Made by a program: the position numbers and the translations under genes. Below the pieces are notes generated by a model, which did no database searches, was not told the origin of the DNA, and was given only the letters and a program-made list of their open reading frames with translations. 64,000 nt of DNA from Pandoraea horticolens (lineage in GTDB: Bacteria; Pseudomonadota; Gammaproteobacteria; Burkholderiales; Burkholderiaceae): assembly GCF_902459555.1 (NCBI RefSeq), contig NZ_CABPSM010000024.1:1-64000 (forward strand). The letters are read 5' to 3'. Within the stretch, counting starts at the first letter, position 1, and every line of letters starts with the position of its first letter. Shown in pieces: positions 1 through 64,000 of the stretch.

Positions 1-72
1 AGATACGCGCAATCTTTACCCGTTGGTCATCGACGATCGTCCCTTGCAAAACGGGTGGAGTCCATAGATACG

Positions 73-3045
73 CTAAGCCGGTTGCAGTGGGCGTAGCGGC
101 CGAAACTTGCCGGAGCCGATCCTCGCGCTGCTGCGCCACAGGTAATCACCGGTCAGGTTGATGTGCTCCCAGCCGAGCGGCGACAGATACTGCAACAGGG
201 CGTCATCAACGACGTGGCAATGGCTACGCAACGCGTTCACGGCCCGTTCCGAGTAGACGGTATTCCACAACATGATGGCTGCCGTCACGAGATTGAGGCC
301 GCTGGCCCAGTAGCGCTGCTGCTCGAAACTGCGGTCGCGGATTTCGCCCAACCGGTTGAAGAATACGGCGCGGACCAGCGCGTTGCGGGCTTCGCCCTTG
401 TTCAGTCCGGTATTCACGCGGCGACGCAGTTCGACACTTTGCAGCCAGTCCAGGATGAACAGTGCGCGCTCGATGCGGCCCAGCTCGCGCAGCGCGACGG
501 CCAGGCCGTTCTGGCGCGGATAAGCTGCCGAGCTTTCGGAGCATTAGCGAAGCGGGTCACCGTGCCCTGCCGGATCGAGGTGGCCAGCCGCAGGATTTCA
601 TCCCAGTGGGCACGAATGGCTTTGATGTTCAGCCGCTCATTGCTGAGCATCGGCTTGAGCGCATCATAAGCAGCATCGCCCTTCGGAATATAGAGCTTGG
701 TGTCGCCCAGGTCGCGGATTCGCGGTGCGAAGCGGAAGCCCAACAGGTGCATCAGTGCGAAGACGTGATCGGTGAAGCCCGCCGTATCGGTATAGTGTTC
801 CTCGATACGCAAATCGGATTCGTGATACAGCAGGCCGTCGAGCACGTAGGTCGAATCGCGCACGCCGACGTTCACGACCTTGGTGTGGAACGGCGCGTAC
901 TGGTCGGAGATGTGAGTGTAGAACGTTCTACCGGGGCTGCTGCCGTATTTCGGGTTGATGTGGCAGGTGCTCTCGGCCTTGCCGCCCGTGCGGAAGTTCT
1001 GGCCGTCCGACGATGAGGTGGTGCCATCACCCCAGTGCCCGGCGAAGGGATGCCGGAACTGTGCGTTGACTAGTTCCGCCAGTGCTGTCGAGTAGGTTTC
1101 GTCTCGGATGTGCCAGGCTTGCAGCCATGCCAGCTTGGCGTAGGTCGTACCGGGACACGATTCGGCCATCTTGGTCAGGCCCAGGTTGATGGCGTCGGCC
1201 AGGATCGTGGTCAGCAGCAGGTTTTTGTCTCTGGCGAGGTCGCCCGACTTCAGGTGCGTGAAATGGCGGGTGAAGCCTGTCCACTCATCGACTTCGAGCA
1301 GCAGTTCGGTGATCTTGACATGCGGCAGGACCATCGCAGTCTGGTCGATCAGCGCCTGCGCGGTGTCGGGCACGGCCGCGTCGAGCGGTGTGATTTTCAG
1401 ACCCGACGCGGTAATGATGGCATCCGGCAACTCGTTGGCCTGTGCCATACGGTTGACGGTAGCGAGTTGCGTCTCCAGCAGCGTGAGTCGCTCGTGCAGG
1501 TACCGGTCGCAGTCGGTGGTCACAGCCAGCGGCAATTCGCCGCCCAACCGGAGGCTGCTGAATTTCTCGGACGGCATCAGATAGTCCTCGAAGTCCTTGA
1601 ACTGACGTGAGCCCTGCACCCAGATGTCGCCGGAGCGCAACGAGTTCTTCAACTCGGACAGCGCGCATAGTGCGTAGTAACGTCGGTCGATGCCGGTGTC
1701 GGTCATCACCAGCTTCTGCCAGCGCGGCTTGATGAACCCGGTCGGCGCGTCGGCGGGCACCTTGCGGGCGTTGTCGCCGTTCATGCCGCGCAGCACCTCG
1801 ATGGCATCGAGCACGTCCCTGGCGGCGGGCGCAGCCCGCAGCTTGAGCACGTCAAGGAAGGCGGGCGCGTAGCGACGCAGCGTGGCGTAGCTCTCGCCGA
1901 TGCGGTGCAGAAAATCGAAGTCCTCGGGCTGTGCGAGCTTCTACACCTCGGTGACGCTCTCGGCGAAGGCATCCCAGGGCATCACGGTTTCGATCGCGGC
2001 GAACGGGTCGCGGCCCGACTGTTTGGCCTCGATCAGCGCCTGTCCAATGCGGCTGAACAGCCGTACCTTGGCGTTGATCGCTTTCCCGGATGCCTGGAAC
2101 TGCTTCTGGTGCTTCTTTCTGGCATCATTGAACAGCTTGCCGATGATGCGATCGTGCAGGTCGATGATTTCGTCAGTGACCGTAGCCGTGCCCTCGATGG
2201 CGAGCGCCACCAGAGTGGCATAACGGCGCCGCGGCTCGAACTTGGCCAGGTCCGCGGGTGTCATCTGACCGCCTTCGCGAGCGATCTTGAGCAGCCGGTT
2301 CTGGTGAACCAGCCGCTCGATGCCGGAAGGCAGGTCGAGCGCTTGCCACACTTTGAGGCGCTCGATGTGCTCCAGCATGTGCCGCGAGTTCGGCTTGATG
2401 GGTGACTGGCGCAGCCAGGTCAGCCAGCTTGTCGTGCCGTTGCCGCGGCGCTTGAGCAGGTCGTCGAGGCGGCCACAGTGCACGTCGGATAACTGGTCGT
2501 CCAGGGTATCGTAGATGCCGCCGGTTGGCGCGGGTGATCGCTTCGGCACAAATGCGCTCGATGACATCCAGCGCCGGCAGGATGATGTGGCGGTGACGCA
2601 GTGAGTCGAGGACACTGCCGGCCAGCACGACGCCTTTGTCGGTCTGCAAGGCCACTTCGATCGTGGCATGGACGGCTTGCCGGTAGTGCGCTAGGCTGAA
2701 CGGCTCCATGCCCAGATATGCCCGCAGTTCGAGCAGGTGTTCGCGCCGGGTTTCTTTGCGCTGCGCGTACTGCGGCCAGCATGCCGGGTCGAGCCGTAGT
2801 TGCCGTCCGATCCATTGCAGCAATAGCGTCGGCACGGCAGCATCGGGGGCAAGCCCTTGGCCAGGGAAGCGCAGCAGGCACAACTGCACCGCGACGCCCA
2901 GGCGGTTGGCGTTACCCCGGCGCAGGCGGATCAGCGACAGGTCGGCTTCGCTCAGTGTGTAGTGACGGATAAGGTCATCTTCGCTGTCGGGCAGGGCCAG
3001 CAGGCTCTCGCGCTCGGCGGTAGACAAGATCGAACGGCGGGGCAT
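73..3045 (-). pseudogene. tnpA: Tn3-family transposase, multiply disrupted
   Basis: This is the remains of a full-length Tn3-family transposase of about 990 residues, the enzyme that makes replicative cointegrates. The start ATG at 3045 opens an N-terminal DUF4158-type region, beginning MPRRSILSTAERESLL, that stays in frame to about 2520. There the frame shifts and continues to an in-frame TAG at 1941-1943. The same frame resumes beyond that stop and carries the DDE-domain region to about 560. Two further shifts between about 560 and 520 restore the conserved C-terminus with [19 protein letters not shown] and [13 protein letters not shown], ending at 73. At least three frameshifts and one stop make it inactive. 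The last bases before the stop (about 40-77, ending ACGCTAAG) resemble the inner end of a Tn3 terminal inverted repeat. I found no convincing partner repeat, so the transposon ends are not fixed. Confidence 0.92.
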
Positions 3046-3047
3046 CG

Positions 3048-3598
3048 TCAGTCGTCCGTTTTCAGATATTGATAAAGGGTTTCGCGGCTGATGCCGAACT
3101 CGCGGGCAAGCTGCGCCTTCTTCTCGCCGGCGGCGGCCCTGCGCCGCAGTTCAGCCGCGCGCTCCGGCGCGAGCGCCTTCTTCCGGCCCCGGTAAGCCCC
3201 TCTCTGCCGGGCTAGCGCGATGCCCTCGCGCTGTCGCTCGCGGATGAGCGCGCGCTCGAACTCGGCAAACGCACCCATTACCGAGAGCAACAGGTTCGCC
3301 ATCGGCGAGTCCTCGCCGGTGAAGGTCAGGCACTCTTTGACGAACTCGATACGCACGCCGCGCTGGGTGAGACCCTGCACCAGGCGGCGCAGATCGTCCA
3401 GGTTGCGCGCCAGGCGGTCCATACTGTGCACCACCACCGTGTCGCCATCGCGCACGAATGTCAGAGCTGCGGGCGCCGAGTATCCTTGCCCGACGCCTTG
3501 TCGGTGAATACCTTGTCCAAGGGGACATGTTCGAGTTGCCGTTCCGGATTCTGGTCGAGGCTGCTGACGCGGATATAGCCGATGCGCTGACCGTGCAA
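3048..3598 (-). pseudogene. tnpR: Tn3-type serine resolvase, frameshifted
   Basis: This is a serine recombinase that would resolve Tn3 cointegrates. The N-terminal piece starts at a TTG (3596-3598), reads [20 protein letters not shown] with the expected catalytic serine region, and runs into a stop after RPQL. The rest lies in another frame and has TFVRDGDTVVVHSMDRLARN, the FAEFERALIRERQREG segment and a C-terminal HTH (KKAQLAREFGISRETLYQYL). The residues usually between RPQL and TFVR (about EAL) are missing, so a short out-of-frame deletion near 3475 is the likely lesion. It lies 2 bp upstream of the tnpA start on the same strand, the usual resolvase-transposase order. A start at 3653 in the second frame would give an ORF, but it lacks the catalytic N-terminus. 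Confidence 0.88.
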
Positions 3599-3746
3599 GA
3601 TGCTCTCCTGGGGGCTGATGTGTCAGGCTGAAATCTATAACCCTCATTCGCATGCGTCAATTAAAACCGGATGCAACTCTATGCTGACGCCGGGGAATCG
3701 ACAAGGCTGACGTCAAACTGGGGTATGGCTCAGTCTGACACTTTGC
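3599..3746. promoter_or_regulatory. Possible res site and tnpR promoter region
   Basis: The 148 bp between tnpR and the rightward promoter hold no gene. Tn3 elements of this arrangement carry their resolution site here. TGTCAGG near 3619 and TGCGTCA near 3653 could be resolvase half-sites, but I could not delimit the three subsites. The assignment rests mostly on position. Confidence 0.3.
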
Positions 3747-3775
3747 TTGACCGATTCAATGTTAATCACTACGAT
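3747..3775 (+). promoter_or_regulatory. Sigma-70-like promoter for the passenger genes
   Basis: TTGACC (3747-3752) and TACGAT (3770-3775) are separated by 17 bp. This matches the sigma-70 consensus at five and four positions. It would start transcription about 30 bp before the DUF2807-type gene and could drive that gene and the toxin-antitoxin pair. Confidence 0.5.
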
Positions 3776-3814
3776 CGGTAAAATATCGAAACTCATCGGA
3801 AAGGATCGCACCCG

Positions 3815-4516
3815 ATGGACATCTTCCGCCCACCCGCGACGAGCGACCAAAAGGACTCGGCCTGGGAGCGCATTGAGAACTACGTCAAGGAGGAACGGCC
3901 GCTCCAGCTGATCCGCAAGATCGTCGTCAAAGGGGCGGTCGATGTGGTGTTCCGACGCTGCGACAAACCGATGCTTATCGTGGCCGGTGAGATGGCCGAC
4001 GCGGTGGCGTCGGTCAAGACCTACGTCAACGGCGGAAAGCTGGTGATCGAACGAGAAGGCATGACCATCAGCTTCGGCAACAGTCACATGACGTTCCACG
4101 GCTCGGTCGGGTCGTTCGTGATGGGCGACATCGTGAACGGCAAGCCGATGGGTACGAGCATCAGCCAAGGCAAGGTGGTCGTGGGCGTCGCACTGCCCGA
4201 GGCACCGGCCGTCAAGATCAAGGGTAGCGGCGACGTCACCCTGCTCGATCTGCGGCAAGCTGGTTTGGACCTCGAAATCGAAGGCTCAGGCGACATCACC
4301 GCCTATGGGCAAGTCGCACACCTGGAAGTCGAAATCGCCGGCTCCGGTGACATCCTGGTGCGAGGCAATCCGCCGCACCGTGACCACAGCGTTGCCGGCT
4401 CCGGCAAGATCAAGTTCCGACAGGAGGTGCAACATGACAGCAGCAACCAAAGTGCTGACCGCACACGTACCGCTTTCGCTAGCCGACAAGGTGGATCAGA
4501 TCGCTTCACGGCTTGA
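3815..4516 (+). CDS. DUF2807 (GIN-domain) family protein
   Basis: A 233-residue protein whose middle (about residues 50-205) has the repetitive beta-strand pattern of the DUF2807 'head GIN' domain. The recurring signature is GSGD/GSGK: IKGSGDVTL, IEGSGDITAY, IAGSGDILV and VAGSGKIKF. These domains form right-handed beta-helix-like folds, and their biochemical role is mostly unknown. No signal peptide or membrane segment is visible, unusual for a family often linked to the cell surface, so it may be cytoplasmic. The ATG at 3815 has AAAGGA about 10 bp upstream. The last 83 bp overlap the antitoxin gene in another frame, so the C-terminal tail after KIKFRQEV may be a non-native extension. It sits directly beside the Tn3 res/tnpR region and is probably transposon cargo. 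Why a transposon would carry it is unclear. Confidence 0.75.
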   Translation: MDIFRPPATSDQKDSAWERIENYVKEERPLQLIRKIVVKGAVDVVFRRCDKPMLIVAGEMADAVASVKTYVNGGKLVIEREGMTISFGNSHMTFHGSVGSFVMGDIVNGKPMGTSISQGKVVVGVALPEAPAVKIKGSGDVTLLDLRQAGLDLEIEGSGDITAYGQVAHLEVEIAGSGDILVRGNPPHRDHSVAGSGKIKFRQEVQHDSSNQSADRTRTAFASRQGGSDRFTA

Positions 4517-4700
4517 ACGCTCGCGCGGATGGATTATGAAACAGGCGCTTTCCGCCTGGATCGCTCAGGAAGAGGAGCGCGACCGACTGACCCAAGAAGC
4601 GCTGGCTGACGTAGACGCCGGCCACGTCATCGACCACCAGGCCGTGCAAGCTTGGGCGGATAGCCTTGGCACCGACAAGCCACTGCCGGTGCCGCGTTGA
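4434..4700 (+). CDS. Ribbon-helix-helix antitoxin (CopG/ParD type)
   Basis: An 88-residue protein with an N-terminal ribbon-helix-helix: VLTAHVPLSLADKVDQIAS, then RSRGWIMKQALSAWIAQEEE. In the family the ribbon binds operator DNA as a dimer, and the C-terminal tail (about residues 50-88) wraps and neutralises the partner toxin. The start at 4434 is set by CAGGAGG at 4421-4427. The stop TGA (4698-4700) shares one base with the toxin ATG, so the two are translationally coupled. The gene overlaps the end of the DUF2807-type gene and could be transcribed with it. Toxin-antitoxin modules beside the resolvase are a known feature of Tn3-family elements, where they may stabilise the transposon. Confidence 0.85.
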   Translation: MTAATKVLTAHVPLSLADKVDQIASRLERSRGWIMKQALSAWIAQEEERDRLTQEALADVDAGHVIDHQAVQAWADSLGTDKPLPVPR

Positions 4701-4975
4701 TGGAGCTGAAGTGGACCAGCAAGGCGCTTGCCGATTTGGCGCGCTTGTATGCATTCCTGGCTCTGGTGAACAAACCCGCCGCCGCGCGAGCGGTGCAGGC
4801 GCTGACCAGGGCCCCGACCATTCTGCTGACCAACCCACGCATCGGCGAGCAACTGTTTCAATTCGAGCCGCGCGGGGTACGGCGAATTCTGGTCGGGGAG
4901 TACGAGATTCGCTACGAAATTCAGGGTTCGATCATCTACGTGCTGCGGCTGTGGCATACCCGAGAGGACCGCTGA
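4700..4975 (+). CDS. ParE/RelE-superfamily toxin
   Basis: A 91-residue protein of the RelE/ParE toxin fold. It begins MELKWTSKALADLARLYAFL and has the family C-terminus RRILVGEYEIRYEI followed by IYVLRLWHTRED. ParE members poison DNA gyrase and RelE members cut mRNA on ribosomes. The sequence, including the RLWHxRE ending, looks closer to ParE, but the target cannot be settled by reading. The ATG at 4700 overlaps the antitoxin stop (TGATG), so translation is coupled. An in-frame TTG at 4697 is a less likely start. The pair looks intact although tnpA and tnpR beside it are dead, consistent with selection for keeping an active toxin-antitoxin module after the transposon decayed. Confidence 0.85.
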   Translation: MELKWTSKALADLARLYAFLALVNKPAAARAVQALTRAPTILLTNPRIGEQLFQFEPRGVRRILVGEYEIRYEIQGSIIYVLRLWHTREDR

Positions 4976-4977
4976 AA

Positions 4978-5320
4978 TGGCTCTGCCACCAACCTACTAT
5001 GACTTCGTGCGCAAGTTGCGCCCACCCTGGTTGAGAAGGGGGAGCAGGACGCAGCCGAGTTGCTGAGTGGCTCGAACCCGCCACAAGCCATTCATAGCGT
5101 GGACGACTACGACAGCCGGTTTCCGCAGTACATCGAACAACTGAATGCGGAGACCCTTGGATACGGCGCCGACCATCCTGGCGTCAGCGTCGAAACAATG
5201 CCGTCATTCCTTGCCGGTGGACCACCGCAGGCTAAGGCTTACCTCGCCAGTCTTTATGCCACGGTGAACAACGGACAACACACGTCCTTCGCCAAGCAAT
5301 TCAGTAGCTTGGCCTGTTGA
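4978..5320 (+). pseudogene. Small hypothetical gene, frameshifted
   Basis: A second small gene starts at the ATG at 4978, two bases after the toxin stop, and reads MALPPTYYDFVRKL. The frame is lost near 5020. A different frame then continues TLVEKGEQDAAELLSGSNPPQ to a stop at 5320. Joining the frames gives about 113 residues with no recognised domain. Compositional continuity and position suggest one gene broken by a frameshift, perhaps a third passenger of the transposon. A shorter intact gene starting at 5060 cannot be excluded. Confidence 0.45.
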
Positions 5321-5684
5321 ATACCGAGCCGCTCGGCTTGATGCGGCCACTCCCACACGCTGGGTTACTGCAGCAGAACCTGGATACTAATAGTTCGAAT
5401 AGTTGGCTATGACCGGCGGGTGTGGCCCACTGGTGGTTCGGCGCCAGGCAATGCGTCGGCGGCCCAAGCGGCGCGGCCGACGCACCACGACGTTACGCGC
5501 CTGCGCTAAATGCCGCCACGCCCTAGTACGACTGTTCAGGGTTGTGCCATTTGCGGAATCGCGGATGCTTGAGCCCTGTCTCGTCGGGCGTGGTTGAATA
5601 ATGATTTGTTGCGAAAAGCAGAAAGCGGAACGCGAATCGGGGAACAGGAAATCGACATAGTCTGCTTGACGATTCGCGGCGTCG
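5321..5684. other. Intergenic region without a supported gene
   Basis: About 360 bp separate the transposon passengers from the poly-C tract. Short reading frames exist on both strands, but none has a convincing ribosome site or recognisable product. No terminal inverted repeat of the Tn3 element was identified here. Confidence 0.5.
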
Positions 5685-5700
5685 CCCCCCCCCCCCCCCC
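5685..5700 (+). repeat. Homopolymeric tract of 16 C
   Basis: Sixteen consecutive C residues end 26 bp before the ATG of the lectin-like gene. The tract lies just upstream of the ribosome site (GAGGA at 5715-5719), in the 5' leader or promoter spacer. Tracts this long are slippage-prone and are used for phase variation in other bacteria. Confidence 0.85.
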
Positions 5701-5726
5701 GCCAACCGGACCATGAGGACTGCTTT

Positions 5727-7451
5727 ATGACCAAGAATGATCAGACTGCATCCATAGATCAATCCGTAGATCTGACTTATGCCGCCATCTCATACGTCCC
5801 GAAATTCTACATCCTGGCGTATGCGGACCGCTCCGGGAATAAACAGCTTGATGTCGATTATGGAAATGAAGACCCGGATCACCTGCCCCCCACACTCTCT
5901 GCGTCCCTTAATGGTTATCCCGCGATGGCCATGTACAATGGGGTGGTGCACCTGACGCATCAAGCCTCAAGTACCAATCACACGCTTTGGCACATGACAT
6001 TCGATGGGACGAACTGGTCAGAAGACACCCAGGTCCCCAATGTTTATATGAATGAATCTCCGGGGATGGCCGTATTTAATGGAAACCTGTATGTGGCACA
6101 TCAGGGCTCCGACAGTACAAATACTGCGAATACGCTTTGGTATACCGTAACTAACGGCAGGGCCTGGTCGCAGGACAAAAATATCCCCGGCGTTCAATTG
6201 AATGGCTCGCCCGCGATGGCCGTTTTCGACAGCACGCTTTACTTGTTTTTTCAAAGTGTCGACGGTTACCTTTGGTACACGACGACGACGGACGGGACGA
6301 ATTGGTCGTCTCAAGCGCAGGTCCAAGGCGTTTCCATGCGCAATTCTCCCTCAGCGGCCGTTCGCGACGGTCTCCTTTACGTGGCATACCATAATAGCGA
6401 TGATGCGAGCATCGGTTACTCAACATACAATGGAAACGAGCTAGCGGACTGGTCGTCACCCTCGACCGTCGGGGGGCAAGCTTCGGAACGCCCCATTGCC
6501 GACGGGAGCTCCCCCGCGTTGTACCTGGATACCATCACTAACCATCTTATGGTGGCCTATCCCGATGCGTCCGGTTTCGACGTCGAGTGTTCCGTGGCGC
6601 CTTCCGAGTCTGTGCCCCCATCCGTGGATCCGACGGTTGCCTCCGTCATCTATAATTCGAACTTGATCCAGGCGTATGCGGACTGCACCGGGAATCAGGC
6701 ACTCAATGTCGTGTATGGGGATAAGCAAACGACCCAAGCACTCTTGGCGTTCCTTAATGGTTACCCCGCGATGGCCGTTTTCAACGGGGTGGTACACCTG
6801 ACGCATCAGACCTCCGGTACCGACCACGTGCTTTGGCACACGACATACGATGGGACGAGCTGGTCGTTAGAAACTATCATCCCCAACGTTTCTTTGAATG
6901 AATCTCCGGGGATGGCCGTATTCAATGGAAACCTGTATCTGGCGCATCAGGGCTCCGACACTATAGGTACTGCGAACACTCTTTGGTATACGGTATTCGA
7001 TGGGAAAGCTTGGTCTCAGGACACGAACATCTCCGGCGTTAAGCTGAATGGTTCGCCCGCGATGGCTGTTTTCAACAACGTTCTTTACCTGTTTTTTCAA
7101 GGTACCGATGGCTCCAGCCTTTGGTATACGACGACGTCAGACGGGAAGAATTGGTCGCCTCAATCGCAGGTCCCCGGCGTTTCCATGCGCAACTCCCCCT
7201 CTGCGGCCGTTCGCGACGACATGCTCTACGTCGCGTACCATAACAAAGACGGCCCTTCCATCTGGTACGTAATGTACGGCGGGAAGTGGTCACAGCCCTC
7301 GCTCGTCGGCGGGCCAACGACTGACATAGACCATATAAGCGACCGTTGTTCCCCGACGTTATACGAGGATAACGCTGGTAATCTGATGGTGACCTATACC
7401 AGCGCGCAGGCTTACGACTTCGTAGTTTCCGTGGTGCCCCCCGAGGAGTGA
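5727..7451 (+). CDS. Beta-propeller lectin-like protein, duplicated
   Basis: A 574-residue protein with two similar halves, about residues 27-294 and 310-571, about 282 residues (846 bp) apart. Each half has five to six blades of about 48-50 residues with a repeated core such as GSPAMAVFNxxLYLFFQG, LWYTTTxDGxNWSxQ and VPGVSMRNSPSAAV. The LWYT-DG-NWS motif is typical of sialidase-like or fucose-lectin-like beta-propellers in which each blade can bind sugar. The two halves could make a double propeller or one large one. There is no signal peptide or membrane segment, so export would need another route or cell lysis. The ATG at 5727 has GAGGA 8 bp upstream. GC content is visibly lower than in the efflux operon, which suggests transfer. 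It is flanked by a decayed transposon and an IS6 scar. The specific sugar is unknown, and a glycosidase is less likely because no catalytic set is apparent. Confidence 0.75.
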   Translation: MTKNDQTASIDQSVDLTYAAISYVPKFYILAYADRSGNKQLDVDYGNEDPDHLPPTLSASLNGYPAMAMYNGVVHLTHQASSTNHTLWHMTFDGTNWSEDTQVPNVYMNESPGMAVFNGNLYVAHQGSDSTNTANTLWYTVTNGRAWSQDKNIPGVQLNGSPAMAVFDSTLYLFFQSVDGYLWYTTTTDGTNWSSQAQVQGVSMRNSPSAAVRDGLLYVAYHNSDDASIGYSTYNGNELADWSSPSTVGGQASERPIADGSSPALYLDTITNHLMVAYPDASGFDVECSVAPSESVPPSVDPTVASVIYNSNLIQAYADCTGNQALNVVYGDKQTTQALLAFLNGYPAMAVFNGVVHLTHQTSGTDHVLWHTTYDGTSWSLETIIPNVSLNESPGMAVFNGNLYLAHQGSDTIGTANTLWYTVFDGKAWSQDTNISGVKLNGSPAMAVFNNVLYLFFQGTDGSSLWYTTTSDGKNWSPQSQVPGVSMRNSPSAAVRDDMLYVAYHNKDGPSIWYVMYGGKWSQPSLVGGPTTDIDHISDRCSPTLYEDNAGNLMVTYTSAQAYDFVVSVVPPEE

Positions 7452-7657
7452 GCGCCGCGGACCTGAATTCGAAATGAAATGCTAAGCAGTCTCATTTGAT
7501 GACTGCATTCGGCCCCCCAACATCGCGTTCGGTCCCAGACTTTCCGTGCGTTCCCTCTCCCTTTGTCATCGCGTCGCCAGCCGGGCCGGTTCATCCGGGC
7601 GCTTTGCGCCGCTCGATTGATGGCAAGCTCTACACACCCTCGAGGAATCTTCGCCTA

Positions 7658-8192
7658 CTACGACGAGTTGCTTCGCACGTGCTCAGCGCGGTTGTTGACT
7701 CGGGCCGCGGCTTTGACGAACACATGCCTGACGTTGACCAAATCCGGGATATCGGCTTTGGCCGCCGCATAGCTGCGAAGTTGATCGGGAACGATCTTGC
7801 GTGGCACCGGGTTCGAGCGCAGCACGCGCTTGAAGAAACGTTTGGCGCCGCCTTGTCGCGCCGCTTCTGCAGCAGGATGTCCAGTTGCGCGCCGTGCTCG
7901 TCGACGGCGCGCCACAGCAGGTACGGTTGACCACGCAGGCTCACGAACATCTCATCGAGGTGCCACGTGTCCCCCGGCTTACGGCGCGCCGCTTTCGCCC
8001 TGTGCGCAAAGCCTGCGCCAACTTCTCGCACCAGCGGCGGATCGTCTCATAGCTGACTGCCACTCCGCGCTCGAACAGCAACTCTTCGATGTCGCGCAGA
8101 CTGAGCTGGAACCGGAAGTACCAACGCACCGCATGGCTGATGACTGACGAAGGGAAACGGTCGCCATCATAAAGCGATTTCGATTTTCTCAT
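7658..8192 (-). mobile_element. IS6-family transposase remnant
   Basis: This is a decayed DDE transposase of the IS6 (IS26-like) family. The start at 8192 gives FPSSVISHAVRWYFRFQLSLRDIEELL and SYETIRRWCEK. The frame then shifts near 8030 to AHRAKAARRKPGDTWHLDEMFVSLRGQPYLLWRAV, which holds the first catalytic Asp, and shifts again near 7880 to KRFFKRVLRSNPVPRKIVPDQLRSY. The match ends at RVNNRAE near 7660, so the last catalytic Glu region and the C-terminus are missing. Two frameshifts plus the truncation make it inactive. No terminal repeats were found. It separates the lectin-like gene from the HTH-repeat pseudogene. Confidence 0.85.
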
Positions 8193-8201
8193 CGCTTCAT
8201 G

Positions 8202-8358
8202 TTACGCGAACTCCACGCCAACGTGACAATGCCAGCTCGTGTCCAGCGCCCAGACCCGGTTAGCCCGGTCGATCCTCATGCCGCGCAGCAGGTACGGCCA
8301 GACTTTGTGCTGCGCGTTGCGTCGGCTCGTGCTGGGCTTGCAGTACAGCGCCTGCCGT
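8202..8358 (-). mobile_element. IS3-family orfB fragment
   Basis: About 50 codons of an IS3-family transposase in one frame: CERQALYCKPSTSRRN, then HKVWPYLLRGMRIDRANRVWALDTS. This is the segment just before the first catalytic Asp of OrfB. It starts right at the stop codon of the HTH-repeat pseudogene and ends near the IS6 remnant, so it is a scar of nested insertions. Confidence 0.65.
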
Positions 8359-9257
8359 TCACATAGGCCGCGTGCCAGCTTTGCGGAGCCGGTTCTCGCC
8401 GAATGGGGTGAGGCTGCCGTCGGCACGAAGATATCTTCTCAGTGCCGCAGCCGGGACATTGTCCCGCCTGGCCACGCCGTCGAATCCACCCGCAGCCTCA
8501 ATCCCCGCCTGGCCGAGGGCCTTCCACTCCCGCAACATTTCGAGGGTGAGTTCCGAGCCCGGCGGATTGAGCCGGTCCTCGGCGCGCTTCGACAGCGTGC
8601 CGTCTACACGAAGATAACGGTTCAGCGTGCCAGTCGCGATGCTGTACTGCCTGGCCACGCCGGCAAACCCGCCCGCCTTGCCAACCCCCTGCTTGCCGAG
8701 GCGCTGCCATTCCCGCCGCATCTCGGTGGTGACCGCCGTTCCTCCGCGCCCCGTGTCAGTTTCTTTGCGGGGGATTTGGATGGGCGGAGGCATTAAATCA
8801 GCATCGCTGCGAGTGCCTGCGTCCTGTGGCGCCACGCGCTTTCGATCGCTACCGCTGGCATGCGTTTCCTGAGTTTCGGGTTGCGGCGGTCGGTGGGCCG
8901 AGGTCGACGGCATGCCAGAGAACGCACTGCTATGCAAAGCCAATTCGTCTTGCAGGTCCAACGCCCCTTCAAGTATTGCTGCTGTGGAGGGGCGAGACGG
9001 GTGTTGAAGCGGACTCGGCGGCATGTCAGACAACGCACCGGCATGCGATGCCGGTACCCCTGCATGTCCAGCACCACGTCAAGTATTGCTGGTGTTGTGG
9101 GAGACAGGTGTTCCAGCCAGCTCGACAGCATGCCGGATGACTCACTGGCTGGATACACCGCGCGCACGCTGGCGGCCAGCGTGGTCGGCGGCTGTACGCT
9201 CTGTCGGGGCGGTACTGAGGTTGAGTAATGACCACCTCTCACCCTTGGCGTACGATT
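8359..9257 (-). pseudogene. HTH-repeat effector-like protein, frameshifted paralog
   Basis: A paralog of the protein encoded at 54428-56561. It has the same Ser/Pro-rich N-terminal segment (TLAASVRAVYPASESSGM, then ILDVVLDMQG), the basic segment DRKRVAPQDA, and two copies of the roughly 61-residue HTH-like repeat: REWQRLGKQGVGKAGG with GVARQYSIATGTLNRYLR, and REWKALGQAGIEAAGG with GVARRDNVPAAALRRYLR. The C-terminus is NRLRKAGTRPM. One T is missing near 9056 compared with the paralog (GGTACCCC against GGTATCCC). This breaks the frame after VLDMQG, so the N-terminal part and the repeats are in different frames. Restoring the base gives GIPASHAGALSDMPPSPLQ in one frame. The first 15-20 codons are also missing at the border with the GNAT gene; a GTG near 9257 is the only nearby start. 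Function is unknown. The HTH-like repeats suggest nucleic acid binding. Confidence 0.7.
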
Positions 9258-9805
9258 TTTTCCGAATTCTGTGGCGCCCCCAGCCCCCGCTGCATTGCCC
9301 AACGCCGCGCCACCGGCAGCCCGGCGGCAGCCTCGTCCGCCAGCACCCGCCTGAGTCGCTCGCTCAGGGCTGTGCCGGCTATCGGGGCAAAGCCCAGCCG
9401 TGCGTAGAACGGCGCGTTCCAGGGCACGTCGCGAAACGTCGTCAGCGTCAGCGCCGCCAACCCTGCGCGTATCGAATGCTCGATGGCTGCCGTGAGCAGC
9501 GACCGCCCCAGTCCACGCGACTGCCAATCGCGGTGCACCGACATCTCCCACACATGCAATTCGTCGCCGAAGATTTCGGCCTCGAGAAATGCGACCGGCG
9601 CGTCGCCCTGATCGACGGCCACCCACGCCGAGCCCTGCCCGATCAACTCACAGTGCCTTGCCAGCGGCGTCCCGTCACTGTCCGCCAGCCAGGCCAGATC
9701 CGGCAACGCACAAAACAATGCGCCCGCACTGCGCTCGATAAGCGGCAGTGCGGGCGCATCGTCCGGCGTTGCGAGGCGAACTCGCGCAGCCGGTATCGCC
9801 GTCAA
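9239..9805 (-). CDS. GNAT-family N-acetyltransferase
   Basis: A 188-residue GNAT-fold acetyltransferase, a family that moves the acetyl group of acetyl-CoA to an amine. It shows the order VRLATPDDAPALPLIERSAG, the beta-4 segment VWEMSVHRDWQSRGLGRSLL with the acetyl-CoA pyrophosphate-binding Q/RxxGxG/A loop (QSRGLG), and the late NAPFYARLGFAP motif. The substrate is not predictable. The start is a TTG at 9805 that overlaps the LysR stop codon (TTGA), so the gene is probably translated by coupling from the regulator mRNA. Its stop lies at the edge of the frameshifted HTH-repeat gene, and the last residues (SEKIVRQG) may have been altered at that junction. It probably belongs to the conserved chromosomal side. 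Confidence 0.85.
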   Translation of the reverse strand: MTAIPAARVRLATPDDAPALPLIERSAGALFCALPDLAWLADSDGTPLARHCELIGQGSAWVAVDQGDAPVAFLEAEIFGDELHVWEMSVHRDWQSRGLGRSLLTAAIEHSIRAGLAALTLTTFRDVPWNAPFYARLGFAPIAGTALSERLRRVLADEAAAGLPVARRWAMQRGLGAPQNSEKIVRQG

Positions 9806-10815
9806 ACCACCACCTCCTGCGGCGCCATTTCAGTGCCGTACGATGCCCAACGGCCATCGGCGCCGGTTGCCGCCACCGTCGGCTTGCACTGCACGGCAGT
9901 TTCGTCGAGCCCTTGCAGCAACGGACAACGTTCGAAGAGTTCGGCGATGAAGTCGACAAATACGCGAACCTTAGGCGACAAATGACGATTATGCGGATAC
10001 ACCGCCGAAATCGGCATGGGCGGCGGTTTCCATTGATGCAGCACCTCGACCAGTTGGCCGGATTGCAGATACGGAAGCGCCATGAAGCGCGCCAATTGCA
10101 CCGTGCCGAAGCCTCCGAGCCCCAGTTGCAGATAGGCTTCGGCGTCATTGACGGCGATGGGGCCCTGCATATTGATTTCGACTTCCTTGCCGTCCACGAG
10201 GAACTGCTCTTCGATGACGCGTCCCGTGCGACTCGAGAAGTAATGCACCGCAGTGTGGCGTTGCAGATCGTCGAGCGTATGTGGCATGCCCATGCGCTCC
10301 AGATACGCCGGTGACGCACACGTCAAGCTCTGGAACAAGCCCACACGCCGCGCGACGAGGCTCGAATCCTGAAGTGTGCCGACGCGCAACACGCAATCGA
10401 CCCCCTCCTGAATCAAATCGACCGGCTTATCGCCCATGCCGACCATGAGTTCGATTTCCGGATAGCGGTCGTGAAACTCGCATAACGACGGCAGCACCAC
10501 AAGCTTGGCGAGCGAGCCCGGCATGTCGACGCGCAGCTTGCCGCGCACGCGCTGGCTGCTCTCGCGGAACGACGATTCCGTCTCCTCGATATCCGCGAGG
10601 ATTCGCAGGCAGCGCTCGTAATAGGCCGCGCCGTCGGGCGTCAGGTTGAGCCGGCGAGTCGTGCGTTGCAGCAGTCGCGTGCCCAGATGTGCCTCGAGGT
10701 TTTGAATAATCGTGGTCACCGAGGTGCGCGGCAACCCGAGATTGTCGGCCGCGCGTGAAAAGCTGTTTGCCTCGACCACTCGTGTGAAGACCTGCATCGC
10801 TTGCAAGCGATCCAT
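9802..10815 (-). CDS. ceoR: LysR-type regulator of the RND efflux operon (CeoR/BpeT-like)
   Basis: A 337-residue LysR-type transcriptional regulator. The N-terminal winged HTH reads MDRLQAMQVFTRVVEANSFS, then AADNLGLPRTSVTTIIQNLE, followed by the effector-binding domain to about residue 300 and an extra 35-residue tail ending APQEVVV. The start at 10815 is chosen because it opens the canonical LysR N-terminus and has GGGGAAA just upstream. A longer frame to 10920 has no such support. It is divergent from an esterase-RND pump operon, the arrangement of ceoR/llpE-ceoAB-opcM in B. cenocepacia and bpeT/llpE-bpeEF-oprC in B. pseudomallei. There the regulator controls a pump for chloramphenicol, trimethoprim and quinolones, and salicylate-type compounds can induce the ceo system. 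Orthology is inferred from synteny and domain type. The gene is followed by a coupled GNAT gene. Confidence 0.85.
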   Translation of the reverse strand: MDRLQAMQVFTRVVEANSFSRAADNLGLPRTSVTTIIQNLEAHLGTRLLQRTTRRLNLTPDGAAYYERCLRILADIEETESSFRESSQRVRGKLRVDMPGSLAKLVVLPSLCEFHDRYPEIELMVGMGDKPVDLIQEGVDCVLRVGTLQDSSLVARRVGLFQSLTCASPAYLERMGMPHTLDDLQRHTAVHYFSSRTGRVIEEQFLVDGKEVEINMQGPIAVNDAEAYLQLGLGGFGTVQLARFMALPYLQSGQLVEVLHQWKPPPMPISAVYPHNRHLSPKVRVFVDFIAELFERCPLLQGLDETAVQCKPTVAATGADGRWASYGTEMAPQEVVV

Positions 10816-11020
10816 GATGTTTCCCCATTCAAAAAGCACTGTTGCACTGGCCGATCCGGCATTTTGTGTCCCCGCCCCCACGCATATGCATATTGGTCGG
10901 GGGCATAAGCCAATGCCCATAAGGCCGACACCGATTAGTCGAGCTGGCCGAACAGTGTTGCCAAATTATAGGCGTTTATCCCGATGTCCGTGGCCTCTAG
11001 ACTTCGCTCCATCGAATGTC
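10816..11020. promoter_or_regulatory. Divergent promoter region with palindrome
   Basis: This 205-bp region separates the LysR gene from llpE and should hold both promoters and the regulator binding site. The clearest element is the perfect 10-bp palindrome ATATGCATAT at 10884-10893, inside an AT-rich patch. A second AT-rich stretch (CCAAATTATAGGCG) lies near 10960. LysR sites are typically T-N11-A palindromes, and I did not identify one with certainty. Confidence 0.45.
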
Positions 11021-12004
11021 ATGAGAGGGGTATCGCTCGCGCGAACCCAAAGTTATATGTCAGCCAACGCCAAGTCGCATTCCGGGCGATCGGGACAACC
11101 GGGGCAAACGCACCGCACCGAAGATGGACTGCGCATCGAAGAGGTGAGCATCGCCGGCCATGTGGGCCCGGTGACGCTGCGCCTTTACCGGCCCACCAGC
11201 CCCGCCGCAGGTGCGGACTATGAGCATGCCGGCGAGCCCGGCGTGGTGGTGCCGCTCGAGGCGCATCTGCCCACCGTGCTGTACTTCCACGGCGGCGGCT
11301 TCTGCAAAGGGTCGCTCGACGACGGCGACGTCGCCGCGCGCTACCTGGCCTCGAACGTCCCGGCGCTGGTCGTCTCGGTCGGCTATTCGCTCGCACCGGA
11401 GCACCCGTTCCCTGCCGCGCCGGAAGACGCCTGGTGCGCCGCACTCTGGCTGCAACGCCACGCCCGCCGCTACGGCGCGAGTCCGCGCCGGTTGGCCGTG
11501 GTCGGTCACGACGCCGGCGGCAACATTGCTGCGGCACTCACGATGATCTCGCGCGATCGCGGCGAAGTGGCCGTTTCCGCACAGGTGCTGCTCGCCCCGC
11601 TGCTCGACCCCAGCATGACCCGCCTGGCCGACGGCCGCACGCCCAGCGATATCGAAGCGAACGAGTGTTCCAGGTGCTATCGCGCCTACCTGCCGCACGC
11701 CACGCAGCGCTTGCATCCGTATGCCGCACCGCTCGAATCGCGCCGTCTCGCGGGCCTGCCGCCCACGTTGATCGCATCTGCCGAACACGACCTGCTGCAC
11801 GTCGAAGCCGAAAAATACGCTGCCGAACTCATCGCGGCCGGCGTGCCGACACAGGTCACGCGCCATCGCAGCGCTTCCCACCACGGCCTGGCCGCTCTGC
11901 CCGCCGCGTTGCGGGAAGTGGCCGCGTTCCTGACACGCCGGCTGGCACCCCCGCCGCCGGCTCTACCCAGTGAGTCCATCCGATCCCGGAGCTTTCAAAA
12001 ATGA
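11021..12004 (+). CDS. llpE: HSL-type alpha/beta-hydrolase, LlpE-like, with atypical nucleophile site
   Basis: A 327-residue hormone-sensitive-lipase-type alpha/beta-hydrolase. The oxyanion motif HGGG is at residues 90-93 (YFHGGGF). The nucleophile elbow, normally GDSAGG, reads GHDAGG: Asp164 (GAC at 11510-11512) takes the place of the catalytic Ser. Likely acid and base residues are in SAEHDLLHVEAEKY and SASHHGL. So it is either a non-classical hydrolase using Asp, as some other alpha/beta-hydrolases do, or a catalytically dead homolog. It is the first gene of the efflux operon and overlaps the adaptor gene by four bases (ATGA at 12001-12004), as llpE does in Burkholderia bpeEF/ceoAB operons. 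Starts at 11021 or 11057 are both possible; neither has a strong ribosome site. Confidence 0.85.
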   Translation: MRGVSLARTQSYMSANAKSHSGRSGQPGQTHRTEDGLRIEEVSIAGHVGPVTLRLYRPTSPAAGADYEHAGEPGVVVPLEAHLPTVLYFHGGGFCKGSLDDGDVAARYLASNVPALVVSVGYSLAPEHPFPAAPEDAWCAALWLQRHARRYGASPRRLAVVGHDAGGNIAAALTMISRDRGEVAVSAQVLLAPLLDPSMTRLADGRTPSDIEANECSRCYRAYLPHATQRLHPYAAPLESRRLAGLPPTLIASAEHDLLHVEAEKYAAELIAAGVPTQVTRHRSASHHGLAALPAALREVAAFLTRRLAPPPPALPSESIRSRSFQK

Positions 12005-13350
12005 CCACCCTCGCTCGCAAACCTGTACTCATTGCCGCCGCCGCTACGCTAGCGCTCCTGGCCATCGGCACGCTCACCGTCGTGCGCGTCGACGCCAGCA
12101 CGCCCGCCGCCCAAGTCATGCCGACTGCGGAAGTGGATGTGGCCAACGTGATCTCGCGCACCGTGACCGACTGGCAGAGCTATTCCGGCCGGCTCGACGC
12201 AGTGGATCGCGTCGATATCAAGCCGCTCGTGTCAGGCACCATCACCGCCGTGCATTTCAAGGACGGTCAACTCGTGAAGAAGGGTGACGCCCTCTTTACG
12301 ATCGACCCGCGTCCGTATGCGGCCGAAGTGGACCGTGCAGCGGCGCAACTCGCGTCGGCGCAGGCCCGTGACGTCTTCACCAGCACCGACCTCGCCCGTG
12401 CACAGCGCCTGATTGCGGATAACGCCATCGCGAAGAAGGACTTCGACCAGAAGGAAAACGCCGCGCGGGAAGCCGTAGCCAACGTGAAGGCGGCGAAGGC
12501 CGCGCTGGAGACGGCGCGCATCAATCTGGGCTACACGCAGATCGTGGCGCCGGTCGCCGGTCGGGTGTCGCGTGCAGAGATTACGGTCGGCAACACCGTG
12601 TCGGCCGGCGCACAATCGCCCGCGCTGACCACGGTGGTGTCGGTCTCGCCGATCTACGCGGCGTTCGACGTCGACGAGCAGACCTATCTGCGTTATCTCT
12701 CGCGCGATACGGCCAAAACGAGCGGCGTGCCCGTCGATCTGGGCCTCGCCAACGAAACGGGCTACTCGCGCAAGGGCACCGTGTATTCCGTGGATAACCG
12801 CTTCGACACCACGTCGGGCACGATCCGCGTGCGTGCGCGCTTCGACAACGCCGACGGCGCGCTCCTGCCGGGGTTGTACGCCCGCATTCGCGTGGGTGGT
12901 GGCGAACCCCATCCGGCGCTGCTCGTGGACGAAGCCGCTGTCGGCACGGACCAGAGCAAGAAGTTCGTGATGGTCGTTGATCCGCAAAACAAGGTGCAGT
13001 ACCGCGAAGTTCAGTTGGGCGAGCGCCACGGCGGTCTCGTGGAGATCGCCGCAGGTCTGAAGGATGGCGAACGCATCGTCGTGAACGGTCTGCAACGCGT
13101 GCGTCCGGGCGACGCGGTCTCGCCGAAGACCGTGAAGATGGCTGGCGACACCGGCGACGTCCATGATGTGGCGGCCACCGCGGTCGCCGCCAGCGACACC
13201 GCCAATGCGGCGGGCAAAACCGCCACGCCGGCCGCAAACAACGCCAACGCCACACAGAAGACTTCGCAGACTCGCAGCAAGGATGGTGCCGCCACACGTT
13301 CGGCCGCAGCCCAGACGGGCGCGGTGACGAAGACGGCGTCGCGTTCGTAA
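12001..13350 (+). CDS. ceoA: RND efflux periplasmic adaptor (CeoA/BpeE-like)
   Basis: A 449-residue membrane fusion protein that links the inner-membrane RND pump to the outer-membrane channel. Residues 1-30 form a single N-terminal hydrophobic anchor or signal with no lipobox cysteine. Then follow the two lipoyl half-motifs (RVDIKPLVSGTITAVHFKDG and GYTQIVAPVAGRVSRAEIT) flanking an alpha-hairpin at about residues 105-170, the beta-barrel domain, and the membrane-proximal domain ending GERIVVNGLQRVRPGDAV. After about residue 385 there is an unusual 65-residue tail of Ala, Thr, Asn and Ser. It overlaps llpE by 4 bp. A 110-bp gap with short GTTC(T/G)TAAC and CCGTTC-type repeats separates it from the pump gene. 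By family, substrates would include chloramphenicol, trimethoprim and fluoroquinolones. Confidence 0.92.
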   Translation: MTTLARKPVLIAAAATLALLAIGTLTVVRVDASTPAAQVMPTAEVDVANVISRTVTDWQSYSGRLDAVDRVDIKPLVSGTITAVHFKDGQLVKKGDALFTIDPRPYAAEVDRAAAQLASAQARDVFTSTDLARAQRLIADNAIAKKDFDQKENAAREAVANVKAAKAALETARINLGYTQIVAPVAGRVSRAEITVGNTVSAGAQSPALTTVVSVSPIYAAFDVDEQTYLRYLSRDTAKTSGVPVDLGLANETGYSRKGTVYSVDNRFDTTSGTIRVRARFDNADGALLPGLYARIRVGGGEPHPALLVDEAAVGTDQSKKFVMVVDPQNKVQYREVQLGERHGGLVEIAAGLKDGERIVVNGLQRVRPGDAVSPKTVKMAGDTGDVHDVAATAVAASDTANAAGKTATPAANNANATQKTSQTRSKDGAATRSAAAQTGAVTKTASRS

Positions 13351-13460
13351 TGTTCTTAACGTTCTCAGTGTTCGTAACGCGCATACCGTTCATACCGTTC
13401 GTAAGTCGCGTGCAGGCACACGTATTCATTGCACGCTGAACGACACCCCAGACTTTCGTC

Positions 13461-16400
13461 ATGAACATCTCAAAATTCTTTATCGACCGACCCATCTTTG
13501 CGGGGGTTCTTTCGGTCATCACGCTACTGGCCGGCTTGATCGCCGTGTTCCAGTTGCCGATCTCGGAGTACCCGGAAGTGGTTCCGCCGTCGGTCGTCGT
13601 GCATGCCCAGTACCCCGGCGCGAACCCGAAGGTGATCGCCGAGACGGTGGCTTCGCCGCTCGAAGAGCAGATCAACGGCGTGGAAAACATGCTGTACATG
13701 CAGTCGCAGGCCAACAGCGACGGCAACCTCACCACAACCGTGACCTTCCGTCTGGGCACCGACCCGGACAAGGCGCAGCAACTCGTGCAGAACCGTGTCT
13801 CGCAAGCGCTGCCGCGCCTGCCCGACGACGTGCAGCGCCTTGGCGTAACGACCATCAAGTCCTCGCCCACGCTCACGATGGTGGTGCACCTGATCTCGCC
13901 GAACGACCGTTACGACATGACCTACCTGCGCAACTACGCGCTCATCAACGTCAAGGATCGCCTCTCGCGGATCAAGGGCGTGGGTGAAGTGCAGTTGTGG
14001 GGGGCGGGTGACTACTCGATGCGTGTGTGGCTCGATCCAGCCAAGGTCGCCCAGCGCGGCCTGACCGCGTCGGACGTGGTGAAGGCCATTCGCGAGCAAA
14101 ACGTGCAGGTTGCCGCCGGTGTGATCGGCGCGACGCCGGCCGGCCCGAATACGCCGCTGCAACTGAACGTGAATGCGCGCGGCCGATTGAACACGGAAGA
14201 AGAGTTCCGCGACATCATCCTGAAGACTTCGCCGGACGGCGCCGTCACGCATCTGAGCGACGTGGCCCGCGTGCAGCTCGACGCCTCGTCCTACAGCCTG
14301 CGCTCGTTGCTCGACAACAAGCCGGCCGTGGGCCTCGGTATCAACCAATCGCCGGGCGCGAACTCGCTGCAAATCTCGGACGATGTCCGCGCAGCGATGG
14401 CCGATCTGCAGAAAGATATGCCGCCGGGTGTGGAATACCGCATCGAGTATGACCCGACGCAGTTCGTACGCTCGTCGATCAACGCCGTGGTGCACACGCT
14501 GCTCGAAGCCATCGCCCTGGTGGTGCTGGTGGTGATCGTGTTCCTGCAAACGTGGCGTGCGTCGATCATTCCGCTGCTCGCCGTGCCGGTGTCGATCGTG
14601 GGCACGTTTGCCCTGCTGCTCGGCTTCGGTTACTCGATCAACGCGTTGTCGCTGTTCGGGATGGTGCTCGCCATCGGTATCGTGGTCGACGATGCGATCG
14701 TGGTCGTCGAAAACGTGGAACGGAACATCGCGGCCGGACTTTCACCGAAGGAGGCGACCTACCAGGCGATGCGGGAAGTGAGCGGTCCGATTATCGCGAT
14801 TGCGCTCACGCTGGTGGCAGTGTTCGTGCCGCTCGCCTTTATGTCGGGTCTCACGGGTCAGTTCTACAAGCAGTTCGCCATGACCATCGCCATCTCGACG
14901 GTGATCTCGGCCTTCAACTCGCTCACGCTCTCGCCGGCCATGGCCGCCCTGCTGCTCAAGGACCATCACGCCAAGCCGGACTGGCTCACGCGTCAGATGA
15001 ACCGTTATCTGGGTGGCTTCTTCGGCGCGTTCAACCGCGTGTTCCATCGCGGTTCGGAAAAGTACGGCCAGGGCGTGACCCGCGTGATCGGCCGCAAGGC
15101 CGTCATGATGGCGATCTTCGCGGTGCTGCTCGGCATCACGGTACTGCTGGGTAAGGTTGTCCCGGGCGGCTTCGTGCCGGCGCAGGACAAGGAGTATCTG
15201 ATTGCGTTTGCCCAGTTGCCCAACGGCGCGTCGCTCGACCGCACCGACAAGGTGATCCGCGACATGTCGGCCATCGCCCTGAAGACCCCTGGCGTGAAGA
15301 GTGCCGTGGCGTTCCCGGGCATGTCGGTCAACGGCTTTACCAATTCGTCGTCGGCAGGCATCGTGTTCGTCACGCTCAAGCCGTTTAGCGAACGTAAGGA
15401 CAAATCACTGTCGGCCGCCGCCATCGCCGCGAAACTCAACGGCGAATATTCGAAGAACAAGGACTCGTTCATCGCGGTGTTCCCGCCTCCGCCGGTGCTG
15501 GGTCTGGGTACGCTCGGCGGCTTCAAGTTGCAGGTCGAAGACCGCGGTGCGCTCGGCTACGAAGCCTTGAACGACGCTACGCAGGCATTCATCAAGAAGG
15601 CATCGCAGACGAAGGAGTTGGGCCCGACGTTCTCGTCGTACCAGATCAACGTGCCGCAACTGAATGTGGATCTCGACCGCGTGAAGGCCAAGCAATTGGG
15701 TGTGCCGATCACCGACGTATTCGACACGATGCAGATCTACCTCGGCTCGCTGTATGTGAACGACTTCAATAAATTCGGTCGCGTGTATCAGGTTCGCGTG
15801 CAAGCCGACGCGCCGTTCCGTGCGCACGCCGATGACATCGGCCTGCTCAAGACGCGCAACGGCAATGGCGACATGGTGCCGCTCTCGTCACTGGTGAAAG
15901 TCTCGCCGACGTACGGTCCGGAAATGGTGGTGCGTTACAACGGCTACACCGCGGCCGACATCAACGGCGGCCCAGCCCCGGGTTACTCGTCGGGTCAGGC
16001 GCAAGCCGCTGTGGAACGCATTGCGGCCGAAACGCTGCCGCGCGGTGTGAAGTTCGAATGGACCGACCTGACGTATCAGCAGATTCTCGCGGGCGATTCG
16101 GCGCTGTGGGTGTTCCCGATCTCCGTGCTGCTGGTGTTCCTGGTGCTGGCCGCGCAGTACGAAAGCCTGACGCTGCCACTGGCCGTGATCATGATCGTGC
16201 CGATGAGCATCATGTCTGCGCTGTTCGGGGTTTGGCTCACACGGGGCGATAACAACATCTTCACGCAGATCGGTTTGATGGTGCTGGTGGGGCTGTCGGC
16301 GAAGAACGCGATTCTGATCGTGGAATTCGCCCGGGAACTGGAAATGCAAGGCCGTACCGCAATCGCTGCCGCTATCGAGGCAAGCCGCCTGCGTCTGCGC

Positions 16401-16646
16401 CCGATTCTGATGACGTCCATCGCGTTCATCATGGGTGTGGTGCCGCTGGTGACGTCGACCGGTGCGGGTTCGGAAATGCGTCATGCCATGGGCGTGGCCG
16501 TGTTCTTCGGCATGATCGGTGTGACCGGTTTCGGTCTGATCCTGACGCCGGTGTTCTACGTGCTGCTCCGTACGCTGGCAGGCAAAAAGCCGCTGCATAG
16601 TGCGCACGCGTCGACCATGCCCGCCAACGTCAAGGCCGAAGTCTGA
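13461..16646 (+). CDS. ceoB: RND multidrug efflux permease (CeoB/BpeF-like, HAE1)
   Basis: A 1061-residue inner-membrane proton/drug antiporter of the RND HAE1 family, full length for the family. It begins MNISKFFIDRPIFAGVLSVI with TM1. Large periplasmic loops follow TM1 and TM7. TM4 carries the proton-relay pair in GIVVDDAIVVVENVERN, and the second-half counterpart GLSAKNAILIVEFARE is present, as are the repeated IPLLAVPVSIVGTFALL and LPLAVIMIVPMSIMSALFGVW helices. No disruption is seen. The pump is predicted to work as a trimer with the adaptor encoded upstream and the channel encoded 3 bp downstream. Ribosome-site quality before 13461 is modest. The gene keeps the high-GC codon use of the surrounding chromosomal block. 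Confidence 0.96.
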   Translation: MNISKFFIDRPIFAGVLSVITLLAGLIAVFQLPISEYPEVVPPSVVVHAQYPGANPKVIAETVASPLEEQINGVENMLYMQSQANSDGNLTTTVTFRLGTDPDKAQQLVQNRVSQALPRLPDDVQRLGVTTIKSSPTLTMVVHLISPNDRYDMTYLRNYALINVKDRLSRIKGVGEVQLWGAGDYSMRVWLDPAKVAQRGLTASDVVKAIREQNVQVAAGVIGATPAGPNTPLQLNVNARGRLNTEEEFRDIILKTSPDGAVTHLSDVARVQLDASSYSLRSLLDNKPAVGLGINQSPGANSLQISDDVRAAMADLQKDMPPGVEYRIEYDPTQFVRSSINAVVHTLLEAIALVVLVVIVFLQTWRASIIPLLAVPVSIVGTFALLLGFGYSINALSLFGMVLAIGIVVDDAIVVVENVERNIAAGLSPKEATYQAMREVSGPIIAIALTLVAVFVPLAFMSGLTGQFYKQFAMTIAISTVISAFNSLTLSPAMAALLLKDHHAKPDWLTRQMNRYLGGFFGAFNRVFHRGSEKYGQGVTRVIGRKAVMMAIFAVLLGITVLLGKVVPGGFVPAQDKEYLIAFAQLPNGASLDRTDKVIRDMSAIALKTPGVKSAVAFPGMSVNGFTNSSSAGIVFVTLKPFSERKDKSLSAAAIAAKLNGEYSKNKDSFIAVFPPPPVLGLGTLGGFKLQVEDRGALGYEALNDATQAFIKKASQTKELGPTFSSYQINVPQLNVDLDRVKAKQLGVPITDVFDTMQIYLGSLYVNDFNKFGRVYQVRVQADAPFRAHADDIGLLKTRNGNGDMVPLSSLVKVSPTYGPEMVVRYNGYTAADINGGPAPGYSSGQAQAAVERIAAETLPRGVKFEWTDLTYQQILAGDSALWVFPISVLLVFLVLAAQYESLTLPLAVIMIVPMSIMSALFGVWLTRGDNNIFTQIGLMVLVGLSAKNAILIVEFARELEMQGRTAIAAAIEASRLRLRPILMTSIAFIMGVVPLVTSTGAGSEMRHAMGVAVFFGMIGVTGFGLILTPVFYVLLRTLAGKKPLHSAHASTMPANVKAEV

Positions 16647-16658
16647 AGGATGCCAATC

Positions 16659-18218
16659 ATGCAATCGCAATGGATCAAACGCAGTCTGGGTGTCTCGAGC
16701 CTGCTCGGTACCCTGCTGGTGGTGGCGGGCTGCTCGATGGCCCCCACGTACGAAGTGCCGAAGGTGACCGATAAAGGCACACCGACGACCTTCAAGGAAG
16801 CCGCGCTCCCGGCCAGTGAAGCCGGGACCTGGAAGACCGCAGAGCCCTCCGAGGCCGTGGCGCGCGGCGAATGGTGGAAGGTGTTCGGCGACGCCACGCT
16901 CGACCAGCTCGAAGCAGACGCACTGTCCGCCAACCAGAACCTGAAGGCCGCCGCCGCCCGCGTGCAACAAGCGCGCGGTGTGCAGCGTCAGGCCCGCGCC
17001 GCCCTTTTCCCGACGCTCGACGCCGGGTTCGGTCCCACCCGTCAGAAGGTCTCGCCGGCCTCGCAGCTTCAGCCGGACGGCACGAATATCGCGCCGTTCA
17101 CGCTGTGGCGGGCGCAAGCGAGCGTCGGCTACGAGGTCGATCTGTTTGGACGCGTGTCGGATAACGTCGCCGCCGCCCGTGCAGACGCCGAACAAAGCGA
17201 AGCGTTGTTCCACTCGGTGCAGCTCGCGCTGCAAGCCGACGTCGCGCAGAACTACTTCAACCTGCGCGAACTCGATGCCGAACAGGCGCTGTACACGCAG
17301 ACGGTAACGCTGCGCGAAGAGGCCCTCAAGCTGGTGCAACGACGCTTTACCGAAGGCGATATCGGCGAGTTGGACGTAGCACGCGCCAAGGCCGAACTGG
17401 CCACGGCGCAATCCGACGCGCTGGCCGTCGCCCGCCTGCGCGCGGCGTCTGAACACAGCCTGGCCATTCTGCTCGGCAAGACGCCGGCGGAATTCACGTT
17501 CGCGCCGTCGCCGCTCGTGCCTGTCGCGGTGCGCATTCCCGCAGGACTGCCGTCGGCGTTGCTCGAACGGCGTCCGGATATCGCAGCAGCCGAACGGGCG
17601 ATGGCCGCTGCAAACGCACGCATCGGCGTTGCGAAAGCCGCGTTCTTCCCGTCGCTCTCGCTGACCGGCTCGGGCGGTTTCGAAGCCGCCACTCTGGGCG
17701 ACCTGTTCAACTGGTCGAGCCGCACGTTCTTGCTGGGTCCGGTGGTCGGCGGTCTGCTCTCGATGCCGATCTTCGACGGCGGTGCACGCAGCGGCAATCT
17801 GTCGCGTGCCCGTGCTCAGTACGAAGAGGACGTGGCGAACTACCGTCAACAGGTGCTCGTAGCGTTCCAGGAAGTCGAAGACAACCTGTCGAATCTACGT
17901 CTGCTTGCGGCGCAAACTCGCGCCCAGGACGACGCCGTGAAATCGTCGAACCGTGCTGCGCAACTCTCGCGCACGCAGTATCAGGAGGGCTCGATTGCTT
18001 ACCTCGACGTCATCGATGCCGAGCGCACGGTGCTGCAGTCGCAACGCAGCGCTGCCCAGCTCGCGGGTGCGCAAGCCGTGTCGACCGTCAACCTGATCCG
18101 TGCTCTCGGCGGCGGTTGGGGGGATGTGCCAGCGGCCAACACGCCGGCGACGCCTGCGCCCTCTGCCCCGGCAACGGCAGCCTCCCCCGGCGGCAATGCC
18201 ACCGTGGCCGTTCGCTGA
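16659..18218 (+). CDS. opcM: RND outer-membrane channel lipoprotein (OpcM/OprC-like, NodT family)
   Basis: A 519-residue outer-membrane factor of the NodT/OprM type. The start at 16659 is chosen because GAAGGA lies 9 bp upstream; an ATG at 16650 directly abuts that ribosome site. A lipoprotein signal ends in the lipobox VVAGC, so the mature protein is acylated on that Cys. Two OEP domains follow, with WWKVFGDATLDQLEADALSAN, the conserved YEVDLFGRVSDN, the LLERRPDIAAAERAMAAANA hinge and GGLLSMPIFDGGARSGNL. The last 35 residues are rich in Ala and Pro. It closes the llpE-ceoA-ceoB-opcM operon and gives the trimeric tunnel through which the pump discharges drugs. Confidence 0.94.
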   Translation: MQSQWIKRSLGVSSLLGTLLVVAGCSMAPTYEVPKVTDKGTPTTFKEAALPASEAGTWKTAEPSEAVARGEWWKVFGDATLDQLEADALSANQNLKAAAARVQQARGVQRQARAALFPTLDAGFGPTRQKVSPASQLQPDGTNIAPFTLWRAQASVGYEVDLFGRVSDNVAAARADAEQSEALFHSVQLALQADVAQNYFNLRELDAEQALYTQTVTLREEALKLVQRRFTEGDIGELDVARAKAELATAQSDALAVARLRAASEHSLAILLGKTPAEFTFAPSPLVPVAVRIPAGLPSALLERRPDIAAAERAMAAANARIGVAKAAFFPSLSLTGSGGFEAATLGDLFNWSSRTFLLGPVVGGLLSMPIFDGGARSGNLSRARAQYEEDVANYRQQVLVAFQEVEDNLSNLRLLAAQTRAQDDAVKSSNRAAQLSRTQYQEGSIAYLDVIDAERTVLQSQRSAAQLAGAQAVSTVNLIRALGGGWGDVPAANTPATPAPSAPATAASPGGNATVAVR

Positions 18219-18454
18219 TTGGCGTACGTAACTCGATAGAACGTCAGCAAGACAGGCGTGACGCGCCCGACGTACCGGGCCGTCACCCAGCATCGGACGC
18301 ATCGAACCGGCGGCCGCACTCGTGTCCCCCAAGACGAGTGGCGCGCCGACCCGCCCCCGACGCGCGCCAAGCACGCCGCCGGTTTCGATGCACCCGATCA
18401 TCGGTTGGTAAGTACCGGAAAGGTTTCTTCCCTGCGTCCCTGCTCGCCCGGCGC

Positions 18455-18486
18455 ATGCCCGAATCGGCATGACCGGGCATTTTTTT
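18455..18486 (+). terminator. Rho-independent terminator after the efflux operon
   Basis: ATGCCCG (18455-18461) pairs with CGGGCAT (18474-18480) around a 12-base loop and is followed by six T (18481-18486). It lies about 240 bp after the opcM stop. The DNA between opcM and this hairpin, and from here to about 18700, contains no supported gene. Confidence 0.7.
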
Positions 18487-18786
18487 ATGGCTGCGAGGGC
18501 AGGACGGACACACACGGTTCTCGCTTTCGCCAGACATCGCTCCCCCCCGCGTTCCCCTCGCTTGAAATCCGTCGGACTTTTCCTGAGCAAGTCTCGCGCC
18601 TTTGACGTCTCGTTTTCCTCGATTTGGTGCGCCATCTCGCCGCCAAGCTGCATGACCCGATGATTTCGCTGCGTCGCAGCATTAAAATCACGCCTTCCTG
18701 CCTCCCAATCCATCGATATACGATATATCATGCGCAAAATATCAAGACGCCGCCCCCAATTGGTGCGGCCGATGGAGAGAGACAAC

Positions 18787-19908
18787 ATGGCAGTGACTCG
18801 ACGGGACGTGAGGGATTGGCTGGCCGGTTTTCTGCCTGCCGTGGTGGCCGTGCATTGGAAAGAACGACTTCGCGCGGGCGTCGGCGCACTGTGCGGGATC
18901 GCGCTGACCGGTGGCCTGACGCTCTGGATGCTCGGCCCGGCCACCTACGTCCCCTGGCTGGTCGCGCCGATGGGCGCCTCTGCCGTGCTGCTCTTCGGCG
19001 TGCCTGCCAGTCCCCTCGCCCAGCCTTGGTCGATTCTCGGTGGCAACCTGGTGGCGGCCTTCGTCGGCGTAACGTGCGCGACGTTCATCCCGTCGCCGGT
19101 CGTGGCGGCCGCCACGGCGGTCGGCGTCTCCATTGCGTTGATGTTTACGTTGCGCTGCGTGCATCCGCCGTCGGGCGCCGTGGCGCTGACTGCGGTGCTT
19201 GGGGGCCCGGCCGTTCACTCGCTCGGCTACGGCTTCGTGCTCGAACCGATTGCGCTACAGTCGATGCTACTGCTTGGCGCCGCCATCGGATATCACGCAC
19301 TCACCGGCCATCGCTATCCGCATGCCGCTCGCGCACAAGCCCCTGCCCGAAGGGTCGATGCCTCAGCCATTCCCGTCACGACTGCCGATGCGGAAAAAGC
19401 GCTCGCCCGTCACAGCGAAATGCTCGACATTTCCGCCGAAGATCTGGCCAGCCTGCTGCGCGATACGCAACGCGAAGCCTATGCGCGACGCGCCCGTGAG
19501 CTGACCTGCGCCGACGTCATGTCTGCACCGCTGGCGAAGGTTCGGGCCACTGACGAAGCCCCTGCGGCATGGCGCCTGTTGCAACGTCACGGACTCGAAG
19601 CCCTGCCGGTCGTTGACGGCGACGCACGGGTGATCGGGCTGGTAACGCGGCATGACCTTCATACGCGTCGCGCACAACGTCAGCGTTGGCCGCGATTCGG
19701 CGTCGCGATCGGTGCGGGACAACGCCCGGCAGTGCGCGATCTCATGCAGGGGAATCTGAAAACAGCCACGGCCGGCATGCCGCTCTCTGAACTGCTGCCG
19801 CTACTCATGATGCAACGGCACGGCACACTGCCCGTGCTGGACGACGCAGCAAGGCTCATCGGCGTGGTCACGCATGCCGAAGTCCTCCGCAAGGTCATGG
19901 CGGCCTGA
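18787..19908 (+). CDS. HPP-family membrane protein with CBS domains
   Basis: A 373-residue protein. The N-terminal half (about residues 20-175) is the four-to-five-helix HPP family membrane domain with its signature HPPSGA in RCVHPPSGAVALT. The C-terminal half carries a pair of CBS domains (TCADVMSAPLAKVRATD to LVTRHDLHTRR, and AVRDLMQGNLKTATAG to GVVTHAEVLRKVM), which usually bind adenine nucleotides and gate the attached protein. HPP proteins without CBS domains have been linked to nitrite transport in plastids; the substrate here is unknown. The start at 18787 follows GGAGAG by 7 bp, better than an upstream frame to 18730. An AT-rich palindrome-like stretch (ATCGATATACGATATATC, about 18711-18728) upstream may be an operator. 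Transcription appears independent of the efflux operon because a terminator separates them. Confidence 0.88.
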   Translation: MAVTRRDVRDWLAGFLPAVVAVHWKERLRAGVGALCGIALTGGLTLWMLGPATYVPWLVAPMGASAVLLFGVPASPLAQPWSILGGNLVAAFVGVTCATFIPSPVVAAATAVGVSIALMFTLRCVHPPSGAVALTAVLGGPAVHSLGYGFVLEPIALQSMLLLGAAIGYHALTGHRYPHAARAQAPARRVDASAIPVTTADAEKALARHSEMLDISAEDLASLLRDTQREAYARRARELTCADVMSAPLAKVRATDEAPAAWRLLQRHGLEALPVVDGDARVIGLVTRHDLHTRRAQRQRWPRFGVAIGAGQRPAVRDLMQGNLKTATAGMPLSELLPLLMMQRHGTLPVLDDAARLIGVVTHAEVLRKVMAA

Positions 19909-20120
19909 CGCGTTCCCAAAGCGCCGCCCGCGAGACGCATTGCGCGTCGCAGGCATCAAAGCCCTCCCCGTCTTCCGCCCCTCACGTCCGGCTTTCCTGC
20001 CGACACCCCGCCAGCGGGTGTATTTGTCAGTCCTGAGCCGATCTGCAAGAATGGCGGCGTCATGACGCGCTCACGCCTGACAGCTTCGATCAACGAAGCG
20101 ATATTCGCTCAAGGGGAAAC

Positions 20121-20948
20121 ATGGAACCGACTACGTTCAAGCAGTGTTTCAAAGGAGCATGGCGCGACGGCTTCAACGCATTACGCAATCGTCCTTTGCT
20201 ATGCCTGACGATTGCCATCGTCCTGCTTGTCACGTCGGCACTTGGCGTCTCGTTCAAGCAACTCGCGCTCACGGCGGCGCAAACCGGTGAACCCGCCGTT
20301 TTCCGGCTGCGCCTCGCGCTCATGTCCTTCGGTGTGGCGCTCGTGAACATCGTGACGTTTTCCGTGCTCGCCGTCCATGTGGTGCGTTACACGGTTCTCG
20401 GCCCCGACGCTGCGCGGCAAGCTCATTGGTACGGACGCGATCTCTGGCGCTACCTCTGGACGTCGATCCAGATCTGCGTCAGCCTCGCCGTGGTGTGGTT
20501 CATTGCGGCGTTCTGCGTCGCATTCGCCTCGCGTATGGCGGGACGCAGTGATTCCTATGCAGCGCTCGGCACGTTTTTCGTTCTGTTGATGTGCGCGTTG
20601 GGCTTCGTGCTGATTCGCGTGTCGCTGATCTTTCCGCAGATTGGGGCGGGACGCAGCAAGCGCTGGCGTGCAGCGTGGCAAGACTCTCGCGGGCACTTCT
20701 GGGTGATGTTCGGCACGACGCTCGGCACCATCCTGCCATTGATCATTGCCGGCGTGATCGTGACGATCCTGTTCGCAGTGGTTCTGCACTTCAGACCGGC
20801 GGCCACGACCGTCGTGCTCGGCACGCTGATTCTGCAAACGGCGCTCTCCATCGCATGGGTAGCGGTCGCCACCAGCGTTTCCGGCTGGCTGTACCACCGC
20901 TTCGCCGAGCATCTGCAGATGCTCGGCGACGCACCGGACGATGACTGA
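20121..20948 (+). CDS. Polytopic membrane protein of unknown function
   Basis: A 275-residue inner-membrane protein with about six hydrophobic helices, for example LCLTIAIVLLVTSALGV, MSFGVALVNIVTFSVLAV and ILPLIIAGVIVTILFAVVL. It starts METFKQCF-like (MEPTTFKQCFKGAWRDGFNAL) with a short cytoplasmic amphipathic segment. A good ribosome site (AAGGGGAA) lies before 20121. The architecture is like the 'glycerophosphoryl diester phosphodiesterase membrane domain' or YciC-like families, but no diagnostic motif was seen and no function is proposed. It is convergent with map, 36 bp away. Confidence 0.7.
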   Translation: MEPTTFKQCFKGAWRDGFNALRNRPLLCLTIAIVLLVTSALGVSFKQLALTAAQTGEPAVFRLRLALMSFGVALVNIVTFSVLAVHVVRYTVLGPDAARQAHWYGRDLWRYLWTSIQICVSLAVVWFIAAFCVAFASRMAGRSDSYAALGTFFVLLMCALGFVLIRVSLIFPQIGAGRSKRWRAAWQDSRGHFWVMFGTTLGTILPLIIAGVIVTILFAVVLHFRPAATTVVLGTLILQTALSIAWVAVATSVSGWLYHRFAEHLQMLGDAPDDD

Positions 20949-20984
20949 GGCGGCAAACACCGCGCCCCAGTGCATCCCCCGAAA

Positions 20985-21815
20985 TCAGGCGGCGTTGGCG
21001 GTGGCCGCGCTGCTCTCAAGCGTGCCGAAGCGGGCATATTCACCCAGGCCGTCTGGCCATTGGGTGAGAACCTCGAAGCCCGTTTCGGTCACGGCCACCA
21101 TGTGCTCCCACTGCGCCGACAACGAGCGGTCGCGGGTCACGACAGTCCAGCCGTCCGCCAGTTGCCTCGTATCCGGCTTGCCGACATTGACCATCGGCTC
21201 GATGGTGAAGATCATGCCCGGCCGCAGCGTAAGCCCCGTGCCCGGACGTCCGCAATGCAACACTTGCGGATCGTCGTGGTACGTGGTGCCGATACCGTGC
21301 CCGCAATAGTCGCGCACGATGCTGAAGCCTTCCCGGTGTGCCACGGACTGAATCGCATAGCCAACGTCACCGAGCGTTGCGCCAGGGCGCACCGAGCGAA
21401 TGCCCGCGAGCATCGCCTCGTAAGTCGTGTCGACCAGACGCTTGGCGAGAATGCTTGGCTTGCCGGCGTAGTACATGCGGCTCGTGTCGCCGAACCAGCC
21501 ATCCTTGATGAGCGCGACGTCGATGTTCACGATATCGCCGTCATGCAGCTTCTTTTCACCGGGAATGCCGTGGCAGACAACGTGGTTCACCGACGCGCAC
21601 ACCGTCTTCGGATAGCCGTGATAGCCGATGTTCGCAGGGACCGCCTTCAGTTCGTTCACGATGAAGTCGTGACAGAGGCGATCGAGTTCATCGGTCGTGA
21701 CGCCCGGCTTGACATGTTCGCCGATCATCGCGAGGACCTGCGCAGCCATTTCACCTGCGCGACGTGACAGGGCAATTTCTTCTTTCGAGCGAATAACAAC
21801 GTGTTCGCGCACCAT
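20985..21815 (-). CDS. map: Type I methionine aminopeptidase
   Basis: A 276-residue methionine aminopeptidase, which removes the initiator Met from nascent proteins. All landmarks are present: the CHGIP loop, the metal-ligand segments DIVNIDVALI and GDTSRMYY, GHGIGTTYHDDPQ with the metal-binding His, IFTIEPMVN, and EHMVAVTETGFEV with the last Glu ligand. Length fits the family. The start ATG at 21815 overlaps the stop of the upstream ParD-like gene by one base (TAATG), so the two are translationally coupled. Many Burkholderiaceae carry this map-ParD-like pair in addition to a housekeeping map near rpsB, so this may be the second copy. Confidence 0.95.
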   Translation of the reverse strand: MVREHVVIRSKEEIALSRRAGEMAAQVLAMIGEHVKPGVTTDELDRLCHDFIVNELKAVPANIGYHGYPKTVCASVNHVVCHGIPGEKKLHDGDIVNIDVALIKDGWFGDTSRMYYAGKPSILAKRLVDTTYEAMLAGIRSVRPGATLGDVGYAIQSVAHREGFSIVRDYCGHGIGTTYHDDPQVLHCGRPGTGLTLRPGMIFTIEPMVNVGKPDTRQLADGWTVVTRDRSLSAQWEHMVAVTETGFEVLTQWPDGLGEYARFGTLESSAATANAA

Positions 21816-22069
21816 TACGCCACCTTGTTGAATGCGGTGACAGGTGCACCGGTTGCCGGGGGAGCGATCGCACCGGCCTCACCGGCCGATGCCGCATCGG
21901 ATTCGATAAGCTTGCGGCAAATTTCGCCATAGCTCAGCGAGGGATTCAGTTCGGCGAGCATGCCGACACGCAGCCAATGCTCGGCTTGCGCGTTGATCGA
22001 GCGACTAAGCGCGCCGCTGGTATTGCGCAGCGCCTCATGCATTTGCTCCGATATCTTGACGATACCCAT
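21815..22069 (-). CDS. ParD-like antitoxin-family protein coupled to map
   Basis: An 84-residue protein of the ParD-like family: a short N-terminal segment MGIVKISEQMHEALRNTSGALSRSINAQAEHWLRVGMLAE, predicted as a ribbon-helix-helix, and an Ala/Pro-rich tail. Unlike true antitoxins it is not followed by a ParE toxin but by map, with overlapping stop and start codons. The coupling suggests a regulatory role for map expression or a non-toxin partnership. An AT-rich stretch (ATATATAA near 22075-22083) just upstream is the likely promoter area. Confidence 0.8.
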   Translation of the reverse strand: MGIVKISEQMHEALRNTSGALSRSINAQAEHWLRVGMLAELNPSLSYGEICRKLIESDAASAGEAGAIAPPATGAPVTAFNKVA

Positions 22070-22188
22070 GTTACGGACCTTTATATATGAAATGACTACG
22101 AAACGTATATTATCAGGCTCGCGCGGAGTTGTCTCGCCTAATCGTCATTGAGAGACAACCGGGATGTCATGGTGACGCATAGGCAGTC

Positions 22189-23015
22189 ATGAGCGCGGCG
22201 GCAATTGTCGCCGGCGCGTTCGGTCTGCTGGTGCGCCGCCCGTGGCTGGCCGGTGTTTGCGCCGGCATGCTGATGTTCAAGCCCCACTTGGCCGTGTGGC
22301 CGTGCTCTTTCCCTTGTTGTTCCTCTGCGGACGGCATTTCCGGGCGCTGGCTGCGATGGCGATCACGGCGACGCTCTTCACGGCCGTCAGCGGCCTGACG
22401 TTCGGCATCCCCCTCTGGATCAAGTGCTTCGAGGCGGCATCGTGGTTCAACGCGACTGTCGCTGAAAACGCCTCGGGCGGAGTCATGCGGGCAATGCCAT
22501 CGGTGTTCGCCACCGTCAGGCGGCTCGGGGGCAGCGTGCCGGTGGCGTATGCCGTACATGCCGTCGTTGCCATCCCCGTCGTGCTGACGACGCTCCGGCT
22601 TTGGACCCGCAGGGCTCGCTTCGCAGTCAAGGCAACGGCCGCAGTCATCGCTACGCTGATGATCCAGCCGTACATCCTTCACTACGATCTGGCATGGCTG
22701 CTGTTGCCGATCGTCTATCTTTGCCACGATCGGACGACTCGAGACGCATGGACGAACCGCGACCGTGCCATCGTCTGCCTCGCCTGGTGCCTTCCATTGC
22801 TCTCGCTGCTGCCGTCATACTTCCCCGCGATATTGCAACCGGGCGTTCTCGTGCTGCCGGCCCTGTTCGTCGTCACGTCATTTCTTGGCTGCCCGGCAAC
22901 GACGAATTCCTGCATATCGCGGGCTTTTCACCCATCGGCCTCAATGGACACCTCGACCGAAATGTCGATCAATTCGGAAGTTACTGAAACGCGGGTATCG
23001 GCAAAACTGCGATGA
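22189..23015 (+). pseudogene. GT87/DUF2029-type glycosyltransferase remnant
   Basis: This is the C-terminal two thirds of a polytopic GT-C glycosyltransferase of the DUF2029 family, which use polyprenyl-phosphate mannose-type donors in cell-envelope glycan synthesis. The first frame gives VAGAFGLLVRRPWLAGVCAG and MLMFKPHLAV (the KPH/KPQ landmark). It shifts near 22300 into FPLLFLCGRHFRALAAMAIT and continues with QPYILHYDLAWLLLPIVYL to about 22900. The N-terminal part with the first catalytic loop is absent, and the tail after residue VTSFLGC looks foreign. Together these make it non-functional. Confidence 0.65.
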
Positions 23016-23056
23016 TCGAAGTGGCCCCCGGAGCACTTCAAGCGCAGGAGATCTCG

Positions 23057-23377
23057 ATGAACGATTCGCGCAATAGCGACGACAATCCAACGAACGACAC
23101 TGACATGACACCCGGCGAGCAGGATGCGGCACTGTTCATTCCCCGGTCGCTCGCCCGCGAAGGACACGTCGTCTGGTTTTACGAGCAGAAGAAGTACCTG
23201 GGTTTCGAGTGGTGTGAGTTGACCAAAGAAATACAGAAGCGCCACGTCGCAGATTCCGAAAATGCGATCTACTTCGATACGTATGCGCACGCGGTAGTGT
23301 CGTCAGACCGATTGGTCAACCCGAGTCTCATCCTGTACTCGCCCGGCAAGGGGGAGCCGCCCATCGTGAAAGGATGA
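23057..23377 (+). CDS. Small acidic hypothetical protein
   Basis: A 106-residue protein with an Asn/Asp-rich N-terminus (MNDSRNSDDNPTNDTDMTPGEQ) and a central segment FIPRSLAREGHVVWFYEQKKYLGFEWCELTKEIQKR. No signal peptide, membrane segment or known domain is visible. The start at 23057 follows CAGGAG by 7 bp. It is not recognised, and nothing in the neighbourhood indicates a role. Confidence 0.6.
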   Translation: MNDSRNSDDNPTNDTDMTPGEQDAALFIPRSLAREGHVVWFYEQKKYLGFEWCELTKEIQKRHVADSENAIYFDTYAHAVVSSDRLVNPSLILYSPGKGEPPIVKG

Positions 23378-23490
23378 CCATGGGAGGCGGCTCATCTCGG
23401 TGATGGCAAACTGCGGGTGGAGGGGTATCGCGCCCCTCCGACGGCGGGCCATTGGGCACACAGGACATTCACTAGGCGCGCCGAAAAGTG

Positions 23491-23519
23491 TTGTTTTGTC
23501 GGTCAAATCCGCGTATAAG
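23491..23519 (+). promoter_or_regulatory. Sigma-70-like promoter and long leader of the cold shock gene
   Basis: TTGTTT (23491-23496) and TATAAG (23514-23519) are 17 bp apart. Transcription from here would give a leader of about 150 nt before the cold shock ATG at 23677. Long structured leaders are typical of csp genes, where they control mRNA stability and translation at low temperature. The rest of 23378-23676 shows no gene. Confidence 0.6.
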
Positions 23520-23676
23520 TAGCTGATCGAACATCAAGTCTGACTTTTATCGATCCAGCGTCGATCTCACCGATCTTTGCGAGACACTTCCGATCTCTGA
23601 ATTTCTTGTTTGTCCGCCACTGGCGCTGTCCCATGCATTCCGCGATGGCTGCACGCCGGGAAAACCAGGAGTTTGC

Positions 23677-23889
23677 ATGAGTACCGGAATTGTTAAGTGG
23701 TTCAACGATAGCAAAGGCTTTGGCTTCATCAAGCCGGATGACGGTGGCGACGATTTGTTCGCGCACTTTTCGGAAATTCAGCCGCAAGGACGCACTGAAT
23801 TCCGAAGCCTTCAGGAAAATCAGCACGTCTCATTTGACGTCACGCGCGGCCCGAAGGGCTTGCAGGCTTCGAACATCAAGCCGACCTAA
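23677..23889 (+). CDS. CspA-family cold shock protein
   Basis: A 70-residue single cold shock domain that binds single-stranded RNA and DNA and melts mRNA structure. RNP1 reads KGFGFIKP (usually KGFGFI) and RNP2 reads DLFAHFS. The start is [18 protein letters not shown]. Length and motif spacing match CspA. It stands alone with its own promoter and a leader of about 150 nt. Confidence 0.95.
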
Positions 23890-23968
23890 TTAGTCCCGTT
23901 TGCGGGTTCCCTCATGTCACCGCCACTGCGTGCGGTGGACCGTGGGGACTCGCACAGCCGGAGGCAGT

Positions 23969-24250
23969 ATGGCCTACGTAATCCCGTTTTACAGGGGCTT
24001 CCGCCTAGAGACGTTCGTATTCCGCCATCAAGACGCTGACTCGGTCGAGCGAAAGCACGACCGGACGTTCGGAGTATCTGTTCGAATCTCCCGAACCACG
24101 CTGGAAGATCCGACGTCGTCCACTGATCCCAAAGTGTTTCGCCTGGAGAGTCTGCCGTTCGACTCCATTGGCGAGGCGCGACGTGCGGGAAATAGCTACG
24201 CGCAGTCGCTGATTGACGACATCGTCCGCGACGGGCTTGTCAAATCCTGA
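23969..24250 (+). CDS. Small hypothetical protein
   Basis: A 93-residue protein beginning MAYVIPFYRGFRLETFVFRH. The start at 23969 follows CCGGAGG by 3-4 bp, somewhat close but the best available. It is mixed-charge, with no signal peptide or membrane helix and an amphipathic C-terminal helix (EARRAGNSYAQSLIDDIVRD). It was not recognised. It follows the cold shock gene by 79 bp on the same strand and could be co-transcribed. Confidence 0.55.
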   Translation: MAYVIPFYRGFRLETFVFRHQDADSVERKHDRTFGVSVRISRTTLEDPTSSTDPKVFRLESLPFDSIGEARRAGNSYAQSLIDDIVRDGLVKS

Positions 24251-24521
24251 GCGAATCCCGAGATCGCCATGGTCATCGCCCCGAACTGGTTTCTTTACGC
24301 CGGGTACCTGCCGCCAGATGGCGCCAGGCTTTTCTCCGTCGCCGCCGTGGCGTATGCGATCGCATTGAGCCACAGGAGCCTTGGGACCAGACTGGCCCAG
24401 CATCGCCGAATCTCGAGATGGTTTTGCCTGTCCGGTAATGGCGAACGCAAATTGCCCAATTGAGAAGCACGCTTGTCAAAGAAGGCCCTAAGGGTCCATA
24501 GAACTTTTACAGGAGCATGTC

Positions 24522-24719
24522 ATGCTCACCCTCTCGACGCAGGCCATCACCGTCGCACTTCAGCGCATCGCTGAAAAGAGCGCCAAACAGCCCTCCGATG
24601 CGGTTATCAATGCCCTTCTTGCTCGCGAACTGATCCACCGGGTCGGCAAGCACTTCGAGCCGACACAGTTTGGTCGCTCGTATTGTCGCAACGCCTATGC
24701 GGTGCGGCCGTCGTGGTGA
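24522..24719 (+). CDS. Small hypothetical protein
   Basis: A 65-residue protein (MLTLSTQAITVALQRIAEKS at its start) with a good ribosome site, ACAGGAG, 6-7 bp upstream. Mostly helical, no known domain, no signal. The C-terminus RNAYAVRPSW may be natural. The preceding 270 bp include a short frame at 24269-24463 that has no supporting signals. Confidence 0.5.
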   Translation: MLTLSTQAITVALQRIAEKSAKQPSDAVINALLARELIHRVGKHFEPTQFGRSYCRNAYAVRPSW

Positions 24720-25069
24720 GTTGTCGGCGGTCCACTTGAGACGACTGTAAGACACTAATCCGCAGTTCGCCTGACAGTGAAGGTGACGCGTTCCGAGTCG
24801 CGCCCCAAGCGCGGTTCGGATGCGGATGAATGGCGGGAAATCTCTCAGAACGTATCTGACCACGGGCGCCTATCTCGCGCTCGAAAGCGGGGCATCGGCG
24901 TCTTCGATGCCCCCGTTGTCGTTGTGGCATCGACACCTTGCCCATAACCGGGATCACATCTGAGCGATGGTCTTCGACGGATCGATAGCCACGCCACCCA
25001 CCATCACCGTCTTCTCGCCGCCATCCATCGCTGGCAATGCAGATGCTGGCGCCGGCCGCGCCAGTTTCG
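24720..25069. other. Intergenic region without a supported gene
   Basis: Reading frames on both strands here are GC-rich shadows with no ribosome site or recognisable product. No repeat or RNA was noticed. Confidence 0.5.
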
Positions 25070-25219
25070 TCAGCAGTTCCCCTTCTTCGCCTGTCCCGGC
25101 GGGCAGAAACCGTTGCCGGGGCCGCCGCGCCCGCCATGGGGACCGTCATCAGGAACGTACACGGCGCAGCTTGCGAGCAAGACCGTGCAGGCGAGGAACA
25201 GGAAAGTGAGTTTTCGCAT
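25070..25219 (-). CDS. Small Gly/Pro-rich lipoprotein
   Basis: A 49-residue protein with a lipoprotein signal (MRKLTFLFLACTVLLASC, lipobox LLASC) followed by a short Gly/Pro-rich mature part ending PPGQAKKGNC. The start at 25219 is chosen because it opens the signal peptide; a longer frame upstream is unsupported. Such tiny lipoproteins are common in Burkholderiaceae. The role is unknown. Confidence 0.6.
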   Translation of the reverse strand: MRKLTFLFLACTVLLASCAVYVPDDGPHGGRGGPGNGFCPPGQAKKGNC

Positions 25220-25598
25220 GAGTGAGGCCCTCAAAATGATATGGACACGGAGCGATGTCTTCTCGCCCTCCGGACGCCATTTTATCGATAGGCTGATCTG
25301 TCTGACCGATAGGCACCAGGAGGACAAGAACGTCTGACCTCAATGCCGTAACGTTTGATGCGCGGAAGCGCCCGACCGTCAGTGCAAGTTCTTCGGCCGA
25401 GGAGAATTGCGCATTAACGCCCCACATTGCTTACCCGATTGTTTTCGAGCGGTGACCGTTTTCCCGACCACGATCAGCGCGCGCGCATCCGAATGAGTGA
25501 TGAGGGCCTTCTTCCGGTTCAACCATCCTCCGTTTGAATGATGTGACGAGTCATTCGCCCCAGTTAGACTTCTGCAAACTACTCGGGGGAGTGTGCAT
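25220..25598. other. Intergenic region upstream of the protease operon
   Basis: About 380 bp without a supported gene. It should contain the promoters of the leftward lipoprotein and the rightward secreted-protein operon. No clear operator was identified. Confidence 0.45.
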
Positions 25599-27155
25599 AT
25601 GGTCAGCAATGGTAAGCAACGCGTGTATCCCGTCGCCCTTGCCGTCGTTCTGACCCTGAGCAACGCGGCTGGCGCCAATGAGCTTCGCGTGGAATGGCTA
25701 AATAGCCCATGTCCCAAAGGACTACCCGCACAAGACGCCGAAGAAGGCGCCCAGAAGTTTGCGCCGATAGTGGGAGCAGTAATCACCGTGCTCGCACCGA
25801 AGCTGATAGCGGCCGGCATCGACCTGGCCGCCAAGAAGCTACAAGCTGCGGGAAGCGACAGACCCGACCTGCTTTCCGCGCGCACCGATGCGTTCTTCTA
25901 CGAGTATCTCCGCCAACGCCGGAACGCCCTTCAGGCCAGGTGCATCGTCGCTGTCGAGGCCGAGAACTTCAACGCGCCCCTAACGGAGGAAGAACCGCAC
26001 CGGTGGCGCATCAACGCCCCGCACGTGGGTGGATTTATCAATCCACGCATGATCTTCATGGCGGCGGTTGAACCCGCCCCGGAAGGCAAGCTCTTCAGGC
26101 TTGTACCCACTTATCTCGAAATCGGCGACTGGCGTGTCCACTCGTTCTTCGGTGGCAGCAAGCGCGATTACAACTTCACCGTCAGTCTGACAGCCATTGG
26201 TGCAGCCAAACCCTTCGCATCAACCGACCTGGCATTCAAGGGGCTCTCCGATCACACTGTCTATGTCGCGTCCGATCCAGTGCTAAGTGCACAGGTCTCA
26301 GACTTTATGCCTCTTCCAGAAGTCTCGACCGGGGGTGCCAAGTACGTCAGTGATGTTGAGACCGCCTGGGCCAGCAAAGACCGGGCAGCATCGCTCCTCG
26401 ACGCTCAGTACAAGATTTCCAACGAGAAGAAGAAGCGAGCCGAACCGGGCTATGAGGCGCCTCCGGGAAAGGAGCCCAGCGTTTACAACGACGGACGCTA
26501 CACGGCCAAGCTTGATGCCTACTGCAAGGGCGTGGCGCAGAGCAATAAGCCATTGGCCAGTGCTCAGCGTACGGTACCTGCCGAATGCAACTGGCGTAAC
26601 CAAGTCGCCCTTGAAGCCGCGACTTCCACAAAGGCAGACGCCGAACTCCGCCCCACCTCGCTCGTCTGGGCCGCAAAGACTTGCTGGCCCGACCCAACCG
26701 TGCGAAAGCAGCAGCTCGCCATGCCGGCGCCAAAGGGTTACATCTGCACGGAACCAAGCACCCTCGCGGAGGCGCCTTCTAAACTCCATACTCGGGTCGC
26801 GACGCTGGTCGTTGTGTCGGAAGTTATTCCTGGCAGCAAGGCCGCAAAGTTCTTCGGTGACGTTTTGGCAGACAGTAAAGCCGACGTCAGCAAGGTCATT
26901 ACTGATCAATTGCCACCGATGACGGACCAGGCGAAGGATGCGAAGGATTCCGCGCAGCGAGCGCTACAGCAAGCCGTGGTGGACGCCGATTTCCAGGTAA
27001 CCTTGGCTCAGAACCGGCTTGACGAGTTGCCGGCAGACAGTCCCGCGAGCAAGTTCACTGAGTTGCGGATGAAGCGCCAGGCGGCTTGGTATGCAGCAAA
27101 TAATGCGTATCGTGCTGTAGGCCGTCCCCCTCCTTATCCGGAAACGGACCAATGA
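25599..27155 (+). CDS. Secreted protein of unknown function, partner of a protease
   Basis: A 518-residue protein with a signal peptide (YPVALAVVLTLSNAAGANE, cleavage near AGA-NE). A hydrophobic stretch, APIVGAVITVLAPKLIAAGIDLAAKKL, at about residues 50-77 may be a membrane or amphipathic segment. The rest is soluble with several Cys (for example AYCKGVAQ, PAECNWRN, KTCWPD, GYICTEP) that could form disulphides. The last 120 residues are alpha-helical and Ala/Gln-rich. I do not recognise a family. The start at 25599 has GGGGGAG 8 bp upstream. The stop overlaps the start of the protease gene by four bases (ATGA), so the two proteins are probably made in fixed ratio and may act together in the periplasm or outside the cell, for instance as substrate, inhibitor or carrier. 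Confidence 0.75.
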   Translation: MVSNGKQRVYPVALAVVLTLSNAAGANELRVEWLNSPCPKGLPAQDAEEGAQKFAPIVGAVITVLAPKLIAAGIDLAAKKLQAAGSDRPDLLSARTDAFFYEYLRQRRNALQARCIVAVEAENFNAPLTEEEPHRWRINAPHVGGFINPRMIFMAAVEPAPEGKLFRLVPTYLEIGDWRVHSFFGGSKRDYNFTVSLTAIGAAKPFASTDLAFKGLSDHTVYVASDPVLSAQVSDFMPLPEVSTGGAKYVSDVETAWASKDRAASLLDAQYKISNEKKKRAEPGYEAPPGKEPSVYNDGRYTAKLDAYCKGVAQSNKPLASAQRTVPAECNWRNQVALEAATSTKADAELRPTSLVWAAKTCWPDPTVRKQQLAMPAPKGYICTEPSTLAEAPSKLHTRVATLVVVSEVIPGSKAAKFFGDVLADSKADVSKVITDQLPPMTDQAKDAKDSAQRALQQAVVDADFQVTLAQNRLDELPADSPASKFTELRMKRQAAWYAANNAYRAVGRPPPYPETDQ

Positions 27156-28078
27156 GCGCTCGTCTCGCTGCGGGGTTACTTGCCACTTGCCTCGTATCAA
27201 TGGCAAGCGCCCAAGTCGCGCCGCTAGGAATGAGAGCCTATGACCCTTTCATTAATGGCGGCACCAAGGCTGCCCCCGAGACCGCCAGATATATGGCCGC
27301 AATCATCCAGGAGGGGGCGAGCTTCCCAGCCGGGTATATATGCAGCGGCACGGTAATAGCCGATGGCTGGGTGCTGACAGCGGCCCATTGCACATTCAAC
27401 GTTGAGTGCCAGGAGATTCTCCCGCAATCGCTCAAAGTCTCTGCTGGCGTACTCGTCCAGACGGCAAACAGCCCCACGCGCCCAGTGACCGACATCCGTC
27501 GCCACGAGAATTTTCAATGCGTCCCACTCAAACAACAGCGCATCGACATAGCGGCAAACAAGCCGCTTCCAATGGGACACGACATTGCATTGCTTCGTGT
27601 TCCGGCTGCCCGCGCGCCTACACCTCGTCTGTATATCGCGAGCGCCGCGTCTCAAAAGGCAGACGTTGACTCACTCTTTGTTGGCGGCTGGGGGACGACG
27701 AAATCGGGATCCGGCTCGCCTTCGACATTACAGTCGGCATCACTCAGTTTCGTTGACACCACAACGTGCTCGACTGCCTGGCAGCCTAGTATTCTCAGCA
27801 CCGATTTGCTCTGCGCGGCGCAAAAATCAGCGGGTACCCCAGTGGGCGTTTGCAGCGGTGATAGCGGTGGCCCACTGGTCGGACATTGGGGCACCAGCGA
27901 AATACAATTGGGCGTCGTCAGTTTCGGGCCCTTTCAATGCAGTACAGTTGATCGGCCCAATCTATTCACCGACGTCGCGATGTACTGGCAATGGATTTCG
28001 ACGATCACCGGCAAAGGCGCGGTGCAAGCTCCCTCACTAGGCTGCACTGCGGCAGACATTGAGAAGAGGTTGTGCTGA
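27152..28078 (+). CDS. Secreted trypsin-like serine protease (S1 family)
   Basis: A 308-residue S1 family protease with a signal peptide (GLLATCLVSMASAQ). The catalytic triad is complete: His79 in LTAAHC, Asp144 in GHDIALLRV and Ser238 in CSGDSGGPL. The mature start FINGGTKAAPETARYMAAI resembles the activation site of trypsins (IxGG), although an extra segment precedes it, so activation may need a cut near residue 34. Several Cys allow the usual disulphides, including the one spanning TAAHC. The gene overlaps the upstream secreted-protein gene by 4 bp. Secreted S1 proteases are much less common in bacteria than in animals and suggest interaction with proteins outside the cell. Specificity is not determined by reading. 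Confidence 0.9.
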   Translation: MSARLAAGLLATCLVSMASAQVAPLGMRAYDPFINGGTKAAPETARYMAAIIQEGASFPAGYICSGTVIADGWVLTAAHCTFNVECQEILPQSLKVSAGVLVQTANSPTRPVTDIRRHENFQCVPLKQQRIDIAANKPLPMGHDIALLRVPAARAPTPRLYIASAASQKADVDSLFVGGWGTTKSGSGSPSTLQSASLSFVDTTTCSTAWQPSILSTDLLCAAQKSAGTPVGVCSGDSGGPLVGHWGTSEIQLGVVSFGPFQCSTVDRPNLFTDVAMYWQWISTITGKGAVQAPSLGCTAADIEKRLC

Positions 28079-28320
28079 TGCCATTCGCGTCATGGGGTCG
28101 CATTGACTGGCCTGGAGAAGAAACGTCGGTGGTCGCCAGAAGCAGAGAAAAGCTGGAGAAATGAACTGCGCCGCTGATGGGGCTACCCTCCGTGCGAAGT
28201 GCCGTGTCGACACTGAACCCGAATCACGCCGAGTCGGTGGCATTTCGAATGTCCCGGGAAACTTCGTTGTGCTAGCCTTACCTTCGCGATCGACGACCGA
28301 AGTACTCCTTGTAACTGGCG

Positions 28321-28866
28321 ATGCAAACCAACTCGAAATCAACCAAATGGGGCAATTTCGCCCGCTTACTGGCCGGATTGGCTTTCGCGGCCGTCGGATT
28401 TCTGAGCACGTCACCCGACACGAGCGACGCCGTCAGACTTATCGGGATAAGCGTTTTTGGCCTTGCCGCCATCTATTTCGGTTTGCGGCTCCTGCCCCTA
28501 CGAACGCATAACCGTAAGGTGGCGGCGAGTCCAGTGGCGGGCAATGTCGGCGCAATCACTGTGACGCACGACGATGATTCCATTACGGTCACATTCCCGA
28601 ACGGGCGCACCCGGTCGGTGAATTGGGATGTGCTGACAAAGATCGTGATCAGAACGACGGACGAGGGGCCTGTCGTTGACGATGTCTTCTGGGAGCTTTA
28701 CGTCGGTGACGCCCTCAAGCTTGCCTACCCTCAACACGCCGACAGTGACCACCGGCTTCTTAAAGCCATGCAGGAGCGGCTTCGCGGTTTTGATAACGAG
28801 GTCGTGATCGAAGCAATGGGGTCCACCGGAAACGCGAACTTTACCGCTTGGGAACGTGTGGCCTGA
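28321..28866 (+). CDS. Membrane protein with two N-terminal helices
   Basis: A 181-residue protein with two hydrophobic helices (FARLLAGLAFAAVGFLS and LIGISVFGLAAIYFGLRLL) and a C-terminal soluble domain of about 110 residues with beta-rich sequence DDDSITVTFPNGRTRSVNWD. The fold looks like small PH-like domains found in bacterial membrane proteins, but this is only an impression. The start at 28321 lacks a strong ribosome site. The 240 bp between the protease and this gene hold nothing supported. Confidence 0.6.
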   Translation: MQTNSKSTKWGNFARLLAGLAFAAVGFLSTSPDTSDAVRLIGISVFGLAAIYFGLRLLPLRTHNRKVAASPVAGNVGAITVTHDDDSITVTFPNGRTRSVNWDVLTKIVIRTTDEGPVVDDVFWELYVGDALKLAYPQHADSDHRLLKAMQERLRGFDNEVVIEAMGSTGNANFTAWERVA

Positions 28867-28934
28867 TGTCACACGCTTCTATTCATCAACCGGCGAGCAC
28901 CGTTGCTCGCTGGCTTACCTGATGCTCTGACCCG

Positions 28935-29267
28935 ATGGCAGTTCGAGAACTGCTAACGAAGATTGGTGACACGTGGACGATCTTCAGTGTGCTTTCGCTT
29001 GACCTTCTCGGCGGACGCGCTCGATTCTCCGTGCTTGAACGTGCGATTCCGGGGATTTCGCAACGGATGCTCTCTTCGACCCTGAAGAATCTCGAACGTG
29101 ACGGCCTGGTAATTCGCGAGTTGTTTCCTGAGGTGCCGCCGCGCGTCGAGTATGAGATGGCGGATCTCGGAAAGAGCTTACTGGCCCCGACTCAAGGACT
29201 GGTTGATTGGGCCAAGGACAACGGGGAGCAAGTCAGGGATGCACAACGAAAATATGACGCGAGATAG
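28935..29267 (+). CDS. HxlR-family transcriptional regulator
   Basis: A 110-residue winged-helix regulator of the HxlR type. It shows RELLTKIGDTWTIFSVLSLDLL, RFSVLERAIPGISQRMLSSTLKNLERDGLVIRELFP, and PRVEYEMADLGKSLL. The family usually has a Cys just before the first helix that senses electrophiles or redox state. Here no Cys precedes the helix inside the protein, so a shortened N-terminus is possible; an in-frame stop lies 13 bp upstream of the start. HxlR genes often sit next to the gene they control; the neighbours here are not obvious targets. Confidence 0.85.
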   Translation: MAVRELLTKIGDTWTIFSVLSLDLLGGRARFSVLERAIPGISQRMLSSTLKNLERDGLVIRELFPEVPPRVEYEMADLGKSLLAPTQGLVDWAKDNGEQVRDAQRKYDAR

Positions 29268-29338
29268 CGTTTAACACCGGAGCAGCCGAGTCGTCGTATT
29301 CACGTCGACTATCGCCGCTCGAACCGGCAAACAGGTAA

Positions 29339-29467
29339 ATGAGCATATCCTCCCTGTCACCGGAGCGAGTGTTCAGGTTGGCACGCGATGTCGGAGTTGT
29401 AATGGTCCAATCGATCCAGGAGCTTGAGGCGCGCATCGATCGCCTTGAGCGCGAGAAGGCCATTTAA
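29339..29467 (+). CDS. Very small coiled-coil ORF
   Basis: A 42-codon frame from ATG 29339 reads MSISSLSPERVFRLARDVGV, then VMVQSIQELEARIDRLEREK, ending AI. The C-terminal half has clear heptads (IQELEARIDRLE). The ribosome site is weak (CAGG 4 bp upstream). It may be a real small protein or the tail of a decayed gene. Confidence 0.35.
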   Translation: MSISSLSPERVFRLARDVGVVMVQSIQELEARIDRLEREKAI

Positions 29468-29511
29468 AAAAGCTACCGCGCTCTTAATGTCGGAAGGGAT
29501 CGAACGTACGC

Positions 29512-29667
29512 GCTGATTGCCATTACCTGATGCGCCGATACAACTGGCTGCGCCCGCATCAATTTAACGACGGCTTAGCCCCAGCAGTAGCTACAGCAAA
29601 AAGCGAGCCTGTCATCATCAGCCTCAGGAAGCCACCTCTGAGGGACGTGCGTTGCACGTTTCGATAA
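29512..29667 (+). mobile_element. IS3-family orfB C-terminal scar
   Basis: A short frame reads HYLMRRYNWLRPHQFNDGLAPA. This is the conserved C-terminal YNxxRPHQ block of IS3-group transposases, which follows the last catalytic residue. After about 25 codons the match fades and the frame ends at 29667. The remainder of 29268-29779 contains no supported gene beyond the small frame at 29339. Confidence 0.45.
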
Positions 29668-29779
29668 ATTGAATCGTAACAGAAGCACCTTCAAGCGAGC
29701 AGACCCGCGTCGGCGCGGCGATGTTAAATAGCCCGTATCCCCGATACGCTGGCAAATCGGGGCTGCTCTCTCGAGAGTC

Positions 29780-30100
29780 CTAGAGCCACGGTCGTTCGAA
29801 TATTCCCTTGAGCAAGTACCAGACGCTCGTGCCACCAGAGGTGATACCGCCGACAAGGTGCAGGCTGGCAACGTAGAAGTACGCTGTGGTTCCATCCTCG
29901 AACCGATAGGTTCTGGGCGAGTAACGCCCCCACAATAGAGGCTTATGGAACGCGAAAGCTTCGTACGCTGCGGATAGACAGTAGTAGCTTAATCCAAGAA
30001 GTAGTGCCGCTCCGGCCAGAAAGCCAAGCCGGATCCAGACGGCACGCCGCCTGCGGTCGACGACGGGCCACATCAAATGCTCATTGCTGCGCCGGCGCAT
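29780..30100 (-). CDS. Small membrane protein
   Basis: A 106-residue protein with a basic N-terminus (MRRRSNEHLMWPVVDRRRR) and two hydrophobic segments (LGFLAGAALLLGLSYYCLSA and FYVASLHLVGGITSGGTSVWYLL). The start at 30100 follows AGGAAA by about 8 bp; a longer frame to 30310 would run through the tRNA-like gene and is rejected. The function is not recognised. Confidence 0.55.
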   Translation of the reverse strand: MRRRSNEHLMWPVVDRRRRAVWIRLGFLAGAALLLGLSYYCLSAAYEAFAFHKPLLWGRYSPRTYRFEDGTTAYFYVASLHLVGGITSGGTSVWYLLKGIFERPWL

Positions 30101-30138
30101 CAGAGATTTCCTAGATGTTAGTTCTGGAAAGTATAAGC

Positions 30139-30212
30139 GCGGGCTTGGCTGAGTGGTCAGGCACCTGCCTTCCAAGCTGAATACACCGGGTCGATCCCGG
30201 TAGCCCGCTCCA
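30139..30212 (+). tRNA. tRNA-Gly(TCC)-like gene, atypical
   Basis: The acceptor arm GCGGGCT/AGCCCGC pairs over seven bases and is followed by a T discriminator and encoded CCA. The anticodon loop CTTCCAA gives anticodon TCC. The T arm is ACCGG/CCGGT around GTCGATC, lacking the usual first T of TTCRAAT. The anticodon stem CCTGC/GCTGA has two mismatches, and the D arm resembles those of serine and leucine tRNAs. It may be a phage- or island-borne tRNA or a decayed copy. It sits 100-700 bp from prophage and integrase remnants, so it could also have been an attachment site. Confidence 0.6.
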
Positions 30213-30324
30213 TTGCACCGGAGCGAGCCTGAACGCTCACAGGCCATGGCCGACATGGTTAAAGCCGCATCGCCCCGGCGTTCTGCCGGAGTGCCCTTCC
30301 CAACTTTCACTTCCGAGGTTCCCG

Positions 30325-30639
30325 ATGCCCGGCCACGTATTCGCTCGCCCTGACCCCGACTACACCGACCTGAAAAAGATCGGGCGTATCACCATCCAAC
30401 GCGACGGCACACATGGCGTCGCTATCGTCGTCGATGGATTCGATTTCGAACAGTCTGGGACATGCCGACAGCACAACGCGAAAGCCATTGCTTGGGCGCG
30501 AGACGTGCTCAACACCGAACTCCAGGCCCTTCGCCTGATTCCCGGCGGCCACCCCTGGTGTCGATCTCCAACATGTCTCAAGACGACCTCGACGGCGTTG
30601 AGGAGGACGTCGAGTGGCTTCAGAAAACCCCCGGCGTAA
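30325..30639 (+). CDS. Prophage-type hypothetical protein
   Basis: A 104-residue frame starting MPGHVFARPDPDYTDLKKIG. The first 75 residues look like a genuine small protein. The last 30 residues (rich in Thr, Ser and Arg) overlap the next gene in another frame and may be a read-through tail. It lies just after the tRNA-like gene and before an integrase fragment, so it is probably a prophage remnant. No function can be given. Confidence 0.45.
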   Translation: MPGHVFARPDPDYTDLKKIGRITIQRDGTHGVAIVVDGFDFEQSGTCRQHNAKAIAWARDVLNTELQALRLIPGGHPWCRSPTCLKTTSTALRRTSSGFRKPPA

Positions 30640-30914
30640 ATGCAACGTGCATCATCAATCGCAAATCCGGCGTTGCGCTATACACCGCGCCCGTGAATGG
30701 CGGCGAGCGCGAGAAGCCTGCGCCGCTGTACCTGAACGGCTGGCAGCTTCTCGAAGCGCCGGACCTCATCGCGCCAGACCGAGACACCGACGTCGATCAA
30801 CGCTGGAGTTCGGTACCGAAACCCATATCAGACCCGGCACACGTACGCGTCAATGATGCTCTCTGCCGGCGAACATCCGATGTGGGTTGCGAAGCAGATG
30901 GGGAAGCACCTTGA
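30573..30914 (+). pseudogene. Prophage hypothetical gene fused to integrase fragment
   Basis: From ATG 30573 the frame reads MSQDDLDGVEEDVEWLQKTP and NGWQLLEAPDLIAPDRDTDV, a small acidic protein of unknown role. Near 30802 the DNA becomes integrase sequence read out of frame, so the last 37 residues are not native. The junction shows that a deletion or recombination joined this gene to the integrase 3' part. Confidence 0.5.
30802..30901 (+). repeat. Direct repeat, left copy (integrase C-terminal fragment)
   Basis: These 100 bp match 60356-60455 at 96 positions in the same orientation. They encode the tyrosine recombinase segment around QTRHTYASMMLSAGEHP and MWVAKQM. The left copy is a fragment; the right copy belongs to a longer integrase remnant. 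Confidence 0.9.
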
Positions 30915-31125
30915 GCACCTCGGGATCTACCGGCAACCCTTTCTCCTAGAGTTCCCTCAACTTTGGGATAGTAAGCCGAAATCCCAGAAAATTCCGTCTT
31001 CCGTATTGTGAAAATTCAATCGGTATCGCGCTTAACGTCACGAGCACCAAAAACTTACAGTTGTTACGCTACCTCTGTGCCAAGATCATCCCCTCTGCAC
31101 CACTACGCCCTCATCCGTCCCTACC

Positions 31126-32181
31126 ATGCGCCCTCTTCGCTATCCATTTGCTCAGGCCGCGCTGCGGTTTGCCATCACCGCAGGCCTTGCTGTTGGTGTC
31201 CTCGCCCTGCTCGCCCCCATCGCCCATGCGCAGTCTGCGCCGATGGTCTGGCAGATGGCCACTGAATACCCGGCAACGTCGATGCCGGGCGAGGGACTGA
31301 CAACATTTGCGCAAGAAGTTGCTGCCCGCACGCAGGGCGCAATCGTCCCGAAACCAACCTTCGATGCCAGCGCTGGCGTCAAATCCGCCCAGATGCCTGC
31401 CGCGATCCGCGAGGGCAAGCTGCAAGCCGGCGACGCATTTGGCGGTGCGCTGGGCGAGGTCGATCCGATCTTCCTGCTGTCTTCCCTGCCGTTTGTCGCA
31501 ACGTCCGTCGACAAGGCACACCGCTTGGCGGACCTGGCTCGCGCCGACTACGCACGCGCCTTTGAGAAGCAAGGCCAGCACCTGCTCTATATCACGCCCT
31601 GGCCGCCCACAGGCCTGTGGTCACGCAAGGCTGTTGACACGCCTGACGATCTGCGCACGCTATCGGTGCGCGCCTACGATGAAACCTCTGCGGAGGTGAT
31701 GCGCGCGGCCGGGGCGAAAGCGCAGAACCTGGCATTTGCCGACACCATGCCGGACCTGAAGGACGGCTCGGTGAATGCCGTCCTGTCGTCGGGCGATGGC
31801 GGTGCCGGTCGCAAGCTGTGGGAGTACCTGCCGTACTTCACGGCCATCGGCTATGCCATGCCACTGTCGTTTACAAGTATGAACACCGCCACATGGCAGG
31901 CCTTGACGGCGGCCCAGCGCGATGCCGTCACCTCCGCAGCCAAGGCCACCGAAAACAAGCAGTGGGCACGGCTGAACACACGAGTGGCGGAGAACACCGC
32001 CCGCATGCGTGGCAACGGCGTGACGATTCAGGACACGCCTACGCCGTCCGTGCAACAGGCGCTGCGCGACGCGGGTCTGAGCGCGGTAGGCGTCTGGCAA
32101 TCGCGCGTAGGCGAGCGTGGAGCGCAATTGCTGAAGCTTTACCTGGGGGCGTCGCAGAAAACGGAAAAAAACGCACTATAA
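31126..32181 (+). CDS. TRAP transporter substrate-binding protein (DctP family)
   Basis: A 351-residue periplasmic solute-binding protein of the TRAP DctP family, which captures organic acids for a DctQM permease. A Tat-less Sec signal ends AHAQSAP. The mature protein begins VWQMATEYPATSMPGEGLTTF. It also shows SSLPFVATSVDKAHRL, LWSRKAVDTPDDLRTLSVRAY and MNTATWQALTAAQRDAV, all typical. No dctQ or dctM gene is adjacent. It lies between a prophage scar and an IS nest, so it is either an orphan receptor or the surviving piece of a larger locus. The ligand is unknown. Confidence 0.9.
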   Translation: MRPLRYPFAQAALRFAITAGLAVGVLALLAPIAHAQSAPMVWQMATEYPATSMPGEGLTTFAQEVAARTQGAIVPKPTFDASAGVKSAQMPAAIREGKLQAGDAFGGALGEVDPIFLLSSLPFVATSVDKAHRLADLARADYARAFEKQGQHLLYITPWPPTGLWSRKAVDTPDDLRTLSVRAYDETSAEVMRAAGAKAQNLAFADTMPDLKDGSVNAVLSSGDGGAGRKLWEYLPYFTAIGYAMPLSFTSMNTATWQALTAAQRDAVTSAAKATENKQWARLNTRVAENTARMRGNGVTIQDTPTPSVQQALRDAGLSAVGVWQSRVGERGAQLLKLYLGASQKTEKNAL

Positions 32182-32370
32182 GGGCTTCCCCGTTGAGCGC
32201 AAGGACCTCGTTCGCTAATCGGGAAGTAGATCTCCCCCGTACGATTTTCAGGCATGCTCCGCGCGGGTCCAACCCGCTTCACATCACCGCTGGCAGTGCA
32301 AAGCGATCGTTTATTCGCTCAGACTACCGTTACTTCTGTTGGTGTTCGCCTGATGAACGGCTTGTGGAAC

Positions 32371-33300
32371 TTACGAGGCCGCAGGCTCGTGCTTGAAATC
32401 ATCACCGTACTTCAGGATCGCCCACGCCATTCGCGCATTTTTCGCTGCGATCGCCACGGCCGCGCGCCAATATCCGCGCCGCTCAACAAGGCTTCGCACC
32501 CAACGGCTGAAGCGGTCCTGCTTCTCGCCGAGACTCGCAATAATGGCGTGCGCACCGTTCCACCAGAAGATAGCGCAGATAAGCGTCGCCTGCCTTTGTG
32601 ATGCTACCCAACCGTGCCTTGCCGCCGCTGCTGTATCAGGCGTTAGGCCAAGCCATGCGGCCACCTGGCGTCCGCTCCTGAAGTCATGTCCGGCTCCAAG
32701 GCTCGCGAGTAGCGCGCTCGACGTGGTCGGACCGATACCGCGTAGTTGCATCAGCCGCTTGCTGCGCTCCTCGACGAAACCCTGCCCGGTCCGGTGCAGG
32801 CAGAGCGTGGCCTGTTGGTGTTCATCCTTCAGCGGCACAAAATGCATGCTCGGACGCATCACTGCTTCGCATATGGCCGCCGCATCGGCAGCGTCGTTCT
32901 TGCCTCGCTTGCCCGATATCCGGTATGGGGCCACGAGCTTCGGCGCCATCAGCTTCACCATGTGGCCGTGCTGCTGGAACACACGAGCCCAGTGATGCGC
33001 TCCGGAGCAGGCCTCCATGCCAATCATGGCACGGTGGAAGTTGTGCGATCAGCGCAACCAACTGGTCACGTGAGACGCGCGGTTTGGTCAGTACCGCCTT
33101 GCCACTCTCGTTCACGCCGTGAACGGCGAATATGTTCTTGGCAAGATCGAAGCGGACGAGTTGGTGGGTGCCACGCTGGGCGACATCCGGCCAAGCGAGC
33201 AAGGGGAGCATTGGCCGCATGTCGACGACAAAGGCGAAAAACACGGCAAAGTCGCGTTGCCGCCGTTGGCGCGTTCGGCGTTCGGCGATTTGCATAGCGA
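32371..33300 (-). mobile_element. IS110-family transposase remnant
   Basis: This is a decayed DEDD transposase of the IS110 family. The N-terminal part (FDLAKNIFAVHGVNESGKAV) is in one frame. After a shift near 33030 another frame gives IGMEACSGAHHWARVFQQHG, RISGKRGKNDAADAAAICEA, LHRTGQGFVEERS, then RLMQLRGIGPTTSSALLASL and KNARMAWAILKYGDDF. About 80 residues are deleted between QGFVEER and KRLMQL, and a patch around TPDTAAAARHGW is out of frame. Inactive. Confidence 0.85.
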
Positions 33301-33661
33301 CGAGCTCCAACGAGCAAGACAGATGAGCCAGACTTTTACTGCATGGAAATAGCGCAAGTGCCGGCAACAGATTTCGGGTGTCACCGTCCCTTAAATCTAG
33401 AGATAAGACGGACTATTGTCATAACTATTGATGTTATGTGTCATTTCCGACTTTATCCCGGCATGCCCCCTAAGAGAGTCCTCGTGTCCTCAGATACGTG
33501 GGGGCACTCAACAGGTTGCCCACGCTCATTCGCCCTATATGATCGGATAGGTGTTAAGTGGGCTGTTTCAGGCAAGAATTAGCGAGAATTGTCAAAGAGA
33601 TGAGTGCGGCCACGAAGACATCTTCTTCTGGCTCTGGAACGTCATACCAGAATCCGAAAGC

Positions 33662-34721
<1,060 letters not shown>

Positions 34722-34821
34722 TCAGGGAATTAAATTTCTTTTATACCGAATCAATAATTTTGTAGGCTACTCTTCGCTTTTATGATTTTCCTTTCGTAGC
34801 ATGGCAATTGGGGGATTGATC

Positions 34822-37800
34822 ATGGGCGTGTCACAGTCTGGCCGGACCGAAAAATCAGCTATCCAGAAATTTTTGCAGAATAATCCGGATTTCGATCCAG
34901 TCACTTTTGATTTTTTCGACAAGTCTGCAGTTCAAGCACTGCTCCAAGCCGGCGGCCTGGCGGATACTGACAGCTCCCCCACAGAGAAAGTGCGCGCTTC
35001 CGGCAAGCCGAAGAGGTCGACGACCTCCGAAAATATAGTGGAGGTCGATGCCCTGCAGGCCTACCAGCGCATGCTGCGCCTGACCGGCGACGGCGCGACG
35101 GCGGAGGTTCTCGTCTCGCTCGGGCTCGATTCGGCGGCAATCATCGCCGCCATGTCGCCAGCCCGGTTTGTCCAGACGACCAAGCCGGTTTTCGGCGACG
35201 ACGAGGCGGCAGCGCGGGCCATCCATGCCAAGGCAGGCCATATCAAGACGGCGGCGCTGCATCTCTATGGCAGCGTCAAGGAACTGGTCGCCTCCCCCTC
35301 CTATCGTAAAGCGGCCTTCAACAGTGTCACTCCAGAACTGGTCGACTATTTCACGCAAATCCCCAGCTATACGGAGCTGTTCGCGAACATGAACTATTTC
35401 GAGACCGATCCGGGCCAGACGGTCTTCAGCCCGGCGGCCTATTTCTTTGATCTGATGCGGATCATCGACGAATACGTCACCCATCCCAACACGACGCCAA
35501 TCAGGACCATCCCCCAGGGCTATACGCTCGAGGAGCGCCGCCCCGACCTGTTCAAGCTGAAGCTCACGCCCGCGAATACCTTCGACGAGGTACCGACACT
35601 GGCGCTGGTCAATGACATTCTCGCCCATTTGATCACGGCACGCGGCATGGGCGAGGCCTATCAATATCTGGCGCTTGCGTCCTATCCGTTCAATCTGCCG
35701 TTCAACCGTCCGCTGCTGGCGCTGCGCCGCGCGCTCGCCGTCATGCAGTGTCCGCTGGTGGATCTGTACCGAGCGATGGAAGTCGACCATGCCCCCCCCG
35801 CCGCCGACGGTGATAATGCGGTGCTGCCGCTCGATGTGGCGCGCGAGGCGACGGGGCTGTCGATCGCCGAGCTTGTCCTCGTCACCAAACCTGCGGGCGA
35901 CGCCGCCTACAGCTTCCCTGGCTCCGGCATCGTCGGCACCGTGGCCGGTTCGCCTGATGTTGTCGGCATCGGCACGCGCTTCACGTCCGACATCGCCGCT
36001 GGCGACTGGCTAACGATCGGGCCGGAGACTCATAAGGTCGCCGCTATCGCCAGCGACACGGCGCTGACGGTAGAGAGCCCCTGGACTGAGGCCACCGCTG
36101 TCTCTTACGAGGCCGTGCGAGGAGAGAACAGGTTCCCGGGCAAAGGCACGATAGACGGCACAACGTCTAACGATATCGTCACGGGAAGGGGCACGAGCTT
36201 CTCGATCCAGGTCAGGGTCGGCGACCGGATTGCCATGCCTGAGATTTCCATAGACGGGATAGAACCGGTTCGCACCGTGACGGCTATCGTCTCCGACACG
36301 AGCCTGACGGTCGATCATCCTTGGCCTCTCGGGTTCAACGGGATCGCCTACACGATTATTCCCTTCAATGCGGGCAAGGGTGAGGTCGCCGTCACGCAGG
36401 GGAGCAGCACGGTCACGGGAACGGACACGGGCTTCACAACCCAGGTCAGGGTGGGCGACGAGATTACCATTACCTTCGATCATGAGGATCTGGGGTTTCG
36501 TACCGTGGCCGAGGTCATTTCCGATGATGTCCTGAGGGTCACGCAGGCTTGGCCCGTGTCATTTGACGGCGCCTATAAAATCGAACTCCCGGGCAGCGGG
36601 GTCGTCGCCATCACGGCGGGTGAGACGACAGCCACCGGAACGGGCACGAGCTTCTTCACGCAAGTCAAGCCCGGCGACTCGATTACCATCAGGGGATTGG
36701 GGGATGACGTAGGCTTGACTCACGTCGTGACCTCGATCCTTTCCGATATTAGCCTGACGGTCGAGCGGCCTTGGCCCACGTCACATGGCAGCAACACGTA
36801 CCTGATCACTTCGGGCAACCCGACCAAGGGCAAGGTCGCTATTGAAAAGGACGATACGACGATCAGGGGAACCGGCACGAAGTTCTTGACCGATGTCAAG
36901 GTCCATGACGCGATTGGCCTTTTCATTGATCAGGATCTGCCGGCACATACCGTGACCAATATAGTCTCTGACAAGAGCCTGACGGTCGACCGGCCTTGGC
37001 CCGCCTCCTATGATGGCAAAGGCTACAAGATTACTTCGGTGAGGAAGGGCGCGGGCGGCATCGTCTACAGACGAGGAGAGACCGGGGTCGTGGGCATCAG
37101 CACGGCCTTCATCGCGGATTTCGCCGCTGGCAGCGAGATCCGTGTCGGTGACGTCACCGTCCCGGTCACCAAAGTCGCGTCGGACACGAGCCTGACCGTG
37201 GCCACACCGTGGTCCGAAGCAGCAGGCGCGGGCTATCTGATTGCGCTGGCCGATGGGAGCGAGGCGGCGGTGTCGCGCGCCTATGGCTACGATATCCCGC
37301 GCACCTCGCCGCCCTTCGCCGGCACCGGCATCGTCGGCTCCCTCGCCGGCTTACCACGGGTAATCGGCATCGACACGCGTTTTCAGTCCGAGATCGTCCC
37401 CGGCGATCAACTGACGATCGGCCATGTCACCCATACCGTCAACGCCATCGAAAGCGATACGGCGCTGACGGTGGACACCCCGTGGAAGACCACCAACGCC
37501 GTCTCCTACGTCGCCGTGCCGGCGCCGGGAACTGGCCAGCCCCACCGCACATTTCCTGGCACGGCCACGATTACGATCAAAGCGGGTAGCAACGAGGTGG
37601 TGCAGTACAGCAGTAATACGAACTTCCGATGGCAGTTCACACCCGGCGATAAGATCATCGTGGAGGGTGAGACGCGCACCGTGGTCGAGGTTATCAGCGA
37701 CGCAAAGCTGACGATCGATCAGCCTTTTTCCTTTGATAAGAACAACGTCCCCTACCAGGTCGACTGGCCCTACCGTGGATTTCCGGGTGCTAACACGATC

Positions 37801-40800
37801 AACGTCCGTGCGGACAGCACCGACGTGGTGGAATATTACTATTCCACGAACTTCCTGACCTGGAACGCGCCCGGCGACAAGATCATCGTGGGAGGTGAGA
37901 CACGCACCATAGTCGAGGTTATCAGCAATACCAAGCTGACGATCGACCAGCCTTTTACTTCTGACGGGACCAACGTCTTCTACCGGTACATCCCGACCAA
38001 CCGCACATTCGTGGGCAAAGGCCAGGTTTATGTCAGGTTGGATAAGAATGAAGTTTGGAAAGAGGGTTCTGATGCCAGTTTCCTGCGCCAGGTTGCGCCC
38101 GGGGATCGGATCATCGTGCGCGACCATGCGCGCACTGTAACGGATGTCCTCTCCGACACGAACCTGAAGATCGACCGGCCTTTTCCCTTTGCAGGGGACT
38201 ATCTCTCCTACCTGATCGTCCCCGGAGGGGGGCAGCCCCCGGCTTATATCGGTTCGGGCGGCATCATCTACAAGCGGGGCGACATCCGTGTCGAGGGCAT
38301 CGGCACGACCTTCACCGTGGATTTCGCCAATGGCGGCAGTATCCGCGCCGGTGACGTCACCATCCCGGTCGCCAAGGTCGACTCGGACACAAGCGCGACC
38401 GTGGAGGCCGGGTGGCGCACCGATGGCGGCGCCGGTCTGATGATCGCGCCGCCCGAGCGCAGCGGCAGAATCCTCGACATGTTGCCGAAAGCGGGCACCG
38501 GCACGGTCGAGCTCACCAAGGACTCGACGCGCCTCACTGGCAGCGGCACAGCCTTCCGCAGGCAAATTCAGGTCGGCGATCAGATCGTGTTTCCTGTCAT
38601 GGTCGGCGACGAGACGCACATGACACGCACCGTGACGGAAATAATCTCCGACAGCGAGGCGGAGCTCGACAGCGAGTCCCCTATCACCCAGGGGACACTC
38701 CACTTCACCATCCTGGCCCACGACGGGCTCGACGTCGTCGACGTCTTCCGCGAGCGCACCGGGCTGACGCCCACGGAGCTGACGGCGCTGCTGCGCCAGA
38801 ACCTCGACGACGCCGAGTTCAAGGCGGGCGGCGCCGATGGCTTCTTCATCAACGATACGGGCGAGACGCCGGCCACGATCACCACCTATTTCAGCAACGA
38901 CCCGGGCAATCCGGTGCAGCGCCTGTCCGGCCTGACCTTGAAGCGGCTCGACCGGATCAGCCGCTTCGTGCGCCTGGCGCACAGCCTCGGCTGGTCGTTC
39001 ACCGATCTGCAATGGGCGATGACGGCGAGCGGCGCCACCGAGATCACCGATGCGCTGGTGATGGCTCTCGGCCGCATCGCCGCGCTGATGGAGAGCGAGA
39101 AGCTCGGCGTCGTTGAGATCACCGCGCTTTTTCACGATCTCAAGACCACGGGCCGCGTCGATCAGGCCAAACCGCAGGACCCGTTCGACAAGATCTACAA
39201 CGCCCCCATGATGCTGAAGGGCGCCGATCCCTATGCGAAGGACTCGTCGACGCCGTTCGATCCCTTCCGTCAGCCGCCGCAGCTCTGGAACATCAACCCC
39301 GAGGAGGGAAAGAAGACGGGGACGGACGAGGTCATCCGCAGCCGTCTGCGCGCGGCGCTGCAGGTCAAGGACGCCGATCTGACGCGGCTCGCCGTCTATG
39401 TGCAGTGCCTGACCGGCGCCGCCAAGCCCGACGAGATGAGCCTGACGCTCGCCAACCTGAGCTGGCTGTGGCGGCTCGCCGCCACCGCGAAGCGGTTCGG
39501 CTGGACGGTCGACGCCTACCTGACCTTCCTCGGCCTCGCCTATTATCCAACGGCGAAGGATTACTTCCTCCCGCCGAAGGACGCCGTCAGCTTTGCACTC
39601 GACAAGCTCACGGATCAGTTCGCCCTGGCGCACTGGGTCGAGGACAGCGACTTCGACATCGCACAGATCCAGTATGTCGTCAACGGCACCGCCCAGGGTT
39701 TCTCGCCGCCCTATGCCGAAGACGACGTCGCCAGCTTCATGGCCGATCTCGCCGCCATTGCCGCGTCGACGCATCTCTCCAGCACCACGCTTGCCGCCGT
39801 GCAGCTCGATGCGGCGCAGGCGGACGCCCTCTTCGACAAGCTGGTAAAGGAGAGTTTCGTCACCGCAACCGGCATCGTGCTGCCGCTCGACAAGAAGAAA
39901 GAAGCGACCGACCATACGGTCAGCTATAACGCCGTCGCCGATCTGCTTCCGGTCCACGTCGGCGGGAACGATTCCGTCTTCGGCTTCAACGACGCCTCCT
40001 TCGCCAGCGCCAACAAGGGCATCAGCGCGGAGGAGTCGAAGAATGTCTATGCCGCGCTGCTCCAGCACAAGCCGCCGATCCTCGAGCCACAGCCGTCCGG
40101 GACCGCCGCGGTGGCACAATCCTTCGGGCAAGCGACCAATATCTCCTTCCTCGCCTCGTTCTTTTCCAATGGCGCCATCGCCAAGGTGGAGACCGTGCGC
40201 CAGATACTGCTGGCGGCGCGCGATGGGATCGACAGCCTTATCAACATTCTCGACCAGACGCTCCAGGTGCAGCACACGACCTTCACCCGGGCGCTGGCCA
40301 GCTTCATCGGCGTGGCGCAGCCGACGGTCACGGCGCTGCTGCCTTTCGCGAGCGAGCGCGCGCCCCTGCCCGATTATCTGGAGGTTTTCCTGACGCCGCT
40401 GCCGGAGGGCAGCACGCTGCCCAAGCCAGCGCTGGCGTTCATCGCCGAGGTGGCGCGGTTCGGTCTCGTCGCCGGCACCTGCCGGCTCAATCCGGTCGAG
40501 ACAGCCTATTTCACCTCAACGGATGGCGGGGAGCATTTCAACATCCACTGGCCCGTCTTCAACATCCGCGATATCAGCGACATCGCGGCCTATGTGACGC
40601 TGCGCAACGCCGTCGGGGCCGATAGGGCCGAGATCATCACCTATTTCAAGACGCCCGCCGATAACAAGGACCGTCCTGGCGGCAAAGCGGCGGCGCTGGT
40701 GGCGGCGACCGGATGGGACGCTAGGGATGTCGATGTGCTCACCGCCTATTTCTGGCCGAAACCGGCGCCGGACGATGCCAATACGGTCGTGGGGCTGACG

Positions 40801-43800
40801 CGGCTTGCCGCCGTCTTCGATATCGAGCGCCGGCTCGGCGTGCGCGCGCAGACGCTGAAGGAGTTGATCGCCACCAGCCATCTGCCGATCGAGTCCAAGG
40901 AGACGCCCGGCAGCGTCGATCCGGCCCATTGGAAGACCTATGAGGACGCGGCCGAGACCGCCCGCGGCATCGTCAGCGCCACCTTCAGCGACCAGGCGCG
41001 CACCGACGCCGATGCGACCATCGACGGCGAGGTCAACGCCGCATCGCGCAATGCGCTTGTCGGCAACGTGCTGTGGTGGATGAACGCCGCCAACCCGACG
41101 ATCGTCAGCGTCAACGATCTCTACCGCTACCTGCTGCTCGATGTCGAAATGGGTTCCTGCACCACCACCTCGCCGATCGCCCAAGCCATCGCCTCGGCGC
41201 AGCTCTATCTGCAGCGGGCGCGAATGATGCAGGAGTCGGGCGTGCTCACGCTCGACATCCCGGAAATCTGGTGGTCATGGATGATGAACTACCGGATCTG
41301 GGAGGCCAACCGCCGGATCTTCCTCTACCCTGAGAACTATCTCGAGCCGTCGCTGCGACAGGATGCGACACCGGATTTCGAGACCCTGGCCTCGGAGTTG
41401 CTTCAGAATGCCCCGACCAAGGACAATGTGGTCAAACCGTTCCAGACCTTTCTCAAGGCGCTCGCGGTGCTCGGCGGCCTGACCCCGGCCGGCGCCTATC
41501 AGGCGCTTCGCAGGGATCCGCAGACGGGCGAGGAAAAGGACACGCTGTTCGTGGTCGGCCGCACCCGGGCGCAGCCCTATCAATTCTATTTCTGCACCCT
41601 CGACAATGCGGTCGAGTGGAGTCCCTGGCAGGCCATTGACCTCACCATTGCCGGCGAGCGCCTGTCGCCGATCCATGCCTTCAGCCGGCTCTTTATCTTC
41701 TGGAGCGAGTTCGACAGGTCGCAAAGCGGCACCGTCGCCAGTCAGAACTCGAGCACGCAAACCATCGACAAGGCGACCCTTCGCTATGCCTTCTACAATG
41801 ACGGCGAATGGTCGCCCGCCCAGTTGCTCGACGACATGGCGCTGCTCAACACTTATCCATCGCCCTCTTATTCCCCCGGCCCCACCGACAGGTTCCAAAA
41901 CTCCCTGCGCAGGAAGAACAGCTATTGGCAGTTTCCTTATGTGCTCGCCACCGGCCGTGGCTTCGTTGGAACGGGGCGTGTGGAATTCTCCAAAGACAGT
42001 GCGGTTCTCAATGGCGTCCGTACCCAGTTCACGCGTGAGGTGCGGGCCGGCGATACCGTCGTCTGCTTTGGTGAAAGCCGTATCGTCAGCCTCGTGGCAA
42101 ATAACGATCAGCTCGTCGTCACGCAACCCTGGTCGGGCACGGTTGAACAGGCTGAATACAAGATCATTCCAGTAAACGAGACCAGCCATCTCATACCCTT
42201 TACCGGCACAGGCAAGGTCTCGACGACTGCAAACAGTGCGGGCGTCACCGGCAAGGGCACGCGTTTCCTCGATGAAGTCGCTTTAGCCGACAGGATCGCC
42301 ATCGGCGGAGAATCTTACGTAGTCCTTGATATTCAGAGCCATGAACAACTCACGGTCAACCAGAACTGGACCGATGCGCACAAGAATGCCGCGTATACCG
42401 TGGCTTCCAGCCGGCGCAGCGATGAGGCGATCATGGTCGGCTACAGCACATGGCAGCAAACGGTGGACGCGGGAAGCTACACGAATTTAAATCCTGTGCC
42501 CAACGGCACCGAGGACACCTTCATCGCCGCACGGAATAGCGTCGGCCAATCGGTCACCGACGCGATGCGGCTGGCGTATCACTATCGCCCTGCCGCCAAG
42601 GGTGGCGGCAATCCTGTTGCCGGCTACGTGCCGGTGTCGAACTGCACCTTCCTCGACGCCAATCTGGCGCGCTCGTCAGCCAAGGTGCTGTGGGCGGACT
42701 ATGCCTATGGCTCCGAAGCCAATGGCCGCCCCTATCGTCCCGAGTTGCCGCGCCAGTTCGCGCGCCTCTCCGTCCATCCCAGCGATAATCTCCTCTATGA
42801 CAATTATTGGGGCACAAACCTGCCCGGTCTGCTCGATTCCGACCGGAATCCGACGGTGGAGGGCAGCGTCGACCTGCTGTTTAACATCAACGCGGACAAG
42901 GCTTCGCTCCTGCCCGTCGGCAACAAGCCGGGCTCGTTCCTGTTCGACAATGGCGACGAGACCTTCCTGGTGCGGCCGGACGACCCGACGATCCGGCACC
43001 TTTCCGAAACTTTGCTGCGCAGCCCGCGACCGTGGCCGGAGAAGGAGCTGGTCAGCAGTCAGATTCTGAGCACGGGGAACTATACGGCGTTGGGCAGCCC
43101 CCTCGCAGAGACCCGCTTCAGCTTCACCCGGCTGTCGACCTCGGTGATGCCGGAACTGCAGCGCCGACTGTTCCTCGACGGCATCGATGCGCTGCTCTCG
43201 CCCGCGTCGCAATATCTGCCGGAACTGCCGTTCGACCGGTTTTCCGGCGCGGCCACCGCACCGGAGCCGCAGGTCGTGCCGCCGACCTCGACGCTGATGG
43301 ATTTCGACGGCGCCTTCGGCCTTTACTTCTGGGAACTCTTCTTCCACGCGCCGTTCCTCGTCGCCGACCGCCTGCAGGGCGTCGGCAAGTTCGAGGACGC
43401 GCTGTCCTGGCTGCAATACATCTTCAACCCGATGCAGCCGCCCAGCGCCGATGACGGGCCGGAGTCAGCCACGCGATTCTGGCGCTTCCGGCCGTTCCGC
43501 CACATGGATCAGCCGTCGCTGGCCGCCAACCTCACCGATCCGCGCCAGATCAAGGCCTACAATAACGACCCCTTCGATCCCGACGCCATCGCCGCGATCC
43601 GTCATGTCGCCTATGCCAAGGCGATCGTCATGCGCTATGTCGACGCGGTGCTGGACTGGGGCGATGCGCTGTTCACGCAATACACCCGCGAGACCATCAC
43701 TCAGGCGACCAATCTTTATGTGTTGGCCCAAGACCTGCTCGGCGCCAAACCAGTCTCGCAGGGGCGGCTGCCACTGCCGCAGCCCAAGAGCTTCAGTGAG

Positions 43801-46107
43801 CTCAAGGCGAAATACAAGGACGAGATCCCGCAGTTCCTCGTCGACCTGGAGAACACACCGTTCCTGACGCGGCTCGACGACAACGCCCGTTACGCGAGCC
43901 AGCCGGTCAATGATGTGATCGCCTATTTCGCGGTGCCGGAGAATGCGGATTTCATGAAATACTGGGATCGTGTCGATGACCGGCTGTTCAAGATCCGCCA
44001 TTGCATGAACATCGACGGTCAGGCGGTGCCGCTGGCGCTGTTTGCGCCGCCGATCGACCCGGCGATGCTGATCCAGGCGATGGCCGGCGGCGGGGCCGCG
44101 GCGCTGGCGAACGCCCTGACGGAGGGGGTGCCTCATTATCGCTTCGACTTCCTCATCGAGCGGGCCCAGGCTATCGTCGAGCAACTTATTCGCATCCACG
44201 TCAGTTTTTCGTTGAACCTGACAAGGCGGGATGCGGAGGCCCTAAGCTTGCTGACCACGGAGCAGGAGAATCTGCTCCTCAAGATGACCACCATGATTAA
44301 GGAGCAGGACGTCGCCGAAGCCGAGGCCAACGGCAAGGCGCTCGAGGAGAGCCTCGCCAGCGCGCATGACCGCCAAGCTTATTATGTTGGCCTGATCAGT
44401 AACGGTATCTCGGCCCGGGAGCAGTCGAGTCTCGACAGCATGATAGTCGGGAAAACCTTAAACATGATAAGCGGGATCGTGAAGGCGTCGGCATCCATCG
44501 GCTATGCCCTACCCCAGGCCGGCTCGCCCTTCGCCATGACCTATGGCGGAGCGCAGATCGGCGCCGCCCTCACGTCTGCCGCCACCGTGCTCGAGACAGC
44601 AGGAGCAGTCGCGGACCTATCGTCAAAGCTGATCTCGACCTTCGCCATTTATGAGCGCCGCGCCCAGGAGTGGCGCCTGCAGCAACAGATCGCCGCCCAT
44701 GACGTGGCGCAGATCGACAACCAAATCCAAGCCAACTCCATCCGCATCGCCCTCGCCAAGCAGGGGCTTGTCATTCAGGAGGAGACGATCCGGCAAAACC
44801 GGGAGCGGGCAAGCTTCCTCAAGGACAAGTTCACCAACAAGGCGCTCTTTCAATGGATGGTCAATCAGATCAGCCGCATTCAATTCCAAACCTATACGGT
44901 CGCCCATCAGCTCGCATTGACGGCACAGCGCGCCTATCAATTCGAATACAACAGCGATCGCCGTTTTGTGACCTTCGATTACTGGGACGCCGCTCATGGC
45001 GGCCTGACCTCGGGCGAGGGTCTACAACTGGCGCTCACCCAGATGGCGGCGAGCGTGCTCGATACGCCTCGATCGCTGGAAATCGAGCGCACCATCTCGC
45101 TGACGGATATCAACCCCCTGGCTCTGGTCCAGTTGCGCGAGAAAGGCGAGTGCTTCTTCGAATTCTCCGAGAGCCTATTCGACCATGACTTCCCCGGTCA
45201 TTACTGCCGCAAGATCAAAACGCTCTCGGTCTCGATCGTCTCCGCAGTCGGGCCCTATCGGGTCATCAAAGGAACATTGACGCAGCTCAGCAACCAGGTC
45301 GTCCTGAAGTCCGACAACCAAGGGCTCAATGCCGTCAAATTTCTGCTTGGAGAGGAGAGCGCCACAGTGCCGCCGGCCTCGGCGATGCGCAGCAACTGGC
45401 GCAACCACCAGGAGATCGTACTGTCGAACGGGCAGGAAGACAGCGGCCTTTTCGCGCTCAACCTGGAGGACAGCCGCTATTTGCCCTTCGAGGGCACCGG
45501 GGCCGTGTCGTCTTGGCTGTTGAGCCTTCCGAAGGGCACCAACCACATCGCCTTCGATGCTATCAGCGACGTGACCATCCGCTTGAAATACACAGCCAGT
45601 GATGGCGGAGACGCCTTTCGCCGCAAGGTGGCCGAGCTCGCTGAGCTGAAGACACTCGCGGGCTTCGAATATATTGACTGCCGTTCGATGTATTCCGACG
45701 CCTGGCAGCGCTTATTCGCCCCCGTCGGTCCGACGTCGGACACGCAGACCCTGTCGCTGCCCATCACCGATTTCGTGCCGCCGCACGTGGACAACGCAAA
45801 GCTAATGGGCTTCTACATTCGTCTGTCGGCCGATCAGTCTGTAGCGGGGTCCTATATCAGCGTGGATCTCAGCAAGCAACGGGCCCCGGACGAGGTGAAG
45901 CTCGATGCGGCCAACACCATGTCCTGTATGTTCGGGGAGAATGACAGGCCCTACATCAAAGACATTACGTCCAGGCCGGCCGAGATCATCTTCGATCTCA
46001 AGAATACTCCCGCCGCCCTGAAAACCGACGGCAAGCTGAATGCGGATGCGCTGAAGAATATAGAGATCGTTTTTTACTACGTGGGAGACGTGAAACTCTC
46101 TGGGTAG
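34822..46107 (+). CDS. Tc-toxin A subunit (TcA-like), with two repeat insertions
   Basis: A giant 3761-residue protein of the TcA family, the pentameric needle-and-receptor component of insecticidal Tc toxins. The start at 34822 is preferred because GGGGGA lies 6 bp upstream; an ATG at 34801 lacks one. The N-terminal region has the SpvA/VRP1-type block ending MNYFETDPGQTVFSPAAYFF and RRPDLFKLKLTPANTFDEVP. The helical shell is split at about residue 362 by 12 tandem beta-rich repeats (to about 1300). A neuraminidase-like region around residue 2250-2530 is split by two more. The pore-forming region starts near residue 3066 (LFAPPIDPAMLIQAMAGGGA), with long helices and coiled coils. The C-terminus (about 3400-3761) is the TcB-binding domain with ESLFDHDFPGHYCRKIKTLS. 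Without the insertions it would be about 2650 residues, near family size. No tcB or tcC gene is in the window. IS scars lie just upstream. Confidence 0.93.
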   Translation: MGVSQSGRTEKSAIQKFLQNNPDFDPVTFDFFDKSAVQALLQAGGLADTDSSPTEKVRASGKPKRSTTSENIVEVDALQAYQRMLRLTGDGATAEVLVSLGLDSAAIIAAMSPARFVQTTKPVFGDDEAAARAIHAKAGHIKTAALHLYGSVKELVASPSYRKAAFNSVTPELVDYFTQIPSYTELFANMNYFETDPGQTVFSPAAYFFDLMRIIDEYVTHPNTTPIRTIPQGYTLEERRPDLFKLKLTPANTFDEVPTLALVNDILAHLITARGMGEAYQYLALASYPFNLPFNRPLLALRRALAVMQCPLVDLYRAMEVDHAPPAADGDNAVLPLDVAREATGLSIAELVLVTKPAGDAAYSFPGSGIVGTVAGSPDVVGIGTRFTSDIAAGDWLTIGPETHKVAAIASDTALTVESPWTEATAVSYEAVRGENRFPGKGTIDGTTSNDIVTGRGTSFSIQVRVGDRIAMPEISIDGIEPVRTVTAIVSDTSLTVDHPWPLGFNGIAYTIIPFNAGKGEVAVTQGSSTVTGTDTGFTTQVRVGDEITITFDHEDLGFRTVAEVISDDVLRVTQAWPVSFDGAYKIELPGSGVVAITAGETTATGTGTSFFTQVKPGDSITIRGLGDDVGLTHVVTSILSDISLTVERPWPTSHGSNTYLITSGNPTKGKVAIEKDDTTIRGTGTKFLTDVKVHDAIGLFIDQDLPAHTVTNIVSDKSLTVDRPWPASYDGKGYKITSVRKGAGGIVYRRGETGVVGISTAFIADFAAGSEIRVGDVTVPVTKVASDTSLTVATPWSEAAGAGYLIALADGSEAAVSRAYGYDIPRTSPPFAGTGIVGSLAGLPRVIGIDTRFQSEIVPGDQLTIGHVTHTVNAIESDTALTVDTPWKTTNAVSYVAVPAPGTGQPHRTFPGTATITIKAGSNEVVQYSSNTNFRWQFTPGDKIIVEGETRTVVEVISDAKLTIDQPFSFDKNNVPYQVDWPYRGFPGANTINVRADSTDVVEYYYSTNFLTWNAPGDKIIVGGETRTIVEVISNTKLTIDQPFTSDGTNVFYRYIPTNRTFVGKGQVYVRLDKNEVWKEGSDASFLRQVAPGDRIIVRDHARTVTDVLSDTNLKIDRPFPFAGDYLSYLIVPGGGQPPAYIGSGGIIYKRGDIRVEGIGTTFTVDFANGGSIRAGDVTIPVAKVDSDTSATVEAGWRTDGGAGLMIAPPERSGRILDMLPKAGTGTVELTKDSTRLTGSGTAFRRQIQVGDQIVFPVMVGDETHMTRTVTEIISDSEAELDSESPITQGTLHFTILAHDGLDVVDVFRERTGLTPTELTALLRQNLDDAEFKAGGADGFFINDTGETPATITTYFSNDPGNPVQRLSGLTLKRLDRISRFVRLAHSLGWSFTDLQWAMTASGATEITDALVMALGRIAALMESEKLGVVEITALFHDLKTTGRVDQAKPQDPFDKIYNAPMMLKGADPYAKDSSTPFDPFRQPPQLWNINPEEGKKTGTDEVIRSRLRAALQVKDADLTRLAVYVQCLTGAAKPDEMSLTLANLSWLWRLAATAKRFGWTVDAYLTFLGLAYYPTAKDYFLPPKDAVSFALDKLTDQFALAHWVEDSDFDIAQIQYVVNGTAQGFSPPYAEDDVASFMADLAAIAASTHLSSTTLAAVQLDAAQADALFDKLVKESFVTATGIVLPLDKKKEATDHTVSYNAVADLLPVHVGGNDSVFGFNDASFASANKGISAEESKNVYAALLQHKPPILEPQPSGTAAVAQSFGQATNISFLASFFSNGAIAKVETVRQILLAARDGIDSLINILDQTLQVQHTTFTRALASFIGVAQPTVTALLPFASERAPLPDYLEVFLTPLPEGSTLPKPALAFIAEVARFGLVAGTCRLNPVETAYFTSTDGGEHFNIHWPVFNIRDISDIAAYVTLRNAVGADRAEIITYFKTPADNKDRPGGKAAALVAATGWDARDVDVLTAYFWPKPAPDDANTVVGLTRLAAVFDIERRLGVRAQTLKELIATSHLPIESKETPGSVDPAHWKTYEDAAETARGIVSATFSDQARTDADATIDGEVNAASRNALVGNVLWWMNAANPTIVSVNDLYRYLLLDVEMGSCTTTSPIAQAIASAQLYLQRARMMQESGVLTLDIPEIWWSWMMNYRIWEANRRIFLYPENYLEPSLRQDATPDFETLASELLQNAPTKDNVVKPFQTFLKALAVLGGLTPAGAYQALRRDPQTGEEKDTLFVVGRTRAQPYQFYFCTLDNAVEWSPWQAIDLTIAGERLSPIHAFSRLFIFWSEFDRSQSGTVASQNSSTQTIDKATLRYAFYNDGEWSPAQLLDDMALLNTYPSPSYSPGPTDRFQNSLRRKNSYWQFPYVLATGRGFVGTGRVEFSKDSAVLNGVRTQFTREVRAGDTVVCFGESRIVSLVANNDQLVVTQPWSGTVEQAEYKIIPVNETSHLIPFTGTGKVSTTANSAGVTGKGTRFLDEVALADRIAIGGESYVVLDIQSHEQLTVNQNWTDAHKNAAYTVASSRRSDEAIMVGYSTWQQTVDAGSYTNLNPVPNGTEDTFIAARNSVGQSVTDAMRLAYHYRPAAKGGGNPVAGYVPVSNCTFLDANLARSSAKVLWADYAYGSEANGRPYRPELPRQFARLSVHPSDNLLYDNYWGTNLPGLLDSDRNPTVEGSVDLLFNINADKASLLPVGNKPGSFLFDNGDETFLVRPDDPTIRHLSETLLRSPRPWPEKELVSSQILSTGNYTALGSPLAETRFSFTRLSTSVMPELQRRLFLDGIDALLSPASQYLPELPFDRFSGAATAPEPQVVPPTSTLMDFDGAFGLYFWELFFHAPFLVADRLQGVGKFEDALSWLQYIFNPMQPPSADDGPESATRFWRFRPFRHMDQPSLAANLTDPRQIKAYNNDPFDPDAIAAIRHVAYAKAIVMRYVDAVLDWGDALFTQYTRETITQATNLYVLAQDLLGAKPVSQGRLPLPQPKSFSELKAKYKDEIPQFLVDLENTPFLTRLDDNARYASQPVNDVIAYFAVPENADFMKYWDRVDDRLFKIRHCMNIDGQAVPLALFAPPIDPAMLIQAMAGGGAAALANALTEGVPHYRFDFLIERAQAIVEQLIRIHVSFSLNLTRRDAEALSLLTTEQENLLLKMTTMIKEQDVAEAEANGKALEESLASAHDRQAYYVGLISNGISAREQSSLDSMIVGKTLNMISGIVKASASIGYALPQAGSPFAMTYGGAQIGAALTSAATVLETAGAVADLSSKLISTFAIYERRAQEWRLQQQIAAHDVAQIDNQIQANSIRIALAKQGLVIQEETIRQNRERASFLKDKFTNKALFQWMVNQISRIQFQTYTVAHQLALTAQRAYQFEYNSDRRFVTFDYWDAAHGGLTSGEGLQLALTQMAASVLDTPRSLEIERTISLTDINPLALVQLREKGECFFEFSESLFDHDFPGHYCRKIKTLSVSIVSAVGPYRVIKGTLTQLSNQVVLKSDNQGLNAVKFLLGEESATVPPASAMRSNWRNHQEIVLSNGQEDSGLFALNLEDSRYLPFEGTGAVSSWLLSLPKGTNHIAFDAISDVTIRLKYTASDGGDAFRRKVAELAELKTLAGFEYIDCRSMYSDAWQRLFAPVGPTSDTQTLSLPITDFVPPHVDNAKLMGFYIRLSADQSVAGSYISVDLSKQRAPDEVKLDAANTMSCMFGENDRPYIKDITSRPAEIIFDLKNTPAALKTDGKLNADALKNIEIVFYYVGDVKLSG
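35908..38720 (+). repeat. Twelve tandem ~75-residue repeats inside the Tc-toxin gene
   Basis: Each unit follows the pattern GxGxVxVxxGxxxVxGxGTxFxxQVxxGDxIxIxGExRTVxxIxSDTxLTVDxPW with 70-90 residues. Examples are VTGTDTGFTTQVRVGDEITI and SDTSLTVDHPWPLGFNG. Similar modules occur in phage tail fibres and large surface proteins. The units are diverged but clearly homologous, so they arose by duplication. Confidence 0.85.
41956..42410 (+). repeat. Two further repeats of the same family in the Tc-toxin gene
   Basis: Two more units interrupt the neuraminidase-like region between YVLATGRG and SSRRSDEAIMVGYS. They include LNGVRTQFTREVRAGDTVVC and VTGKGTRFLDEVALADRIAI. They match the first array in pattern and length. 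Confidence 0.8.
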
Positions 46108-46133
46108 CTTCAAGATTCGGAAGAAATAGTACG

Positions 46134-46514
46134 TTAGCCGTATTGCAGCACTATTAAGATCAATGATTTACTGCTTGAAAACCAAATCAGGTGCGGTTCT
46201 ATAGCACGACCACCAATAGCCATCAGTGATCCCACGGCGTCCATGACGTTTTTCGTATTGGCAACTAGCCCCGGAAGTACTTGGCCAAAAAACTGCTGGA
46301 ACTGGATCATCTCGTAATGATCTGCGTCATCGCCTCCAATGGATGACGGAACAGACAGAAAATCTAAACTTCCGGCGTTGTGGAGTCTGACGACTGCGGC
46401 GATGACATCTGCTTGTCCATATGCTTCAGCCTCGCCCAAACGTGGAACTAGTAACGATAGAAGCGTTTTGCTTTTGTACCGATCGAGAATGTCGTGTTCG
46501 AGAGAGTTCGTCAT
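46134..46514 (-). pseudogene. Hypothetical gene, probably truncated at its 3' end
   Basis: A 126-residue frame starting MTNSLEHDILDRYKSKTLLS and containing YEMIQFQQFFGQVLPGLVAN and NVMDAVGSLMAIGG. The last 20 residues (after GGRAIEP) look out of character, and the frame ends next to the Tc-toxin stop, so the 3' part was likely lost in the insertion. No domain recognised. Confidence 0.45.
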
Positions 46515-46729
46515 TACGGACCTTAGACGTAACCAAGCGACAATATCATGAGACGCTTCAGAGCCAACCTAGCTCACATCCAGTTCGCTAAGTCCGTTAA
46601 AACCTGCGGCGAGGTCGCATGCTGCAGATTACCGCTCTGGCGCACTGCATTTACGAAGCCATGCGGGCTGGGTCGTTCTTTGCTATGCCAAGGTGGGTTC
46701 CGATGGCCCCGCCAGTCCAAACCCAAACG

Positions 46730-47276
46730 TCACGCGCTCGGAAGGACCGCAACAATCCGCCCCACCTCTGCGGCCATTGCCTGAGCCATCCGCTCAAAGG
46801 CATCGGCCGGTTTAAGCGCCGAGAGTGCACCATTACGCCCGTGCGTAGTGGGAAATCCCATCCCCAAGAAACACATTAAGTCCTGGTGCGTTGGCGGCGA
46901 ACCAAGCCTTGCAAGCCAAAATGTCCGGGGCCGTAGCGGGAATCAGTCCCAAGGTTGGCGCCAACTTGAATGCGAAGTCCAGGTCGGCAAGGGCCTTAGG
47001 CGTGACACCCACCGCACGCAATACGTTCATCATCGGCACCAGTGAAGAACTGCTCCCCCCCTCCACCAAACATCCCTTGTCGTATGCGTAGGAGTGGCCC
47101 CGCACCAGCGTGTATATCGGAGGGAGCGTACCGCCGGCGCATTTTGGTCTCGCAAGCGCAGCTTCGTTGATCCATATCGTGGCGTTACCTCGGTTTATCA
47201 GGCCGGTGTTGTACGCAGCCCAGTTCTTGACCCGGTAGCGCTTCTTCGACTCCTGCGTCTTGCTTGTGTCCCCGCG
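46730..47276 (-). pseudogene. IS5-type transposase start fused to an OLD/TOPRIM-like gene end
   Basis: From 47276 the frame reads MRGDTSKTQESKKRYRVKNW and AAYNTGLINRGNATIWINEA, the N-terminus of an IS5-family transposase. After about 60 residues it becomes unrelated sequence: SYAYDKGCLVEGGSSSSLVP, GVTPKALADLDFAFKLAP and AFKLAPTLGLIPATAPDI. The VEGxxS and DLDFAF patterns suggest the TOPRIM part of an OLD-like nuclease, a weak match. Near 46840 the frame shifts into NGALSALKPADAFERMAQAM and AEVGRIVAVLPSA, ending at 46730. It is therefore two broken genes joined by a deletion. Confidence 0.55.
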
Positions 47277-47342
47277 CATCTTCTCGGCAAGCAAAAATCG
47301 AGAATCTGCCCAGGAACCCCCTCTGTAGACAGCCCGGCACAA

Positions 47343-47876
47343 GCAACTATGTCTCCCGATTTATGCAACAACGCCGAATACAACAAGCTCCAATCAGATC
47401 ATCAGCTCGCGCTGTTTTGAGATACCCCGTGGCTTTCTGCGAGGTAGTTCATCTACGCATTGCAAATGCATTGACCTGAAGAAGAGTGGAGTCAAAATGA
47501 AACACAAATGAAATTAAAACCAAATTTCAATATTTAATTTGACTGCATAAACCGGATCCTCTAGTTTTTTAGCACGTACTCAGACGTGCTTGATTCTCGA
47601 CGGGTAGCTTAAAAACACAAACAAAGGAGACGAACTCGTGGGCGTGCAGCATTTCGCCGTGGCATTGGCTGCCTGTTTTGTCGGCATTCGGCGGCGCACT
47701 GGATAGCTCTTCGGACGCGTACCACCTGTTTGGATGCGAGAACGATTACAAATCGAGCCAGCAATGGGATCCGAGCTCATGGCATACGCACATCGCGCTG
47801 ACGCGCCGTCGAGGTCCGTTGCATCGAGCGGCGGCTGTCTCAGCCCCCTCCCCCATGCCCGGTCATAGGAGCCATG
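47343..47876. other. Intergenic region upstream of the siderophore operon
   Basis: About 530 bp without a supported gene. It is locally AT-rich (47490-47580), with TTGACT at 47539-47544, but no convincing -10 or Fur box was found. The siderophore genes would be expected to be iron-regulated from here. Confidence 0.4.
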
Positions 47877-49829
47877 ATGCATAGCCAAACCAACATTGAC
47901 GCCGTTGCCACCGTTCCACTGTCACACGAAGCGACTTCCCCGCTTGTACAAGCCGGAGTCACCGCAGCACACTGGAGTAGCGCACAACAGATGGCCCGCC
48001 GACGTGTATTCTCGCGGCTGTTGCAAGCGCTGTTTCGCGAAGCGCTGCTCAATCCCGACCAGTTAATCGTTGACCCAAGCACGAACGTCACGTTACTTCC
48101 AATCTGGCCTCAGCGAGCGTTGTTGCGCTTTACCGGCCTTCGCGCGGGTGCGCTTGGCAGTTGGACTCTGACAGGCGACGCGGTCCTGCTGACACAAGAT
48201 CATGCCGCCGTGTCTATTGGGTGCGCGTCCGACTTGCTCCGTTGCCTTAAACCGTTGCTCAGCACACAGGAAGCCGACATTTCCAACCTGACTGCTGTCG
48301 AACGCCTCTCTCGAGAACTTGAAAACAGTCAGGAAAACGATACGTTGTGCCAGGCATACCGCCTTGCCTGGGGCGAGCGGCTTGCGAGTGAACTGGCCGC
48401 CAGCAGCACACGGGATGCCGTCGACCTACTCACAGGTCACGGCACGCCGTATGCCTTGGCACGCACCGAGCAGTGGGGGACAGGCGGGCATCCATGGCAT
48501 CCGGGTCATAAGGCTCGCTTGGGGCTGACACCCGCGCAGGTGATGTCGCTGTCTCCAGAGTGCGAAGCGCGGGTGCAAGTCGGTGTCGCTGCGGTTGCCG
48601 TACACCGCCTGAGCGTGACAACCATGGAAGGCACTACTGCATACAACGACTGGTTTGCCGAAACCTTCCCCGCGCAGATAGCGAAGTTCCGTCTCTCACT
48701 TGAGCAACGAGGACTGGCGCTCGAGGAATGGTTACCGTTGCCTGTACATCCGTGGCAGCGTGATGCAACGCTTCGGAAGATCTTTGCTTCAGAACTCGCT
48801 TCCGGTGATTTGATCTTCCTGCCAGACGTATTTATTGCGGCACATCCCACCATGTCTTTCCGAACCGTGGCTGCGACCGATGCACGCGGTGGCCCAATGC
48901 TGAAACTTCCAGTATCGATGCGACTGACCAGTGTCGAGCGGACTGTATCCCCAAAATCGGCTGTGATGGGCCCACGTGTTAGCACACTGATCGAGTCGAT
49001 TCTGAGTGCCGACAGCGACTTAGCCAGCACACTGTCAATCGTTCCTGAACGTCACGGATTACATTTCATCGATCCAGACGACAACCGAGCTCGTCATCTC
49101 TCGATGATCGTGCGCGATACGCCGACAGCATACGTTCCCGAGGGCCAGTGCCTATTGCCCGTCGGCGCACTGTTCACGCCAGATTTCACCGCAGACATGT
49201 CCAGTGCCGGGGCACCAACACTGCTCGACACCGTACTCGCACGCCAAGCGTACGGTAGTCGCGCCGAACGTGCCGCGCGCTTCTTCGACGCTTATCTGCG
49301 TGCGGCTATTCCAGCGATCGTGGGACTCTATCTACGATATGGCATCGCTCTAGAAGCCCACCAGCAAAATACGTTTATTGCAATCGACGCAGTCGGCATG
49401 CCAAAGCGGCTAGTGGTGCGAGATTTCGGTGATGTGAAGATCGCCTCGCCAGCACTCGAAGCACAGGGCTTCTCTATCTCGCCCTTCCGTGCTGGACACA
49501 CCGCCTATCCCGACCACGACATTCCTCGCAAGAAACTGATCCACGCCTTTCTGCTATGTCATGTCGGCGAACTGGTGCTCGCGTTATTCCCTGAAAAGGG
49601 TTGTACGCAGGGCCTGCACCAATGGAGCGACGCCATGCACGCTGAGTTCGAAAAACAGCGAATGCACCTTGATCCCGTTACGTGGGCCAGCGAGCGTCGC
49701 GCGTTGCTCGATGCACCGTGGACGTTCAAGACATTTGTACGCATGCGCCTGCTCGACAGATCAGAGGACATGCACGCTACCCTGCCCAATCCTTTTGCGA
49801 AAGGTGGTCTGCTCACCGAGCCGGAATGA
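47877..49829 (+). CDS. IucA/IucC-family NIS siderophore synthetase
   Basis: A 650-residue NRPS-independent siderophore synthetase. These enzymes adenylate a carboxylate such as citrate and join it to an amine or alcohol. Family landmarks are GHPWHPGHKARLGL (ATP-binding), WLPLPVHPWQ, KLPVSMRLTS, GIALEAHQQNTF and RLVVRDFGDVKI, followed by the FhuF-like C-terminal part. Length fits the family. The ribosome site AGGAG at 47867-47871 best serves the ATG at 47877 rather than 47874. The stop overlaps the exporter start (ATGA). Only one synthetase is present, whereas most such siderophores need a second synthetase or amine-making enzymes. So either the rest is elsewhere or the cluster is partial. Substrate class is not assigned. 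Confidence 0.92.
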   Translation: MHSQTNIDAVATVPLSHEATSPLVQAGVTAAHWSSAQQMARRRVFSRLLQALFREALLNPDQLIVDPSTNVTLLPIWPQRALLRFTGLRAGALGSWTLTGDAVLLTQDHAAVSIGCASDLLRCLKPLLSTQEADISNLTAVERLSRELENSQENDTLCQAYRLAWGERLASELAASSTRDAVDLLTGHGTPYALARTEQWGTGGHPWHPGHKARLGLTPAQVMSLSPECEARVQVGVAAVAVHRLSVTTMEGTTAYNDWFAETFPAQIAKFRLSLEQRGLALEEWLPLPVHPWQRDATLRKIFASELASGDLIFLPDVFIAAHPTMSFRTVAATDARGGPMLKLPVSMRLTSVERTVSPKSAVMGPRVSTLIESILSADSDLASTLSIVPERHGLHFIDPDDNRARHLSMIVRDTPTAYVPEGQCLLPVGALFTPDFTADMSSAGAPTLLDTVLARQAYGSRAERAARFFDAYLRAAIPAIVGLYLRYGIALEAHQQNTFIAIDAVGMPKRLVVRDFGDVKIASPALEAQGFSISPFRAGHTAYPDHDIPRKKLIHAFLLCHVGELVLALFPEKGCTQGLHQWSDAMHAEFEKQRMHLDPVTWASERRALLDAPWTFKTFVRMRLLDRSEDMHATLPNPFAKGGLLTEPE

Positions 49830-51070
49830 GCCAATCGGCGCCGATCAACGCATGGCACAGCGCCATCCGATGGTTGCTGATCATTCAAACGCTGTCCATG
49901 GGAGCGATGGAAATGACCGGCCCATTCTGGCCCATCTTCCTTCGTGAGCTCGAACCGGTACCATATGTCCCGTTTGCGTGGGTGGCGAGCGCGGCGTACT
50001 TCGGACCCATGGCCGCCACGATGGTGACGGCCCCTTGGTGGGGACGCCTTGCGGATAGGGTCGGCCCCAAGCCGATGCTTCTTCGCGCATTAATTGCGTT
50101 GGCCGCGTCACAACTATGGACGAGCTATGCCCACTCCGCTGTTAGCGTTCTGCTAGCGCGGACCATACAAGGAGGGTTGGCGGGTTTCTTGGCGGCGGCA
50201 CAGGTCTATGCGATACGCATAGCACCGCCGACTGCGCGACATCAGATATTTGCTGACCTGCAGACAGTGACCGCTTGCGGCAGCTTCATGGCACCGTTGA
50301 TTGGCGCATGGCTGGTGGACTGGTTGGGCTTTCGGATGGCTAACACGACGGGAGCTGTGCTTATCCTTTCCAGCATTGCGCTCGCCATGCGGTTCTTGCC
50401 GCCGGTCGCCCCCGTGCTGTGCGCTCGCAGGAACAACGTCGCGACCGCATCACCGTTGGGCGGCTTCGTAGTCGGTTTGTTGCTGGGTATTGTGGTCGTG
50501 CAGGCCGCACGCATCATGCCACAGAGCTTCCTCGCACCGTACGTCGCGGAGACACTTCACGGCTCAGTCATACTTGTCGGCATCGCGTATGGTGCAACGG
50601 CAGCCACGCTCGCGCTATCGGCTCGCTGGTGGGCGAAGCATTTCGTCAATCTGCCGCCCTCAAGAATACTTAGGCGAGTCTGCGCGCTGATCGCTCTGTG
50701 CGCGGCAATCGCACTATGGCAAGGCTATGCGTGGAACAACACGAGTTTTGTCATTGCGCGTCTCGCGTGGGGGTTATGTTTGGGTGGATTGCTCCCGGTG
50801 CTAAACAGTCTGGTATCCGAAGCCAGTCCAGAGGATCGCGAGGGATTTATCATGGGCCTATGCAGTAGTGCCGCCAAAGCCGGGGCACTCATTGGACTCG
50901 GTGTGTCAGCTGTTTCGACCGGCCTGCTCGGATGGCGAGCTGGGTTTGTAGCGATGGCAGCGGTGTATGGGGTGGCGTTGGCTGTCGTGATCCCCCTGCG
51001 CTGGTTGCTTGGTAAATCGGCATTTGCTGATTGGCAAAGACAGCGGGATACGACATCCGCTGGCCAGTGA
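49826..51070 (+). CDS. MFS exporter, probably for the siderophore
   Basis: A 414-residue major facilitator transporter with 12 predicted helices. The family A-motif is seen as GRLADRVGPKPMLLRALIAL after TM2, and the second half begins around GGFVVGLLLGIVVVQAARI. The start ATG at 49826 overlaps the synthetase stop by four bases, so the proteins are co-translated. MFS proteins beside NIS synthetases usually export the finished siderophore; that is the likely role. No receptor or import gene follows. The 3' end abuts an IS scar, so the last residues (after KSAFADWQRQ) may be altered. Confidence 0.88.
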   Translation: MSQSAPINAWHSAIRWLLIIQTLSMGAMEMTGPFWPIFLRELEPVPYVPFAWVASAAYFGPMAATMVTAPWWGRLADRVGPKPMLLRALIALAASQLWTSYAHSAVSVLLARTIQGGLAGFLAAAQVYAIRIAPPTARHQIFADLQTVTACGSFMAPLIGAWLVDWLGFRMANTTGAVLILSSIALAMRFLPPVAPVLCARRNNVATASPLGGFVVGLLLGIVVVQAARIMPQSFLAPYVAETLHGSVILVGIAYGATAATLALSARWWAKHFVNLPPSRILRRVCALIALCAAIALWQGYAWNNTSFVIARLAWGLCLGGLLPVLNSLVSEASPEDREGFIMGLCSSAAKAGALIGLGVSAVSTGLLGWRAGFVAMAAVYGVALAVVIPLRWLLGKSAFADWQRQRDTTSAGQ

Positions 51071-51290
51071 GCCTTTGCAAGGTTCTGTCGCAATAGCCAG
51101 GCCCCAATGCATCGACCAACGTTGCACGGTTTCGTAGGTGGCCTTGATGCCGCGCGGCCAGCATTTCCTCGACCTGCGCAAGCTCAGCGGGACTGGTCGC
51201 CACGGTCACACGGAGCAGGTGGCAGAACTGGGCATCTGCCCCTTGCGAATCATATGCAAGAGCTCAATACCCGTGAGCGGTGCACGTACA
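51071..51290 (-). mobile_element. IS6-family transposase scar
   Basis: Short pieces of an IS6-type transposase in different frames: GIELLHMIRKGQMPS, AELAQVEEMLAAR, and GIKATYETVQRWSMHWGL. Order and strand are consistent with a rearranged remnant. It lies between the exporter and a truncated gene. Confidence 0.6.
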
Positions 51291-51649
51291 GGAAGGAAGC
51301 CGAGGACCTGATTCCCCTCGCACAATCGTGCGCCCTTCAGTTCGACCAAAGTGGCCTGCGTGACCTCGTGGACCATCAGCGTCTTAGGTAGGCCGTACCG
51401 CGCCCCTTCTACCATCTCCCACCTGTTGCCAACCTGCCGCAATTCGTCGCCGAACAGCTTGCGCACGCGTGACTCGTTGTTCTTGTGGGAGATCTCGGAC
51501 GCCTCCAACCATCCCTCTTGGCCCGCCCGCGATACCAGATATTCGTTCTCGAACGTCTTGAGCGCAAATACGTCGGCGGCTTCGTGAAAATGCGGCGATG
51601 CGTCAAACGTAGCACAGAACTGTCGCGAATCGACGCCCTGTTGCCGCAT
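51206..51649 (-). pseudogene. Hypothetical gene fused into an IS6 scar
   Basis: The frame starts MRQQGVDSRQFCATFDASPH and includes VRKLFGDELRQVGNRWEMVE and YGLPKTLMVHEVTQATLVEL. At about LKGARLCEG the sequence turns into IS6 transposase (TGIELLHMIRKGQ). The first 110 residues belong to an unrecognised gene that lost its 3' end. Confidence 0.45.
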
Positions 51650-52019
51650 CTATCGCCGTTAGGCCGGGAGCACAACCTGACCTGTGATCACCCGTGATGC
51701 AGCGACGCCAAGATCAGCGCCGGCGGGGGGCAGGAAAAGTGAACATTTCGTTTTCCTAATAGTGCAGTACCAGCCTCGGCGGTCGGCGCAAAGATACATA
51801 AAAAGTGTTGCGATCAAACGCACTTGCGTGGTGGCTTCATGATCGCGCACGCCGAGGCCGGGAAGGATCTGTAGTCGGCCAGATGCGCTTTTTTTTATAG
51901 TCGGCGATGCGGCTCATCGTCCAACATGCGTCTATCCGGCTGGCGATGGCAGTTGAGTCCGCCTATGCCAGACATCCTACGAGAGAGAGCCGAGCCAGTT
52001 GCCGGGAAACTCGGCGGCG
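51650..52019. other. Intergenic region upstream of the NEL effector
   Basis: About 370 bp with no supported gene. I looked for an HrpB-type TTCG-N16-TTCG element and did not find one. A run of eight T lies at 51889-51896. Confidence 0.4.
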
Positions 52020-54332
52020 ATGCCTTTCTCCACTGCCATGTTACCCATGCCGATTACTCCCACCAGTTCACATTCGCTAGCTGCGCCGGCTCGGCCGCTG
52101 AGCACGCTGTCTTTCCCTTCCCAGCAAGTCAATGAAGCCCAAAGGCTGGCGCTTGAGTATGTAGGTCAAGGAGACGATCCGGGGCACGAGCGGCGCTGCA
52201 CCGCGTTATTGGCCGCGCTCGCCTGGGCTCATCGCCAGTTCAGCCAGACGGGCGGTGACGACATGGAGTCGGTGCACTGGAATCTGACGCAACACTTGGC
52301 GCGCTCATGCCGAGAAGGCATAGACGCCGAGGCATTGGCGGAGACTCTCGCAAGCCTTTGCGTTGTTAGCGCGCACGGTAGCCAATCCCCCGATCCCTCG
52401 CCAGTTCATGTGCAGCTCGCCCGTGACGTGCTGGCCACGCTGGATACTCGCGTGGACGCGCACGAGCTCCTGTGCGAACTGCTCGGAAGCTTGTCTGAGC
52501 GGCGCGGAGGACATGACAACGGCATTGATGAGCTCTACCGGTCTGCGCTATGCGCATGGGTGGCTATCGCGCCGCTGGAGTGGGGCGGGAAGGGAGAGCG
52601 TGCGATCGCCAGGGACAGGATTCTCAATATGGCCGACGGCAAACTGGATTTGCTTGGCTTAGGGTTGGGGCATCTGCCCGAATTGCCCGCGGGCCTCACA
52701 AGGCTTGACGTAAGCGGCAACCAATTGCCTCATCTGCCGGAACTGCCCGCGAGCCTCACGGTACTTTACGCAAGCGACAACCGTCTGACCGAGCTGCCGG
52801 AATTGCCCGCGGGCCTCACGATGCTTGACGTAAGCGGCAACCAATTGCCTCATCTGCCGGAACTGCCTACAAGCCTCACAGAGCTTAACGTGAGACGCAA
52901 CCAGTTGTCCCGCCTGCCGGTCTTGCCCGCGGGCCTGACGGCGCTTGGCGCAGGCTTCAACCAGTTGACCCAACTGCCGGCGTTGCCCGCAGGCCTCACG
53001 ATGCTTAGCGTAAGCGGCAACCAATTGCCTCATCTGCCGGAACTGCCCGCGAGCCTCACGGCACTTTACGCAAGCGATAACCATCTGACCGAGCTGCCGG
53101 AATTACCGGCGGGTCTCAAGCTGTTCAGCGTGGGTGACAACCAGCTGACCGCACTGCCGACCTTGCCCGCGAACCTCATGGATCTCTGTGTGTATGGCAA
53201 CCATCTGACCGAGCTGCCGGCCTTGCCCGCGAGCCTCGGGAGGTTGGACACCCGTAACAACCAGTTGACTCGCCTGCCGCCAAGCGTGTTGAGCTTGCCA
53301 TACAGTGGTCAGGTATTTGTCGATAACAACCCATTCTCGCCTGCCTACCTGCAACGATTGCGTGCTGCGCTGTCGGCACCAGGATACAGCGGGCCTCGGA
53401 TCCACTTCTCCATGGCGACTGCCGGCGTGAGCATCGCAGCGACGCGCCCGCTTCCCGACGCGGTTCGGGACTGGTTCACCAACGATGAGCAGGCGCAGAT
53501 GAGCCAATGGCGGATGCACGGCGAGGAAGCGCACGCGGCGGAGTTCTCTCGGTTTCTGGACCGTTTGAGAGAGTCCGTCAATTACAACGCTGACTTCAAG
53601 AAGGCCGTCGCCAGTTGGTTATCCAGGCTCGCCCAGGATGGGGAGCTTCGGCAGCTGGCCTTCCAGGTCGTTCAAGGGGCCACCGAGTCCTGTGAGGATC
53701 GGGTCGCGCTCACTTATAACACCCTGACGAAACTCAGCCATGCGCACGCCGTCACCCGTGGCGAGTGCGATGCCAGGCTCGACGAGATCGTCGACCGTGG
53801 GCGCGGCGCATTTCGCTTGGACGCGCTGGAGAAGATCGCCCGCCAGAAAGCCCAAACGTTATCGCTGGTTGACGAAATCGAGGTCTACCTAGCCTATCAG
53901 GTCCAGTTGCGCGACCGGCTGGAATTGCCCACTGACATCGCAAACATGCGCTTCTTCCACGTCGCAGGGGTGGCGCCGAACGATCTGATGGACGCCGAGC
54001 AAGAGGTTCGCGCTCGAGAGTCCACGGAGTTCGCTCAATATTTCCTGGTGGAATGGGCACCTTGGCAGCAGGTGCTGGCGCGGTTGGACCCTGAGGGGAC
54101 CGAGCGAGCCCATCAAAAATTACAGGACATGCTCCTCGGATATGAGCAAGAAGTGGCGGCGCAACTGGCCAGTATTAGTCTGCCGAAAGATCATGATGCG
54201 CAGGCGCAGGCTGGGGTCGGTATCATGAAGGCGCAGCAGTTGGAGGTCTATAAAGAGCTCTCTCGGGAGTTCTTGTGCAAGCGGGGTGAGGAGGTGCTCA
54301 TGGACCGGATCATGGGCGCTGGCAACCGGTGA
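52020..54332 (+). CDS. IpaH/SspH-like LRR-NEL E3 ubiquitin ligase effector
   Basis: A 770-residue protein with the layout of type III-secreted NEL ubiquitin ligases. The N-terminus is rich in Ser, Thr, Pro and Met, as in secretion signals. A helical segment follows to about residue 205. Then come ten to eleven 20-residue leucine-rich repeats of the type LTELPELPAGLTMLDVSGNQ, which in this family bind the host target. From about residue 465 the NEL domain starts (AVRDWFTNDEQAQMSQWRMH). The catalytic Cys is at about residue 558 in ATESCEDRVALTYNTL, matching the CxD motif. The C-terminal helices run to EFLCKRGEEVLMDRIM. Family enzymes ubiquitinate host signalling proteins after injection. The start is uncertain (52020, 52038 or 52047); no strong ribosome site is seen. 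The gene is convergent with the HTH-repeat gene. No secretion apparatus is in the window. Confidence 0.92.
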   Translation: MPFSTAMLPMPITPTSSHSLAAPARPLSTLSFPSQQVNEAQRLALEYVGQGDDPGHERRCTALLAALAWAHRQFSQTGGDDMESVHWNLTQHLARSCREGIDAEALAETLASLCVVSAHGSQSPDPSPVHVQLARDVLATLDTRVDAHELLCELLGSLSERRGGHDNGIDELYRSALCAWVAIAPLEWGGKGERAIARDRILNMADGKLDLLGLGLGHLPELPAGLTRLDVSGNQLPHLPELPASLTVLYASDNRLTELPELPAGLTMLDVSGNQLPHLPELPTSLTELNVRRNQLSRLPVLPAGLTALGAGFNQLTQLPALPAGLTMLSVSGNQLPHLPELPASLTALYASDNHLTELPELPAGLKLFSVGDNQLTALPTLPANLMDLCVYGNHLTELPALPASLGRLDTRNNQLTRLPPSVLSLPYSGQVFVDNNPFSPAYLQRLRAALSAPGYSGPRIHFSMATAGVSIAATRPLPDAVRDWFTNDEQAQMSQWRMHGEEAHAAEFSRFLDRLRESVNYNADFKKAVASWLSRLAQDGELRQLAFQVVQGATESCEDRVALTYNTLTKLSHAHAVTRGECDARLDEIVDRGRGAFRLDALEKIARQKAQTLSLVDEIEVYLAYQVQLRDRLELPTDIANMRFFHVAGVAPNDLMDAEQEVRARESTEFAQYFLVEWAPWQQVLARLDPEGTERAHQKLQDMLLGYEQEVAAQLASISLPKDHDAQAQAGVGIMKAQQLEVYKELSREFLCKRGEEVLMDRIMGAGNR

Positions 54333-54427
54333 CAGCGCCGGCACCTCTCAACGTCAGCGAGGTACAAGCGGTCAGGGGCCTTCGCCGGCCGGTTTCGGAC
54401 CAAGCAGTCCGCGAGACAACCTGCGGT

Positions 54428-54590
54428 TCACATCGGCCCCACGTCATCCTTGCGGAGCCGGTCCTCCGCGGGCTTCGTCAGCGTGCCGTCTGCGCGCAGG
54501 TAAATTTTCAGCGCGCTGGACGCGACGCCGTACTGCCTGGCCACGCCGTCAAGCCCCGCCCGCCTTGTCACCCCCCGGCTTGCCGAGACG
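54428..54590 (-). pseudogene. Lost C-terminal end of the HTH-repeat gene
   Basis: Beyond the TAG the same strand continues repeat 8: RLGKPGGDKAGG, then after removing one extra G near 54555, GLDGVARQYGVASSALKIYL and RADGTLTKPAEDRLRKDDVG, ending PM and TGA at 54428-54430. The ending parallels NRLRKAGTRPM of the 8.4-kb paralog. So the ancestral protein had eight repeats and a short tail. Confidence 0.8.
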
Positions 54591-55904
54591 CTACCACTCC
54601 CGCACCATCTCGAGGGTGACTTCCGTGCCAGGCGGGTTGAGCCGGTCCCCGGCGCGCTTCGTCATCGTGCCGTCTGCACGCAGGTAAATTCTCAGCGCAC
54701 CAGACGTGACGCCGTACTGCCCGGCCACGCCGTCAAGCCCACCCGCCTTGTCAACCCCCTGCTTGCCGAGGCACTGCCACTCCCGCAACATCCCGACCGT
54801 GACTTCCATGCCAGGCGGGTTGAGCCGGTCCTCGGCGGGCTTCGTCAGCGTGCCGTCTGCTCGCAGATAATGTTTCAGCGTGCTGGCCGCGACGCCGTAC
54901 TGCCTGGCCACGCCGTCAAGTCCCCCCGCCTGACCAATCCCCTGCTTGCCGAGGCACTGCCACTCCCGCAACATCGCGAGGGTGACTTCCCCGCCAGGCG
55001 GGTTGAGCCGGTCTTCGGCGGGCTTCGTCAGCGTGCCGTCTGCGCGCAGGTAAATTTTCAGTGCGCTGGACGCAACGCCGTACTGCCTGGCCACGCCGCC
55101 AAGTCCCCCCGCCTGACCAATCCTCTGCTTGCCGAGACGCTGCCACTCCCGCAACATCTCGAGGGTGACTTCCGTGCCAAGTGGGTTGAGCCGGTCCTCG
55201 GCGGGCTTCGTCAGCGTGCCGTCTGCACGCAGGTAATTTCTCAGCGCGGCCGATGCGACGCCGTACCGCCTGGCCACGCCGTCAAGCCCCCCCGCCTCAT
55301 CGATCCTCTGCTTGCCGAGGTGCTGCCACTCCTGCAACATCTCGAGGGTGATGTCCGTGCCCGGCGGATTGAGCCGGTCCTCGGCGCGCTGCGTCAGCGT
55401 GCCGTCTGCACGCAGGTAATGTTTCAGCGCGCCAGACGCGACGCCATACTGCCTGGCCACGCCGTCAAGCCCGCCCGCCTCATCCATCCCTTGCTTGCCG
55501 AGACGCTGCCACTCCCGCAACATCGCGAGGGTGACTTCCGTGCCCGGCGGGTTGAGCCGGTCCTCGGCGGGCTTCGTCAGCGTGCCGTCTGCTCGCAGAT
55601 AATATTTCAGCGTGCTGGACGCGACGCCGTACTGCCTGGCCACGCCGTCACGCCCTCCCGCCTTACCAAGCCCCTGCTTGCCGAGGTGCTGCCACTCCCG
55701 CAACATCTCGAGGGTGACTTCCCCGCCAGGCGGGTTGAGCCGGTCCTCGCCGCGCTTCGTCAGCGTGCCGTCTGCGCGCAGGTAATTTCTCAGCGCGCCT
55801 GACGCGACGCCGTACTGTCTGGCCACGCCGTCAAGCCCGCCCGCCTCATCAATCCCTTGCTCGCCGAGGCGCTGCCACGCCCGCAACATCTCGACGGTGA
55901 CTGT
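54428..55904 (-). repeat. Eight tandem 183-bp units
   Basis: The DNA encoding the HTH-like repeats is a head-to-tail array of 183-bp units that are strongly conserved at the nucleotide level. This makes unit loss or gain by recombination likely. Each unit gives 61 residues. Confidence 0.9.
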
Positions 55905-56561
55905 CGCTCTTGCGCGCCCCGTGCCAGTTTCTTTGCGGAGGATTTGGGCCGGTGGAGGCATTAAACCGGCACATCTCCCACTGTCTGCGTCCTGTGGCGC
56001 TACGCGCTTTCGATGGCAACCGCTGGCATGCAGCCCCTGAGTTTCGGGGTGCGGCGATCGTTGGGCCGAGGTTGACGGCATGCCAGAGAACGCATCGGTA
56101 TGCGACGCCGGTATCCCTTGCATGTCCAGCACTGCGTCAAGTATCACTGCTGTTGAGGGGCGAGATGGATGTTGAAGCGAACTCGGCGGCCTGCCAGAGA
56201 ACGCACCGGTATGCGATGCCGGTATCCCTTGCATGTCCAGCACTGCGTCAAGTATTACTGCTGTCGAGGGGCGAGATGGATATTGAAGCGAACTCGGCGG
56301 CATGCCAGAGAACGCACCGGTATGCGATGCCGGTATCCCTTGCATGTCCAGCACCGCGTCAAGTATTGCTGCTGTTGAGGGGCGAGACGGGCGTTGAGGC
56401 GAGCTCGATGGCATGCCGGATGACTCACTGGTCTGATACACCGCGTACACGCTGGCGGCCAGCGTAATCGGCGGTAGTGCGCTCTGTCGGGGCGATGCTG
56501 AGATTGATGCAGCCACTGAGGGCTGGAGGCGCCGGGCCTCTGCGCCGGAAACGGGAAGCAT
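54591..56561 (-). CDS. Tandem HTH-like repeat protein, putative effector
   Basis: A 656-residue protein of unrecognised family. Residues 1-48 are rich in Ser, Ala and Pro. Residues 49-159 are three 37-residue repeats containing PSRPSTAVILDAVLDMQGIP. A basic patch CHRKRVAPQ near 180 could be a nuclear localisation signal. From about residue 220 there are seven complete 61-residue repeats and the start of an eighth. Each reads like VTLEMLREWQRLGKQG, AGGLDGVARQYGVASGALK, YLRADGTLTKPAEDRLNPPG. The middle resembles an HTH with the likely recognition helix at ASxxLxxYL. The residues at repeat positions 36, 39 and 40 vary most, as expected for a modular binding code. The frame ends at a TAG in repeat 8 where the other copies have CAG, so it is probably shortened. 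A nearby NEL effector and the N-terminal composition suggest type III secretion. Confidence 0.7.
   Translation of the reverse strand: MLPVSGAEARRLQPSVAASISASPRQSALPPITLAASVYAVYQTSESSGMPSSSPQRPSRPSTAAILDAVLDMQGIPASHTGAFSGMPPSSLQYPSRPSTAVILDAVLDMQGIPASHTGAFSGRPPSSLQHPSRPSTAVILDAVLDMQGIPASHTDAFSGMPSTSAQRSPHPETQGLHASGCHRKRVAPQDADSGRCAGLMPPPAQILRKETGTGRARATVTVEMLRAWQRLGEQGIDEAGGLDGVARQYGVASGALRNYLRADGTLTKRGEDRLNPPGGEVTLEMLREWQHLGKQGLGKAGGRDGVARQYGVASSTLKYYLRADGTLTKPAEDRLNPPGTEVTLAMLREWQRLGKQGMDEAGGLDGVARQYGVASGALKHYLRADGTLTQRAEDRLNPPGTDITLEMLQEWQHLGKQRIDEAGGLDGVARRYGVASAALRNYLRADGTLTKPAEDRLNPLGTEVTLEMLREWQRLGKQRIGQAGGLGGVARQYGVASSALKIYLRADGTLTKPAEDRLNPPGGEVTLAMLREWQCLGKQGIGQAGGLDGVARQYGVAASTLKHYLRADGTLTKPAEDRLNPPGMEVTVGMLREWQCLGKQGVDKAGGLDGVAGQYGVTSGALRIYLRADGTMTKRAGDRLNPPGTEVTLEMVREW
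56085..56417 (-). repeat. Three tandem 111-bp units
   Basis: Three nearly identical 111-bp units encode the 37-residue N-terminal repeats of the HTH-repeat protein (key segment ILDAVLDMQGIPASHTGAFS). The paralog at 9 kb has two diverged copies. Confidence 0.88.
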
Positions 56562-56896
56562 GGCGTTGCCTGATAGAAGTTCTTGTTCGCGATGTGCCTG
56601 CCATCGCCAGATGGCCCATTGTGGGCAGTCTCACTGTTACATAAGCTCGCCATCAGCGCTTGCATGAATCGCTCACTGGGGTGGCAAGCCGTAGCTCCCG
56701 CCGTGCGCCTGCCAGACCCACTTGGCCGCTTTCCCGTGCGCCGCTACGCCTGGTACAACCGGCCTTTTACGAGTCGACCCGATCATCCGTCCATAGCTGC
56801 GCCGAAGAAGGCACTTTGGGCTCGTGTCTATGCTGGGATCACGAACTATCGGTGCTGCCTGTCGAGAGATATCAAAATGTCCCAGGAGGCCATGCA

Positions 56897-58483
56897 ATGA
56901 TCCAGCGAAACCTGCACAGGTTAAGTGGCTACCCGCTATTGATATTTGCTGCTTGGCGCTTACGGCGGAATGTCTTATCGGTACTGGTCTTGCAAACTAC
57001 CGTGTCGTTCCTCCTGAACGTCCAGGGGGTGAAAACGGATCCAGTTCGCACCTTCTTCCTACCGCAAACGCGCTTTTGGGAACTTCTTGCTGGCTCATTC
57101 CTTGCATATGCTCAGATGTTCGAGGCAGCTAAGATTCAGCTATTACAGGGGAAATTTCTCGCGCGCGGGTCAGGTGATTTGGCACGAAACACGCTGTCTA
57201 TCGCCGGGATCGTATTGGTCATTGGTGCAGTATTCGGCCTCAATTCCAACATGCAGTTTCCCGGGTGGTGGGCGGTCCTACCGGTAGCAGGAAGCTTCCT
57301 GCTTCTGCTCGCAGGTCCAACGGCGTGGATAAATCGCACGCTATTGGACAATCGAGTCATGGTTTTTGTCGGGATCATCAGCTATCCGCTCTATCTCTGG
57401 CACTGGCCGATCCTCTCATTTCTACGCATCATCGATGGACAATCTGCGCCGCTTACACTGCGACTTGTAGCTGTCGGCGTCAGTATTCTTCTTGCATGGC
57501 TGACATATCGGCTAGTGGAGCGTCCAATCCGGCTTGGGGGTAACGCATCAGCCAAGACGATTGCCCTTTGCGCCGTTGCACTCTTTGCGGTCGCCATGGG
57601 CTACGGCAACTTCCTTAGCGCAGGCTTCCCGTCGCGCCGCGTTGCCATGGAAAATAGTTATGCGAGCACAGAATCTCAGTTCAAGAGCAATGCGCCGTCA
57701 ACTTGCGGTGCCGACCCGGCATTTGCAGGCCTAGAACCCGTTTGCACAAAATACCTTGCGGCGGGTGCGACGCAGACCGTATTTCTTTGGGGCGACTCTT
57801 CCGCAGAAGCGTGGTCACCGGTATTCCGACAAATTGCCTATCAACGGAATATCAATGTCATTGTTATCAGCCACCCCTCCTGCCTACCAATCATCGGCGT
57901 GCGTGAAACGTCGTTCGAATTCCCGCTGGAACGCCAATATTGCAGCGATGGAAAAACCGGCGAAAAGGTGCTGCATGCAATCCGGGCATCTAAACCGAGT
58001 GCTATTTTCTTGATCGGCGCATGGGACTACTTCGGTCCTTTCCATCGCAGCGTGCTCACCGACTCGCCAGATGACACAACTGCCACCCGGAAAACGACCC
58101 TCAAGGCCCTTTCTGACAAAATCCCAGCAACACTAAACGCACTATCGAACGTTGCTCATCTGGTGGTTTTCAAAAGTTGGCCAATCCTTATTTCCGATCC
58201 GGACTATGGTGTCGTCCGCCTTCCATTCCTCGGCCGGACAACCTCACGTGAGTTGCAGACGAACGAACGTCACGAGCATGAGGGGGCCTTCATCAATGAG
58301 ATCTTCGCGAAATCAAACGTCGAAAATACGACGTATTTCGACCCATCGCGTGCGATCTGCTCAACTGTCTGCGCTACGACCAAGGATGGGGTCCGTCTAT
58401 ACTCTGATCGTTATCACATCACAGCAGCAGGAAGCATTTTGTTCGAAGAAGAAATTGCAAAGCTGATGCCGGCGGGCAGTTGA
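56897..58483 (+). pseudogene. OafA-type O-acyltransferase, N-terminally truncated
   Basis: The protein carries the C-terminal part of an acyltransferase-3 membrane domain (PQTRFWELLAGSFLAYA, VGIISYPLYLWHWPILSFLR, RLVERPIRLGG) followed by a periplasmic SGNH-type domain with the GDSSAE nucleophile motif and a late SDRYHITAAGS (DxxH-like). Such proteins transfer acetyl groups to cell-surface polysaccharides. The first 150 or so residues, including the conserved membrane-domain start and catalytic His motif, are missing. The frame from ATG 56897 has an excellent ribosome site (AGGAGG 7 bp upstream), so a shortened protein may still be made, but transferase activity is unlikely. The 56562-56896 region upstream shows no other gene. 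Confidence 0.75.
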
Positions 58484-58512
58484 CTAGGAGAGTGCCGTTG
58501 CGGTCGCTCTTA

Positions 58513-58995
58513 TCAGATCCAGGTAATGGCTTGCACAGCAGCCACGGTCGTAGCAGCTCGCACTTCAGCCTTAAGCGTCTGCAGCTTGCTGAACGCGATG
58601 TTGCCCTGGGCCAGCATGGAGGCGTAAAGGCCCTTCAAATCGGGCAGCTCGAACGGCACCTGTCTGTTGTCGGCAGATAGCCAATAGAAGCCTTTGGGTG
58701 TTGCGCCGGCGAGGTTGTATCCGGTCGTGGCCACCAACAGCGTCAATTGGCTGGTCGAATCAGCATCGTACGTTGCCGCGACACGAGCCACGGACGTGTG
58801 ATTGACGTCAACCTGCGTGGCTGCTTGATACGACGCGTATAGGACCGCGAGTTGCACGTCCTGAGCCTGCGTCAAAGTCGGCACAGGCGGCCACGGGGTC
58901 GGCAACTCGTCTCTGTATATCTCGCCGGCAATACAATCATCGGCTGAATCTACCGCACGGAAGCCGAGGCCGTCGTTTCTGACTGCATATCCCAT
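58513..58995 (-). CDS. Phage tail-associated DUF4376-type protein
   Basis: A 160-residue protein with an N-terminal segment MGYAVRNDGLGFRAVDSADD and a C-terminal DUF4376-like domain: GYNLAGATPKGFYWLSADNR, then VPFELPDLKGLYASMLAQGN and LQTLKAEVRAATTVAAVQAI. Genes of this kind follow tail-fibre genes in Burkholderia and enterobacterial phages and may be chaperone or cap proteins of the fibre. It overlaps the tail-fibre gene by about 59 bp in another frame. Confidence 0.8.
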   Translation of the reverse strand: MGYAVRNDGLGFRAVDSADDCIAGEIYRDELPTPWPPVPTLTQAQDVQLAVLYASYQAATQVDVNHTSVARVAATYDADSTSQLTLLVATTGYNLAGATPKGFYWLSADNRQVPFELPDLKGLYASMLAQGNIAFSKLQTLKAEVRAATTVAAVQAITWI

Positions 58996-59930
58996 CCGCG
59001 TAGCTAAAGGTATTGCTCGACTGCGTGTTGGGGAAAACCTGAACCGCCGAAGTCAAGCCGCTCGAATTGACGTACAAGCTGATTTTGCTGGCCGTGAGCG
59101 GGACGAACGCCAACGTAGATACAGCACTCGGGAACGTTGCCGCGCCCGACGCCATCACCGGAAGGGTTGTAAGGTTGGTTCCCGACGTCGTCACATAGCG
59201 GGCCGAGCGCCCATACTGCAGCGTCTGCAGCAAGTACTTATTTCCACTGGAATCGGTGCGAACAGCTCCGATACGGGCGCGATAGCCCGCCGTGTAGCCC
59301 GACGGCGCCGTTGGCGCCGTGGCGCTCGGGTCCAACGTGCCGCAAACGGTCGTCCCGTTGTACCAAACCCAGACGTAGTACCACGTGCTCGCCGCGAGCG
59401 TTCCCGTGCTCAGACTGTTAGGCTGCCCCACTGTGCCAGCCGAGTTGATCGTGACATTGACGCCACGCACTGACGCATAAAGATTGCTGCCATTTTCGAG
59501 CACAAGCTCATCGGCCGTCACCACAGTCGACGTGTTGTTGACGCCAAGCGCTGCGACCTTCAGATTCTTAAACGCGCCCTGCACAGCCGCGAGTTGCCCG
59601 AGCTGCGCCGCGTGCTGCGACTGGGTAGCGGGGGCGACTTGCTGTGCCCCGCCCGTGCGCTCGATCAGCACCCATGCGCCGTTGCCCGAATCCACATTAG
59701 ATGCAACCACATACAACAGCGTCGCAATCCCTTTCGCCGGCAGCTAACCGCCCTGCAACGCCGCAAGGCCCATCCCGATGATTGGCTTTGCGGGCCAATC
59801 CATCGGGGGCATAAGTAGCGGCTCCAGCGTTGGCACTCGCAATGCTCAGCACTTGTACAAAGCCACTGGACGGAAGTGCCGTTAGTGCAGGAGCATTCAC
59901 AGCAGCGTAGGCATTGACCGCGCCAGTACG
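58937..59930 (-). pseudogene. Phage tail-fibre gene, 5' truncated and frameshifted
   Basis: The main frame (to 59716) encodes VVASNVDSGNGAWVLIERTG, QSQHAAQLGQLAAVQGAFKN and a Ser/Thr/Gly-rich beta region with WYYVWVWYNGTTVCGTLD, typical of tail fibres. Further upstream, another frame gives NAYAAVNAPALTALPSSGFV and IASANAGAATYAPDGLARKA, the part normally before it. The frame is broken near 59760, and the 5' end is lost at about 59940 where integrase sequence begins. A prophage remnant. Confidence 0.7.
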
Positions 59931-59959
59931 CCCGCGCCGAGCGCCCGACGGAAACCCAC

Positions 59960-60607
59960 AATGACGAAATCGATCCGTTGTCCCCGGACGAGCAAGCAGC
60001 CATTCCTGGAAAGCTGACGGGCGGTAACCGGAACCTCGTCCAGTTCGCACTTTGGACCGGAATGCGCACATCGGAATTTATCGCGTTGAACTGGTCGGAC
60101 GTCGATTTCGTTGGGGGATACGTGCGCGTCCGGAGAGCGATGACACGTGAGGCGAAAGGCGTTGCCGAGTTTCCGAAGACATCGGCCGGCCGCCGCGACA
60201 TCCGGCGACTCGAACCCGCGCGCGCCGTCCTGAAAGCGCAGAAAGCCCTCACGTTTCTCACCGAAGAGGACGGGCCGATTTTCAAGGACAAGGCTGGTGA
60301 GCACTTTGCAGGCTCGCATCAAATCTGGCGCCTCTGGCAGTCGGCGCTTAAGCGGGCTGGAGTTCGGTACCGAAACCCATATCAGACCCGGCACACGTAT
60401 GCGTCAATGATGCTCTCGGCCGGCGAACATCCAATGTGGGTTGCTAAGCAGATGGAGCACGCGGACTGGACCATGATCGCGCGAGTCTACGGCAGATGGA
60501 TGCCGACGGCGGACGTTGGGGCCGGAGATAAGGCGGTGGAGAAGTTCGCGCGAAACACTGGCACGGTTGCTGGCATTTTGGCAGAAAAACAGGCAAAAAC
60601 CGGCTAG
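59960..60607 (+). pseudogene. Phage-type tyrosine integrase, N-terminally truncated
   Basis: This is the catalytic domain of a tyrosine recombinase: EIDPLSPDEQAAIPGKL, then FALWTGMRTSEFIALNWSDV with the first Arg, YQTRHTYASMMLSAGEHPMW (HxxR region), EHADWTM, and RVYGRWMP with the Tyr nucleophile. The core-binding N-terminal half (about 150-180 residues) is absent and the DNA upstream is tail-fibre sequence on the other strand. It cannot integrate DNA as it stands. Its 3' region is repeated at 30802-30901. Confidence 0.88.
60356..60455 (+). repeat. Direct repeat, right copy (integrase)
   Basis: Right-hand partner of 30802-30901, 96 of 100 bases identical by my alignment, same orientation, 29,554 bp apart. 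It lies inside the integrase remnant. Confidence 0.9.
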
Positions 60608-60935
60608 ATTTTTGCCAGCCACAAAACACAACCCAATGATTTAAAAGTGATTTTTTGTGCGAGGAAGGGGAAACGTTTTTCTTTTTTGAAATCAATAGGG
60701 TTAGAGAGTTTTGGGGAGGAGATGGGTAGATGGCCGCAAATTGGGAGATTCGAGTTCGGCGGCAGGGCCCCGAGCCCCAACACCTACACATATCCCACAC
60801 GCGTGGATGAATAGGTGGGAAACGCGGAAATGGTTGGTCGGCTGGTCCGACTGGCTTCCTCAGTTCATCGTGGCGCCCATACACCGTATCGACGGCGAGG
60901 TAATCGGCACAAACGCCCCCGGCCTGGAGCGGCAG
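60608..60935. other. Intergenic region without a supported gene
   Basis: About 330 bp after the integrase. It is AT-rich at 60610-60710, then GC-rich. No tRNA or attachment-site copy of the 30.1-kb tRNA 3' end was found here. Confidence 0.4.
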
Positions 60936-61178
60936 CTAATCCGGTGTAGCCGGGTGGGGACGGCTTTCTTTGACCTTTCCCCTCTGAAATGTCCCGCTGA
61001 GTTGGTTACACCACGACGATATCTGCTCGTCCGCGAAGTCCACACCGCTAAGTGAGTGTGCAAACTTGTTGCGAATGTTTCGAATCGTATTAAGCCTTCG
61101 ACTCTCCTCATTGCTGATGAGCCCAAGTCTGTATTTCGCATTGCAGAAATTAAGCATGTCCAGACTTGGTCGTTCCAC
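60936..61178 (-). CDS. MltR-like fragment
   Basis: An 80-residue frame from a GTG at 61178 with NFCNAKYRLGLISNEESRRL and NTIRNIRNKFAHSLSGVDFA. This is the helical IRNIRNKFAH block found in MltR (mannitol operon repressor)-like and related small proteins. The usual N-terminal third is missing, so it is probably a remnant. It is divergent from the peptide gene at 61338. Confidence 0.45.
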   Translation of the reverse strand: MERPSLDMLNFCNAKYRLGLISNEESRRLNTIRNIRNKFAHSLSGVDFADEQISSWCNQLSGTFQRGKVKESRPHPATPD

Positions 61179-61337
61179 TTAAAAGTATCATAAAAAATTC
61201 AGAATAAGTTGGCCCTCACCCCATTGATGTCAATGACAAATTTGATGCAATCTTGCGCCGCGAGCAGCCTATTAGTGGAAGAACGAGGATGCTCGTATCA
61301 CCCTCCTAAATTCCGTTTCGTTAAAAGGAGCATCAAG

Positions 61338-61520
61338 ATGACGATTTCCTTGAAAGACGTAAAGATAAGTGATGAATTGACTGCTGGTGAGATCAAGCCT
61401 TTTGTAGCCAACGTGAAATACGCGCAGCGAAATGATCTTGAGATCGAGCCGGTTGTTTCCAACGTCAAATATGCACAGCGTAACGATGAGGAAGTAATGG
61501 CTATCGCCGAGGTTATCTGA
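61338..61520 (+). CDS. Candidate RiPP precursor with two 17-residue repeats
   Basis: A 60-residue peptide. Residues 1-17 (MTISLKDVKISDELTAG) could be a leader. Residues 18-34 (EIKPFVANVKYAQRNDL) and 35-51 (EIEPVVSNVKYAQRNDE) are tandem repeats sharing the invariant NVKYAQRND. Residues 52-60 are a hydrophobic tail. There is no signal peptide. The start is set by an excellent ribosome site, AAAAGGAG, 7 bp before ATG 61338; longer upstream reading is unsupported. A small, strongly translated, repeat-bearing peptide followed by an oxygenase and an exporter is the layout of a ribosomally synthesised and post-translationally modified peptide. Each repeat would be one core or one modification site. 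I know of no characterised product with this core. Asn, Asp, Lys or Tyr in the repeat are possible hydroxylation targets. Confidence 0.65.
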   Translation: MTISLKDVKISDELTAGEIKPFVANVKYAQRNDLEIEPVVSNVKYAQRNDEEVMAIAEVI

Positions 61521-61558
61521 AAGGCGAAGTAATGCGCATGCGTTGTTGAACTCGCGCC

Positions 61559-61587
61559 GTGAGCAAGGGTCTCGGCCTCTTGCTCAC
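61559..61587 (+). promoter_or_regulatory. Intercistronic hairpin between precursor and oxygenase
   Basis: GTGAGCAAG (61559-61567) pairs perfectly with CTTGCTCAC (61579-61587) over nine bases with an 11-base loop. No T-run follows, so it is more likely an mRNA stabiliser or partial terminator than a full one. Such hairpins let precursor exceed enzyme. Confidence 0.65.
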
Positions 61588-61625
61588 CTATCCATGTTTA
61601 TCTTCATCTGAATATTGAGTCAAAT

Positions 61626-62816
61626 ATGGTCGCATTGTTGTCACCGCAATTTGTGGAAGAACTATGGGGTAAGCAAGCGGCAGAGCTAGCCATATCGAAG
61701 ATTCCATTCAACGATAAAGACGTGCTGGGCGCGCTCAAGGAATATGCACTACGCCTGGATGACATTCGCGCCCGAAACTCTCAGTCCGAAGTCATAACCG
61801 CTTTCAATGGAAAGCGCACGTCAGAGGTGCATCCCGATTTTTTTGCGCGGCAGTTCGACGCCACACTTGAGGATTATGTCTCGAGAATCGAATGTCTTGC
61901 CGGTGATGATGAATGGACGGTCATGTACTATGGACTCCATGCAGCAAGCCCCATCATATGGGATGTCGCAAAGACTTTTTCCGACCAGCTCGCCTTGTCA
62001 ATAGGCTATCGTCCTGGCGGGCGCGTCGATGTCGATTGCTTTATTGGTCGATATTCGTCCACTTATATCGGAGTCCATGCGGACCATGCGCATAATTTCG
62101 GGTTCACCCTGCGTGATGGGAAAACGATGTTCACTTGGCCCGGAACCCGGACGGATCTTGTCGGCGTGCGATTTCCTGACTATGAACCGTTCAAGTCCGA
62201 GGGCATTCCGCTTGAGAACAAAACGAATCGAGTGACCTATTTCCCGGGAAACTGGCTGCACGTTGCCGAAACAAAATCCAACGTGTCGGTAAACGTGAAT
62301 ATCGCATTTTGGGAAACCGGTAACGATTCTCAGCAAAACGCGACCTACGTGAAGGGTCTCCTCCAGACACCCAATCGTAGCCGCTATGACGTGCGTTCAT
62401 CAGGTATTGCAAGCCTGAACCCCGATGATGAACTTCTGCTTTCATCGTTGAAGATCTTGCTTGATGGTGCGTCGCTGAAAAAACGAATGATGATTTCTCA
62501 ACTCATTTCGGGCACCAGTAGCCGCTTGAATGTCGGCCGTCCAATCGTCGAAGTTGATGAACTAGACGATGTTATCTCCCTCAACGCCATCAGCACCCTG
62601 CAGTGGATGCCAATATTGCAGGAGGGTGAGGTCCTGGTCGCGGCAAACGGCCACTGTTGCAGCTTCCGTTACAGTCGCGTATTGCACGATTTTCTGGATC
62701 GCCTGTCCGCCGGTCAGCAAGTGAACATTTCAGATCTAACGCGCGGGGATGACAAGCTTCTTAATGAGGATCTGCTGAGTGTAGTAGCGTCGCTGGCGCG
62801 ATGGGGGGCACTTTGA
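61626..62816 (+). CDS. JmjC/cupin-8-type Fe(II)/2-oxoglutarate oxygenase
   Basis: A 396-residue protein with the JmjC-like double-stranded beta-helix of bacterial protein or peptide hydroxylases. The likely metal triad is His151 and Asp153 in GVHADHAHNFGFTL and His212 in FPGNWLHVAETKSNVSVNVN. TMFTWPG and IAFWE flank it as in FIH/ROXA-like enzymes. The C-terminal 140 residues are a separate helical domain with VLVAANGHCCSFRYSRVLHD and VASLARWGAL, reminiscent of the winged helix at the end of ROXA-type hydroxylases, which could bind the leader. In this family 2-oxoglutarate and O2 are used to hydroxylate side chains. The start at 61626 has only a weak ribosome site, which fits lower expression than the precursor. 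The stop shares a base with the exporter start (TGATG). The substrate is inferred to be the peptide encoded upstream. Confidence 0.8.
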   Translation: MVALLSPQFVEELWGKQAAELAISKIPFNDKDVLGALKEYALRLDDIRARNSQSEVITAFNGKRTSEVHPDFFARQFDATLEDYVSRIECLAGDDEWTVMYYGLHAASPIIWDVAKTFSDQLALSIGYRPGGRVDVDCFIGRYSSTYIGVHADHAHNFGFTLRDGKTMFTWPGTRTDLVGVRFPDYEPFKSEGIPLENKTNRVTYFPGNWLHVAETKSNVSVNVNIAFWETGNDSQQNATYVKGLLQTPNRSRYDVRSSGIASLNPDDELLLSSLKILLDGASLKKRMMISQLISGTSSRLNVGRPIVEVDELDDVISLNAISTLQWMPILQEGEVLVAANGHCCSFRYSRVLHDFLDRLSAGQQVNISDLTRGDDKLLNEDLLSVVASLARWGAL

Positions 62817-64000
62817 TGGGCATCAGAGATCGATGGGCGTTCGTTTTTATTTGCGTTTCCCTAACGTTTGGCAGCTTCGCCGATGAAGCAGCTCAAGTGA
62901 CCTTTGCCCTAAGACTAGCTGACCACACATCCTCGGTATCGATTTTGCTCGCCGCAGGTCTCATCGGAGGTATGCTTTCCGGCCCGATTGCGCCCATGAT
63001 CCTCCAGCGAATCGGGCCTCACCAGACGATTCCCGCGGTATTTCTCCTTCAGTCGCTTCTGATCGCGGCCGCGTCCCTAGCCAATCAATTCTGGGGCTAC
63101 GTCGGCGTGTCTATGGCGCTCGGGTCAACAGGGGCTCTTCTGTGGGCGGCAATCATGGTCGCCATTCCAAGCTACACAAACGACGAGCGCTACATTGATC
63201 GTGTAAATAGAATTACGCAGTCGATGCGAAACATGGGTTATGTGGGTGGGCCAGCTCTCGGCGGACTGCTCTACGGCATGGCCGAGCATTCACGAGGACT
63301 GTTGCTGCTGGCCTCTCTAGTGTTGATCGCTGCGCTCGTCACCACGCTATGTTTCAAGGTGCTGGATTCTCGGAATCAAAAATCCGGCCACGCGCCTACG
63401 CAAGACGAACAGAAGGGACGCCTCGACCTGCCAGGTCTCTTTCGCACAGCCGGCGTGATCCGCGCGATCACCCCGCTGTTGATGACGGTCGTGCTTGCAT
63501 CCATGCTCAACGTGCTATTGATATTCCGAATTCGCACCGAGCTGCAATTCAGTACTGAAATCTACGGATTCATCATCAGCGCGTTGAGTTTTGGGCTGAT
63601 CGTCGGTCCCGTGTCCTTTTCCGGAATATTTGCGAGACTTGGTGATGCTGCCGGTGCATCCATTGCTGCCAGTATCATCGGCTTCGGCATTTTATGGCTC
63701 GCCTTGAGCGACGTGGCATGGATCATGACGTGTGCCACATTTCTGATCGGATCGGCAAACGGTATCCAGAATGCGCTCACGGCAAGTTTCATGATGAAAG
63801 CGATAGATCCACAGCGGCGTGTCAACCTGATGCCAGCCTACATATTTTGCATCCAGGCATCAGTATTTCTCGGCTTCCTGTGCGCGGGCATGATCAGTAC
63901 TGCACATGTAAGCACGGCTCTCATGGCTGTTGGAGTCGCCACGGGCATCATTGGCGCCTGCGGTTTCGCATTGAATGTCAAAAACCGTCCAAGCATGGTT
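62816..64000 (+). CDS. MFS transporter, partial at window end
   Basis: An open frame of 395 codons runs to the last base of the window with no stop. It begins MGIRDRWAFVFICVSLTFGS and has at least ten hydrophobic helices: ILLAAGLIGGMLSGPIAPMI, VGVSMALGSTGALLWAAIMV, a central hydrophilic loop (residues about 180-215), then ITPLLMTVVLASMLNVLLIF and GFIISALSFGLIVGP. The pattern is a major facilitator of the drug or metabolite exporter kind. The start overlaps the oxygenase stop by one base, so translation is coupled. Placed after a precursor and a modifying enzyme, it is the probable exporter or self-resistance pump for the modified peptide. Only a few C-terminal residues should lie outside the window. 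Further genes of the cassette, such as a protease, may follow. Confidence 0.8.
   Translation, partial: MGIRDRWAFVFICVSLTFGSFADEAAQVTFALRLADHTSSVSILLAAGLIGGMLSGPIAPMILQRIGPHQTIPAVFLLQSLLIAAASLANQFWGYVGVSMALGSTGALLWAAIMVAIPSYTNDERYIDRVNRITQSMRNMGYVGGPALGGLLYGMAEHSRGLLLLASLVLIAALVTTLCFKVLDSRNQKSGHAPTQDEQKGRLDLPGLFRTAGVIRAITPLLMTVVLASMLNVLLIFRIRTELQFSTEIYGFIISALSFGLIVGPVSFSGIFARLGDAAGASIAASIIGFGILWLALSDVAWIMTCATFLIGSANGIQNALTASFMMKAIDPQRRVNLMPAYIFCIQASVFLGFLCAGMISTAHVSTALMAVGVATGIIGACGFALNVKNRPSMV

What the first reader, a model, noticed from the sequence alone, without database searches (positions are those of the whole stretch)
61338..64000. Candidate undescribed RiPP cassette: repeat peptide, JmjC-type oxygenase, MFS exporter
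Three tightly linked genes: a 60-residue repeat-bearing peptide with a strong ribosome site, a cupin-8/JmjC-type oxygenase with an intact HxD...H triad, and an MFS gene overlapping the oxygenase stop. The layout is precursor-modifier-exporter. Established: JmjC-type Fe(II)/2OG enzymes hydroxylate protein side chains, and RiPP operons often pair a small precursor with a tailoring enzyme and an exporter. Inference: the oxygenase hydroxylates residues in the NVKYAQRND repeats and the product is exported. The system is complete on the visible side and lies outside the decayed island.
Basis: partly seen in the sequence, partly recalled or inferred. Interest (0 to 1): 0.93.

Follow-up and report, generated by a model that had tools for sequence, protein, structure and literature searches.

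The report
KYA-repeat peptide with JmjC-type oxygenase
A six-gene cluster, found in scattered soil, plant-associated and animal-infecting bacteria, encodes a small repeat peptide next to a predicted oxygenase, two predicted methyltransferases and a predicted exporter, and is likely to make a modified peptide that was not found in the literature searched.

Summary
The 60-aa peptide (61338-61520), the oxygenase-like gene (61626-62816) and the MFS gene are real. They are the first half of a six-gene operon whose other genes lie just past the window: a methyltransferase, a 231-aa protein whose model resembles two tandem RiPP recognition elements, and a methyltransferase with winged-helix matches. 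Relatives in Burkholderia, Paraburkholderia, Ralstonia, Bartonella and Streptomyces carry the same peptide with 1 to 5 KYAQ cores, each with a proline six residues before the Lys (61 of 61 cores). Core codons show pS 0.66 against pN 0.014. In the genomes searched the peptide lies only at this locus, intact or decayed, beside the oxygenase gene or its remains. The oxygenase model matches ribosomal oxygenases (MINA53, NO66, YcfD) over its full length, with an intact HxD...H triad. Best reading: a multi-core RiPP pathway in which a ribosomal-oxygenase-type JmjC enzyme likely hydroxylates the core Lys (or Tyr), followed by methylation and export. The chemistry is untested. JmjC hydroxylases in RiPPs are known (BipG, PbsQ); this precursor, gene set and core did not turn up in the literature I could search.

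The parts
61323..61330 (+). ribosome-binding site of the precursor gene (AAAAGGAG)
   Evidence: Read; the 20 bases before the other precursor starts, listed, also hold a purine-rich stretch.
61338..61520 (+). gene A: 60-aa multi-core precursor peptide: leader MTISLKDVKISDELTAGEIKP, two cores, short acidic tail (division into leader, core and tail is inferred)
61410..61436 (+). core repeat 1, NVKYAQRND
   Evidence: nucleotide differences from repeat 2 inside the core are all synonymous.
61461..61487 (+). core repeat 2, NVKYAQRND
61559..61587 (+). hairpin between precursor and oxygenase genes (9-bp perfect stem); role in processing or attenuation is inferred
   Evidence: a GAGCAAG...CTTGCTC hairpin folds in 6 of 7 Burkholderiales intergenic stretches and in the seventh (L007) the stem reads GAACAAG/CTTGTTC; not seen in the 10 Bartonella stretches folded. 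No formal covariation count was made.
61626..62816 (+). gene B: 396-aa JmjC-type (ribosomal-oxygenase-like) Fe(II)/2OG oxygenase candidate with a C-terminal bbb-aaa winged-helix domain (residues 325-392)
62801..64000 (+). gene C: MFS exporter candidate; continues beyond the window to contig position 64015 (404 aa)
   Evidence: Genes D (64018-64896, methyltransferase), E (64903-65598, tandem RRE-like) and F (65585-66829, methyltransferase plus winged helix) follow on the same contig G000:C24 outside the window.

Best explanation
This is a six-gene operon encoding a repeat-bearing precursor peptide whose conserved Lys-Tyr-Ala cores are predicted to be oxidised by the adjacent JmjC-type enzyme, most likely by hydroxylating the core lysine. 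Shown: the precursor family, its variable number of cores, the P-x5-K-Y-A motif, the linkage and co-decay with the oxygenase gene, and the conserved downstream genes. Predicted from fold: gene B is a Fe(II)/2OG oxygenase of ribosomal-oxygenase architecture, and gene E is a partner protein with two recognition-element-like domains. Inferred: E and the winged-helix domain of B hold the leader and the E-[VI]-E-P spacers; B hydroxylates each core, at Lys more likely than Tyr; D and F, the methyltransferases, then methylate the peptide; a host protease trims it; C exports it.
Confidence: 0.6

Rival explanations
1. B cross-links the core instead of hydroxylating it, for example a Lys-Tyr bond within KYA giving a -2 Da product. 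The rest of the pathway is the same.
For: Both Lys and Tyr occur in every core seen, and a 2OG enzyme that forms a Cys-Tyr cross-link in a RiPP has been reported (one sentence in the introduction of PMC12636437; the original paper is not held).
Against: The one reported case needs Cys, which this precursor lacks; characterised RiPP 2OG enzymes are described as largely confined to hydroxylation (PMC12636437 introduction); adjacent Lys and Tyr would make a small ring (inference).
Confidence: 0.17
2. The repeats are a scaffold: the modified Lys-Tyr unit is cut out and exported as a small metabolite, not as a peptide.
For: Few residues per repeat are strictly fixed, repeats are separated by acidic spacers, and core number varies from 1 to 5.
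Against: No excising enzyme was identified in the operon; R-N-D after the core is also well kept in Burkholderiales.
Confidence: 0.13
3. B is a protein oxygenase for a housekeeping target (as YcfD acts on a ribosomal protein) and the peptide is a regulatory leader peptide or unrelated small protein.
For: B has ribosomal-oxygenase architecture, and a hairpin follows the peptide gene.
Against: Sporadic distribution (7 full-length in 398 Burkholderiaceae genomes), strict conservation of the core as amino acids while codons drift, variation in core number, co-decay and an RRE-like partner do not fit a regulatory leader or a housekeeping enzyme.
Confidence: 0.05

Closest known systems
Biphenomycin and biphenomycin-like pathways (BipG, BpmG, PbsQ JmjC or cupin-like hydroxylases)
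   Same: A JmjC or cupin-like 2OG enzyme modifies a basic side chain of a RiPP precursor; the bip operon also has an MFS transporter gene (passages of PMC12707348 and PMC12257519).
   Different: Those clusters have an MNIO, a B12 radical SAM enzyme, an arginase-like enzyme and an F-R-F core, and BipG acts late. Here none of these was recognised in the own operon, the precursor is multi-core, and the JmjC-type enzyme is the only oxidative enzyme recognised.
JmjC-RRE fusion proteins in RiPP-like contexts
   Same: JmjC domain with a bbb-aaa winged-helix domain, noted in PMC12710340 (passage read).
   Different: That passage concerns PF08007-annotated proteins in fish and algae and their bacterial homologues at about 30% identity, and the passage names no precursor. 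Gene B matches no Pfam model at E <= 1.
2OG-dioxygenase macrocyclisation RiPP (Xia et al. 2025, doi 10.1021/jacs.5c07332)
   Same: A 2OG enzyme as a key RiPP enzyme.
   Different: Described as a Cys-Tyr cross-link (sentence in PMC12636437; original not read). The own precursor has no Cys; some relatives do (two of four cores of P. oxyphila, tails of some Bartonella precursors).
Corallotide (graspetide)
   Same: Repeat-bearing precursor whose repeated Lys is hydroxylated by a 2OG enzyme (abstract and passages of PMC13097080).
   Different: Depends on a graspetide synthetase that makes isopeptide bonds; the family matches listed for the six genes include no ATP-grasp family.
Ribosomal oxygenases YcfD, NO66, MINA53
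   Same: Full-length predicted fold; the metal triad is shared (triad of the solved enzymes recalled).
   Different: Those act on ribosomal proteins; this gene is sporadic, in an operon with a repeat peptide, and 9 to 16% identical in the structural alignments.

Membership tests
RiPP biosynthetic gene cluster | Small genetically encoded precursor with leader and core next to modifying genes | tested here: met
RiPP biosynthetic gene cluster | Core under selection as protein sequence, with linked modifying enzyme | tested here: met
   pS 0.663, pN 0.014; co-occurrence.
RiPP biosynthetic gene cluster | Post-translationally modified product | not testable with these tools
   Needs mass spectrometry.
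JmjC-type Fe(II)/2OG oxygenase | JmjC double-stranded beta-helix fold | tested here: met
   Model pLDDT 89.9; Foldseek matches to MINA53, NO66, YcfD and FIH, VIA matches also to JMJD5.
JmjC-type Fe(II)/2OG oxygenase | HxD...H metal triad and a 2OG-binding basic residue | tested here: met
   H151 in 53 of 54 (one gap), D153, K166, H212 in 54 of 54. That K166 is the 2OG-binding Lys, 15 residues after the first His as in MINA53 and NO66, is recalled and comes from no call.
JmjC-type Fe(II)/2OG oxygenase | Recognised by a curated JmjC or cupin profile | tested here: inconclusive
   No Pfam or NCBIfam match at E <= 1; some homologues are labelled JmjC domain-containing by a source.
JmjC-type Fe(II)/2OG oxygenase | Fe(II) and 2OG-dependent oxidation | not testable with these tools
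   Needs an enzyme assay.
RiPP recognition element (gene E; C-terminal domain of B) | bbb-aaa winged-helix domain that binds a leader | tested here: inconclusive
Biphenomycin-type RiPP | MNIO, B12 radical SAM enzyme, arginase and F-R-F core | tested here: not met
   None among the listed family matches of the six genes; no FRF in the precursor. The distant Streptomyces clusters do have a B12-binding radical SAM gene (tested on L057).
2OG Cys-Tyr cross-linked RiPP (Xia et al. 2025) | Cys and Tyr in the core | tested here: not met
   No Cys in the own precursor. The paper itself was not read.
Graspetide | ATP-grasp ligase | tested here: not met
   No such match listed for the six genes (for D one search shows the best 25 of 60).

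The most novel reading that the evidence does not exclude
A new RiPP class whose class-defining enzyme is a ribosomal-oxygenase-type JmjC enzyme: it installs one new oxidative modification at the Lys-Tyr pair of every P-x5-K-Y-A repeat, is steered by a tandem-RRE partner, and the exported product is shared by horizontal transfer among Burkholderia, Ralstonia, Bartonella and Streptomyces.
Probability: 0.4. Interest if true: 0.85.

Novelty: new variant of a known kind. Interest (0 to 1): 0.68.

Why it matters
2OG enzymes in RiPP pathways are described as rare and largely confined to hydroxylation (PMC12636437 introduction). Here a ribosomal-oxygenase-type enzyme is the only oxidative enzyme recognised in a multi-core pathway, with the precursor, a candidate partner and a substrate motif all identified, so enzyme and substrate can be tested in one co-expression. 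The pathway is present in plant-associated, soil and animal-infecting genera and is decaying in steps in several Bartonella, which hints at an ecological role for the product (inference). The P-x5-K-Y-A motif gives a search handle for further members; no Pfam or NCBIfam profile matched the own precursor, B or E.

Tried and rejected
Tried without result: Pfam and NCBIfam for A, B and E; phmmer of B against PDB sequences, only two chance-level hits, and a profile search, whose 14 hits at E 0.2 and above were FIH entries and a ribosomal protein; phmmer of F against PDB, no match at 0.1; D matches only general methyltransferases; plasmid records, one 26% identical partial hit in Nonomuraea; viral contigs, none confirmed. 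Phylum and class samples gave no full-length oxygenase besides the own one (398 and 369 genomes; two weak partial matches in the first). Streptomyces sample of 343: the centre genome itself, two distant relatives and three weak partial matches. The precursors of the Photorhabdus and most distant metagenome homologues (P0048 to P0054) could not be reached.

Rejected: that the peptide ORF is a chance ORF; that this is the Cys-Tyr cross-linking family (no Cys in the own precursor); that it is a biphenomycin or graspetide cluster (enzymes not found). In the two distant Streptomyces loci four pairs of small ORFs were alike; I took the one with the KYA motif upstream of the radical SAM gene and did not test the other three. 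Paper searches (PMC open-licence library): NVKYAQ and KYAQRN give 0 papers; RiPP plus JmjC 93 papers, 40 listed, three on RiPPs opened; RiPP plus JmjC plus precursor peptide plus Burkholderia gives one; Bartonella plus RiPP gives 6, none on this by title and abstract start. Other searches. The library lacks most subscription papers, so absence there is weak. Papers seen: PMC12710340 (passages and two of three parts of the reference list), PMC12707348 and PMC12257519 (passages), PMC13097080 (abstract and passages), PMC12636437 and PMC13060819 (introduction and passages). Xia et al. 2025 was not read; it is known from its title and one sentence in another paper.

Full report
What is there. The peptide gene A (61338-61520) encodes MTISLKDVKISDELTAGEIKPFVANVKYAQRNDLEIEPVVSNVKYAQRNDEEVMAIAEVI. 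The oxygenase-like gene B (61626-62816) follows after 105 nt, and the MFS gene C overlaps its stop. The window ends inside C. The contig goes on to 67245, and three more genes follow in the same direction with almost no space: D (contig 64018-64896, 292 aa, class I methyltransferase, PF13649 2.5e-13), E (64903-65598, 231 aa, no family) and F (65585-66829, 414 aa, PF13578 methyltransferase 1.1e-8 plus PF09860 DUF2087 1.1e-12 and winged-helix matches).

Relatives. A scan of reference genomes with B gave 10 loci in Burkholderia, Paraburkholderia, Bartonella and Streptomyces sp. DH37. A protein search gave 54 homologues, the own one included, among them Ralstonia, Cupriavidus, Pandoraea, Verminephrobacter, Arthrobacter and Photorhabdus. 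In 9 of the 10 loci a peptide of the same family lies just upstream of B. The order A-B-C-D-E-F is kept in L003 and L006 (Burkholderia), L007 (Paraburkholderia oxyphila), L008 (Bartonella doshiae) and L010 (Streptomyces DH37) (L005 and L012 to L019 end too early to show all genes).

The precursor family. Number of cores: 14 precursors with 1, 10 with 2, 6 with 3, one with 4, one with 5 (32 distinct sequences, 61 cores). KYAQ was part of the search in that call, so its invariance there is not independent; the proline six residues before the Lys was not part of the search and is present in 61 of 61. An independent test is the set of 13 Bartonella loci found by B alone: 13 of 13 have a KYAQ peptide upstream, while the residues before it vary widely. 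Two distant Streptomyces loci found by B alone (B 29 and 30% identical) have a small peptide ending in TPKRANSKYALLQDGADN or TPKRVNSKYALLQDGTDV, again P-x5-K-Y-A. These two loci are 80 to 83% alike in DNA, so they count nearly as one, and the peptide was picked by its motif and position among four pairs of similar small ORFs. Among 19 Burkholderiales cores the codons differ at synonymous sites (pS 0.663) but hardly at others (pN 0.014); in the leader the figures are 0.339 and 0.191. This is what a conserved multi-core precursor would show.

Co-occurrence. Burkholderiaceae: full-length B in 7 of 398 genomes, own included (three further weak partial matches were not counted); the peptide lies upstream in 6 of those 7. 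A separate peptide search of 349 genomes found it in 5, all with B; of the other two with B, G169 has no peptide upstream, and G394 has one upstream but is not in that answer, perhaps not drawn. Bartonella: of 61 genomes 13 have full-length B, one of them with a stop inside, and 5 have only pieces of it. A peptide query matched 15 of 61: 11 of the 13 with B, and 4 of the 48 others (Fisher p = 2e-7). The two B genomes it missed have divergent KYAQ peptides. The four others are broken copies of the same locus: G794 has B in pieces, G844 and G814 keep about the last 31 codons of B, and G804 has no B match while C remains; the peptides of G804 and G814 contain a stop. In G845, where B carries stops, the peptide ends before YAQ. 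Against: Burkholderia territorii LMG 28158 has B to F over their length but no peptide at the locus and none found elsewhere in its genome.

Mechanism. I commit to a multi-core RiPP pathway. Steps shown: precursor, cores, linkage, selection, conserved gene set. Predicted: B is a 2OG oxygenase; E binds the precursor. Inferred: B hydroxylates each core. Lys is favoured over Tyr because the nearest RiPP precedents, BipG and PbsQ, act on the basic side chain of ornithine and corallotide's enzyme acts on Lys; Gln is less likely since it is Leu in the distant clusters. D is missing in Bartonella L009, a remnant in L011, and unseen in both distant Streptomyces clusters, which have a B12-binding radical SAM gene in its stead, so D and that enzyme may be alternative alkylation steps. 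F is kept in those two clusters (E 3e-62 and 2e-63); E is only a weak match there (0.21 and 0.010). The leader is probably removed by a host protease, as no protease was recognised.

Spread. In a tree of 28 of the 54 oxygenases, Ralstonia, Pandoraea, Caballeronia and Burkholderia copies join on short branches; the operon has 53.5% G+C against 60.2% for the window, and a phage-type integrase fragment lies just upstream (59978-60607, PF00589 3.3e-16). This fits horizontal transfer (inference).

Novelty. The motif is in no paper of the library. JmjC hydroxylases in RiPPs and JmjC-RRE fusions are known, and one 2OG enzyme is reported to make a Cys-Tyr cross-link, so this is a new variant of a known kind and not a new kind of system. 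If B turns out to do a new reaction at Lys-Tyr it would define a new RiPP class.

Noticed in passing
window 59978-60607 (+): Phage-type integrase fragment (PF00589) 0.7 kb upstream of the precursor; the operon may have arrived with a mobile element.
   Followed up: partly
window 61559-61587: Hairpin between precursor and oxygenase genes, present in all 7 Burkholderiales stretches folded, without a T-run in the own copy; possibly sets a high precursor to enzyme ratio.
   Followed up: partly
L057 and L058 (unnamed Streptomyces genomes): Distant clusters with a peptide bearing P-x5-K-Y-A-L-L, a B12-binding radical SAM gene (Pfam-tested in L057), a 29 to 30% identical oxygenase, MFS and F-like genes and a weak E-like match, but no D seen.
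   Followed up: partly
L062, L063, L064, L065 and L012 (Bartonella): Stepwise decay of the locus: the oxygenase gene is lost or broken while exporter and peptide remnants persist.
   Followed up: partly
L004 7980-8020 (Burkholderia territorii): Precursor gene missing from the locus although B to F are present over their length; no other copy found in that genome.
   Followed up: yes
L009 7700-7932 (Bartonella massiliensis): The ATG of the precursor leader is out of frame with the core, so this copy may be inactive or start elsewhere.
   Followed up: no
   Followed up: no
window 30139-30212 (+): tRNA-Gly, the only tRNA found in the window.
   Followed up: no
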